Assembly (NCBI GenBank): GCA_017525035.1
Contig: JAFXTH010000017.1
Location: forward strand, 1 to 42,447
Direction: 5' to 3'
Origin: Bacilli bacterium
GTDB taxonomy: Bacteria > Bacillota_I > Bacilli_A > RF39 > UBA660
DNA: 42,447 nucleotides
Part shown: one piece after another, positions 1-42,447 of the stretch
Layout: every line of letters starts with the position of its first letter
How positions within the stretch are numbered: the first letter of the stretch is position 1
Notes under the pieces: model-generated
Told to the model about the DNA's origin: nothing
What the model saw: the letters and a program-made list of their open reading frames with translations, nothing else
The model's database searches: none
Program-made: the position numbers and the translations under genes

Positions 1-492
1 GAGGATTCTGATGACGTTGTGAGTTATTATAAGAAGTTTTCTAAGAAAAAGCTAATAAAAGAAACATCCATATTTGCAATTATTATTTTTGCAATGGTCA
101 TGTTAATCGCTGCAGTAGAAAGATATTATATGTGGAATGTTGAAACCATTTATAGTGGCGAAGATAATTTGGTGCAAGGGTATATATTTAAGAACAATAA
201 AGAATATAAAATAATAATAGATAATATCGATTTATCAAATAAATATGCTGACATTAAAATTAAAAGTTTGAATATATCTCTATTAAATGGTGATAGGATT
301 TTGTTGAAGAAAGAGATTAATAATGATAATGATAATGATAATGATGTTTATCTAGTTGATATTTTAGATTCAATGTTACTTTTTTATGAATCTACTCTGA
401 ATGATGATATAAAATTAGACAATGTTGTTTTGAATATTGAGTATAGTATAGATGGTAAAAACAAAAATTATATAAGTATATTTCTAAAATAA
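1..492 (+). CDS. Membrane-anchored protein of unknown function, probably 5' truncated
   Basis: I do not recognise the family. The frame is open from base 1, with acidic residues and then a Lys-rich stretch, followed by one hydrophobic segment (roughly 20 residues ending in RYYMW) and an extracellular-type domain of about 110 residues. That domain contains a short Asn-Asp repeat made by repeated aatgat units near 317-345. A GTG at 19 could start a 157-residue protein, but its only purine-rich tract (GAGGA, 1-5) is too far away. The gene may instead begin upstream of the window. It lies on the putative mobile element and ends just before a terminator. Confidence 0.55.
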   Translation, partial: EDSDDVVSYYKKFSKKKLIKETSIFAIIIFAMVMLIAAVERYYMWNVETIYSGEDNLVQGYIFKNNKEYKIIIDNIDLSNKYADIKIKSLNISLLNGDRILLKKEINNDNDNDNDVYLVDILDSMLLFYESTLNDDIKLDNVVLNIEYSIDGKNKNYISIFLK

Positions 493-493
493 C

Positions 494-520
494 GAGAATC
501 AAAATGGTTCTCTTTTTTTT
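494..520 (+). terminator. Rho-independent terminator
   Basis: A seven-pair stem (494-500 with 506-512, one G-U pair) closes a five-base loop and is followed by eight T. It ends the transcript of the preceding membrane protein gene. Confidence 0.85.
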
Positions 521-572
521 GGATTTCCTTTCATCTTTCTAGAATTTAATTTAGAAATTGAAAGGAGGACTT

Positions 573-1367
573 ATGAAGCATAAAGGAATAATTTCTTTGA
601 TTGTGTTTGCGCTTTTAATGCCTAGTTTTGTATTTGCAAAAGATAACACTGAAGTTTTAAATGACGAAGATTTTGTTGTAGTTGCTGAAACGACAAAATA
701 TTATAAAACTGTAACTACAATTGATATGGATCAGTTTACAAATATTGGTGAAATGGGAAGTGCATTAAGCAATGGGATTAGTTCTGTAACTTATGAAGTA
801 ACTGAAGAAGAGTATAATAATGCACGTGAAGAAGATCGTATTGTACGTAGTAACCCTACAGTTATCGAAACTACATATAAACGTATGACATCATCAATTT
901 CGGCAAATGGAAGTTATTATAGATACAAGAATGTTTTAAATTGGAAATTAATTCCATCTGTTAGATCCTATGATATTATCGCTATCGGATTCTTAGGTAC
1001 TGTAAAACCTAAAACTTATCCTTCATTTGTTGAAGAATATTGTAGGCCTAATGGTTACTGCTCAACTATAACTTTAGACACTGTGCAGATCTTTAATTAT
1101 GGTGCAGGAACATCTTTCTTAGTACCATCTGGAGATTTGTCATCATTGAAACAAACTTTTTGGTTTGATGTTGAGAAGAATACTACAAACACAGTAACTA
1201 TTCAAAAGGCATATGGTGACTATGCACACGCTACTTCAACAGTAGGAATGATGGATGCTACAAATTATACAGTTTCTCAATCTGCAGGAATTGTTTTAGG
1301 CTCATCAATTTCTTCATCATATGATTCAATACCTGTTGCAGACGCTTCATGGTATGGCTCATGGTAG
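573..1367 (+). CDS. Secreted protein of unknown function, mobile-element cargo
   Basis: The protein has 264 residues. The start is ATG 573, placed five bases after AAAGGAGG (561-568); an in-frame TTG at 558 lies upstream of that site and is unlikely. The N-terminus is a typical Sec signal peptide: MKHK, a hydrophobic core, then a likely cleavage after FVFA near residue 22. There is no lipobox Cys and no second membrane segment, so the mature protein of about 240 residues is probably released. It is rich in Thr, Ser and Tyr, has a Cys pair near the middle (YCRPNGYC) and ends with an aromatic SWYGSW tail. I recognise no catalytic motif. A strong terminator follows, so it is probably a single-gene transcript. 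Confidence 0.8.
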   Translation: MKHKGIISLIVFALLMPSFVFAKDNTEVLNDEDFVVVAETTKYYKTVTTIDMDQFTNIGEMGSALSNGISSVTYEVTEEEYNNAREEDRIVRSNPTVIETTYKRMTSSISANGSYYRYKNVLNWKLIPSVRSYDIIAIGFLGTVKPKTYPSFVEEYCRPNGYCSTITLDTVQIFNYGAGTSFLVPSGDLSSLKQTFWFDVEKNTTNTVTIQKAYGDYAHATSTVGMMDATNYTVSQSAGIVLGSSISSSYDSIPVADASWYGSW

Positions 1368-1371
1368 TATG

Positions 1372-1401
1372 AAAAAGCGTATTTTGTAATACGCTTTTTT
1401 T
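1372..1401 (+). terminator. Rho-independent terminator
   Basis: A perfect 12-pair stem (1372-1383 with 1388-1399) with a TTGT loop and a run of T. It lies five bases after the stop codon of the secreted protein gene. Confidence 0.92.
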
Positions 1402-1446
1402 GTTATATTTTTCTTTCTTTTAAATATCTTTTACTAGGTGATAAAT

Positions 1447-1533
1447 TTGAAAATAAATATTTATTATACTGAAGATGTTACATTAGAAAGTTTGATAGAA
1501 GATTATTTAAATAGAGATGATGAGCATGAATAG
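1447..1533 (+). CDS. Small 28-codon ORF overlapping the recombinase start
   Basis: It reads TTG AAA ATA AAT ATT ... GAA TAG, preceded by an AGGTGAT ribosome binding site at 1435-1441. The product would be an acidic 28-residue peptide, MKINIYYTED... ending in DDEHE. Its 3' end overlaps the possible recombinase starts (1517, 1520, 1526) in another frame, which suggests translational coupling. It is the only good ribosome binding site ahead of the recombinase. No function is recognised. Confidence 0.45.
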   Translation: MKINIYYTEDVTLESLIEDYLNRDDEHE

Positions 1534-2746
1534 AGTAGCTATTTATATAAGACTTTCGAAAGAAGACCTAAACGGTAGTACTTCTGAAAGTGTAGTAAAT
1601 CAAAAATCATTGTTAACAAAATATGTTAAAGATAATAATTTTGTTTTGTTTGATACCTATATTGATGATGGATATAGTGGTACTAATTTTGATAGACCTG
1701 CATTTAAGAAAATGATAAAAGATATTGAAAGCAATTTAATAGACGTAGTAATAGTAAAAGATTTATCAAGATTAGGAAGAGATTATATTAAAACTGGTGA
1801 ATATATAGAAAAATGGTTTCCAATTCACAACATTAGGTTTATCGCATTATTAGATGGCATAGATACACTTTATGATTTATCTAGTAATGAAATGGCACCA
1901 TTTAAATCAGTAATAAACGATATGTATTCAAGGGATAATTCTAAGAAAATTAAGATGGCTTTAAGGACAAAGCAAGAAGATGGCAAGTGGGTAGGTGGAT
2001 GTCCTCCGTTTGGTTATATGAAAGATGAGAATGATAAAAATCACTTGATAATAAATAAAGAAGAAGTAGTGATAGTTAAAAAAATATTTTCACTTTTCTT
2101 AAAAGGACATTCAATTAATTATATTGCTAATTATTTATCAAAACAAAACATACCAACACCATCAATAATTAGAGGGAAAAAAAGCAAATATGCTTCTTTT
2201 GGGATATGGAGTCCAATAACAATTAAGAATATATTAACTAATGAATTATACACAGGTAATATGGTTCAAAATAGAAGAAAGAAAGTTAATTATAAAATTA
2301 AAAAGATAATAAAAAATGATAGATCTTCTTGGATAGTAGTCAATAATACTCATGAAGCGATTATAAGTGAAAAAGAATTTGATTTAGTAAATAAATTACT
2401 TAAGGCAAATAATAAATTATTGCATCATAATAAAAGACTTTTTGAGGGATTAGTATATTGTTCTTCTTGTAATAAAAGATTGATTTTACAAAAAGGTAAA
2501 TATGAATATTTTGTTTGCAATACGTATAGGAAATATTCAAGACTTGGACTATGTACTAATCATTCAATTAGTAATGATAAATTAGAGTATGAAATATTAT
2601 CTATTTTAAAGAAGTTAACTAATATGGAAAATATAAGTGATAGAAGTTTGATTATAAAATTAATAAATAAAATAGTTGTTCATGAAGATAAAGAAGTAGA
2701 TGTTTACTTCAATTTTAAATCTCCTGTTTTATCGCCATCAATGTAA
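1517..2746 (+). CDS. Serine recombinase (resolvase/invertase N-terminus plus Recombinase domain)
   Basis: A site-specific recombinase of the large serine family that would integrate and excise the element. The N-terminal catalytic domain begins VAIYIRLSKED, where the Ser is the expected nucleophile, and continues with DDGYSGTNFDRP and VIVKDLSRLGRDY. The central Recombinase domain includes GGCPPFGY and the ILTNELYTG segment. A zinc ribbon follows (CSSC ... VCN ... LCTNH). The C-terminus ends in the usual beta-rich VHEDKEVDVYFNF segment. At about 406-409 residues it is shorter than many integrases of 500 or more residues but looks complete. Starts at 1517, 1520 or 1526 are all possible, and translation is probably coupled to the small upstream ORF. 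The stop lies beside the FtsW-coding sequence. Confidence 0.9.
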   Translation: MMSMNRVAIYIRLSKEDLNGSTSESVVNQKSLLTKYVKDNNFVLFDTYIDDGYSGTNFDRPAFKKMIKDIESNLIDVVIVKDLSRLGRDYIKTGEYIEKWFPIHNIRFIALLDGIDTLYDLSSNEMAPFKSVINDMYSRDNSKKIKMALRTKQEDGKWVGGCPPFGYMKDENDKNHLIINKEEVVIVKKIFSLFLKGHSINYIANYLSKQNIPTPSIIRGKKSKYASFGIWSPITIKNILTNELYTGNMVQNRRKKVNYKIKKIIKNDRSSWIVVNNTHEAIISEKEFDLVNKLLKANNKLLHHNKRLFEGLVYCSSCNKRLILQKGKYEYFVCNTYRKYSRLGLCTNHSISNDKLEYEILSILKKLTNMENISDRSLIIKLINKIVVHEDKEVDVYFNFKSPVLSPSM

Positions 2747-2765
2747 GTCTGGTGGCCTTCTTGGT
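2735..2765. other. Probable attachment-site junction (attR) in an ftsW/rodA-type gene
   Basis: Recombinase coding ends at 2746. From about 2748 the other frame reads CKSGGLLGMGFLNSRQK, matching the conserved SGGL(F/L)G.G...S.QK segment of FtsW/RodA. The crossover must lie in or just before the GTCTGGTGG stretch (about 2748-2756). The exact core cannot be set without the left junction or an uninterrupted relative. Confidence 0.55.
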
Positions 2766-3128
2766 ATGGGATTTTTGAACTCAAGACAAAAGCAATTTTA
2801 TTTACCAGAGCCGCAAACAGATTTTATATTTTCTATAATAAGTGAAGAGTTTGGTGTTCTTGGGGTAATAATAGTAGTTTCTTTGTTCCTGTTTTTTTTA
2901 TACTTAGGGTTTAAGATTGTGATTAATTCATCTAATTCATTTAATAAATACTTATCTTTTGGTCTTGTATTTCAAATTATTGTTCAAGCAATACTTAATC
3001 TTTCAGTTGTTATTGGATTAATTCCAGTTACCGGTGTAACTTTGCCTTTTTTATCATATGGTGGAAGTAGTTTGTTAATAAGTATGATAAGTGTAGGAAT
3101 ACTCATAAAAATTTCCAAAAATGATTGA
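2748..3128 (+). pseudogene. FtsW/RodA/SpoVE C-terminal fragment, split by the element
   Basis: This encodes about 126 residues of a SEDS-family peptidoglycan glycosyltransferase. It shows the conserved loop QKQFYLPEPQTDFIFSIISEEFG, two long hydrophobic helices, then GLIPVTGVTLPFLSYGGSS, the family signature near the C-terminus, and a normal end. The N-terminal two thirds, including the first eight or so membrane helices, are missing from this side of the junction. There is no ribosome binding site at the fragment's own ATG (2766), so it is unlikely to be translated alone. Excision of the element could restore the gene. I cannot tell FtsW from RodA or SpoVE, nor whether another intact copy exists. 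Confidence 0.82.
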
Positions 3129-3175
3129 TGTTGTGTTAATATATTATTATGAAACTTCTATACTTGTTAAAATTC

Positions 3176-3204
3176 TTGCAAAAATTAAAGAATAATTGTA
3201 TAAT
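3176..3204 (+). promoter_or_regulatory. Sigma-A type promoter
   Basis: TTGCAA (3176-3181), 17 bases, then TATAAT (3199-3204), followed by the GGAGG ribosome binding site at 3216-3220. Confidence 0.8.
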
Positions 3205-3229
3205 ATGTCGTTAACGGAGGGTGTTTTAT

Positions 3230-3760
3230 ATGGATGATAAATTATTATTAAGAGCATATGCATGTGCAGTAACAGAAGAAAACCAATTTGCTTTTTCACA
3301 TGAAGCTACAGTAGGTACAGGATATATTTCAATTGAATATAACCATATGGATTCACCAAGTGGCGATAACTTTTTAAGTGATAATAGTTTCGCAGCAGGG
3401 GAAATTGAAGTGTGGAGCGATGGTTTTTCAGCTTGTAGCATTTTTTGTGAAGATGCTGCACCAAGAATTGTAGAAGATTTTGAAAAAATTAGCGGTTATA
3501 GTGAAAGACCAACAAAAGTATTTTGGGAATCACCAGTATTAGATGCATCAAGATGGCATAGAATTAAAGAATTTATTGAAGAAAATGATCTTGAACTTAG
3601 ATATAGTGAAGAAGAAGCTATAGAAAGAGAAATTGAACTAGGACTAGGAAGTCAACAAGAAAAAAATTCAAGAAATCTTAGAAGAACAAAAAAACGTAAA
3701 ATGCAACAAAGAGCTCAAGTTGCGTTTGCAAGACAAAAAAATGCAACTGATAAAAAATAA
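3230..3760 (+). CDS. Conserved-looking protein of unknown function, basic C-terminus
   Basis: The protein has 176 residues. ATG 3230 is chosen because it sits nine bases after GGAGG; the in-frame GTG 3221 abuts that site. The first 115 residues look like a folded acidic soluble domain (AFSHEATVGTGYISIEYNH, then a Cys-containing stretch with ACSIFCEDAAP). The last 50 residues are strongly basic (RRTKKRKMQQR), as in nucleic-acid or ribosome-binding tails. It has no signal peptide or membrane segment. It has its own promoter and terminator, so it is monocistronic. I do not recognise the family. Confidence 0.8.
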   Translation: MDDKLLLRAYACAVTEENQFAFSHEATVGTGYISIEYNHMDSPSGDNFLSDNSFAAGEIEVWSDGFSACSIFCEDAAPRIVEDFEKISGYSERPTKVFWESPVLDASRWHRIKEFIEENDLELRYSEEEAIEREIELGLGSQQEKNSRNLRRTKKRKMQQRAQVAFARQKNATDKK

Positions 3761-3771
3761 AATATCAACAC

Positions 3772-3806
3772 AAAGAAATGTTAAGAGTCTAACATTTCTT
3801 TTCTTT
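3772..3806 (+). terminator. Rho-independent terminator
   Basis: A 12-pair stem (3772-3783 with 3790-3801), six-base loop, then a T/C-rich tail. Confidence 0.8.
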
Positions 3807-3872
3807 TTCTTAAAACTTTCACATTAATATCATAATTCAAATATAGAATTATAATCAGAAAGGAGGATTTAT

Positions 3873-4406
3873 ATGAGTAGATCTTTAAAAAATACTTTCA
3901 TGATTATAGTAATTTCTGTTTTATTAATTTCTTCAATACTAACAATATTTAATGAAATAAATCTATCTAAAGATTGTTCTTTTTCTTTTGACATGAAACA
4001 ATCATATTCTAATTTCTTTCCTAGGGAATTACCTAATAATGATTTAGATAATATAACTCCAACTCCTCAGTCCAATAATAAAGATACGAAGAAGTTTAAT
4101 AATACATATAGTCATAGACAGTATGATAAAGATAATAGGTATGATAGAAGAGATGAATTCCAATCTTTCAATATTAGAAAGGAAAATAATAGAACAATAT
4201 CTATCCCTACAGTAATAGTTCTTTTATTTAATAGTATTGGAATAGCTATTACTTTAATGTATCTAGTAGTATCTAGATTTAATAAATACACATATAAAAA
4301 GACTTTTGAAGATGCATCTAATATAGCAATATTTGCAAGTTGTTCTTCCGTAATTGCATTGTTTTTAGTAATTATTGAAGTTGTTATTACAAACGTATTG
4401 CTATAA
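3873..4406 (+). CDS. Three-TM membrane protein of unknown function
   Basis: The protein has 177 residues, started at ATG 3873 after AAAGGAGG (3859-3866). One hydrophobic helix lies at about residues 8-25. An extracellular or linker stretch of about 80 residues rich in Asn, Asp, Arg and Lys follows (NNKDTKKF, DKDNRYDRRDEF) and looks disordered. Two further helices lie at about 112-132 and 150-175. No catalytic motif is visible. A terminator follows, so it is probably transcribed alone. Confidence 0.72.
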   Translation: MSRSLKNTFMIIVISVLLISSILTIFNEINLSKDCSFSFDMKQSYSNFFPRELPNNDLDNITPTPQSNNKDTKKFNNTYSHRQYDKDNRYDRRDEFQSFNIRKENNRTISIPTVIVLLFNSIGIAITLMYLVVSRFNKYTYKKTFEDASNIAIFASCSSVIALFLVIIEVVITNVLL

Positions 4407-4412
4407 TTAATA

Positions 4413-4437
4413 AAGAGAGTAGAAATATTCTCTTTTT
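4413..4437 (+). terminator. Rho-independent terminator
   Basis: A seven-pair stem (4415-4421 with 4426-4432) around a GAAA loop, then five T. Confidence 0.82.
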
Positions 4438-4488
4438 GTTTCTTTCTTTATGTCATTTATGATATAATTTTTATGTTATGGAGGATTT

Positions 4489-5676
4489 ATGAGAAACGTT
4501 GGAACTGTAGTGCGTGGAATTCGTACACCAATAATTAAAGAAAATGATGATTTAGCATCAATTGTAGTTGATTCATTAATGAAAGCACAAGAATCTGAAG
4601 GATTTAATTTTAGAGATAAAGATGTAGTTGCCATTACTGAAGCTGTAGTAGGTATAAGTGAAGGAAACTATGTTAGTGTTGATGATATTGCTACTGATAT
4701 TAAGAATAAATTCCCTAGTGGAAATATAGGAGTTGTTTATCCAATTTTAAGTAGAAATAGATTTTCTATGATTTTAAAAGGAATTGCTAGAGGTATGAAT
4801 AAGATTACTATGCTTTTATCATTCCCAAGAGATGAAGTAGGAAATGGAATACTTGATGAAGATTTATTAGATAAGAGTGAGTTTAATTTATCAAGTGTTA
4901 TTAGTGAAGAAGATTACAAGAAAAACTTTGGATCATGGATTCATCCATTTACTGGAATTAATATGGTAGATTTCTATAGAGACTTAGTAAAATCAGAAAA
5001 TTGTGAAATAGAATTTGTATTTGCAAATGATCCTAAAGCAATTCTTAATTATACAAAAGATGTTTTAACATGCGATATACATACAAGATTCCGTACAAAG
5101 AAAATGATAGAAGAAGCTGGGGCTGAAATTATTTATGGTTTATATGAAGTTATGACTGCTCCAGTAGGTAATAGTGGGTTCAATCCTACATATGGTTTAT
5201 TAGGATCAAATAAATCTACAGAAGAAAGATTAAAGCTATTCCCTAAAACTGGTGATAAGTTAGTTGAAACTGTTCAAAGTAAATTAAAAGAATTAACTGG
5301 TAAGACTATTGAAGTAATGGTTTATGGTGATGGAGCATTTAAAGATCCAGTTGGAACAATTTGGGAACTTGCTGATCCAGTTGTATCACCAGCATATACA
5401 AGTGGTCTTGTAGGAACTCCAAATGAAATTAAATTAAAATATGTTTCTGATAATAAGTTTGCTAATTTAAAAGGTGATGAGTTAAAAGAAGCTATAAAAA
5501 ATGAAATTAGACAAAAAGATGCTGATTTAAAGGGTAATATGTTATCTCAAGGTACTACACCTAGAAGACTTACAGATTTAATTGGGTCATTATGTGATTT
5601 AACTAGTGGTAGTGGAGATAAAGGTACTCCAGTAGTATTCGTTCAAGGTTACTTTGATAACTTAGCTAACGATTAG
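4489..5676 (+). CDS. CofE-like gamma-glutamyl ligase (F420-0:L-glutamate ligase family)
   Basis: The protein has 395 residues and resembles the coenzyme F420-0:gamma-glutamyl ligase fold. It begins VGTVVRGIRTPIIKENDDL and has DVVAITEAVVGISEGNYV (the start usual for this family), a GxG-containing middle, and VMVYGDGAFKDP with a conserved acidic and Gly pattern. Known members add glutamate through a gamma-carboxyl linkage in a GTP-dependent reaction. Nothing else here suggests F420 synthesis, so the substrate is unknown. ATG 4489 follows GGAGG by four bases, and TATAAT lies at 4463-4468. It is followed after 51 bases by proS without an obvious terminator, so the two may be cotranscribed. Confidence 0.75.
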   Translation: MRNVGTVVRGIRTPIIKENDDLASIVVDSLMKAQESEGFNFRDKDVVAITEAVVGISEGNYVSVDDIATDIKNKFPSGNIGVVYPILSRNRFSMILKGIARGMNKITMLLSFPRDEVGNGILDEDLLDKSEFNLSSVISEEDYKKNFGSWIHPFTGINMVDFYRDLVKSENCEIEFVFANDPKAILNYTKDVLTCDIHTRFRTKKMIEEAGAEIIYGLYEVMTAPVGNSGFNPTYGLLGSNKSTEERLKLFPKTGDKLVETVQSKLKELTGKTIEVMVYGDGAFKDPVGTIWELADPVVSPAYTSGLVGTPNEIKLKYVSDNKFANLKGDELKEAIKNEIRQKDADLKGNMLSQGTTPRRLTDLIGSLCDLTSGSGDKGTPVVFVQGYFDNLAND

Positions 5677-5727
5677 TATTGAAAAAATGATAAAAAGAAT
5701 ATAAAATATATCAAACGAGGTGGGATT

Positions 5728-7149
5728 ATGAAGAATAAAAGCATAACAAGCAGAGATGAAGATTTTGCACAATGGTATACTGATGTAGTTAGTGCTGCTC
5801 ATTTAGCAAGCTATACTTCAGTAAAAGGATGTATTGCTATTGAACCAAATGGATATGCTATTTGGGAAAAAATGCAAGCAATACTTGATAAGAAATTTAA
5901 GGAATTAGGACATGTTAATGTTCAAATGCCGTTATTAATCCCAGAAAATTTATTAAAAAAAGAAAGTGAATTAGTTGAAGGTTTTGCTCCAGAAGTTGCA
6001 TGGGTAACTGAAGGTGGAAGTAAGAAGTTAGAAGAAAGACATTGTATTAGACCAACTAGTGAAACAATGTTTTGTGACTATTATAAAGACCATGTAGCAT
6101 CTTATCGTGATTTACCAAAACTATATAATCAGTGGTGTAACGTATTAAGATGGGAAAAAGAAACAAGACCATTCTTAAGAAGTCGTGAATTCTTATGGCA
6201 AGAGGGTCATACTATTCATGCTACTGAAGAAGAAGCTAAGAAAGAAACAGATCAAATGATGGAAGTATATAAATGGTTCCATCATGAAATACTTGCAATA
6301 CCATCTATAACTGGATTAAAAACAGAAAAAGAGAAGTTTGCAGGAGCTGAATATACATTAACTAACGAGGCACTTATGTATAATGGTGTTGCTCTTCAAG
6401 CAGGAACTAGCCATTATTTTGGACAAAAGTTCTCAAAAGCATATGATGTTAAATTCTTAAATAAAGACAATCAACAAGAATATGTTTATCAAACATCTTG
6501 GGGAACTACAACAAGAATGATTGGTGGATTAATCATGGTTCATAGTGATGATTATGGTCTTGTATTGCCACCAAGAATTGCACCAGTTCAAGTAATTATA
6601 ATTCCAATTGGAACTAGTGATGAAGTAACAAATCTAGTTGCTAATTATGAATATATGCTAAAAGAAGCTGGAATTACTGTAAATGTAGATTACAGTGAGA
6701 AATCACCAGGATTTAAATTTGCAGAAGCTGAAGTTAATGGAATACCAGTAAGAATTGAAATTGGTGAAAGAGATTTAAAAGAAAATAAAGTTACTTTTGT
6801 AAGACGTGATACAAGAGAAAAAATTGTTGAAAATAAAGATTTAGATGTTGCAAAATACGTTGGAGATTTATTAGAAACAATTCAAAAAGATATGTACAAT
6901 AGAGCAGTAGAACGTCGTGATAAATTAACATTTACTGCACACAATCTTGATGAGATGGCAAATATTTTAAATACACAACCAGGATTCATTCATGCTGACT
7001 GGTGTGGTGACCAAGATTGTGAAGTAAAGATTAAAGAAATTAAGGGATGTAAGTCTCGTTGTATAACAGATGAACCTTTAATAGATGGTAAATGTGTTTG
7101 CTGTGGAAAAGAAGCAAAACACCATGTTATTTGGGGAATTCAATATTAA
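5728..7149 (+). CDS. proS: Prolyl-tRNA synthetase, archaeal/eukaryotic type
   Basis: A class II aminoacyl-tRNA synthetase charging tRNA-Pro. The 473-residue length, the absence of the bacterial editing insertion, and the C-terminal extension with Cys residues (WCGDQDC, GCKSRC, CVCCGKEAKHH) ending in GIQY mark the archaeal type found in many Firmicutes-related lineages. Motif 2 is in the RWEKETRPFLRSREFLWQEGHT region, and motif 3 in GGLIMVHSDDYGLVLPPRIAP. The start at 5728 follows the ribosome binding site CGAGGTGGG. No T-box precedes it. Confidence 0.96.
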   Translation: MKNKSITSRDEDFAQWYTDVVSAAHLASYTSVKGCIAIEPNGYAIWEKMQAILDKKFKELGHVNVQMPLLIPENLLKKESELVEGFAPEVAWVTEGGSKKLEERHCIRPTSETMFCDYYKDHVASYRDLPKLYNQWCNVLRWEKETRPFLRSREFLWQEGHTIHATEEEAKKETDQMMEVYKWFHHEILAIPSITGLKTEKEKFAGAEYTLTNEALMYNGVALQAGTSHYFGQKFSKAYDVKFLNKDNQQEYVYQTSWGTTTRMIGGLIMVHSDDYGLVLPPRIAPVQVIIIPIGTSDEVTNLVANYEYMLKEAGITVNVDYSEKSPGFKFAEAEVNGIPVRIEIGERDLKENKVTFVRRDTREKIVENKDLDVAKYVGDLLETIQKDMYNRAVERRDKLTFTAHNLDEMANILNTQPGFIHADWCGDQDCEVKIKEIKGCKSRCITDEPLIDGKCVCCGKEAKHHVIWGIQY

Positions 7150-7151
7150 TA

Positions 7152-7180
7152 TTTACAAATTGCAAAAAATATAATATAAT
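7152..7180 (+). promoter_or_regulatory. Sigma-A type promoter of the ValRS-1 leader
   Basis: TTTACA (7152-7157), 17 bases, TATAAT (7175-7180). Transcription would start near 7187, just ahead of the T-box Stem I. Confidence 0.85.
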
Positions 7181-7189
7181 TTAAGCAAT

Positions 7190-7407
7190 TACTTTGATGT
7201 TGAGGAGTATATTAGAAATGTTTCAAAGAGAGTTAGTGGTAGGTGAGAACTAACAACTATCTAATAGAAGGTAGCAACTGAGTAGAATCTCTAAGTAAAT
7301 AGGAGATTTCCGTTATCTTGCGTTAAAAGATTGAGTGTGTAGAATTTTTCTACAAAATAAGGTGGTACCGCGATAACTCGTCCTTAGTTTTAAGGATGAG
7401 TTTTTTT
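7190..7407 (+). promoter_or_regulatory. T-box riboswitch, Val (GTA specifier)
   Basis: This leader would switch valS transcription by sensing uncharged tRNA-Val. Stem I has a lower helix 7199-7202 with 7275-7278, an internal loop with AGTA on its 5' side and GAAGGTAG on its 3' side, and an upper helix 7211-7215 with 7261-7265. The AGAGAG ... GGTAGGTGAGA apical elements lie at about 7227-7250. The specifier is GTA 7271-7273, followed by a purine. A Stem III-like hairpin (AATCTC/GAGATT) follows. The T-box sequence AAGGTGGTACCGCG is at 7359-7372. It competes with a 12-pair terminator (7375-7386 with 7391-7402) and its T run. Confidence 0.93.
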
Positions 7408-7431
7408 ATTTAAAAAAAGGAGATGGGTTAT

Positions 7432-9849
7432 ATGTTAGATAAGAAGTACAACATACAAGAAAAAGAAGAAAAATGGATGAATTATTGGGATGAGAATAAG
7501 ATCTATGAATTTAAACCAGATAAAAGGGAGATATATTCAATAGATACACCTCCACCAACAGTTAATGGAAAAATACATATTGGTCATATTTTCTCTTATA
7601 GTCAAGCTGAAATGATTGCTAGATATAGAAGATTAAGAAACTATAATGTTTTCTACCCATTTGGATTCGATGATAATGGACTTCCTAGTGAAAGACTAGT
7701 GGAAAAAGAACAAGGAAAGAAAGCTCATGAAATAGGTAGAGAAGAATTCAATAGATTATGTTTTGAAACTACTGATAAGTATGAAGCAGAGTTTAAGAAG
7801 TTATTTAAGAGAACTGGATTTAGCGCAGCTATTGATACTGCTTATAAAACAGTTAATAAATCTTCTCAAAAGATTAGCCAATTATCTTTCATTGAACTAG
7901 TTGAAAAAGGAGCTTGTTATCATAAAGAAAGTCCTGCATTATGGTGTAATGAATGTTTAACTTCAATAGCACAAGCAGAACTTGAAACAAAGACAATCAA
8001 AACACAATTCAACTATTTAAATTATGAAACAACTGATGGTGAAACATTTACTATTGCTACAACAAGACCAGAATTAATTCCAGCAATTGTGTGTGTATTT
8101 GTAAATCCAAAGGATCCAAAGCATAAACATTTAATTGGTAAAACTGCTCATATTCCTGTAATAGATGAAGAAGTTCCAATCTTAGCAGATGATAAAGTTG
8201 CAATCGACAAAGGTACTGGTGTAGTTATGTGCTGTACTTTCGGAGATCAAACAGATATTGAATGGTGGAAGAAATATAACTTACCACTTAAAAATATATT
8301 TACTGAAGACGGAAGAATTGTTGATTCAGTTAAAAACTATGGTGGATTAAAGATTAAAGAAGCAAGAGCTAAAATAATCGAAGACTTTAAAGAAACTGGA
8401 TATTTAGTAAAACAAGAAGAATTAGAGCATGAAGTTCAAACACATGAAAGATGTGGTAAAGAAGTTGAATATTCAGTTATGAATCAATGGTTCATCGATA
8501 TTATGAATCACAAAGATGAGTTCTTAAAGCTTGGTAATGAAATAAAATGGTATCCAAAACACATGCAAGCAAGATATAACGAATGGGTTAATAATGTTGC
8601 ATGGGATTGGTGTATTTCAAGACAAAGATATTTTGGAGTACCATTCCCAGTTTGGTATTGTAAAGATTGTGGTAAAGTAATTATTGCTGATAGATCACAA
8701 CTTCCAGTTAATCCATTAACTGACAAGCCATTAATTAAGAAATGTGAATGTGGATGTACTGAGTTTGTTCCAGAAAAAGATATTATGGATACTTGGCAAA
8801 CTTCAAGTGTAACACCACTACTTAACATGAGATATAAAGAAAAAGATTCATTAGAAGATTTACTAAAACCTATGACATTAAGATGCAATGCTCATGATAT
8901 TATTAGAACATGGGATTTCTACAGTATAGTTAAGAGTTACTATAACTTTGGAATGAGACCATGGAATGATGTAATGATCTCTGGATTTGTTATGGCAAAT
9001 AAAGGAGAGAAAATATCAAAGAGTAAGAGTAACTCTAAGATGGAACCATTTGAATTATTAAATGAATATGGTGCTGATGTTGTTAGATATTGGGCTGGTT
9101 CTGGTAAGTTGGGAACAGATATCGTATTTAACGAAGAAACTTTCTTAAGAGGTAAGAAACTTGTTAACAAGATTTGGAATGTATCTAAATTTGTTGAAAT
9201 GCACTTACAAGATTATAAAGATAAAAAGTTTGATGATTATGAATATGTTGATAAATGGATTTTAGGAAGCTTCCAAGAAATGGAAAAAGGATATATTAAA
9301 TATCTTGATGACTATGAAATTGGACTTGCACTTAACCATTTAGAGAAATTCTTCTGGAACTTCTGTGATAACTATATCGAAATAGTTAAACATAGATTAT
9401 ATAGACCTGAAGAATTTGGAGAAAAAGCTAGATACTCTGGTCAAAAGACAGTTTATACAATCTTATATAAATTATTACAAGACTTCAGTATTTACTTCCC
9501 ATTCATAACAGAAGAAATTTATCAAGAATTATATCATGATAATAAATCAATTCACTTAACTGTTATTAAACCATTTGAATTTGATTTTGCTAAAGAAGTA
9601 AAGAATGGTGACTTAATGGTTGATATCATTTCTCAAGCAAGAGGAGAAAAGACAATTAATAATGTTTCATTAAAGACTCCAATTAAAAATCTTGAAGTAA
9701 GTGTTAGTGAAGATTTAGAAGATGCAATTAATAAATCTATCAAAGATTTCAAAGCTACTTTATTTATTGAAAATCTTAAGTTAAACAAGGCTAAAGGAGC
9801 TCATAAGATAGACAAGATTGAATTAGATATGGAAGCAATAGAAAAATAA
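7432..9849 (+). CDS. valS: Valyl-tRNA synthetase 1 (T-box controlled copy)
   Basis: A class I synthetase charging tRNA-Val, 805 residues from ATG 7432, which sits nine bases after AAAGGAG; the in-frame ATG 7423 abuts that site. It has PPPTVNGKIHIGH (HIGH motif), a CP1 editing domain with IATTRPE and GTGVVMCCTFGDQTD, zinc-binding Cys pairs (WCNEC; CKDC ... CECGC), WDWCISRQRYFGVPFPVW, and KGEKISKSKSN (KMSKS motif). The KMSKS extension is SKSKSN where the usual form is SKSKGN. The length and motifs resemble the short archaeal-type ValRS. The C-terminus lacks the long coiled coil of typical bacterial ValRS. A close paralogue lies 10.5 kb downstream. Confidence 0.95.
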   Translation: MLDKKYNIQEKEEKWMNYWDENKIYEFKPDKREIYSIDTPPPTVNGKIHIGHIFSYSQAEMIARYRRLRNYNVFYPFGFDDNGLPSERLVEKEQGKKAHEIGREEFNRLCFETTDKYEAEFKKLFKRTGFSAAIDTAYKTVNKSSQKISQLSFIELVEKGACYHKESPALWCNECLTSIAQAELETKTIKTQFNYLNYETTDGETFTIATTRPELIPAIVCVFVNPKDPKHKHLIGKTAHIPVIDEEVPILADDKVAIDKGTGVVMCCTFGDQTDIEWWKKYNLPLKNIFTEDGRIVDSVKNYGGLKIKEARAKIIEDFKETGYLVKQEELEHEVQTHERCGKEVEYSVMNQWFIDIMNHKDEFLKLGNEIKWYPKHMQARYNEWVNNVAWDWCISRQRYFGVPFPVWYCKDCGKVIIADRSQLPVNPLTDKPLIKKCECGCTEFVPEKDIMDTWQTSSVTPLLNMRYKEKDSLEDLLKPMTLRCNAHDIIRTWDFYSIVKSYYNFGMRPWNDVMISGFVMANKGEKISKSKSNSKMEPFELLNEYGADVVRYWAGSGKLGTDIVFNEETFLRGKKLVNKIWNVSKFVEMHLQDYKDKKFDDYEYVDKWILGSFQEMEKGYIKYLDDYEIGLALNHLEKFFWNFCDNYIEIVKHRLYRPEEFGEKARYSGQKTVYTILYKLLQDFSIYFPFITEEIYQELYHDNKSIHLTVIKPFEFDFAKEVKNGDLMVDIISQARGEKTINNVSLKTPIKNLEVSVSEDLEDAINKSIKDFKATLFIENLKLNKAKGAHKIDKIELDMEAIEK

Positions 9850-9877
9850 AAAAAATAATAATTTTTTAAATAAGGTA

Positions 9878-9906
9878 TTGACAAACAGTATAAAGGTAAC
9901 TAAAAT
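9878..9906 (+). promoter_or_regulatory. Strong sigma-A promoter of the biosynthetic operon
   Basis: A consensus TTGACA (9878-9883), exactly 17 bases, then TAAAAT (9901-9906). It starts 28 bases after the valS stop. Transcription from about 9913 would give a short leader carrying the Cys-rich ORF and a terminator before the first radical SAM gene. Confidence 0.87.
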
Positions 9907-9937
9907 TAGGTTTAATTATATAAAAAAGAGGTCACGT

Positions 9938-10063
9938 ATGATTAGATTTATGATTTTCTTGATAAAATATAATTTGTTTAGTTGCTGCTGCTTATGCTGC
10001 TGCTTTAAATATGTCTATTCATGCTGTGTGAAAAAAAATAAGACAAACTGCGTTGCGCGATAG
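9938..10063 (+). CDS. Cys-rich 41-residue leader peptide or small precursor peptide
   Basis: ATG 9938 lies six bases after AAGAGGT. The peptide starts MIRFMIFLIKYNLF, then has CCCLCCC, a CC pair and a final Cys: nine Cys in 41 residues, eight encoded by TGC. It begins only about 25 bases after the predicted transcription start. Its last seven codons form the 5' arm of the following terminator, with the TAG stop in the loop. That layout favours a regulatory leader sensing Cys-tRNA. A RiPP-type precursor or a Cys-rich membrane peptide are alternatives, since radical SAM and ATP-grasp genes follow. The in-frame TTG at 9878 is part of the -35 box and is not a start. Confidence 0.65.
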   Translation: MIRFMIFLIKYNLFSCCCLCCCFKYVYSCCVKKNKTNCVAR

Positions 10064-10087
10064 TGCGTTTTGCGGTTTGTCTTTTTT
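10041..10087 (+). terminator. Terminator/attenuator overlapping the leader ORF
   Basis: AGACAAACTGC (10041-10051) pairs with GCGGTTTGTCT (10072-10082, one G-U), followed by T. A small inner helix (10055-10058 with 10063-10066) closes the loop that holds the leader stop codon TAG (10061-10063). A ribosome finishing the leader would cover the 5' arm. An alternative pairing of the 5' arm with TTTGTTT at 9973-9979 is possible but weak. Confidence 0.8.
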
Positions 10088-10126
10088 AATACACTTTTTT
10101 ATTAAATATGAAAGAAGGTAATTAAT

Positions 10127-10990
10127 ATGTACGAGTATACTGGTAAGAATGTAATCTTAATGCTTTGCTCAAAATGTAACATCAAATGCAAACACTGCTA
10201 TATCAAATATAAAGGAGATTTTGAAGTTGATAAGTTAGATTCATTATTCAATGCAATCAAAGATAAACACTTCATAATACTTAATGGTACAGAGCCGATA
10301 CTTTTTGAAGAGTATTATCACATATATAAAGAAAATAAACAGACTAGAATATTAACTAATGGTTTAGAGTTAATTAGAAATCCTGGACTTTATAAAACTT
10401 TAAAAGATATTGGTATAGAAGAAATAGCTCTTTCATATCACTTCGGAATGCAAGATGATATATCATTTGTTAAAAGTAGTATGTTAGATAAATTAATTAA
10501 AGATTTAACTAAGAATGGTTTCAAAGTTAAATTAATGACTACTGTATCAAGTGATAATTATAAGAACATTCCAAACATGTGTAAGATGGCACACAAGCTT
10601 GGTGCTAAAACAATAAAGTTTACTAATTACATATTCCAAGGAAATGCTCAAAACCAAGAACATAATAAAGTCTTAACAAGAGAACAAATCGATTATGTTT
10701 TAGATACGATAGATGAATGTAGAAAAGATTATGATAAAGATGATTTATACATTGAAAGATGTGGAACATTTGGACCGAATAGAAAAAGAAAAGAAAAGTT
10801 TGAATGTCTTGCATGTAATAACACAGTAGTAATTACACCAGATTTAAATGTTTATAGATGTGTATTTGATATCGATAAAGGAAATGAAATTGGAAAAGTA
10901 ATTGATAACAAGATAATGATCTATGATGAATTTAAAGACGCTGATACATCTACTTGTGCGGTACTTAAAAAATATAATGGAGTTGAATAA
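10127..10990 (+). CDS. Radical SAM/SPASM-type enzyme, first gene of the operon
   Basis: The protein has 287 residues. The [4Fe-4S]-SAM motif CxxxCxxC is C17-C21-C24, at the normal N-terminal position, followed by a partial TIM barrel (LNGTEPILF as the GGEP-like strand). The C-terminal region carries extra Cys residues (CGTFG, FECLACNN, YRCVF, TCAVL) as in SPASM or twitch domains that bind auxiliary clusters and often act on peptides or amino acids. Reaction and substrate are unknown. ATG 10127 follows AGAAGG. It starts 40 bases after the attenuator and is followed one base later by the next gene. Confidence 0.88.
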   Translation: MYEYTGKNVILMLCSKCNIKCKHCYIKYKGDFEVDKLDSLFNAIKDKHFIILNGTEPILFEEYYHIYKENKQTRILTNGLELIRNPGLYKTLKDIGIEEIALSYHFGMQDDISFVKSSMLDKLIKDLTKNGFKVKLMTTVSSDNYKNIPNMCKMAHKLGAKTIKFTNYIFQGNAQNQEHNKVLTREQIDYVLDTIDECRKDYDKDDLYIERCGTFGPNRKRKEKFECLACNNTVVITPDLNVYRCVFDIDKGNEIGKVIDNKIMIYDEFKDADTSTCAVLKKYNGVE

Positions 10991-10991
10991 T

Positions 10992-11687
10992 ATGAAAAAA
11001 CCAGTAATAGGAATTATATCCAATGAAGATTATATTGATAAAGCAATATATAAAAAGAAAGTATATGATGTAAATGCTGATTACATAAAAATGATCAGTG
11101 ATAATAATGGAATACCAGTAATAATACCAGCAGTTACAAATATAAAAGAATGTGAAAGCCTTCTAAAAACAATTGATGGATTATTATTAATCGGTGGAGT
11201 AGATATTACAAAAGAGTGTTACACAAAAAAGAAAATAAAAGATGCAAGAGATAAATTAGAAATAGAAGTATATAAATATTTTAGAAAACAGCATAAGCCT
11301 ATCTTAGGAATTTGTAGAGGATTACAATTAATAAATGTCGCAGAAGGCGGAAGCCTAAAGAACATTAAAAATTCTAAAATAAATCATTTCATAGAAGAAG
11401 ATGGATGGGTAAATCATCACTATATAACTATTAGTGAAGATTCTAAGATATACAAAATAATAAAAGAAAAAGAATATGCAGTATCTTCAGTACATCATCA
11501 ACAAATAGATAAGTTAGGAAAGAATATTAAAGTCACCGCCAAATCTAGTGATGGTGTAATTGAAGCAATTGAATCAAAAGATAATGACTTTGTTATAGCA
11601 TTCCAAGGACATATAGAAAAATGTTTAAAGAATTTTAATAAATATAATAAAGTGATAGAGGAATTTATAAAGGAGGCTAGGAAATGA
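10992..11687 (+). CDS. Class I glutamine amidotransferase-like gamma-glutamyl hydrolase (C26/PuuD-like)
   Basis: The protein has 231 residues from ATG 10992; the earlier in-frame start at 10923 lies inside the upstream gene. It begins KPVIGIISN, has DGLLLIGGVDI, the nucleophile elbow GICRG (Cys), SSVHHQQ, and FQGHIEK where the family usually has QWHPE (His-Glu of the triad). PuuD-type enzymes cleave gamma-glutamyl amide bonds. Beside a glutamate-cysteine ligase-like enzyme, it plausibly removes a gamma-glutamyl protecting group from an intermediate. It overlaps the next gene by four bases (ATGA). Confidence 0.87.
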   Translation: MKKPVIGIISNEDYIDKAIYKKKVYDVNADYIKMISDNNGIPVIIPAVTNIKECESLLKTIDGLLLIGGVDITKECYTKKKIKDARDKLEIEVYKYFRKQHKPILGICRGLQLINVAEGGSLKNIKNSKINHFIEEDGWVNHHYITISEDSKIYKIIKEKEYAVSSVHHQQIDKLGKNIKVTAKSSDGVIEAIESKDNDFVIAFQGHIEKCLKNFNKYNKVIEEFIKEARK

Positions 11688-12826
11688 AAAAAGAAGATTA
11701 TTTAAAACTACCAATCTACAAGAATCAAAAAGGAAAATATTTAGTAAAGCAAGATATTGTAAATAATTTTCCACATAATTTTAATATTAAAGATAATGGA
11801 AATTATGAGTATGCTACAACTTCTGGAACTACTTCAGATAGAATGGAAATAATAAGAAAACCGAACTGGTGGCAAGATGAATATAAAAGAACATATTCAA
11901 ATGATGAAAAGCTAAATAAATGCTTTAATGAAAAGCTTCATAAGATTATATTCACAACAGCCCAGTGTTCAAATCTTGTGTGCTTCGTTGAAAAGCCTTC
12001 AATGGAAAAAAGAACAATAGGTAATACGTTATATGTTAATAATACTTTTAATCCATGGGATTGGACAAAAGATAACATAAATGAAATAGTTAATGAAATT
12101 AACTTATTCAAACCATATTACTTAGATGCAGATCCAGTATATTTATCAATATTCTTATACTTAAAAGATAAATATAAAATAAAAACTAAATTACATGTAC
12201 CAGAAATAATAACATTAAGTTATGAATTTGTTACAAAAAATACAAGAGATTATATTTCAAAGAAGTTAAAAACAGATATTAGAAATTTATACGGTACTAC
12301 AGAATTTGGATATGCTTTCTTAGAAAATAAAGATGGAAAAATGGCTGTATGTAAAGATTTACTAGATGTAGATTTATTACCAGTAAATAAGAAGAATCAT
12401 ATATATTCGTTAATAATTGATAGCTACAAAAATGAATATATGCCACTTATAAATTACAAAGTTGGTGATTTAGTAGAAGCAACTGATGAAGAAGTTAAAA
12501 ACTTCAAAAAAGATAAAGTAGTAACAAGAATGGCAGGAAGAGAAAAAGATGTTTTAGACGAAAAGATTTCATTCTCAATGCTAGATAACTTAATAAATAA
12601 AGTATCAGATAGAATATTACTATATCAGTTCTACTTTATAAACAAAGATATTTGTAGTTTAAAATATATTACTTTAGATAATAAAGAATTAAGTGAAAAA
12701 GAAAAGAAAGAAATAATAAAAGAATTAAAAGAAATAGATATCAATTATGATATTACCTTTAATCTAGTAGAGGAAATATCACCAGAAATGTCAGGTAAGT
12801 TTACTATAGTTAAAAGACAAATATAA
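11684..12826 (+). CDS. PaaK-like adenylate-forming enzyme
   Basis: The protein has 380 residues and resembles phenylacetate-CoA ligase-type (COG1541) enzymes. It shows the phosphate-binding loop ATTSGTTSDRM near residue 46, LYGTTEFGYAF near 205 (YGxTE motif), a GREKDVL motif near 285 (ATP/ribose binding) and a C-terminal SGKFTIVKR with the likely catalytic Lys. It would activate a carboxylate as an acyl-adenylate for transfer to a thiol or amine. It is shorter than true PaaK (about 430), so the acceptor may differ. No carrier protein is seen nearby. Overlapping ATGA coupling ties it to the C26 gene. Confidence 0.85.
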   Translation: MKKEDYLKLPIYKNQKGKYLVKQDIVNNFPHNFNIKDNGNYEYATTSGTTSDRMEIIRKPNWWQDEYKRTYSNDEKLNKCFNEKLHKIIFTTAQCSNLVCFVEKPSMEKRTIGNTLYVNNTFNPWDWTKDNINEIVNEINLFKPYYLDADPVYLSIFLYLKDKYKIKTKLHVPEIITLSYEFVTKNTRDYISKKLKTDIRNLYGTTEFGYAFLENKDGKMAVCKDLLDVDLLPVNKKNHIYSLIIDSYKNEYMPLINYKVGDLVEATDEEVKNFKKDKVVTRMAGREKDVLDEKISFSMLDNLINKVSDRILLYQFYFINKDICSLKYITLDNKELSEKEKKEIIKELKEIDINYDITFNLVEEISPEMSGKFTIVKRQI

Positions 12827-12839
12827 TTTGGAGGAGTTT

Positions 12840-14015
12840 ATGGAAGATAAAATTAGAAAAGATTTCCCAATGTTAGATAGCAATATAGTTTATTTCGACA
12901 ATGCATCTACTTCTTTAAAACCAAATGAAGTAATTAAATCTGTTGAAGATTTTTATACAAAACATACTTCAAATGCTTATAGAGGTAGTTATATAAATTC
13001 AGAACTTATATCACTTAAGATTGATGAATGTCGTGAATTAGTAGCAACGATGATTAATTCATCATCAAGAGAAGTAATATTTACATCTGGTTGTACTGAT
13101 TCAATAAATCAGTTAGTTAAGATGTTAAATATAAAAAAGAAAGATAACGTTGTATGTTCATTGCTAGAACATCATTCTAACTATCTCCCTTGGTTGAATA
13201 GTAGTAATTTAACAGTTGTAGGACTAGATAAAAATGGTGTAGTTGATCTAAAAGAATTAGAAAGTATTCTTAAAAATAACAAGATCAAAATAGTTACTGT
13301 AACAGCATTATCAAATGTTACTGGTAATGTTCAACCAGTTAAAGAAATATGCAAATTAGCTCATAAATATGGAGCACTTGCAATGATTGATTGTTGTCAA
13401 TATGCACCACATTTTAGAATAGATGTTAAAGATATCGATTGTGATTTCTTAGCACTTTCAGCACATAAGATGTGTGGACCCAGTGGACTAGGAGTTCTAT
13501 ATGGTAAGAAAGAATTATTACTAAAGTGTAATAAATCAAAATATGGTGGTGGAATGGTTGATAGAATAGTAGATTCTACAAACGTAAGATATAAAGAAAT
13601 TCCTTATTGTTTCGAAGCAGGAACACCTGCAATAGAAAATATCTTAGGATATGCTAGTGCAATAAGATATTACTTAGGTGTAGGATTTGAAAATATATCA
13701 AAGAAAAATAAAGAACTAGAAGATTACTTTAAAAAGAAAATAGATAAGAGTAAGAATATCAAAATGATATTCCCAATATCTAAAAATCATGCCCCAATAT
13801 TTACATTCAAATTAAATAGAGATTTAAATTTAAATTATGTAGCAAAGATATTATCTGATTCAGCAAATATATGCGTATCAAGCGGATATCAATGTTGCCA
13901 GCCTTTATATAACACAATTGGTGAAAAAGGTGGAATAAGAGTATCACTACAATTTTATAATACAAAAAAAGAAATAGATTATTTTATAGAAAAAATAGAG
14001 AACTTAAAAATATAA
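12840..14015 (+). CDS. SufS/CsdA-like class V PLP enzyme (cysteine desulfurase family)
   Basis: The protein has 391 residues from ATG 12840, four bases after GGAGGAG; a TTG at 12828 precedes that site. It contains YFDNAST, FTSGCTDSINQL, LLEHHSNYLPW, IDCCQYAPH and the PLP-binding Lys in ALSAHKMCGPSG. The C-terminal half has EAGTPAIENILGYA and VSSGYQCCQPLYNTIG, where a Cys sits at the SufS active-site position. The family removes sulfur from cysteine or performs related C-S cleavage. It has no SufU or IscU partner here, so it may serve the pathway rather than general Fe-S assembly. It lies 13 bases after the PaaK-like gene. Confidence 0.9.
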   Translation: MEDKIRKDFPMLDSNIVYFDNASTSLKPNEVIKSVEDFYTKHTSNAYRGSYINSELISLKIDECRELVATMINSSSREVIFTSGCTDSINQLVKMLNIKKKDNVVCSLLEHHSNYLPWLNSSNLTVVGLDKNGVVDLKELESILKNNKIKIVTVTALSNVTGNVQPVKEICKLAHKYGALAMIDCCQYAPHFRIDVKDIDCDFLALSAHKMCGPSGLGVLYGKKELLLKCNKSKYGGGMVDRIVDSTNVRYKEIPYCFEAGTPAIENILGYASAIRYYLGVGFENISKKNKELEDYFKKKIDKSKNIKMIFPISKNHAPIFTFKLNRDLNLNYVAKILSDSANICVSSGYQCCQPLYNTIGEKGGIRVSLQFYNTKKEIDYFIEKIENLKI

Positions 14016-14030
14016 TATGGGAGGTTTATT

Positions 14031-14990
14031 ATGAGTCATAAGTTATCAGTAGGATTTAATGGAGATCTAGATTTATTAGATAGAATGTTTGAAGATGAAG
14101 AGAATAAAATAGGAACACTTTATACAGGTGGTTATTTAAAAGATGTTAGTAGTGGAAGATTTCAACATAGTGAAAGTAGAAAGTCACTTGAGAAAATAGT
14201 TGATGGAGTACATGATAAGGGTGCAAGGTTAGCAGTAACTTTAAATTCACCTTGTGGAGTACCACCAAAAAGCGAAACAGAATGGTGGCAAAATGTTGAA
14301 ACATACTTAAAAGAACTTGAAGCAATGGGAGTAGATACAGCAATAATAGCTCATCCATTCATTATCGATTTAGCAAAACAAAAAACAGATATGACAGTAG
14401 CAGCATCAATAATTTGCGATGTTAATACACCAAGAGGTGCTCGCTACTATGAAGATATGGGAGCAGATATCATCGTACCATCTTCATCAATTAACTATGA
14501 TATAGATACACTTGAGAAAATTAAAGCAAACCTACAAAGAGCAAAAATAGTATTACTTGCTAATGAAGCTTGTTTAGGAAACTGTCCATGGAGAAGATTC
14601 CATCAAAACGCTTTATCACATGCTGATAGAAAAGGTTATGATGTTGATTATGCTATGAGTTGTACTGGTTTATATACAAAAGAACCTCATATGATGCTAA
14701 CAAATAATGTTATAAGACCAGAAGATTTAGATAAATATAAAGAAATTACAGATATGTTCAAATTAGTAGGAAGAACTACTGATGATGAAACATTATTAAA
14801 AATGATACATGCTTATTCAACTGGTGAATATCATGGTAACTTAGTAGATATAGTAGATAAAGGATTTAGTCAATTTATAAACCTTCCAAATGATAAATTA
14901 GATGGTTTGTATGAACAAAAAACAAATTGTGATAAAAATTGTCAAACATGTAATAAATGTAAAAGATTATATAAGAGTATAAATAGTTAG
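14031..14990 (+). CDS. U32 family Fe-S protein (peptidase U32-like)
   Basis: The protein has 319 residues with a TIM-barrel-type U32 domain. The Cys motif is NEACLGNCPWRRFHQNALSH with a later MSCTG; the C-terminus adds CDKNCQTCNKC. Despite the name, well-studied U32 members (UbiU/UbiV, RlhA, TrhP) are Fe-S proteins acting in O2-independent hydroxylation, with prephenate as oxygen source; that is family knowledge. The four or more Cys fit a cluster here. The substrate is unknown. ATG 14031 follows GGAGG, and the gene lies 15 bases after the PLP gene and 13 before the next radical SAM gene. Confidence 0.85.
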   Translation: MSHKLSVGFNGDLDLLDRMFEDEENKIGTLYTGGYLKDVSSGRFQHSESRKSLEKIVDGVHDKGARLAVTLNSPCGVPPKSETEWWQNVETYLKELEAMGVDTAIIAHPFIIDLAKQKTDMTVAASIICDVNTPRGARYYEDMGADIIVPSSSINYDIDTLEKIKANLQRAKIVLLANEACLGNCPWRRFHQNALSHADRKGYDVDYAMSCTGLYTKEPHMMLTNNVIRPEDLDKYKEITDMFKLVGRTTDDETLLKMIHAYSTGEYHGNLVDIVDKGFSQFINLPNDKLDGLYEQKTNCDKNCQTCNKCKRLYKSINS

Positions 14991-15003
14991 TGGGGGAATT
15001 TAT

Positions 15004-15861
15004 ATGGAAAGACTTTTAAACTTAGAAGCAACATCTTTCTGTAATGCAAATTGCAGTATGTGTCCAAGAGACTGTGTTAAAGAATTTGGATACTTATCTT
15101 TAGAAACAGTTGATATGCTGATTGATAAAGTAAAAGATATAGCTCTTTTTGAAATATCTCTTTCAGGAAGAGGAGAACCAACTTTTCATCCAAAATTGGT
15201 TGAAATAGTAGAAAAATTAAGAGAATTAAAAACAAAGATTTCAGTAGTTACTACAAGTGATGGATTAAATGCAAGAAACTATAAAGAGATAGTTGATAGC
15301 CTTGATATTTTAAGATTATCAGTAAGTTCAATTGATCCAGCTACATTTAGAAAAGTACATAGAGGTTTAGAGTATAGAAAGATTTGGGATAATATACAAA
15401 GACTTGTATCATATGATCCTGAAAAACTTCATATACACTTAGTTGGAGGAGAAGATACTTATCCACAACTTGAACCAACTATTAAGTTCTTTAAAGATCA
15501 TGGAGTAAATAATATATTCTTATTTCCACTTTGGAATAGAGGAGGAAATGTAGAAGAACAAGAAATACTTGATATTAGAAAGAAACTAGTAGAAGAGTAT
15601 GGAGTATTCTATTCAGAAGATGAATACTTAGATGAAGATAAAGTAAGACAACTTGGTAATCCAAACTATTGTCCTATTGGAGATACTAGTATCTCAGTTA
15701 ACTTCAAAGGTGATATGATTGGATGCTTCCAAGACTTTGAAAATAAAACAAAGATATGCAATGTTAGAGATGACGTTGATTTCTTAAAAGAAAGAGCTAA
15801 AATGCTTAAAAAAATGCCTGTGTGCATGAGTTGTAATTCTGCAAAACAAGCAAGAAGGTAG
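15004..15861 (+). CDS. Second radical SAM enzyme with C-terminal auxiliary Cys cluster
   Basis: The protein has 285 residues. CxxxCxxC is C13-C17-C20 (SFCNANCSMC), followed by the SLSGRGEPTFHP strand (GGEP-like motif). The C-terminal region has NYCPIGDTS, GCFQDF, ICN and PVCMSC, a SPASM-like set of Cys for auxiliary clusters. The short 20-residue lead to the cluster motif and the SPASM-like tail resemble peptide- or amino-acid-modifying enzymes. It is not a close copy of the operon's first radical SAM protein. The start is ATG 15004 after GTGGGGG. Confidence 0.88.
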   Translation: MERLLNLEATSFCNANCSMCPRDCVKEFGYLSLETVDMLIDKVKDIALFEISLSGRGEPTFHPKLVEIVEKLRELKTKISVVTTSDGLNARNYKEIVDSLDILRLSVSSIDPATFRKVHRGLEYRKIWDNIQRLVSYDPEKLHIHLVGGEDTYPQLEPTIKFFKDHGVNNIFLFPLWNRGGNVEEQEILDIRKKLVEEYGVFYSEDEYLDEDKVRQLGNPNYCPIGDTSISVNFKGDMIGCFQDFENKTKICNVRDDVDFLKERAKMLKKMPVCMSCNSAKQARR

Positions 15862-15867
15862 GTTATT

Positions 15868-17511
15868 ATGAAAATATTATTACTATCAGGATTAGGTCCT
15901 TCCTGGCCACAAGGTAGTGCTTTCTATAATAGTAATATGTTAGAGCATACCTTCTTAGATAAAGAATGTTACCACGAAGGATTAAAAAGAAATATTTCTA
16001 AAAAGGACTTTTATATCTATGATTCTAATGGAGATGAAAAGAGCTTATTTAGAGAAAGAAATGGAATAGAGAAAAATCTTACTACACTTACCCTGGAAGG
16101 GATATTAAATGATTGTGATTGTGAGTATGAATATTTAGATTTAGAAAAAGTCTGGAATAACTTCGATTATCAAAATGGCGATGATATAGATTATATATTT
16201 TTATCAACAACATTTATATGTAATCTAAGTGACTTGAATTATGCTATTAACTGGTGCAAACAAAATTTACCTGGAAAGAAGATTATCGTTGGAGGGCAAT
16301 TCAGTAATTTAAAATATAAAAAGATATTAGAAGAATTTGGTGACATATTATACGTAATGAGAGGAGACGGAGAAATAGCAATCCCTGCATTACTAGATTA
16401 TTTAAACCATAAACAAGACGATATTAGTAAAGTTCCAAATCTTGTATGGAGAAATGGTGATGAAGTAGTATCAAACGAAGTTAAGATGGTTGATGTTAAT
16501 ACAGTTCCAGCTATTAAACTAGATGGACATGTAGATAACATGTATTATGAATCAATGCGAGGATGTGCATTTGGATGTAAGTTCTGTTCATTTCCAGCAG
16601 CATCACCTAAATGGCGTTACAAATCAGCACAAAAAATTGCCGATGATTGGTTATATTACAGTGATGCTTTTGGAGTAAAAAGAATGAGGGCAATGGATTC
16701 AGCATTTACATTTCCTCCAAAAAGATTACAAGAATTATTGGAATTATTAAAAGATAAAGGTATCGAATGGGAAGCTTATTCAAGAGCAGATGTTATAAAT
16801 TCTAAAGAAGTTATCGAAGCATTAGAAGACGCTAACTGTAGATTATTATCATTTGGTTTTGAATCACTTTCAGATGATACATTAAAAAAAATGAACAAAA
16901 GGGTAACAGCAGAGCAAAACAGAAAAACAAATGAATTATTAAATAAGTATGCTAAAAAGCTAGATTATAGGTGTTCATTCATAGTAGGTTTTCCTGGTGA
17001 AACCCCGGAAGAGTATCAAAAAACACATGATTTCTTAGTAAATGAATACAAAAAGCAATTTCATCTTAGTGTATTTTCACTAGTAGATGAAACAATGCCT
17101 ATATGGCAAGAAGCCGAAAAATATGGCTTAGAAGTTACGGATCCAAACAATCCTGACTATAATTGGAAACATAAGGGGATGACTGCAGAGGAAGCAAGAA
17201 AGCTTCATCAGCAAACATTGTATGACGTTAGGTGGAAAAACGAATTTGCAGTTGGAACAGAATGGCAATTACCATTTGATTTACCACTTAATCCAAACTT
17301 AGACTTTACGAAAAATTATAGAATTGAAAAATTAATAGAAAGGCTTGCTTTTGTTACAAAAGATTTTAAGGGAAACCAAGAACTAATTGATGCTATTACA
17401 GAGAGTGTTGTTCAAGAACTATCTACTCTTGGAGTTCATATAAAAGGATTTAGTTACAACAAAGAAGAAAGATCTAATAACAAAGCATTAGTGAAATCTG
17501 ATGAAAAATGA
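15868..17511 (+). CDS. B12-binding-domain radical SAM enzyme
   Basis: The protein has 547 residues. The N-terminal 200 residues form a cobalamin-binding-like Rossmann region (MKILLLSGLGPSWP, then KKIIVGGQFSNL), without the DxHxxG histidine, as is common in this class. The radical SAM motif is C233-C237-C240 (RGCAFGCKFC). FIVGFPGETPEEY and FGFESLSDDTLKKM are typical of this family. Members include methylases and ring-forming or hydroxylating enzymes, so the reaction cannot be assigned. Its 3' end overlaps the next gene by 11 bases. Confidence 0.9.
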   Translation: MKILLLSGLGPSWPQGSAFYNSNMLEHTFLDKECYHEGLKRNISKKDFYIYDSNGDEKSLFRERNGIEKNLTTLTLEGILNDCDCEYEYLDLEKVWNNFDYQNGDDIDYIFLSTTFICNLSDLNYAINWCKQNLPGKKIIVGGQFSNLKYKKILEEFGDILYVMRGDGEIAIPALLDYLNHKQDDISKVPNLVWRNGDEVVSNEVKMVDVNTVPAIKLDGHVDNMYYESMRGCAFGCKFCSFPAASPKWRYKSAQKIADDWLYYSDAFGVKRMRAMDSAFTFPPKRLQELLELLKDKGIEWEAYSRADVINSKEVIEALEDANCRLLSFGFESLSDDTLKKMNKRVTAEQNRKTNELLNKYAKKLDYRCSFIVGFPGETPEEYQKTHDFLVNEYKKQFHLSVFSLVDETMPIWQEAEKYGLEVTDPNNPDYNWKHKGMTAEEARKLHQQTLYDVRWKNEFAVGTEWQLPFDLPLNPNLDFTKNYRIEKLIERLAFVTKDFKGNQELIDAITESVVQELSTLGVHIKGFSYNKEERSNNKALVKSDEK

Positions 17512-18634
17512 GAAAGATTATTTAGATAAACACTTTTTTGATAAAGTAAATAAAAGTGATTATGTTGGCGTCGAAATAGAAATGCCAATAGTGAATTTAA
17601 CTTATCCACATAAAGTGGATATGAAAATTATTCAAAAATTATTCTTATTCTTTTTAAGCGATGATTTTGAAACTAGTAGTTATGATAATGAAAATAATAT
17701 TATTGCAATAAAGAATACTAAAAATGGAGATACTATTTCTTTAGAGTATTCAGTTAATACTTTAGAGTTTTCTTTAAATAAAGAATTAAGTATCTACAGA
17801 TTAAAAGATAAGTTTTTTAACTATTATGATAAGACAAATACTTTCTTAAAAATCTATAATTATAAATTACATGATGGTGGAATTAATCCATATTATAGAA
17901 AGATTGATAGAGAGTGTTTAAATCAAAATAGATATAGAGCTATTGAAAGATTATTAAATAATAAATATAATAAACTTTTGTCTCAATTTTGTGCATATTG
18001 TTGCAGCATTCAAACTCATGTGAATGTTTCAGTAGATAACTTAGTGAATGTAATGAATATGTTTACAAGAATAGAAGATAAAAAATCTAAGATATTTGGT
18101 AACTCTTATATGGATGAAGTTAATTTAAAAAACTCAAGAAGCTATATATGGGGTAAATGTAATTTTGGGCCATTAAACAATGGAAAAAATAGAATCTATA
18201 AAGACCTTAATGATCTTAAGAATGATTATTTAAATAGAAATTTATTCTATGTAGAAAGAAATGGTAAATATTTATTATTTAATGAAAAACAAAGATTAAG
18301 TAAATATTTAGATAATAAAGAAATTGATGCAACTGATGAGAAGTTGAAACCAGTAAAAGTGAAACCTAATATTAATGATTTAGATAATTTTAGATCATAT
18401 AAAAGTGTTGAACTAACTAGATATGGAACACTTGAAATCAGAACAGATTGTACTCAAAAAATAAATAATATTTTTAAGGTAGTAGCATTCAATGTTGGAG
18501 TAAGTAAGAAGAGTAGTGAAATCTTAAAATACTTAAGAGAACATAAATCAATTAGTAATAAAAAACTATTTGAATATGCTATTAAAGGATTAAAAGAAAG
18601 AAACAAAGATGAAGAAGAATTAATGGCGGTGTAG
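17501..18634 (+). CDS. Glutamate-cysteine ligase-like (GCS2/EgtA-type) enzyme
   Basis: The protein has 377 residues and shows the motifs of ATP-dependent carboxylate-amine ligases: YVGVEIEMP near residue 21 (the GxExE Mg/ATP site), DTISLEYSVNTLEFSL, SIQTHVNVSV (Gln-x-His substrate loop) and RYGTLEIRTDCT. Known members join the gamma-carboxyl of Glu to Cys or another amine. Sequence identity to any characterised member is clearly low, so Cys as acceptor is only a guess supported by the Cys-rich leader. It is followed one base later by the ATP-grasp gene, as gshA-gshB-type pairs often are. Confidence 0.78.
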   Translation: MKNEKDYLDKHFFDKVNKSDYVGVEIEMPIVNLTYPHKVDMKIIQKLFLFFLSDDFETSSYDNENNIIAIKNTKNGDTISLEYSVNTLEFSLNKELSIYRLKDKFFNYYDKTNTFLKIYNYKLHDGGINPYYRKIDRECLNQNRYRAIERLLNNKYNKLLSQFCAYCCSIQTHVNVSVDNLVNVMNMFTRIEDKKSKIFGNSYMDEVNLKNSRSYIWGKCNFGPLNNGKNRIYKDLNDLKNDYLNRNLFYVERNGKYLLFNEKQRLSKYLDNKEIDATDEKLKPVKVKPNINDLDNFRSYKSVELTRYGTLEIRTDCTQKINNIFKVVAFNVGVSKKSSEILKYLREHKSISNKKLFEYAIKGLKERNKDEEELMAV

Positions 18635-18635
18635 T

Positions 18636-19577
18636 ATGAAAAAAGTTGGTATATGGATGTATGAAAATGATGGCGGAATAAATATCAAAAAGAAACTTGT
18701 ATCAAGTCTTAAGAAAAAAGGCTATGAAGTATATGCAGATTTTGATATGAGAGAGTGCTATCTAAAAGATGGTAAAGTATATGCCAAAGATGGTTACTGT
18801 TTATCAGATGTAGATATCTTCTATCATATGAATGCTGATGAACAAAACCAATATCAAAATGACATATTAAGACTTTTAGAATTATCTGGTGTACATGTAT
18901 TTAATAACTACCAAGCATTTATCTATTGTAAAGATAAAGTAATTGCAAATCTTTTACTTAGAAAAAATGGAATAAATGTACCTCCATCAATGCTTATTAA
19001 TAATAAACTTTCTAAAGAAGAATTAAAACATATAATTGATGAATGGAAAAGTGTTGTAGTAAAGCCTCGTACTAATCATGGTGGAAAAGGAATAATCAAA
19101 TTTGATGATTATGAGCAATTCAGTGATTATTATGAATCAAGTAAGCATTATGTAGATAATTACTATTTAGAAAAATATATTCCATTTGATAAACATGACT
19201 ATAGAGTTGAAATATTTAATGGAGAAGTTGTAGGTACTTATTGTAGAGGTAAGTGTGGAAGTTATAAAACAAATATCTCTTCAGGAGGATCAATGATTGA
19301 TTCTAAAGTATCTAAAGAGTTTCAAGAAATAGCACTTAAATGTGCTAAAACATTAGGGATAACTACAACTATAGTAGATATGATTTTATCTAGTAAAGAT
19401 AAGAAAATCTATGTATTAGAAGTTAATCCTATAATGGGGATATTCTTAGAATCAGCAATGAAATCTGGTAGTAAGATGCCAGTGCAAAAAGATATTCCAG
19501 ATGCATTTAAAACAGATGCAATAAAGTTAAATAAAATAATTGAATATATAGATTTATATTTTAAAAAAGTGGGGTGA
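18636..19577 (+). CDS. RimK/GshB-like ATP-grasp ligase
   Basis: The protein has 313 residues. An N-terminal pre-ATP-grasp Rossmann domain (MKKVGIWMYEND) is followed by FNNYQAFIYCKDKVIANLLL, VVVKPRTNHGGKGI (Lys and Gly-rich loop), YLEKYIPFDKHDYRVEIFNGEVV and the Mg ligands in VLEVNPIMG. The family forms amide bonds through acyl-phosphates, for example adding amino acids to a carboxylate. Next to the GCL-like gene, it may extend or amidate a gamma-glutamyl intermediate. Start ATG 18636 has a GGCGGTG site. It is five bases from the DAHP synthase gene. Confidence 0.85.
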   Translation: MKKVGIWMYENDGGINIKKKLVSSLKKKGYEVYADFDMRECYLKDGKVYAKDGYCLSDVDIFYHMNADEQNQYQNDILRLLELSGVHVFNNYQAFIYCKDKVIANLLLRKNGINVPPSMLINNKLSKEELKHIIDEWKSVVVKPRTNHGGKGIIKFDDYEQFSDYYESSKHYVDNYYLEKYIPFDKHDYRVEIFNGEVVGTYCRGKCGSYKTNISSGGSMIDSKVSKEFQEIALKCAKTLGITTTIVDMILSSKDKKIYVLEVNPIMGIFLESAMKSGSKMPVQKDIPDAFKTDAIKLNKIIEYIDLYFKKVG

Positions 19578-19582
19578 TTTAG

Positions 19583-20320
19583 ATGGGAAAAGATGATTTT
19601 ATTTTCATTGCAGGTCCATGTGCAGTTGAATCAGAAGATCAAATAGTAAGAATTGCTAAGCAGTTAAAAGAACTAGGTGTTGATTATTTAAGAGGTGGAG
19701 TATTTAAGCCACGTACTAGTCCAAAAAGTTTTCAAGGACTACAAGAAGAAGGACTTGAATATTTGTTAAGAGCTAAAGAAGAAACTGGCTTACCAATAAT
19801 TACTGAATTATTAACAATAGATCAAGTTAAAAAATATGCAGACTTTGTTGATATAATTCAAATTGGAAGTAGAAATATGTACAATTACGAATTACTTAAA
19901 GAAGTAGGTAAAACAAATAAAAAAGTAGTATTAAAAAGAGGTTTATCTGCTACATTTGGAGAATGGCTTGGAGCAGCTGAATATATAAAACAAGGTGGAA
20001 ATGAAGATATAGTACTTTGTGAAAGAGGAATAAGAGGATTTGATAATGCTACTCGTAATGTGCTTGATTTACAAGCGGTTCCATATATTCACAATAATAC
20101 TGAATATCCTATAATTGTTGATCCTAGCCATGCAGCTGGAAATAGATATATGATTGAGCCAATGAGCCTTGCAGCTACAGCAGCAGGAGCAGATGGATTG
20201 ATGATAGAAGTTCATGATAGACCAGATGAATCAATGTGTGATAGATCACAAGCAATCAATATAGAACAAGTAAGTAATATATATAATAAAGTTAAAACCT
20301 TAAGAAAGGTAATGAAATAA
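19583..20320 (+). CDS. aroF: 3-Deoxy-7-phosphoheptulonate synthase, short AroA-beta/KDO8P-like type
   Basis: The protein has 245 residues. It shows GPCAVES near residue 10, LRGGVFKPRTSPKSFQG, VLKRGLSATFGEWLGAAEYI, VLCERGIRGFD and IIVDPSHAAGNRYM, the PEP and metal-site motifs of the short DAHP synthases. It lacks ACT and chorismate-mutase regulatory domains. The reaction joins PEP and erythrose-4-phosphate at the entry to the shikimate pathway; no other shikimate gene lies in the window. Here it may supply an aromatic or prephenate-type precursor to the operon. KDO8P synthase is a less likely reading because of KPRTS. It is last in the operon and no terminator follows. Confidence 0.88.
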   Translation: MGKDDFIFIAGPCAVESEDQIVRIAKQLKELGVDYLRGGVFKPRTSPKSFQGLQEEGLEYLLRAKEETGLPIITELLTIDQVKKYADFVDIIQIGSRNMYNYELLKEVGKTNKKVVLKRGLSATFGEWLGAAEYIKQGGNEDIVLCERGIRGFDNATRNVLDLQAVPYIHNNTEYPIIVDPSHAAGNRYMIEPMSLAATAAGADGLMIEVHDRPDESMCDRSQAINIEQVSNIYNKVKTLRKVMK

Positions 20321-20330
20321 GCTGTTTTTA

Positions 20331-20359
20331 TTGACCAAAACGATAAAAAATGATAGAAT
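20331..20359 (+). promoter_or_regulatory. Sigma-A promoter of ValRS-2
   Basis: TTGACC (20331-20336), 17 bases, TAGAAT (20354-20359), ten bases after the aroF stop. It gives valS-2 its own transcription, and there is no T-box between it and the start codon. Readthrough from the operon also looks possible. Confidence 0.82.
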
Positions 20360-20387
20360 ATAAAGCAATTTTAGAGGGGGAATAATG

Positions 20388-22826
20388 ATGTTGGATAAAA
20401 AGTATAGCTTTGGTAGTGCGGAAAAAGAAATGCAAGAGTTGTGGAATGAGAAAGGTGCCTATAAATTTAAGGGAGTAGACGATAGAAAAATATATTCTGT
20501 TGATACTCCACCACCTACAGTAAGTGGTAAATTACATATAGGACATATATTTTCCTTTACTCAAGCAGAAATGGCAGTTCGATATCACAGATTATTAGGA
20601 GAAAATGTATATTATCCTTTTGGATTTGATGATAATGGATTACCTACAGAAAGACTAGTAGAAAAAGAAGAAGGAATATTTGCAAAAGATTTACCTAGAA
20701 GTGAATTTATTGACAAATGTAACTTAACAAAAGATAAATATATTAAAGAATTTAAAGATTTATTTCAAAGAGTTGGTATAAGTGCAGATTGGGATTTAGG
20801 GTATGATACTATTAATGAACTATCAAGAAAAGTATCACAAAGATCTTTTATTGATTTAGTTAATAAAGGAAAAGCATATCGAAAAGAAATGCCAGTGTTA
20901 TGGTGCCCATGTTGTCAAACTTCTATCGCACAAGCTGAACTTGATGATAAAGAAATTGATTCATATTTTAACTACATTAATTTCGATGTAGAAGGTAAGA
21001 AGATTGAAATTGCTACAACAAGACCTGAATTTTTAGGTGGTTGTGTTGCTATATTTGTTAATCCAGATGATGAAAGATATAAAGATTTAATTGGTAAGGA
21101 AGCAACTGTACCTTTATATAATAATAAGGTAAAAATAATTGGTGATTCTAAAGTATCTATGGATAAAGGTACTGGTATTGTTATGTGCTGTACTTTTGGT
21201 GATCAAACAGATATGGAATGGCAAAAAGAATACAATTTACCAATTAAGAAAGTTATAGAACCAGATGGAACAATTAATAAAGATGTTCCAATAGTTGGTG
21301 GCATGAATACACTTGACGCTAGAATGAAAATAGTTGAGGAATTAAATAATAAAGGACTATTAGTAAAGAGTGAAAAAATAAAACATACAGTTAATACTCA
21401 TGAAAGATGTGGAAATGAAATAGAAATAATTAATTCTCCACAATGGTATATAGATATATTAAGTATCAAAGATGAGTTAATAAAAGCTGCTGATGAAATT
21501 AATTGGCATCCAGAAACAATGAAAAAGAGATATTTGGATTGGGTTAACAATCTAAAATGGGATTGGTGTATTTCAAGACAAAGATATTTTGGAGTACCTT
21601 TTCCTGTATGGTATTGTAAAGAGTGTGGAGAAGTAATGATTCCAGATGATAAAGACTTACCAGTTGATCCACTTAAAAATGTTCCTAACAAAACTTGTAA
21701 ATGTGGATGCAAAGAATTTGTTCCAGAATCAGCTGTAATGGATACTTGGGCTACTTCTTCAGTATCACCACTTATTAATAAGAAATATGGTGAATCTGAT
21801 GAAAGGGATTACTTATATCCAATGAGTATGAGAAGCCATGCTCATGAAATAATTAGAACATGGACATTCTATTCAATAGTTAAAGGGTTATATCATTTAG
21901 GACAAGTACCATGGAAGAACTTGATGATTTCTGGTTTCGTTCTTGCTAAAAAAGGTGAGAAGATCAGTAAGTCTAAAGGTAATGCTAAGATGTCACCTAA
22001 TGAATTATTAGATACTTATGGTGCAGATATGATTAGATACTGGACAAGTTCTAATAAATTAGGAACAGATACTTGGTTTGATCCTACTGATGTAGAATCA
22101 TCAAGAAGATTTATGACAAAATTATGGAATTCAGCAAGATTTGTAGAAATGCAAACTGCCAATTTTGATCCTAATGAAGAAGTTGAATTAACTTCAATAG
22201 ATAAATGGATAGTATCTAAATGTCATGAAACATTTGAAAGATATAAAGCTCAAATGGATAAATATGAAATAGGAATGGCAAGAGGAGAAATAGACAATTT
22301 CTTCTGGAGAGATTTCTGTGATTATTATTTAGAGATTGCTAAAGAAAGATTATATAATCAAGATAATAAATATGGAGATAAACAAAAATCAGCTCAAAAA
22401 GCTTTATCAATGGTTTTCTTAGAAGTATTAAAAATGTATTCACCATTTGTACCACATATAACTGAAAAAATATATCAAGAGTTATATAAAGGAAAAGAAA
22501 AAGGGGAAACATTATGTAACAGTACTTATAAAGAGTTACCATATTATGATGGAACAGTTGAATTTGGTGAAGCTGTTAAAGATGTTGTATCTACAGTAAG
22601 AAAATATAAAACTGATAGAAATCAATCTATGAAAGAAAGAATTGGAATTTTAAATATTGGAATGACACAAGAAAACTTAGAATTCTTAAAAGATTCAATA
22701 ATGGATATTAAGAGTTGCACTAGCGCTGATGATATTAATGTTAGTGTAAGTGATGAAACAACAATTAATATTCCAACACCAGAAGTAGAAAAAGGACAAA
22801 TGTTAGTTAAAGAAACAGGAAAATAA
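20388..22826 (+). CDS. valS: Valyl-tRNA synthetase 2 (second full-length copy)
   Basis: The protein has 812 residues, a paralogue of ValRS-1 along its whole length (same MLDKKY start, PPPTVSGKLHIGH, IATTRPEFLGG, GTGIVMCCTFGDQTD, WDWCISRQRYFGVPFPVW, CKCGC zinc ligands). Its KMSKS motif is KISKSKGN, the usual form, unlike the SKSN of copy 1. ATG 20388 is seven bases after GAGGGGG; ATG 20385 is also possible. The C-terminal 100 residues are the least similar part. It looks catalytically complete. Its position directly after a biosynthetic operon, constitutive-looking promoter and lack of T-box suggest a specialised or resistance copy, which is an inference. Confidence 0.93.
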   Translation: MLDKKYSFGSAEKEMQELWNEKGAYKFKGVDDRKIYSVDTPPPTVSGKLHIGHIFSFTQAEMAVRYHRLLGENVYYPFGFDDNGLPTERLVEKEEGIFAKDLPRSEFIDKCNLTKDKYIKEFKDLFQRVGISADWDLGYDTINELSRKVSQRSFIDLVNKGKAYRKEMPVLWCPCCQTSIAQAELDDKEIDSYFNYINFDVEGKKIEIATTRPEFLGGCVAIFVNPDDERYKDLIGKEATVPLYNNKVKIIGDSKVSMDKGTGIVMCCTFGDQTDMEWQKEYNLPIKKVIEPDGTINKDVPIVGGMNTLDARMKIVEELNNKGLLVKSEKIKHTVNTHERCGNEIEIINSPQWYIDILSIKDELIKAADEINWHPETMKKRYLDWVNNLKWDWCISRQRYFGVPFPVWYCKECGEVMIPDDKDLPVDPLKNVPNKTCKCGCKEFVPESAVMDTWATSSVSPLINKKYGESDERDYLYPMSMRSHAHEIIRTWTFYSIVKGLYHLGQVPWKNLMISGFVLAKKGEKISKSKGNAKMSPNELLDTYGADMIRYWTSSNKLGTDTWFDPTDVESSRRFMTKLWNSARFVEMQTANFDPNEEVELTSIDKWIVSKCHETFERYKAQMDKYEIGMARGEIDNFFWRDFCDYYLEIAKERLYNQDNKYGDKQKSAQKALSMVFLEVLKMYSPFVPHITEKIYQELYKGKEKGETLCNSTYKELPYYDGTVEFGEAVKDVVSTVRKYKTDRNQSMKERIGILNIGMTQENLEFLKDSIMDIKSCTSADDINVSVSDETTINIPTPEVEKGQMLVKETGK

Positions 22827-22840
22827 AATCCTGTTTTTTT
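22814..22840 (+). terminator. Rho-independent terminator
   Basis: A seven-pair stem AACAGGA/TCCTGTT (22814-22820 with 22829-22835) that spans the valS-2 stop codon, then T. Confidence 0.82.
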
Positions 22841-22875
22841 GTGTTATAATATATATAGATAATAAAGGAGATATT

Positions 22876-23457
22876 ATGAAAAAGATATTATTAGTTATAT
22901 TTTCATTTGTTATGGTATTAACTTTTACTGCGTGTAATGCCAAGAAAGATAAGTTTTCAAATAAAATATATGCAAATATAGAAGTTAAAAATTATGGAAC
23001 AATTGAGTTAGAATTATACCCTGATGTTGCTCCAGAAACTGTTTCAAATTTCGTTGATTTAGTTGAATATGGATTATATGATAATACCACTTTTCATAGA
23101 ATTATTAGTGGTTTTATGATACAAGGAGGAGACCCTACTGGTACAGGAAGAGGTGGAACTAGTCATACAATTAAAGGTGAATTCTTAGCTAATGGATTTG
23201 ATAATGCTTTGTCGCACACTCGTGGTGTTATTTCAATGGCAAGAAATGATTCTGATTATGATTCAGCATCAGCACAGTTTTTTATTACACATGTAGATAG
23301 AAAAGATTTAGATGGGCATTATGCAGCATTTGGTAAAGTAATAAAAGGTATTGAAGTAATAGATAATATTTGTGATAATACAAAAGTTGAAGACAATAAT
23401 GGTACAGTATTAAAAGAAAATCAACCAATAATTACTAAAATATATATTGTTAAATAA
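22876..23457 (+). CDS. Lipoprotein cyclophilin-type peptidyl-prolyl isomerase
   Basis: The protein has 193 residues. The N-terminus is a lipoprotein signal peptide with lipobox FTAC near residue 20, so it is anchored outside the membrane. The cyclophilin domain has APETVSNFVDL, TTFHRIISGFMIQGGDPTGTGRGG, SMARNDSDYDSASAQFFI and DGHYAAFGKV, covering the active-site Arg, Phe, Met, Gln and His regions. It would speed prolyl bond isomerisation in exported proteins. It starts at ATG 22876 after AAGGAG, with a TATAAT at 22845-22850 but no clear -35 box. Confidence 0.94.
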   Translation: MKKILLVIFSFVMVLTFTACNAKKDKFSNKIYANIEVKNYGTIELELYPDVAPETVSNFVDLVEYGLYDNTTFHRIISGFMIQGGDPTGTGRGGTSHTIKGEFLANGFDNALSHTRGVISMARNDSDYDSASAQFFITHVDRKDLDGHYAAFGKVIKGIEVIDNICDNTKVEDNNGTVLKENQPIITKIYIVK

Positions 23458-23475
23458 TTTACAATATTTACATTG

Positions 23476-23500
23476 AAGAAACAATTTATGTTTCTTTTTT
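23476..23500 (+). terminator. Rho-independent terminator
   Basis: AAGAAAC (23476-23482) pairs with GTTTCTT (23490-23496), loop of seven, T tail. Confidence 0.75.
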
Positions 23501-23551
23501 AATTATTATATTTAATAATTGTTATATTATATAATTATATTGGAGGATAAA

Positions 23552-24181
23552 ATGAAAGAAGAAAGTAAAAAATCTAATAAAAAGCAAATATTTATTTATA
23601 TAGTTTTGTTTGCAATAGGACTTGCTCTAGGAGGTATAGTATCGGGATTACTTCTTGGTAATTTTAACAAATCAAATAGTGGTAATACAGAACAAAAAGA
23701 AGAAAAGAAAGAAGAACAAAAAGAAGAAGTAAATGTATCAGAACTAGATATCGTTTCTGTTAATCTTATGAGTGGAGAAATCTACTATATTAGTAATGGA
23801 GATTTATACTTCTATAAACTAAAAGAATTAGAATCAGCTAGATACTTCATAATTACTCATTCAGGATGTTTATCAGATAATAGTAGCGACTACTGTAAAT
23901 TAAATTCACCATATTATGATCAAAAACCAGTTAAAGTTGAAGGTGTATCAAATGTTGTAAAAATTAAATTATTCAATGGTTACAAGTCTGGTGGAGAAAG
24001 TTTTCAAATTTATGCTATAACAGAAAGTGGAGATGCTTATGAAATTAATGAAGGTAAAGTAGGTTTATTAGCATTCACTAATGTAGTAGATATGTATGGA
24101 AATAAAGATAACGAAGTAGTTGTTTCTTATAAAGATGGTACTACTAAAGTATCAGAATACACTTATAGTAATGATGTTTAA
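23552..24181 (+). CDS. Single-pass membrane protein of unknown function
   Basis: The protein has 209 residues from ATG 23552, six bases after TGGAGGAT; the upstream in-frame TTG 23519 has no site. A Lys-rich cytoplasmic start (KEESKKSNKKQ) is followed by one helix at about 14-38 with small residues (GLALGGIVSGLLLG), a Glu/Lys-rich linker (EQKEEKKEEQKEE), and an extracellular beta-rich domain of about 140 residues. The domain contains two Cys, SGCLSDNSSDYC, that could form a disulfide. No catalytic motif is recognised. It precedes the GlyRS leader. Confidence 0.78.
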   Translation: MKEESKKSNKKQIFIYIVLFAIGLALGGIVSGLLLGNFNKSNSGNTEQKEEKKEEQKEEVNVSELDIVSVNLMSGEIYYISNGDLYFYKLKELESARYFIITHSGCLSDNSSDYCKLNSPYYDQKPVKVEGVSNVVKIKLFNGYKSGGESFQIYAITESGDAYEINEGKVGLLAFTNVVDMYGNKDNEVVVSYKDGTTKVSEYTYSNDV

Positions 24182-24191
24182 AATCTTTTTA

Positions 24192-24220
24192 TTGATTTAA
24201 TTATCATTTAGTATTAGAAT
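24192..24220 (+). promoter_or_regulatory. Possible promoter of the GlyRS leader
   Basis: TTGATT (24192-24197), 17 bases, TAGAAT (24215-24220). It would start transcription near 24227, inside the first helix proposed for the leader, so either this promoter or that helix may be wrong. Confidence 0.5.
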
Positions 24221-24342
24221 ATTGTTATCAATGTGATGACCGAGGTGGAAACTCGCGAGCAATATGTAAATGAAGATTCTTCTTGAATGAAGTAGGGTGG
24301 AACAGCGGTAATACGCCCCTACAATAAGAGGAGTCTTTTTTA
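24217..24342 (+). promoter_or_regulatory. T-box-like leader of glyQS with unusual architecture
   Basis: The T-box motif AGGGTGGAACAGCG (near 24294-24307) forms a standard antiterminator hairpin with CGCCCCT (GCG/CGC and GGG/CCC around the bulge). A compact hairpin upstream has ATATTGTT/AGCAATAT and CGAG/CTCG helices, a GATGA bulge and a GGTGGAAA loop, resembling only the tip of a Stem I. I find no convincing specifier loop. A 12-pair helix, AAGATTCTTCTT (24273-24284) with AAGAGGAGTCTT (24326-24337), ends in T and encloses the antiterminator hairpin. Gly is assumed from the downstream gene. Confidence 0.68.
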
Positions 24343-24361
24343 ATTATAAGGAGGATAAATT

Positions 24362-25732
24362 ATGGAAGAATTTACAATGGACAAATTAGTAAGTTACTGC
24401 AAGCAATATGGATTTATATTTCAAGGAAGTGAAATATATGGTGGGCTTGCAAATACATGGGATTATGGTCCATTAGGAGCAAGACTTAAAAATAATATTA
24501 AAGATGCATGGAGAAAGAAATTTATTCAAGAGCGTAAGAATGCTTTTGAACTTGATGCAGATATATTAATGCACCCAAGAGTTTGGGAAGCATCAGGACA
24601 CGTTGGAAGTTTTAGTGATCCACTAATCGATTGTAAGGAATGTAAAACTCGTCATAGAGCAGATAACCTAATCGGAGACTTCGACCCTGAAGCTCATCCA
24701 GATTCAATGACTGATGATGAAATGGTTAAATATATTCAAGATCATAAAGTACCATGTCCAAAATGTGGAGCATCTAATTTTACTGGTATTCGTGAATTTA
24801 ACTTAATGTTTGAAACAAATAGAGGTGTAGTTAAAGACGCTAAAAGTGTTGTTTATTTAAGACCTGAAAATGCGCAAGGAGAATATGTTAACTTTCAAAA
24901 CGTATTAAGAAGTCAAAGAACTAAATTACCATTTAGTATTGGGCAAATTGGTAAAGCATTCAGAAATGAAATCACACCAGGTAACTTTACTTTTAGAACA
25001 ATAGAATTTGAACAAATGGAATATCAAACTTTCTGTAAAGAAGGAGAAGATGAAAAGTTCTATGATTACTTTAAAGAATATGGTAAGAAATTCTTCATGT
25101 CTTTGGGAATCCCTGAAGAAAAATTAAGATATCATGATCATGAAAAACTTGCTCATTATGCAAAAGCTGCATGTGACATTGAATACTTATTCCCATTTGG
25201 TTGGGGAGAGATAAATGGTACTCATAATAGAACTAACTTTGATTTATCTCGTCATCAAGAATATAGTGGAGAATCTCAAGAATATTTTGATCAAGAAACT
25301 AATGAAAAATATATTCCATATATTGTTGAATCAACATATGGACTTGATAGAACTGTCTTAGCAGTACTTTTCAACGCTTATAGAAAAGAAACTTTAGATA
25401 ATGGAGAAGAACGTGAAGTATTAGGACTTCATCCATTCTTAGCACCATATAAAGTAGTAGTACTTCCACTTATAAAGAAATATCATAGTGAAAAAGCTGA
25501 AGAAATATATGATAAATTATCTAAATGTTTTATGACTGATTATGATGATGCTGGAAACATTGGTAAACGTTATAGAAGAGCTGACGTTATTGGAACACCA
25601 TTTGCTATTACAATAGATGATGATACATTAAATAATAATACAGTTACAATAAGAGATAGAGACACAATGGAACAAGTTGTTGTTAAAGTTGATGAAATAG
25701 AAAAATACATCGAAGAAAGAATTAAATATTAA
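24362..25732 (+). CDS. glyQS: Glycyl-tRNA synthetase, single-chain class IIa type
   Basis: The protein has 456 residues and charges tRNA-Gly as an alpha2 enzyme. It begins with a YCKQYGFIFQGSEIYGG segment, has a Cys-rich insertion (CKECKTRH ... CPKCGASNF) as zinc ligands, motif 2 in GKAFRNEITPGNFTFRTIEFEQMEYQ (read in parts), the LRPENAQGEYVNF segment, WGEINGTHNRTNFDL, and motif 3 VESTYGLDRTVLAVL. The anticodon-binding domain closes the protein. It lies downstream of a T-box-like leader, after AAGGAGG. Confidence 0.96.
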   Translation: MEEFTMDKLVSYCKQYGFIFQGSEIYGGLANTWDYGPLGARLKNNIKDAWRKKFIQERKNAFELDADILMHPRVWEASGHVGSFSDPLIDCKECKTRHRADNLIGDFDPEAHPDSMTDDEMVKYIQDHKVPCPKCGASNFTGIREFNLMFETNRGVVKDAKSVVYLRPENAQGEYVNFQNVLRSQRTKLPFSIGQIGKAFRNEITPGNFTFRTIEFEQMEYQTFCKEGEDEKFYDYFKEYGKKFFMSLGIPEEKLRYHDHEKLAHYAKAACDIEYLFPFGWGEINGTHNRTNFDLSRHQEYSGESQEYFDQETNEKYIPYIVESTYGLDRTVLAVLFNAYRKETLDNGEEREVLGLHPFLAPYKVVVLPLIKKYHSEKAEEIYDKLSKCFMTDYDDAGNIGKRYRRADVIGTPFAITIDDDTLNNNTVTIRDRDTMEQVVVKVDEIEKYIEERIKY

Positions 25733-25737
25733 TAACT

Positions 25738-25768
25738 AAACTGATATATTAATTTATATCAGTTTTTT
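25738..25768 (+). terminator. Rho-independent terminator
   Basis: Nine-pair stem 25740-25748 with 25755-25763, six-base loop, then six T. Confidence 0.87.
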
Positions 25769-25822
25769 GTTTGCAAATACTAATTTTCTATATTAAAATA
25801 AAAAGTTATATGGGTGACTAAT

Positions 25823-27469
25823 ATGGATGAACTAATTGAACTTATGGGCGAAGACAAAGGAATATTTTTTGCTAAGGCAATATCATATTTTAATAGAGCA
25901 CTAGGAGACATTGATGGCTTCTTCTTAGACAATGAAGAACTTAGTGATGAGTTATTGAATAATAAGTTGTATATATTACTTTGTATTAGAGAATTCGTTG
26001 AAAATTCAAAAATGACAGCAAGACAAAAAACACAACTATTCATTAGAATCGATAAAATTGTTAATGTATTAGTCAAATATGATGTGAATGATTCATTTAT
26101 GGAATCTAATGTGCACGATAAATTAATGATTAGACAATTAATTAAATCTTGTGAGCATGATTATGGTTCTTTGCATAAAGTAAGAAAATATATATATCAG
26201 CATAGGCACGGCATTGATCAAAAAACAATCTTCCTAGCTTATGGTGGAAGTAATAGTTCAGTAATAAGTGAGATAAGTAGTAAGTTAAATGATCATGAAA
26301 AAGTAGATCTAAAGGAAATATCTTTATTAACAGGTATTATAAAACTGAAAGAAAAAACAGATTATGAAACATATATAGTAATAGAGCAGTTATTTAAAAT
26401 ATTAGAAAATGATTCTTTTATTAGATATAAATTCGATAACTTAGATGGTTACGAAAGTGTTAAAAAAGAATTAATAAGAAAGTTAAAAATGCTAGCTAAT
26501 AATTGTACAAATAAATGTTTGGATCAATTAAAAAAGGCAAAGATAAAGCAAGATATTATTGATGGTGTAATATATATAAATCCAAAGTTTGATTTTCCTA
26601 GTTTGAATATTGATTATAGACTTGAAAAAAGAAAACTTGTAAGAGGTAAAAAGATAATTACAATAGATGATGTAGATTCTCCTGATTTGGATGGCGCTTT
26701 TAGTATTACAAAAGATTCTGATGGAGTATATGATTTAGAAGTTTATATATCAGATGTACCAACATTTTTAAGTAATAATAGAAAGCTAGCTGAAGAAGCA
26801 TATAAAAGAGGAGTTACTTATTATATTAGAAATTATAAAGATAAAGCTAATATTAATGTAGATATGCTTCCAAGAAATTTATCTCATCATTTACTATCTC
26901 TTAGAAAAGGATCTGCTAAAAATGTAATTTGCTTTAATTTCAAAATTGATAGTAAAGGTAATATATTATCGTGTGATGTTGGCTTTAAAAAAATAGTTGT
27001 AGATCGTGCCTTACCGCCATATAAAGCTGTTGCTATTGCTAGTGGTAAACTTAGTAATACTGGTATAGATACTGATATTAAATTATTAGATGAATTAAAA
27101 CGTATTATGCTTAGAAATAAAGGTTCAATTTTTTTAACCGATACAGATTTAGTAGGTATTAATTCAATACTAGTTAATTCTTACGTTGGAAAAGAAGCAG
27201 CTCTTGCATTCTATAGAAATAATGGTATTTATACAGCAGAAAAACAGTGTGGTTATACACATTCTGCAACGCCACTTAGAAGAATAGTATCTGATATTAA
27301 CTTAAGCTTATTTTTGAATCAAAAAGGTTTAATGAAAGTAGCTGATAGTGATATTCATATAATTGAAGATAACATGGAAGAGATGTTAGCTCATTTTAAT
27401 AGAGTTGATAGAGTACAAAGATATATAGACGGTAATTCAATTACGCTTAGAAAAATATTAAATATATAA
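25823..27469 (+). CDS. Divergent RNB-domain (RNase II/R family) protein with an altered metal site
   Basis: The protein has 548 residues from ATG 25823 (site GGGTGA; the GTG at 25814 overlaps it). Residues 1-260 are helical and match no domain I know; the cold-shock domains of RNase II/R are not recognisable. The RNB domain (about 265-540) has TIDDVDSPDLDGAF at 280-293, MLPRNLSHHLLSL and YTHSATPLRRIVSDI. Aligned with E. coli RNase II TIDSASTEDMDDA, three of four Asp are kept (D282, D288, D290) but the fourth is G291. No S1 domain follows. It may be a weakened exonuclease or an RNA-binding relic. Confidence 0.82.
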   Translation: MDELIELMGEDKGIFFAKAISYFNRALGDIDGFFLDNEELSDELLNNKLYILLCIREFVENSKMTARQKTQLFIRIDKIVNVLVKYDVNDSFMESNVHDKLMIRQLIKSCEHDYGSLHKVRKYIYQHRHGIDQKTIFLAYGGSNSSVISEISSKLNDHEKVDLKEISLLTGIIKLKEKTDYETYIVIEQLFKILENDSFIRYKFDNLDGYESVKKELIRKLKMLANNCTNKCLDQLKKAKIKQDIIDGVIYINPKFDFPSLNIDYRLEKRKLVRGKKIITIDDVDSPDLDGAFSITKDSDGVYDLEVYISDVPTFLSNNRKLAEEAYKRGVTYYIRNYKDKANINVDMLPRNLSHHLLSLRKGSAKNVICFNFKIDSKGNILSCDVGFKKIVVDRALPPYKAVAIASGKLSNTGIDTDIKLLDELKRIMLRNKGSIFLTDTDLVGINSILVNSYVGKEAALAFYRNNGIYTAEKQCGYTHSATPLRRIVSDINLSLFLNQKGLMKVADSDIHIIEDNMEEMLAHFNRVDRVQRYIDGNSITLRKILNI

Positions 27470-27496
27470 ACAGACGTATATCTTATTAAAAAACAC

Positions 27497-27525
27497 TTGC
27501 AATATTTTATAAATTAATGTATATT
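27497..27525 (+). promoter_or_regulatory. Sigma-A type promoter of rpsO
   Basis: TTGCAA (27497-27502), 17 bases, TATATT (27520-27525), placing the start just before the S15 leader hairpin. Confidence 0.75.
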
Positions 27526-27535
27526 AATATTGCTG

Positions 27536-27579
27536 TTTTATCTACGTAATGGATTCTTCCGACCATTACCTGGATAAAA
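27536..27579 (+). promoter_or_regulatory. Probable S15 autoregulatory leader
   Basis: An outer helix TTTTATC/GATAAAA (27536-27542 with 27573-27579) and an inner helix TAATGG/CCATTA (27547-27552 with 27563-27568), separated by internal loops, lie directly ahead of rpsO. Ribosomal protein S15 commonly represses its own messenger through such a structure. The match to a specific S15 leader class was not tested. Confidence 0.65.
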
Positions 27580-27609
27580 TGAATTACATGAATAGGGAGG
27601 AAAAAGATT

Positions 27610-27879
27610 ATGGCATTAACTAAAGAAGTTAAACAAGATTTAATCAAAAAGTTCGCTAAGAATAAGAATGACACTGGTTCTGCTGAAGTTCAAATAGCAA
27701 TTTTAACTGCAGAAATCAATGCTTTAACTAAACACTTAGAAGAACACAAACATGACCATCACTCAAGAAGAGGACTTTTAAAGAAAGTTGGTCAACGTAA
27801 GACTTTATTAGCATATCTAGCTAGAACTGATATTAACAGTTATAGAAAAGTAATCGCTGATTTAGGATTAAGAAAATAA
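27610..27879 (+). CDS. rpsO: Ribosomal protein S15
   Basis: A protein of 89 residues, the usual family length, that binds 16S rRNA in the platform. It shows [45 protein letters not shown] and a final [14 protein letters not shown] 27610 follows AGGGAGG. It has its own terminator before pnp, the standard rpsO-pnp arrangement. Confidence 0.98.
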
Positions 27880-27891
27880 TTAAATAAAAGT

Positions 27892-27920
27892 AGACACTTG
27901 TTTTTGGTGTCTTCTTTTTT
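27892..27920 (+). terminator. Rho-independent terminator
   Basis: AGACACT (27892-27898) pairs with GGTGTCT (27906-27912), seven-base loop, then a T-rich tail. It lies between rpsO and pnp. Confidence 0.85.
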
Positions 27921-28022
27921 TGATATTTTGGGGCTAAATATATTATGTTATTGTAGTAAATATAATGAAATTTCGTTGTATTTGTTACAATAATATAATG
28001 CCCCGGGAAAAGGAGGTATAAA

Positions 28023-30236
28023 ATGTCAAAGAAAGTATTTGAATATGATTTTCGTGGAAGAAAAATCATCGTAGAAAATGGAGAAGTAGCAAAACAAGCT
28101 AATGGTGCTGTATTAGTAAGATATGGTGACACTGTTGTTTTATCTACAGTAGTAGTTAAAAAAGAAGCTAACTTGTTAAGTGATTTCTTCCCATTAATGG
28201 TAATTTATCAAGAGAAATTATACTCTGTTGGTAAGATTCCAGGAGGTTTCATTAAAAGAGAAGGTAAACCAACTGATGCTGCAACACTTGCTGCAAGAAT
28301 GATTGATAGACCAATGAGACCTATGTTTAGAGAAGGATTCAAAAATGAAGTACAAATCGTTAATACTGTATTATCAGTAGATACTGATAACTCACCAGAA
28401 TTAACTGCTATGCTTGGTTCAAGTTTATGTACAAGCATAAGTGAAGTACCATTTGATGGACCAATCGCAGGAGTAAAAGTAGGATGTGTTAATGGTGAAT
28501 TTATTATTAACCCAACTCCAGCACAACTTGAAGAATCTGTTTTAGACCTTACAGTAGCAGGAACAAAAGATGCTATAAACATGGTTGAAGCAGGAAGTAA
28601 AGAAGTTTCTGAAGACTTAATGTTAGATGCATTAATGTTTGGACATGAAGCAATTAAAGAATTATGCGAATTCCAAGAAAAAATTATCGCTGAAATTGGA
28701 AAACCAGATATGGAATATCCAACTTTAGAGATTACTGATGAATTAAAGAAAGAAATTAGAGAATTAGCTGAAGCTAAATTAGATAGTGCTCTAAGAATTA
28801 AAGAAAAACTTGAAAAGTATGCTGCTATTGATGCTGTTAAAGAAGAAGTAGTTAATAAGTATACAGAAGAATTCGAAGAAAAATTAAAAGATGAAGAATT
28901 CCAAGAATTAATTACTAAAGTAAAACTAGTTCTTGAAGAAATTGAATACGAATTATTTAGACAAATAGTTGTTAAAGAAAAGACAAGAGCTGATGGAAGA
29001 GCTATGACTGAGATAAGACCATTATCAACAGATATAGATTTACTTCCAAGAACTCATGGTTCTGCATTATTTACTCGTGGGGAAACTCAAAGTTTAGCAG
29101 TTACAACTCTTGGTGCTTTAGGTGAACATCAAATACTTGATGGATTATCATTAGAAGCTGAAAAGAGATTTATGTTACATTATAACTTCCCAGCATTCTC
29201 AGTAGGAGAAACAGGAAGATATGGTGCTCCAGGAAGAAGAGAAATTGGACATGGTGCATTAGGAGAAAGAGCATTATTACAAGTAATGCCAAGTGAAGAA
29301 GAATTCCCATATACAGTTCGTGTAGTATCAGAAATACTTGAATCAAATGGATCAAGTTCACAAGCTACTATCTGTGCTGGATGCTTATCATTAATGGCTG
29401 CAGGTGTTCCAATAAAAGCACCAGTTGCTGGTATTGCAATGGGATTAATCACTCATGGTGATGATTATATAATCTTAACTGATATTCAAGGAATGGAAGA
29501 CCATCTAGGAGATATGGACTTCAAAGTAGCAGGAACTAGAGAAGGTATTTGTTCTTTACAAATGGATATTAAGATTAAAGGAATTACTAAGCAAATCTTA
29601 AAAGAAGCTTTAGCACAAGCTAAAGATGCTCGTATGGAAATACTTGATGTAATGGAGCGTCAAATAGACAAGCCAAGAGCAGAAGTTAGTAAGTATGCTC
29701 CAAAAGTAGTTACATTTATGATCAAACCAGAAAAGATCAAAGATGTAATTGGTAAGGGTGGAGAAATGATTACTAAGATCATTCTTGAAGCTAGTAATGT
29801 TACAGCAGTTAATGATATGAATGCTGTTAAGGTTGACTTAGAAGATGATGGTAGAGTAACTATTTACCATACTGATAAAGAAATAATTGAAAAAACTCGT
29901 CAAATGATTGAAGATGTAGTTAAAGAAGTAGAAGAAGGACAATTATATACTGCTAAAGTAGTTAAAATTGAAGACTTTGGATGCTTTGTTCAAGTATGGC
30001 CTGGATGTGAAGGATTAGTTCATATTTCAGAACTTGCTAAAGAACGTGTTGAAAAGACTACTGATGTTGTATCTTTAGGTGATGAAATTGTTGTTAAATG
30101 TATCGGTTGGGATAAGAAAGGAAGACTAAACTTCTCAAGAAAGAAAGTATTCCAAAATGATGATAAACAAGACAAAGAAAAAGAACCAAAGAAAGAAACA
30201 AAAGAAGAAGTTGTTGAAGAAGTAAAAGAAGATTAG
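28023..30236 (+). CDS. pnp: Polyribonucleotide nucleotidyltransferase (PNPase)
   Basis: A 737-residue phosphorolytic 3'-5' exoribonuclease. It has two RNase PH-like domains (first ending near 220; second from about 310 with [25 protein letters not shown]), a helical linker, then a KH domain with VIGKGGEMI and an S1 domain ([19 protein letters not shown]). The C-terminal tail is charged ([12 protein letters not shown]). ATG 28023 follows AAAGGAGG, and TATAAT lies at 27994-27999. The 3' end forms the terminator stem. Confidence 0.98.
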
Positions 30237-30252
30237 TAATAATCTTCTTTTT
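30227..30252 (+). terminator. Rho-independent terminator overlapping the pnp stop
   Basis: AGAAGATTA (30227-30235) pairs with TAATCTTCT (30240-30248), GTAA loop, then T. The stop codon lies inside the structure. Confidence 0.8.
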
Positions 30253-30287
30253 GTGTTATAATATAAGACATTTCAGGGGATGAAGTT

Positions 30288-31784
30288 ATGCTAAAGACAA
30301 AAGTTAATGATTTAGTGGTTTATTATAGCGAAGATGATGATATTGAGACAATCGTAAGGATTATCAAAAATAACTATGATATGTTATTTAAATCTTATGT
30401 TGATGAAGGCTATTCTTTTTCAACTGTACCTCGTGATGAAGATGAGATGTGTGTTCACACAGACGACTTTCAAAAAGATATTGGTTACCTTATTGAGCAA
30501 TATTATTACTTTACAGGAGATAATATACTTGGAAATCACGAAAACTTATCAGCTCTTTATGCTATGTTACTTCTTCAAATGAGTGGAGTAAAGAATCCAT
30601 TTTTTGATGTTGATTATGAACAAACTGCAGAGATGACAGATACTGTAATTGCAAAGCAATATTATCTTGCAAATGGTACTGCTGAAGATTTTATTGAATA
30701 TGCTAAATATCGTGATCCTGAGGAATCAAAAAAAATTTTAACATGGTTAAGGGAAACTTGTCGTTATGAAACATATAACTATATATTAGGAAGAGTAGCA
30801 GATTTCTTAAGAGACAATGGTTTTGATTATTTGGCCACTAGTACATCTAATAATATATTCATAGATGTTATAAAAAGTTATGGTGAAAGTCAGGAAAAAG
30901 AATACGATTTACCAAAAATGAGTCCAGAAGAAATTGATAAATTATTCTATGATTTCCTAAAATATATTAATGCTCCTGATTCATGGCGAAAAATATATAA
31001 TGGCTTAAAAAGAAAAGATGGTATTGAGTACACTGTTACGGATGGGCCAGAAGCATCTTATTGTTATAGAAATGATATTGATGAAGATTATATAATTTCA
31101 ATTAAATATAATGGAACTACTACAGGTTTTTGTAGTTTAGTTCATGAATTTATTCACTATATAACTTTTTTAACTGAGAAGTTTAATTTCTCTTTAGCAG
31201 AGTTTCCTAGTATATATTTTGAAAAAGTTGCTGCTAATTTTTTGAAGGAAAAAGGATATAGTCAAGAAGTAGTGGATGAGACTATTGCATCAAGAAATGA
31301 AAATAATATCCAAATACTTATGGGATTATCTACAATATTTACTGATGTTAATACATACATGAAGAAAGGTGTTATAACAAGAGAAGATAAAATAGCTTTA
31401 TGGCAAAATCAAATGATGGAAGTTTATAATCTTAGACAAAAATATCAAGAACAATTAAAAGCGCTTGGTAAACCGGTTGAACCTTTAGCAGCTTTTCCTA
31501 GTATTGAACAAATAGAACGTGATGTTGATATAGACTGTGATGATTCAACTAAACAATTTATTGTCAGTGATTTATTTTTGTTAGATGGATATCAATATCT
31601 ACTTGGTACATCCTTAGCAGAAAGTATTTTAAGCCAACAGGGGAATGCTTCTATTCCAAGTATGATAGATGTAGTACATGATATACCTTCATATGATGCA
31701 AATAGTATTGCAGAAAAGTTTGGCATAATAAAAGATAGTGGTAATAAAAACAATATGAAAAAAGAAAAAGATATCAATCAATGA
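30288..31784 (+). CDS. HExxH-containing, M3-like metallopeptidase of unknown substrate
   Basis: The protein has 498 residues and no signal peptide. The zinc motif is H286-E287-F-I-H290 (SLVHEFIHY), followed by LAEFPSIYFEKVAANF, which resembles the AEVxSxxxE segment of M3 oligoendopeptidases. The third ligand could be E305, 15 residues after H290, closer than in classic M3 enzymes. Residues 1-270 are helical and unfamiliar, with an acidic start (YYSEDDDIET). A TATAAT lies at 30257-30262 and the site is AGGGGATG. It ends convergently with tmcAL, with 11 bases of overlap. Confidence 0.72.
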   Translation: MLKTKVNDLVVYYSEDDDIETIVRIIKNNYDMLFKSYVDEGYSFSTVPRDEDEMCVHTDDFQKDIGYLIEQYYYFTGDNILGNHENLSALYAMLLLQMSGVKNPFFDVDYEQTAEMTDTVIAKQYYLANGTAEDFIEYAKYRDPEESKKILTWLRETCRYETYNYILGRVADFLRDNGFDYLATSTSNNIFIDVIKSYGESQEKEYDLPKMSPEEIDKLFYDFLKYINAPDSWRKIYNGLKRKDGIEYTVTDGPEASYCYRNDIDEDYIISIKYNGTTTGFCSLVHEFIHYITFLTEKFNFSLAEFPSIYFEKVAANFLKEKGYSQEVVDETIASRNENNIQILMGLSTIFTDVNTYMKKGVITREDKIALWQNQMMEVYNLRQKYQEQLKALGKPVEPLAAFPSIEQIERDVDIDCDDSTKQFIVSDLFLLDGYQYLLGTSLAESILSQQGNASIPSMIDVVHDIPSYDANSIAEKFGIIKDSGNKNNMKKEKDINQ

Positions 31785-31795
31785 TATCTTTTATT
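31766..31795. terminator. Bidirectional terminator shared by convergent genes
   Basis: An 11-pair perfect stem AAAAGATATCA/TGATATCTTTT (31766-31776 with 31782-31792) with a five-base loop. It gives a T run on both strands. The stop codons of both convergent genes lie within it (TGA 31782-31784 plus; 31774-31776 minus). Confidence 0.85.
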
Positions 31796-32910
31796 ATTGG
31801 CTTTTTAGCATATAAATTATCTTTTCTATCAAGTAATAAATTGTAAATATTATCTACTCTTAATTCTAACTCTAATAGATCTATATTAGATTTACTAATA
31901 TTTGTTATTATTGGAATATCAATTTCTTTCTTAATACTATTTAGATATTTCTTTCCTTTATTAGAAAATCCTAAGACTCTTATATATTCAATATCTTTGT
32001 ATTTAGTATTTTCTTCTTTTGTATAAGAACATATTATATGAGTAAACATTCTATTTAATTTATTGTAGGTATATCTTTTAGATTTAATCTTATCTATTAA
32101 CTCTTGAATAGTATTACAATTAACTATTTCTTTTTTAATCTTGTTATCAAGTCCTTCATCTACAGTTTGATATATACTTAAATCTTTATCAGATAATACC
32201 TTATATTTTAAATAATTGAAGTATTTAATTTCATCAAATTTATTTATTAACTTAATTGTTTCTTTAGGAACAGTTTCTTTAATATCTTTACTATTCTTAA
32301 GAGCTTCTCTAATAGAAGTAGCACTACTTATTGAACCTGTTAAGTTTTTATCATTATAATTATTTGTTCTTTTAATAGAAATGGGTTCTATGTTATATTT
32401 ATTACTTATTATTTCTTTTATATAAGAAAGCGCTAGTAAATCATTAGCATCACTTACTGTTTTATTAGTGATCTTCTTTAAGGCGTTAGACATAGCAGTA
32501 GGGTAGTTAATACCTTTATCTAAATCTTCTTTAACTAAAGTATTATATTCTTTATTATTTAGTTGAATATTAGCATGACTTTTAAGTACTTCAATATCAT
32601 CTGATTCACTACCAAATACTAATTTATTACATTTTAATTTATTTAGTATTTGCAAAGAACCTTTGGCAAAGAAATCACTAGATTGAGTAGAGAAACTAAA
32701 AGGTAGTTCTATTACTAAATCAACACCATATGTAAGAGCTAGTAGTGCTTTATCATATTTTTCAATGATACTTGGAAGTCCTCTTTGAGTATAATTACCA
32801 CTTAATACTAAAATTATTTCTTCATCTTTATATAATTCTTTTATTTTATTTAAATGATATATATGACCATTATGAAATGGATTGTATTCACAAATAATTC
32901 CAACTGCCAT
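31774..32910 (-). CDS. tmcAL: tRNA(Met) cytidine acetate ligase
   Basis: A 378-residue protein of the TmcAL (formerly YlbM, DUF795) family, which makes N4-acetylcytidine at the wobble position of elongator tRNA-Met using acetate and ATP. It starts VGIICEYNPFHNGHIYHL (HxGH nucleotidyltransferase-type motif), then SGNYTQRGLPSIIEKYDKA, LVIELPFSFSTQSSDFFAKG and LVFGSES. A later TGSISSATSIREAL follows. It is the only minus-strand gene that I accept in this window. The start ATG 32908-32910 is preceded on that strand by an AGAGGTG site. Confidence 0.94.
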   Translation of the reverse strand: MAVGIICEYNPFHNGHIYHLNKIKELYKDEEIILVLSGNYTQRGLPSIIEKYDKALLALTYGVDLVIELPFSFSTQSSDFFAKGSLQILNKLKCNKLVFGSESDDIEVLKSHANIQLNNKEYNTLVKEDLDKGINYPTAMSNALKKITNKTVSDANDLLALSYIKEIISNKYNIEPISIKRTNNYNDKNLTGSISSATSIREALKNSKDIKETVPKETIKLINKFDEIKYFNYLKYKVLSDKDLSIYQTVDEGLDNKIKKEIVNCNTIQELIDKIKSKRYTYNKLNRMFTHIICSYTKEENTKYKDIEYIRVLGFSNKGKKYLNSIKKEIDIPIITNISKSNIDLLELELRVDNIYNLLLDRKDNLYAKKPIIKDIID

Positions 32911-33006
32911 AATAACACCTCTTTGGCTTTATTATACACAATTATAAAAAAAGTACTAGCATATTTTAGAAATATAATGTATAATCTCTATCTGGAGTTG
33001 GTGATT

Positions 33007-33468
33007 ATGATCGATTTAACAACATTATATTCAAATGTAGTAGATAAGATTTCGTTAGATGGAGAATATTCTATCAATAAAGAAGATATTACTGATTCTA
33101 GAATACTTGATTTAAGCAAGATTTCAGTAGTGGGGGATATTTCTAAAGATTTAGATGATTATGTTATTAATATGAACATTAAAGGTGAAATGACTATTAA
33201 TGATTCAGTTACATTGAAACCTGTTAAATATCCATTTGATATTGATTTTAATGAGAAATTAAGTGAAATTATCGAAAATAATGAAAATTCTCTTGATATT
33301 AATGAAGTTTTGTGGCAAAATATTGTATTGGAAGTTCCCCTTAGGTTTACTTTAGTCGATGATTATAGTAAAATTAAAGGAGACGGCTGGAAGTTGGTTA
33401 GTGAGGAAGATTTGGTTAAGAATAATCCTTTTACCTCACTATTAGAAGATGAGGATAGGAGTGATTAA
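33007..33468 (+). CDS. yceD: YceD/DUF177 family protein
   Basis: A protein of 153 residues from ATG 33007, which follows the site GGAGTTGGTGAT. The earlier in-frame start at 32854 would run over tmcAL. The DUF177 family is found directly upstream of rpmF in most bacteria and is linked to 23S rRNA or ribosome assembly. It shows YVINMNIKGEMTINDSVTLKPV and VPLRFTLVDD, with an acidic C-terminus. The family's usual Cys motif near the centre is absent. It lies two bases before rpmF, and TATAAT boxes lie at 32973 and 32980. Confidence 0.87.
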   Translation: MIDLTTLYSNVVDKISLDGEYSINKEDITDSRILDLSKISVVGDISKDLDDYVINMNIKGEMTINDSVTLKPVKYPFDIDFNEKLSEIIENNENSLDINEVLWQNIVLEVPLRFTLVDDYSKIKGDGWKLVSEEDLVKNNPFTSLLEDEDRSD

Positions 33469-33470
33469 AT

Positions 33471-33656
33471 ATGGCAGTACCATTTAGAAAAGTTTCAAAA
33501 ACTAGAAAAAGAATGAGAAGAAGTCACAATGCACTTGAAACTGTAGGAACTACTAAATGTCCTGAATGTGGTGCAACAATTAAACCACATCGTGTATGTA
33601 AAGAGTGCGGAAGTTACAAAGGAACTAAAGTTGTAGAAAAAAAAGACGCTGAATAA
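33471..33656 (+). CDS. rpmF: Ribosomal protein L32, zinc-binding form
   Basis: A protein of 61 residues. It has the start MAVPFRKVSKTRKRMRRSH and the CPECGA ... CKECGSYKG zinc ribbon, so it is the C+ form that needs zinc. It is translationally close to yceD and ends in a terminator. Confidence 0.97.
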   Translation: MAVPFRKVSKTRKRMRRSHNALETVGTTKCPECGATIKPHRVCKECGSYKGTKVVEKKDAE

Positions 33657-33670
33657 GCGTTTTATTTTTT
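33641..33670 (+). terminator. Rho-independent terminator
   Basis: ACGCT (33646-33650) pairs with AGCGT (33656-33660), extended by A/T pairs, with T tail. The rpmF stop codon lies in the loop and 3' arm. Confidence 0.75.
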
Positions 33671-33722
33671 TGTTGTTTTCTTTTCATTTTCATGTTATGA
33701 TTTTAATGTAAGGAGTGAGAGA

Positions 33723-34157
33723 ATGAAAAAGTTTTTTAGTTTGTTATGTGTATTTGTTTTCGGTGCATTAGTTTTAACTGGATGCGGATCTAGCGGAAAT
33801 AAAATTGTTTGTACTGCTGAACAAAAAGACGAAGCAAGCGGACAATCTATGAAAAGTGAAATCGTTGCTAAATTAAAAGATGATAAGATTGATTCAGTTA
33901 GTGCAGAAATGACATTTGATAGTGAAGATGCAGCTAATCAATATTATTCAATTTTACAATTAGCAGAAGCTTTCATGGAAGAAGGAAAATCTTTAGATAT
34001 TTCTAAGAGCGGAAAAACTATCAAAATCGGTAACATGATGGATATGTTAAACTCTGAAGGAAATGAAGAAGAAGGCAAAGAAGCTTTCGATATTTCTAAG
34101 GCTACTAAAGAAGATTTCAAGAAATACGTTGAAGCTCAAGGTTATACTTGTAAATAA
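33723..34157 (+). CDS. Lipoprotein; first of three paralogous surface-domain proteins
   Basis: The protein has 144 residues. Signal peptide with lipobox LTGC at about residues 18-21. The mature domain starts KIVCTAEQ and ends AQGYTCK, with EMTFDSEDAANQYYSILQLAEAFMEEG in the middle (read in parts). The pattern and both Cys recur in the two following genes, so the Cys probably form a disulfide closing the domain. Function is unknown. It has its own terminator. Confidence 0.85.
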   Translation: MKKFFSLLCVFVFGALVLTGCGSSGNKIVCTAEQKDEASGQSMKSEIVAKLKDDKIDSVSAEMTFDSEDAANQYYSILQLAEAFMEEGKSLDISKSGKTIKIGNMMDMLNSEGNEEEGKEAFDISKATKEDFKKYVEAQGYTCK

Positions 34158-34160
34158 TGA

Positions 34161-34188
34161 AAAAAAGAACTGAAAAGTTCTTTTTTTT
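34161..34188 (+). terminator. Rho-independent terminator
   Basis: AAAAAAGAACT (34161-34171) pairs with AGTTCTTTTTT (34176-34186), GAAA loop, long T run. Confidence 0.9.
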
Positions 34189-34235
34189 ATTTAATTATAT
34201 GATAGAATATATATTATAGAAGGTAGGTAGATAAA

Positions 34236-34916
34236 ATGACGTGTCCAAATTGTGGAAAAGAAATATTAGAAGGAATTAAATTTTGTGATGGATGTGGAGC
34301 ACACTTAGAAGGATTACAACAACCAGTTGTACAACCTCCAATTGAAGAACCTCCAAAACAAGGAAAGGGAATGTTAGTACTTGTTATTATAATGGCTATT
34401 ATTATTTTAGCAGGTATTGGATTTGGCGTTTGGTATTTTGCTTTAAGAGGTAATTCAGACGGTGGAAACAATACTACTAATAATACAGTAGAAAATAATA
34501 CAAACACAAATACAAACACAAATACAAATACAAATACTAATACTAATACTAATGGAAATACAATCGTTGATAATGGAGAAAGAATAGTTTGTAAAGGTAA
34601 AGAAACTGGAGATGACGGTGAAGAAATCGAAGTTGAATTATTAGCAATTTATACTAATGGTAAAGCAAGTAAGATATCTCAAACTATGACATTCCCTACA
34701 GCAGAAGCAGCATCTCAATATGGTGCAATATTACAATTAGCTGAAAGCTTTATGGAAGAAGGTATTTCATTAGGTGTTACAGTAAGTGGTAACAAAGTTA
34801 CTGTTGCAAATATGCTTGAAGCAGCAGCAGTAGGAGAAAGTGAATTTGATTTCGTTAATGGTTCTATGGAAGAGCTAAAGGCATATGCAGAAAGTCAAAA
34901 TTACACATGTAGTTAA
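34236..34916 (+). CDS. Zinc-ribbon, one-TM protein with the shared extracellular domain (paralogue 2)
   Basis: The protein has 226 residues. An N-terminal cytoplasmic zinc ribbon (MTCPNCGKEI ... FCDGCGAHL) is followed by a Pro/Gln-rich linker, one helix at about 47-70 (MLVLVIIMAIIILAGIGFG), an Asn-Thr repeat linker and the same domain as the preceding lipoprotein (ERIVCKGKE to QNYTCS, with the EEAMEEG-like QLAESFMEEG). No signal peptide is present; it is an N-in, C-out protein. Zinc-ribbon-plus-TM starts are common in Firmicutes-like surface proteins. No catalytic motif is seen. Confidence 0.85.
   Translation: MTCPNCGKEILEGIKFCDGCGAHLEGLQQPVVQPPIEEPPKQGKGMLVLVIIMAIIILAGIGFGVWYFALRGNSDGGNNTTNNTVENNTNTNTNTNTNTNTNTNTNGNTIVDNGERIVCKGKETGDDGEEIEVELLAIYTNGKASKISQTMTFPTAEAASQYGAILQLAESFMEEGISLGVTVSGNKVTVANMLEAAAVGESEFDFVNGSMEELKAYAESQNYTCS
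34497..34558 (+). repeat. In-frame Asn-Thr repeat (AAYACN hexamers)
   Basis: Ten or so consecutive six-base units encode Asn-Thr in the linker after the membrane helix. Units differ mostly at third positions (aacaca, aatact). Gain or loss of units would leave the frame intact and change linker length. It is low-complexity coding sequence and not a CRISPR array. Confidence 0.85.
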
Positions 34917-34921
34917 TTATT

Positions 34922-34950
34922 AAAAAGAACTAAAAAAGTTCTTTTTTTTT
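34922..34950 (+). terminator. Rho-independent terminator
   Basis: AAAGAACT (34924-34931) pairs with AGTTCTTT (34937-34944), then T. Confidence 0.88.
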
Positions 34951-34995
34951 GTTACGTATTATGTTAAAATTATGATAGAAAGTAGGGAAGATAAA

Positions 34996-35736
34996 ATGAA
35001 GTGTTCAAATTGCGGAAAAGATTTAGCAGAAGGAAATTTATTTTGTGATGGATGTGGTGCTAAAGTAGTAGCTGAACAACCAGTTCAAGCTCCTGTTCAA
35101 CCAGTAGCACAACCAATGCCACAACAACCATATTATGGTTATCCACAACCACCAAAAAAGGGAAAAGGAATGCTAATACTTGTTATTATAATGGCTATCA
35201 TTATTTTAGCAGGTGTAGGATTTGGTATATGGTACTTTGCTCTTAGAGGTGATGATAAGGGTGGAAATAATACTAATGGAAATGGAAGCGGAAATGGTAA
35301 TACTGTTGTAAATGACAACAATGTTAATACAAATACTAATAATACAGTTGAACCAAGTTCTCAAAAGCTTGTATGTACTCAAAGTCAAACAAGTCCTGTT
35401 CAAGGATATAATATTAAGATTGAACAAGAATTAACAGTAGGATTCATAACTGGAAAGATTAATGATGCAAACTTAATCGTAGTAGTTACTATACCTGATG
35501 ATTTATATGAACTAATGAAAACTGAAGGAGACGTTGAGACTCAAATGCTTTACTTTGAAGAACAATTAAAGACATCATTTAGCGCATCATTTGGAACAGC
35601 TGTTAAGAATATGACAGCAAGTCATACTGGAAAAGTTGTTACAATTAAACTTGAAATTGATGTAACTCAAGCTGGAACAGAAACATTTGATGATACTAAA
35701 TCTTACTTCGAAGCAGAAGGATATACTTGTAGATAA
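34996..35736 (+). CDS. Zinc-ribbon, one-TM protein with the shared extracellular domain (paralogue 3)
   Basis: The protein has 246 residues from ATG 34996; ATG 34972 is in frame but has no site, while AGGGAAG precedes 34996. It has the same plan as the preceding gene: zinc ribbon (CSNCGKDL ... FCDGCGAKV), a longer Pro/Gln linker (QPMPQQPYYGYPQPP), a nearly identical membrane helix, an Asn/Gly linker, then a domain starting QKLVCTQSQ and ending EGYTCR. The domain is about 20 residues longer and more diverged. Function unknown. Confidence 0.85.
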   Translation: MKCSNCGKDLAEGNLFCDGCGAKVVAEQPVQAPVQPVAQPMPQQPYYGYPQPPKKGKGMLILVIIMAIIILAGVGFGIWYFALRGDDKGGNNTNGNGSGNGNTVVNDNNVNTNTNNTVEPSSQKLVCTQSQTSPVQGYNIKIEQELTVGFITGKINDANLIVVVTIPDDLYELMKTEGDVETQMLYFEEQLKTSFSASFGTAVKNMTASHTGKVVTIKLEIDVTQAGTETFDDTKSYFEAEGYTCR

Positions 35737-35738
35737 TA

Positions 35739-35765
35739 AAATACCTCGAATGAGGTATTTTTTTG
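35739..35765 (+). terminator. Rho-independent terminator
   Basis: AAATACCTC (35739-35747) pairs with GAGGTATTT (35752-35760), GAAT loop, T run. Confidence 0.92.
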
Positions 35766-35766
35766 T

Positions 35767-35795
35767 TTGACAAAAACTTGTTTCACTATTAGTAT
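35767..35795 (+). promoter_or_regulatory. Sigma-A promoter of queH
   Basis: TTGACA (35767-35772), 17 bases, TAGTAT (35790-35795), directly after the preceding terminator. Confidence 0.8.
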
Positions 35796-35812
35796 TTTAA
35801 TTGGTGATTGAT

Positions 35813-36430
35813 ATGAATTATCAAATAGTTTTAGACAATACTTTAAAAGAAATTATAGAGAGTGGTAAAAGGCCAAAATTGTTACTACATGTTTGCTGTG
35901 CACCGTGTTCTAGTTATGTTTTAGAATATTTAAACAAATACTTTGATATTACTGTCTTTTATTACAATCCTAATATATCTAGTGAAGAAGAATATAATAA
36001 AAGATTATCTGAAGAAAAAAGATTTGTTAGTGAATTTAAATTTGATAATCCGGTAAAAGAAGTAATTAATGGCAAGTACGATAATGCTGTTTTTGAAGAG
36101 ATGATTAAAGGATTAGAAAACGAAAAAGAAGGCGGAGCAAGATGTTTTAAGTGTTATAGATTAAGACTTGAAGAAAGTGCTAAGTATGCTAAAGATAATG
36201 ACTTCGATTACTTTACTACAACACTTACTATAAGCCCTTATAAAAATGCACAAAAGCTAAATGAGATAGGTAAAGAATTATCAGATATATATGGTATTAA
36301 ATATTTATTTTCTGACTTTAAAAAGAAAAATGGTTATAAAAGAAGCATAGAATTATCTCATGAATATAATTTATATCGCCAAGATTATTGTGGTTGTGTT
36401 TATTCCGTTAGAAATAAAATTGAAGAGTAG
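35813..36430 (+). CDS. queH: Epoxyqueuosine reductase QueH
   Basis: A 205-residue protein of the QueH (DUF208) family, which reduces epoxyqueuosine to queuosine in the tRNA anticodon and replaces QueG in many anaerobes. The Cys pairs are HVCCAPCSS near residue 23, GARCFKCYRLR near 110 and a C-terminal DYCGCVYS; these bind Fe-S and zinc or iron. TTTLTISPYKN is a family segment. ATG 35813 follows TTGGTGAT; the TTG 35801 overlaps that site. It is nine bases before the MBL gene. Confidence 0.94.
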   Translation: MNYQIVLDNTLKEIIESGKRPKLLLHVCCAPCSSYVLEYLNKYFDITVFYYNPNISSEEEYNKRLSEEKRFVSEFKFDNPVKEVINGKYDNAVFEEMIKGLENEKEGGARCFKCYRLRLEESAKYAKDNDFDYFTTTLTISPYKNAQKLNEIGKELSDIYGIKYLFSDFKKKNGYKRSIELSHEYNLYRQDYCGCVYSVRNKIEE

Positions 36431-36439
36431 TGTGATTAT

Positions 36440-36964
36440 ATGAAGGTAAATATTATTAAAAATGGGGTTTTAGAAGAGAATTGTTATGTTTTAGAAGAAG
36501 ATAATAAATTCTTAATAATTGATCCAGGTAGTGAATTTAATAAGATTAAAGAAGTAATTAATGGAGAAGTTTTAGGAGTATTAATAACACATAGACATTT
36601 TGATCATATAGGGGCATTAGAACAATGTTTAAAAGAGTATAGATGTGCTATATATGATAGAGGAAGTACTAATGAAGAAACATATAATGCTTTTCCATTT
36701 TCCTTTAATGTAATTTACACTCCAGGTCATACAATGGATTCAATTTGTTTTTACTTTTATAAAGATAAGGTTATGTTTGTAGGAGACTTTATTTTTAAAG
36801 ATAGTATAGGAAGATGTGATTTAGAAGGTGGAAACATATCTTTAATGAAGGAATCAATTGAAAAAATTAAGAAATACGATGATGATATAACTATATATCC
36901 AGGACATGGTGAGTTTACAACACTTGGAAGAGAAAAATTAGAAAATTACTATTTTAATAAATAA
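36440..36964 (+). CDS. Metallo-beta-lactamase-fold hydrolase (glyoxalase II-like)
   Basis: The protein has 174 residues and the MBL motif THRHFDHIGAL (HxHxDH) near 51, IYTPGHTMDSICF, FVGDFIFKDSIGRCDL (metal Asp) and a final IYPGHGEFTTLGRE (metal His). This short form resembles YcbL/glyoxalase II-like thioester hydrolases. The substrate is unknown. It is probably cotranscribed with queH. Confidence 0.9.
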   Translation: MKVNIIKNGVLEENCYVLEEDNKFLIIDPGSEFNKIKEVINGEVLGVLITHRHFDHIGALEQCLKEYRCAIYDRGSTNEETYNAFPFSFNVIYTPGHTMDSICFYFYKDKVMFVGDFIFKDSIGRCDLEGGNISLMKESIEKIKKYDDDITIYPGHGEFTTLGREKLENYYFNK

Positions 36965-37000
36965 AAATATGTTATTCTTTATATAGTAGAGGTGATGTGT

Positions 37001-37303
37001 ATGCCAATAGATTTGATTATTATTTTAATTCTATTGATATTAGTTGTATTTATTTACAGAAAGTTTTCTAGTTTTATTTATTCAATCGTTATAATTGACT
37101 TATTCTTTAGAATAGTTGATTATGTAATATCTCGTCTTCCAGGAATGAGTGAGTTGGATAATTATTTGCCAGATAGTATTCCTGGTGTAATGGCTAAGTA
37201 TACTGAAAGTACTTTATATGATATCTTAGAATGGATATATGTAGGTATATATGCAATATTCTTAGGATACATAATTGTATATTTTATTCATAAAAGAAAA
37301 TAG
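37001..37303 (+). CDS. Small membrane protein of unknown function
   Basis: The protein has 100 residues from ATG 37001, six bases after GAGGTG. Two or three hydrophobic segments lie at about 4-24, 28-42 and 72-96, separated by a loop with LPGMSELDNYLPDSIPG. It ends in HKRK, so the C-terminus is probably cytoplasmic. No family is recognised. The stop codon is inside the following terminator stem. Confidence 0.7.
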   Translation: MPIDLIIILILLILVVFIYRKFSSFIYSIVIIDLFFRIVDYVISRLPGMSELDNYLPDSIPGVMAKYTESTLYDILEWIYVGIYAIFLGYIIVYFIHKRK

Positions 37304-37320
37304 CTAAAAGCTATTTTTTT
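37298..37320 (+). terminator. Rho-independent terminator
   Basis: AAATAGCT (37298-37305) pairs with AGCTATTT (37309-37316), a three-base loop, then T. Confidence 0.82.
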
Positions 37321-37322
37321 AC

Positions 37323-37351
37323 TTGAAATTATTAATATTTTGTACTATAAT
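37323..37351 (+). promoter_or_regulatory. Sigma-A promoter of the rimP-nusA-infB operon
   Basis: TTGAAA (37323-37328), 17 bases, TATAAT (37346-37351). Confidence 0.85.
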
Positions 37352-37365
37352 ACATTTAGCAACTG

Positions 37366-37388
37366 GGTGGAAGCATAAAGCTTTCACC
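37366..37388 (+). promoter_or_regulatory. Leader hairpin ahead of rimP
   Basis: A nine-pair stem, GGTGGAAGC (37366-37374) with GCTTTCACC (37380-37388), begins about eight bases after the predicted transcription start. A comparable hairpin is often found ahead of rimP in Firmicutes. There is no strong T run, so it may stabilise the messenger or act in control rather than terminate. Confidence 0.6.
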
Positions 37389-37414
37389 TTTTATGTTAGT
37401 TAGAGGTGATAAAA

Positions 37415-37672
37415 GTGAAAGAAGATATAGTAAAACTAGTTGGTAATAAGCTTGATGAATTAAAGGTCTATATTTTTGATGTAATTGAAGAAAAAGAAGG
37501 AAAAGATAATTATTTAAGAGTTGTGATTGATAGTTATGATAAAGATGATATCATCAATATTGATAGAGTTGTTGAAGCAACAAAGATTATTGATCCAATA
37601 CTTGAAAAGGCTGATTTAATTAAAGGTGAATATATACTTGATGTATATGCAAAATCAAAGGGAGATGAATAA
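37415..37672 (+). CDS. rimP: RimP, N-terminal domain only
   Basis: The protein has 85 residues from GTG 37415 (site AGAGGTGAT). It matches the N-terminal RimP domain: DIVKLVGNKLDEL, FDVIEEKEGKDNYLRVVID, IINIDRVVEATKIIDPILE and YILDVYAKSKG, where the family usually reads YxLEVSSPG. The usual length is about 150, and the C-terminal SH3-like domain is absent. nusA starts one base after the stop, so no lost frame remains. RimP matures the 30S subunit; a one-domain form may still bind S12. Position before nusA supports the identity. Confidence 0.82.
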   Translation: MKEDIVKLVGNKLDELKVYIFDVIEEKEGKDNYLRVVIDSYDKDDIINIDRVVEATKIIDPILEKADLIKGEYILDVYAKSKGDE

Positions 37673-37673
37673 A

Positions 37674-38795
37674 ATGAATGGAAAAGAATTTATAAAAGCA
37701 GTAGATGCAATTGTTAAAGAAAAAGGAATTGATAGAGAAGTAGTATTCGAATCAATGGAACTTGCTCTTGCAACAGCATATAAAAAGAATTTTAATTCTC
37801 TAACTAATTCAAAGATATTAATTGATAGAGAAACAGGAGATATTAAAGTATATTCATATAAAACAGTTGTACCAGATGAAATGGCAACTGATGAATATTT
37901 AGATAGCTTAGATGATGATGACGAAAATGCAGTAGAATTTAATCCAAATTATCATATAACTTTAACTGATGCTAGAAAACAAGATAAGTCACTTAAGATT
38001 GGAGATACTATTGATACTGAAGTTACTCCAAAAGACTTTGGACGTGTAGCAGCATCAACTGCAAAGCAAGTTATTGTACAAAAAATAAGAGAAGCTGAAA
38101 GAAATTCATTAGTAGAAGAATATGGTGATAAACAAGATGAATTACTTGTTGGTACTGTTGAACTTGAAGACGTTGATAACTATTTCATTAATCTTGGAAG
38201 AAGTAATGGTATATTACCTAAGAAAGAATGTATTCCAGGTGAAACTATTGAAATGGGAAAACAAATTAAAGTTTATGTAAGTAAAGTAGACAACAGTGGT
38301 AAAGGATTATTCATTCTATTATCAAGAAATCATTATGGATTCTTAAAAAGATTATTCGAGTTAGAAATACCTGAATTATCTGAAGGTTCTGTACTTATCT
38401 ACAGTGTAGCAAGAGATGCTGGAAGTAGAAGTAAAGTAGCAGTATATTCTGAAAACCCTAATATTGACCCAATTGGAGCATGTATTGGTGAAAAGAAGAG
38501 CAGAATTATGAGAATCATAGAAGAATTAAATGGAGAAAAAGTGGACATAGTAAAATATGATAAGGATCCAGCAGTATTTATTGCTAACGCATTATCACCT
38601 GCTAAAAACTTACATGTTGTAATTACTGATCCAAAGAAACAAGAAGCAATCGTTGTAGTAGATGATGAAGACTTCTCATTAGCAATTGGTAAAAAAGGAC
38701 AAAATGCTCGTTTAGCAAGTAAATTAACTCATTACAAAATAGATATTAAGAAAACTGAACAAGCAAGAGAAATGGGAATTAATTTTAGAAATTAG
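37674..38795 (+). CDS. nusA: Transcription termination/antitermination factor NusA
   Basis: The protein has 373 residues, started at ATG 37674 after GGGAGATG; the open frame extends upstream into rimP but only this start has a site. N-terminal RNA-polymerase-binding domain (GKEFIKAVDAIVKEKGIDREVVFESMELAL), S1 domain (about 135-200), KH1 with IDPIGACIGEKKSRI, KH2 with FSLAIGKKGQNARLAS. No C-terminal acidic repeats, as usual in Firmicutes. It modulates pausing and hairpin termination. Confidence 0.97.
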   Translation: MNGKEFIKAVDAIVKEKGIDREVVFESMELALATAYKKNFNSLTNSKILIDRETGDIKVYSYKTVVPDEMATDEYLDSLDDDDENAVEFNPNYHITLTDARKQDKSLKIGDTIDTEVTPKDFGRVAASTAKQVIVQKIREAERNSLVEEYGDKQDELLVGTVELEDVDNYFINLGRSNGILPKKECIPGETIEMGKQIKVYVSKVDNSGKGLFILLSRNHYGFLKRLFELEIPELSEGSVLIYSVARDAGSRSKVAVYSENPNIDPIGACIGEKKSRIMRIIEELNGEKVDIVKYDKDPAVFIANALSPAKNLHVVITDPKKQEAIVVVDDEDFSLAIGKKGQNARLASKLTHYKIDIKKTEQAREMGINFRN

Positions 38796-38803
38796 GTGAT
38801 ATT

Positions 38804-39067
38804 TTGAAAGAAAAAAAGATACCACTAAGATCATGTGTCATTACCCGTGAAAAGTTTCCAAAGAAAGAACTTTTAAGAGTTGTTAGAACTCCAGAAGGTG
38901 AAGTTAAGTTAGATTTAACAGGAAAGATGAATGGACATGGTGCATATATTAAAAAAGATAAAGATGTTATAGAAAAAGCAATGAAGAATAAAGCTCTTGA
39001 TAAATATTTAGAGACTACTATTAGTGAAGATGTTTATCAAGAAATGATTAATTCCTTGGAGGTGTAA
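38804..39067 (+). CDS. rnpM: YlxR/RnpM (DUF448) RNA-binding protein
   Basis: The protein has 87 residues with TTG start 38804 after AGGTGAT. The N-terminus [28 protein letters not shown] is the family signature, followed by [12 protein letters not shown]. In Bacillus subtilis the protein modulates RNase P. It lies between nusA and comEB in the operon. Confidence 0.93.
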
Positions 39068-39069
39068 TT

Positions 39070-39537
39070 ATGGCAGATAAAAAAGAAGAAAGACCTAGTT
39101 GGGATGAATACTTTACTGAAATAGCTAAATTAGTTGCTACAAGAAGTAACTGTGTTTCAAGAAAAGTTGGTGCAGTAATTACTGTTGATAATCAGATCAT
39201 TGCAACAGGTTATAATGGAGCCCCTAAAGGACTACATCATTGTATAGATGCTGGAGGTTGTTTAAGAAAGTTAAATAAAATACCTTCTGGTACTAGACAA
39301 GAAGTATGTAGAGCAGCACATGCTGAGCAAAACGCTATAATAAGTGCGGCAGTTAAAGGAGTAAGTATTAAAGGTGGAACATTATATGTTAATACTTATC
39401 CATGCTCAATATGTACTAGAATGCTTATAAATGCTGAGATAAAGAGGATAGTATATGATAGCGATTATAGCGATCCGCTTTCTAAAGAAATGTTGGACGA
39501 AAGTGGAATAGAAATAGTTAAATTTGAAAAAAAATAG
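39070..39537 (+). CDS. comEB: dCMP deaminase (ComEB-like)
   Basis: The protein has 155 residues. The zinc deaminase motifs are AAHAEQNAI (HAE) and [10 protein letters not shown] (PCxxC); the N-terminal [21 protein letters not shown] and [21 protein letters not shown] are typical of dCMP deaminases, which supply dUMP. It sits in the slot where ylxQ (L7Ae-like) is usual in nusA-infB operons. Confidence 0.93.
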
Positions 39538-39556
39538 AAAGTGTAGGTGATAAATT

Positions 39557-41698
39557 ATGATGAGTGTTTTAGAATATGCTGACGACGTCAACAAATCGTT
39601 AGAAACAATTTATTCCTTATGTGATAAATTAGGTATTAAATATGATGATGAAAACTCATTATTAAGTGAAGATGATATAGTATTACTAGATGGAGAAATT
39701 GAATCTTTACATGATGAAGATGAAACTGAAGTTGAAAATGAAGCTTTACAAGAGATTTTAGAAGACGAAGTTTTAGAAGAACGTGTTGAAAAGATTATTA
39801 GTGATGCTAAGATCGATGTTGATAACACTACAAATAAGCAAAAATTAAAGAGTAAACAAGAACGTGCAGAAAGTTCTAAGGTGAAATTCCAAAAGGAAAG
39901 AAAAGAACTTTATAAACATAGAGAAAAGTTAATGACTAATGAAGAAGCAAAAGAAGATAATGTTGTTCTTTATAAAGAAGATATGACAGTTACTGATCTT
40001 GCTAATACATTAGGTGTTGCTACAACTGAAGTTATTAAAAAATTAATGAAACTTGGAGTTATGGCAAATGTTAATTATGCATTAACTTTTGAAGTTGCAG
40101 AGTTAGTTGTAATTGATTATGGAAAAGAATTAAAAGCTGCTGATACAAAAGATATTAGTAACTTTGAAAAATATGAAATTAACGATAGTGAAGAAAACTT
40201 AGTTAATCGTCCTCCAATAGTTACAGTTATGGGACATGTTGACCATGGTAAAACTTCACTACTTGATAAGATTAGACAAACTGATGTAGTATCAGGAGAA
40301 GCTGGTGGAATTACACAAGCAATTGGAGCATACCAAGTTGATTGTAATGGACAAAAGATAACATTTATTGATACTCCAGGACATGAGGCATTTACTGAAA
40401 TGAGAGCTCGTGGTGCTAGTGTAACTGACGTAGTAATTATTATAGTTGCAGCAGATGATGGTGTTAAACCACAAACTAAGGAAGCAATTGACCATGCTAA
40501 AGCAGCAAATGTTCCTATTATAGTTGCAATTAATAAGATTGATAAACCAGAAGCTAACGTAGAAAAGGTTATGACTGAACTTGCTGAATATGGTTTAACT
40601 CCAGAAGAATGGGGTGGAAGTACAATATTCAATAAGATTTCATGTAAGACTGGAGAAGGAATTGATAAACTTCTTGAAAATATCTTACTAGTTAGTGAAA
40701 TGGCTGAATTAAAAGCTAATCCATCAAGATATGCAATTGGTACTGTTATTGAATCAAGACTTGATAAGAAAACAGGTGTAGTTGCATCAGTGCTTGTTCA
40801 AAATGGAACATTAAGACTTGGAGATCCTGTTGTTGTAGGTACAGCATCAGGTAAGATTAGATCACTTAAAAATGATAAAGGAATAGAAATAACTGAAGCA
40901 TTACCTTCAATGCCTGTAGAAATTACTGGTATTAGTGAAGTTCCAACTGCTGGTGATAGATTCATGGCATTTGAAACAGAAAAACAAGCTAAGAGTATTG
41001 CTGATAGAAGAAAAGAAAGAAATAAACAAAAAGATACTAATAGATCAGGAATGACTTTAGATGATTTATTTGGAGCTATTCAAAGTGGTGTTAAAGAAAT
41101 TAATGTTGTATTAAAAACAGATGTTAACGGAAGCTTAGAAGCTATTAAACAAAGCTTATCTAAGATTAATGTAGATGGTGTTAAAGTAACAGTTATAAGA
41201 GGTGGAGTTGGAACTATTACTGAAAGTGATGTAGTTTTAGCTAATGCATCTCGTGCATTAATTATCGGATTTAATGTAAGACCAACATCATCAGTTATTG
41301 ACATAGCTAAAGAATACAATGTTGATATCAAATTATACGATATTATTTATAAGATGATTGAAGATATTGAAGCTGCTATGAAGGGTATGCTTGATCCTGA
41401 ATATGAAGAAGTAGTAATTGGAGAAGTTGAAGTAAGACAATTATTTAAATTCTCTAAAGTTGGTATTATTGCAGGAAGTTATGTTAAGTCAGGTATTGTT
41501 AAAAATGGTGCTAAAGCAAGAGTAATAAGAGATGGTATCGTACTTGCAAATACTACTATTAAGTCATTACAAAGAGAAAAAGATCAAGTTAAAGAAGTTC
41601 CAAAAGGAATGGAATGTGGAGTTACTTTAGATAATTATCAAGATATTAAAGAAAATGATATTATCGAGGTATATGAACTAAAAGAAATTAAAAGATAG
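39557..41698 (+). CDS. infB: Translation initiation factor IF-2
   Basis: The protein has 713 residues; starts ATG 39557 and 39560 are both possible after AGGTGAT. An acidic, charged N-terminal region of about 120 residues precedes the IF2-N domain (MTVTDLANTLGVATTEVIKKLMKLG, read in parts), then the GTPase with GHVDHGKTS, DTPGHEAFTEMRARG and NKIDKP, then domains II-III and the C-terminal fMet-tRNA-binding domain (VGIIAGSYVKSG). It is the last gene of the operon. Confidence 0.98.
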   Translation: MMSVLEYADDVNKSLETIYSLCDKLGIKYDDENSLLSEDDIVLLDGEIESLHDEDETEVENEALQEILEDEVLEERVEKIISDAKIDVDNTTNKQKLKSKQERAESSKVKFQKERKELYKHREKLMTNEEAKEDNVVLYKEDMTVTDLANTLGVATTEVIKKLMKLGVMANVNYALTFEVAELVVIDYGKELKAADTKDISNFEKYEINDSEENLVNRPPIVTVMGHVDHGKTSLLDKIRQTDVVSGEAGGITQAIGAYQVDCNGQKITFIDTPGHEAFTEMRARGASVTDVVIIIVAADDGVKPQTKEAIDHAKAANVPIIVAINKIDKPEANVEKVMTELAEYGLTPEEWGGSTIFNKISCKTGEGIDKLLENILLVSEMAELKANPSRYAIGTVIESRLDKKTGVVASVLVQNGTLRLGDPVVVGTASGKIRSLKNDKGIEITEALPSMPVEITGISEVPTAGDRFMAFETEKQAKSIADRRKERNKQKDTNRSGMTLDDLFGAIQSGVKEINVVLKTDVNGSLEAIKQSLSKINVDGVKVTVIRGGVGTITESDVVLANASRALIIGFNVRPTSSVIDIAKEYNVDIKLYDIIYKMIEDIEAAMKGMLDPEYEEVVIGEVEVRQLFKFSKVGIIAGSYVKSGIVKNGAKARVIRDGIVLANTTIKSLQREKDQVKEVPKGMECGVTLDNYQDIKENDIIEVYELKEIKR

Positions 41699-41702
41699 TA
41701 AA

Positions 41703-41732
41703 TAGCTTAGTTATAAACTAAGCTTTTATTTT
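41703..41732 (+). terminator. Rho-independent terminator
   Basis: AGCTTAGT and ACTAAGCT form an eight-pair stem with a TATAA loop (about 41704-41724), followed by a T-rich tail. It ends the rimP-infB operon. Confidence 0.87.
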
Positions 41733-41758
41733 ACAAAAATTTAATTTTGTGATATAAT
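41730..41758 (+). promoter_or_regulatory. Sigma-A promoter
   Basis: TTTACA (41730-41735), 17 bases, TATAAT (41753-41758), ahead of the partial gene at the window end. Confidence 0.85.
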
Positions 41759-41784
41759 AAGCAACTGTTTGAGGGGGAAAACAA

Positions 41785-42447
41785 ATGAGAGTAGTAGGAG
41801 AAGAAGATTTTAATCGTGGATTTAGATATGTGCAGCCAAGAAAAGATGTAAGAGTTTGGACAATAGCAGATCGTTTTGGTAATTTGTTACTTGAGTGGCA
41901 ACATGGCCATATAAAAACAAAGTTAACTTTAAGTGATATGGAAAGTTATCTTGTTGTTGAAGAAGATGGTAAAACAGATGTTTACTTTTTATTCTCTTCT
42001 AAAGAAAACGGTCGTTCAGTAGCAATTAAATATCCTGAAGGATTAGGGATAAAAGACCTTTTTAATGTTGATTATAAGACATTATTAGCTGTTACAGATG
42101 AAAGTGTTTATTTTATAACTCCAGGAATTCCTGAAAGAAAATCAGATGAGTATGATGCGTTATATCCAAGTAATAATGTATGGGTATACGAAAAGAAAGT
42201 TGAAGCAGAAGGATACCAAACTACAATTTCAGGGCCAATTGATTCTGATGGTAGAGTTGGAGATATTTGCTATGACAAATTCTTTAGAAAACCTAGATAT
42301 GTTGTGAAAACAAAAACATCTATTGGTAGCTATGACATTATTGATACTACTGATGTAGAACAAGAATTAAGAGAAAAACAACAAGAAGACAATAAAAGAA
42401 AAATAGCTAAGGTAAGAGCACTTGTAAAAGATTATAATAAAGGTAGA
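41785..42447 (+). CDS. Unknown protein, 3' truncated by the window end
   Basis: The frame is open for 221 codons from ATG 41785 (site GAGGGGG) to the last base. It begins MRVVGEEDFNRGFRYVQPR, has beta-rich repeats (WTIADRFGNLLLEWQHGH, VVEEDGKTDVYFLF) and ends in a charged, probably coiled-coil stretch (EQELREKQQEDNKRKIAKV). No signal peptide, membrane helix or catalytic motif is visible. I do not recognise the family. Confidence 0.85.
   Translation, partial: MRVVGEEDFNRGFRYVQPRKDVRVWTIADRFGNLLLEWQHGHIKTKLTLSDMESYLVVEEDGKTDVYFLFSSKENGRSVAIKYPEGLGIKDLFNVDYKTLLAVTDESVYFITPGIPERKSDEYDALYPSNNVWVYEKKVEAEGYQTTISGPIDSDGRVGDICYDKFFRKPRYVVKTKTSIGSYDIIDTTDVEQELREKQQEDNKRKIAKVRALVKDYNKGR

Follow-up and report, generated by a model that had tools for sequence, protein, structure and literature searches.

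A cysteine-codon-rich leader ORF ending in a terminator: a candidate translation-gated attenuator before a radical-SAM operon in an uncultured Bacilli bacterium

Between the valyl-tRNA synthetase gene valS1 and a ten-gene operon of an uncultured bacterium, a short open reading frame crowded with cysteine codons runs into an intrinsic terminator. Does this ORF control the operon, and if so, what does it sense and with which sign? The window analysed here, a stretch of 42,447 nt, is one contig (C5) of a 1.25 Mb genome with 27% GC and 88% completeness; named relatives of the source bacterium are mostly MAGs labelled Bacilli. The leader is probably a ribosome-dependent attenuator of some kind. That it is gated by cysteine supply, with the operon on when cysteine is plentiful, is the modelled version that we favour, with little more than even confidence.

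Anatomy of the leader and its cysteine codons

The gap between valS1 and the operon holds, in order, a near-consensus promoter, a ribosome binding site (RBS), a 41-codon ORF and a terminator (Table 1). The ORF encodes MIRFMIFLIKYNLFSCCCLCCCFKYVYSCCVKKNKTNCVAR, with nine Cys residues. Its codons 35–39 form the 5′ arm of the terminator (AAGACAAACTGCG), and its stop codon overlaps the apical GATA loop. The initial annotation had described a 41-codon ORF with a good RBS and nine Cys codons, six of them in a seven-codon run, as well as a terminator whose 5′ arm is the 3′ end of the ORF and whose loop contains the stop; all of this is borne out by the sequence. Folding of the whole leader gave a z-score of −4.4. 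No Rfam covariance model, for a T-box or any other known element, matched the leader. The sole match in the window was the T-box before valS1, so that the source organism also uses tRNA-sensing riboswitches.

Table 1. Coordinates of the features discussed (window positions unless a locus is named).
Feature	Position	Strand	Remarks
T-box leader	7185-7388		before valS1; Rfam 139.7 bits
valS1	stop at 9849		upstream neighbour of the leader region
Sigma-70-type promoter, TTGACA-17 nt-TAAAAT	9878..9906	+	11/12 consensus matches, in a kind of scan that also returns chance matches; begins 28 bases past the valS1 stop
RBS, AGAGGT	9927..9932	+	5 bases ahead of the ATG; read from sequence
Leader ORF	9938..10063	+	41 codons; stop TAG 10061-10063
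Codons 16-22, CCCLCCC	9983..10003	+	proposed cysteine sensor
Further Cys codons	10022-10027 and 10049-10051	+	
Intrinsic terminator	10040..10087	+	hairpin 10040-10083; T6/U-tract 10082-10087; 5′ arm 10040-10052 within the ORF
Operon, ten genes	10127..20320	+	presumed controlled
valS2, second valyl-tRNA synthetase	20385..22826	+	also adjoins homologous clusters
Leader ORF in L068/L069, conserved	L068:8180-8500, L069:9560-9900	-	before MetK-like gene

Chance is a poor explanation for the leader ORF. In dinucleotide shuffles of the sequence upstream of the fixed hairpin, an equally long ORF with ATG and RBS ending in the hairpin arose in 1 of 2000 trials. A first genome scan of 526 hairpin terminators returned 10 ORFs that end inside one and have a gene downstream; of the other overlaps, several seem spurious and at least two are ordinary small genes, for L32 and a cold-shock protein. 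A second scan leaves out the window leader, apparently through its 70-codon limit on the open frame.

The cysteine content is far above the genomic background: Cys makes up 1.1% of residues in the 901 predicted genes, and the probability of at least nine among 41 is 6e-10. TGC accounts for eight of the nine leader Cys codons versus 21% of Cys codons genome-wide (P = 2e-5). The density of six in seven is the joint highest among all mechanically called ORFs of this genome with 15 codons or more, and the run reads (TGC)3 TTA (TGC)3, a repeat-like pattern. When the pattern TGY3-N3-TGY3 was searched in 386 genomes of the family, none of the 30 loci read proved to be a leader with an RBS and an end in a terminator; many of them resemble coding sequence read in another frame.

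Folding around the ribosome and the proposed mechanism

According to the computed folds, a ribosome on codons 16–30 leaves the entire hairpin in free RNA (−24 to −27 kcal/mol), and a ribosome at codon 34 or later leaves at most 8 kcal/mol of it. For an antiterminator, transcripts were ended before the 3′ arm and the probability that the 5′ arm is paired upstream was calculated for each stall position. It was 0.02–0.11 at the tested Cys stalls, with the exception of codon 22 (0.40). The his-type control, a His-codon leader in a relative's locus (MKFRIKNINKVHHHF; L077:12932-13120), precedes a HisRS/HisZ-like gene and has a predicted antiterminator and terminator; the corresponding value was 0.65 at two of its three His codons and, as modelled, it is a classical attenuator.

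The window leader has the single-amino-acid codon run of trp/his-type attenuators (six of seven codons are Cys), but an antiterminator is not predicted upon stalls at codons 16–21 of that run (0.03–0.11), codon 22 being the exception. Two other properties are those of the pyrBI/pil1 type: the ORF ends within the hairpin, inside the limit of about 27 nt, and by computation there is no competing antiterminator and a ribosome at the ORF end disrupts the hairpin. Because the 5′ arm has no upstream partner at most stalls, the ribosome itself is favoured as the antiterminator, and a delay at the Cys codons would then mean termination.

We propose that polymerase initiates at the promoter upstream of the ORF and makes the leader, on which a ribosome would load at 9938. 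With Cys-tRNA charged, the ribosome would pass the Cys codons and cover the 5′ arm (codons 34–42) with polymerase at the U-tract; no terminator would form, and the operon would be transcribed. With Cys-tRNA short, the ribosome would be held at codons 16–22 (or 29–30), the terminator would fold ahead of it and transcription would stop. The ribosome would thus act as the antiterminator, making an alternative RNA hairpin unnecessary. Cys38 lies within the stem, and a ribosome stalled there would act oppositely, opening the hairpin.

This reversed logic had been suggested in the initial annotation. It is favoured by the anatomy and by the lack of a predicted antiterminator at most stalls, as well as by the recurrence of leader/terminator heads described below; the mechanism itself comes from computation, and we infer translation of the ORF, timely arrival of the ribosome, cysteine as the signal and the sign of the response. 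RNA polymerase runs faster than ribosomes in B. subtilis (PMC13323073), and Bacilli can transcribe ahead of translation; in that case the ribosome would often be too late, which counts against the gate.

The operon, its homologous clusters and their leaders

The operon begins with radical-SAM 1, followed by a C26 hydrolase, a phenylacetate-CoA-ligase-like gene, a SufS-like gene, U32 and radical-SAM 2; the genes after radical-SAM 2 are a B12 radical-SAM (PhpK-like), a carboxylate-amine-ligase-like, an ATP-grasp and a DAHP synthase gene. It is neither a cysteine-synthesis operon nor one that encodes the cognate tRNA synthetase, as trp/his-type control would have it. The idea that it consumes cysteine, also put forward earlier, is suggested by the SufS-like protein (a PLP enzyme), by a weak resemblance of the carboxylate-amine-ligase-like protein to carboxylate-amine and glutamate-cysteine ligases (E 0.02–0.09) and by the Fe-S radical-SAM enzymes. 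No match to cysE, cysK or rho was found in the 88%-complete genome, searched except for 72 kb of one contig. As cysE and cysK are not detectable, the organism probably imports cysteine, and gating an Fe-S, PLP-rich pathway on its supply would make sense.

Homologous clusters occur in four related genomes (G514, G583, G392 and G430); for G514 and G583, identity is 70–78% in most cluster proteins. In G392, G514 and G583 the cluster is followed by a ValRS 75–76% identical to valS2, compared with about 50% identity between valS1 and valS2. This high identity among clusters, together with the distance from valS1, makes valS2 look cluster-dedicated; it possibly provides self-resistance to a ValRS-directed product of the cluster. 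A SpoT/Rel-like gene in G011, G514, G583 and G392 is 70–85% identical to that of G514. The window cluster lacks this extra gene, and the match in its genome to the G514 protein is just 49% identical. Extra SpoT/Rel-like genes head or accompany the related clusters at L071:3404-4828, L177:6200-7642, L179 and L171. The G514 radical-SAM 1 gene (L177:7668-8138) has lost its middle, leaving a frame of 156 aa in an otherwise intact cluster. The CoA-ligase-like gene was not found in viral contigs.

Relatives of radical-SAM 1 mostly have no leader directly upstream; the recurrence becomes visible when operon heads are inspected. A leader ORF with a terminator, its stop in or near the hairpin, heads operons in G011 (twice), G514, G583 and G430. 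The G011 leaders precede spoT (MIAKNFYKHKFDMKRLFMEICFLVCSSLNIIVSKSEACQ) and radical-SAM 1 (MIAMINYKHKSKMRRLFIEICFLVCSSLNIFVSKSENCQ), each with the stop in the terminator loop. They are homologous, and changes in the stem preserve pairing, e.g., AAG/CTT versus AAA/TTT. In G514 (MRKERLISNNKILCVNLFVSLIFLCSICSLIK) and G583 (MRNKSLLSNNKIFLASKFVSLIFLCLFCFLIK) the leader precedes spoT and the stop lies a few bases ahead of the stem; the truncated G514 radical-SAM 1 follows spoT. The G392 contig starts inside spoT. The G430 leader (MVTKIIFTNKIVLVKLI) runs into the terminator before the C26 gene and contains no Cys. At two loci with radical-SAM 1 relatives (L068 and L069), the leader ORF is not Cys-enriched; its frame reads through the terminator in L068 and stops inside it in L069. 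The ORF is longer than in shuffles in every one of these leaders (G011 twice, G514, G583, G430 and L068/L069), and the promoter position is the same in related leaders.

Upstream pairing of the 5′ arm was 0.36–0.56 in the G011 leaders, stalled or unstalled, and 0.56–0.68 at one codon in the G514/G583 leaders, which makes the case against an antiterminator weaker there. A long-range helix between the leader start and the later Cys region was considered and rejected: z-scores of −3.8 and −4.6 in G514/G583 compare with −2.0 here, and pairing of the start in the window leader did not exceed that of shuffled sequences.

In the window and G011 leaders, no residue other than Cys is enriched at P < 0.05; in the G514 leader, Cys is one of two such residues. 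Most related leaders have two or three Cys codons, with a widely varying number across leaders. Within leader pairs, 7 of 8 Cys codons are kept versus about 75% of other codons, a non-significant difference. No direct orthologue of the window leader was found in the related clusters examined, and the window peptide showed no homology to other leader peptides above shuffles. Peptides of different clusters have no detectable common sequence, and in leader pairs silent changes are fewer than amino-acid changes. Judged from sequence, operon position and plan are common to the leaders, and the extreme Cys run appears particular to the source genome. Cysteine as the signal would rest on this run and on the two or three Cys codons of most related leaders. 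More tentatively, at clearly less than even confidence, a positive supply-gated attenuator may be a recurring head of radical-SAM/tRNA-synthetase-linked clusters in this uncultured Bacilli family.

Alternative readings and known systems

An alternative that we regard as unlikely, albeit the likeliest of the rivals, is ribosome arrest: a small molecule (the cluster product, or a drug directed at the ribosome or a tRNA synthetase) would stall the ribosome near the ORF end, over the 5′ arm, and switch the operon on, Cys being incidental. A ribosome halted at codon 38 or on the stop codon would indeed open the hairpin, a second ValRS accompanies the clusters, often together with an additional SpoT/Rel-like gene, and the G430 leader does without Cys. 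However, the six-Cys run lies upstream of the needed stall site and is left unexplained; given the differences of leader peptides across clusters and the excess of amino-acid over silent changes within pairs, no arrest motif is visible.

Classical attenuation, in which a Cys stall would favour an antiterminator and switch the operon on when cysteine is short, is less likely again. Cys-run leaders with such logic were proposed for cysS in Rhodobacterales (PMC8632094), the his-type leader of L077 follows the classical plan, and the codon-22 stall gives an upstream pairing of 0.40. At the other Cys stalls, however, there is little or no competing helix, hardly any space separates the last pre-stem Cys codons (10022-10027) from the stem at 10040, and the operon does not synthesise cysteine.

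Two further readings, on a par with each other, appear slightly less probable still. RiPP loci commonly have a Cys-rich peptide encoded directly 5′ of a radical-SAM gene, and the window ORF could be such a small gene, e.g., for the precursor on which the neighbouring radical-SAM enzyme acts, followed by a leaky terminator of its own; L32 is among the small genes that likewise end within their terminators. Against this, the peptide is not kept in homologous clusters: the leaders of G514 and G583, where identity in most cluster proteins is 70–78%, are unrelated to it, Cys-poor and placed before spoT, and a peptide immediately upstream is lacking in most radical-SAM 1 relatives. No precursor family matched, and the adjacent enzyme has 287 aa and no extra N-terminal domain. 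The combination named beforehand as the mark of a precursor, a conserved peptide with a cleavage motif, was looked for and neither part was found. In the other reading the leader responds to translation as such, and its Cys run is an expanded triplet repeat that takes no part in sensing. The repeat-like run, its TGC bias and the Cys-free G430 leader agree with this; three more Cys codons beyond the run, of which two are TGC, and the Cys enrichment of the G011 and G514 leaders in the absence of repeats do not. Cysteine sensing, general translation sensing and drug-induced arrest are not separated by the data. Rho-dependent (TnaC-like) termination was rejected, as no rho match was found in the genome portion searched.

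For the favoured cysteine-gated reading, the closest precedents are the pil1 leader of Streptococcus gallolyticus, in which the translating ribosome serves as antiterminator (PMC3894217), and E. coli pyrBI/pyrL. In both, as here, the leader-ORF stop lies in or beside an intrinsic terminator, and translation keeps the hairpin from forming, which switches the operon on. The input differs: in those systems it is a phase-variable number of repeats or polymerase pausing that depends on UTP, and in the window leader the proposed speed through the Cys run. Ribosomes affect terminators near stop codons in a distance-dependent manner, over about 27 nt (PMC4824070). In an artificial construct, a polyproline stall upstream of the ORF-overlapping pyrL terminator led to termination (PMC5021804), the same logic as proposed here, with proline/EF-P in place of Cys-tRNA supply.

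Adjacent Cys codons in a short ORF before an operon are also known from uORFC-8-2, which precedes cysS in Rhodobacterales with a terminator and at which a stalled ribosome is proposed to switch genes on (PMC8632094), and from cys-operon leaders of Mycobacterium and relatives, where no terminator was seen (PMC1262725). Unlike the window operon, these leaders precede genes for cysteine or Cys-tRNA. The combination of a Cys-codon run with reversed logic was not found in the open-access literature, where each is known apart.

The leader also points to natural-product-like clusters with their own ValRS in uncultured gut bacteria. If the proposal is true, ribosome–polymerase pacing would be used for regulation in a group that might be expected to show runaway transcription, and the leader would offer a simple test system. 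Trp/his-type attenuators likewise place a codon run in an ORF upstream of a terminator, but they possess a competing antiterminator and their sign is opposite; the window leader would then be a natural amino-acid-sensing attenuator of reversed sign, whose relatives known from the open-access literature are artificial or otherwise triggered.
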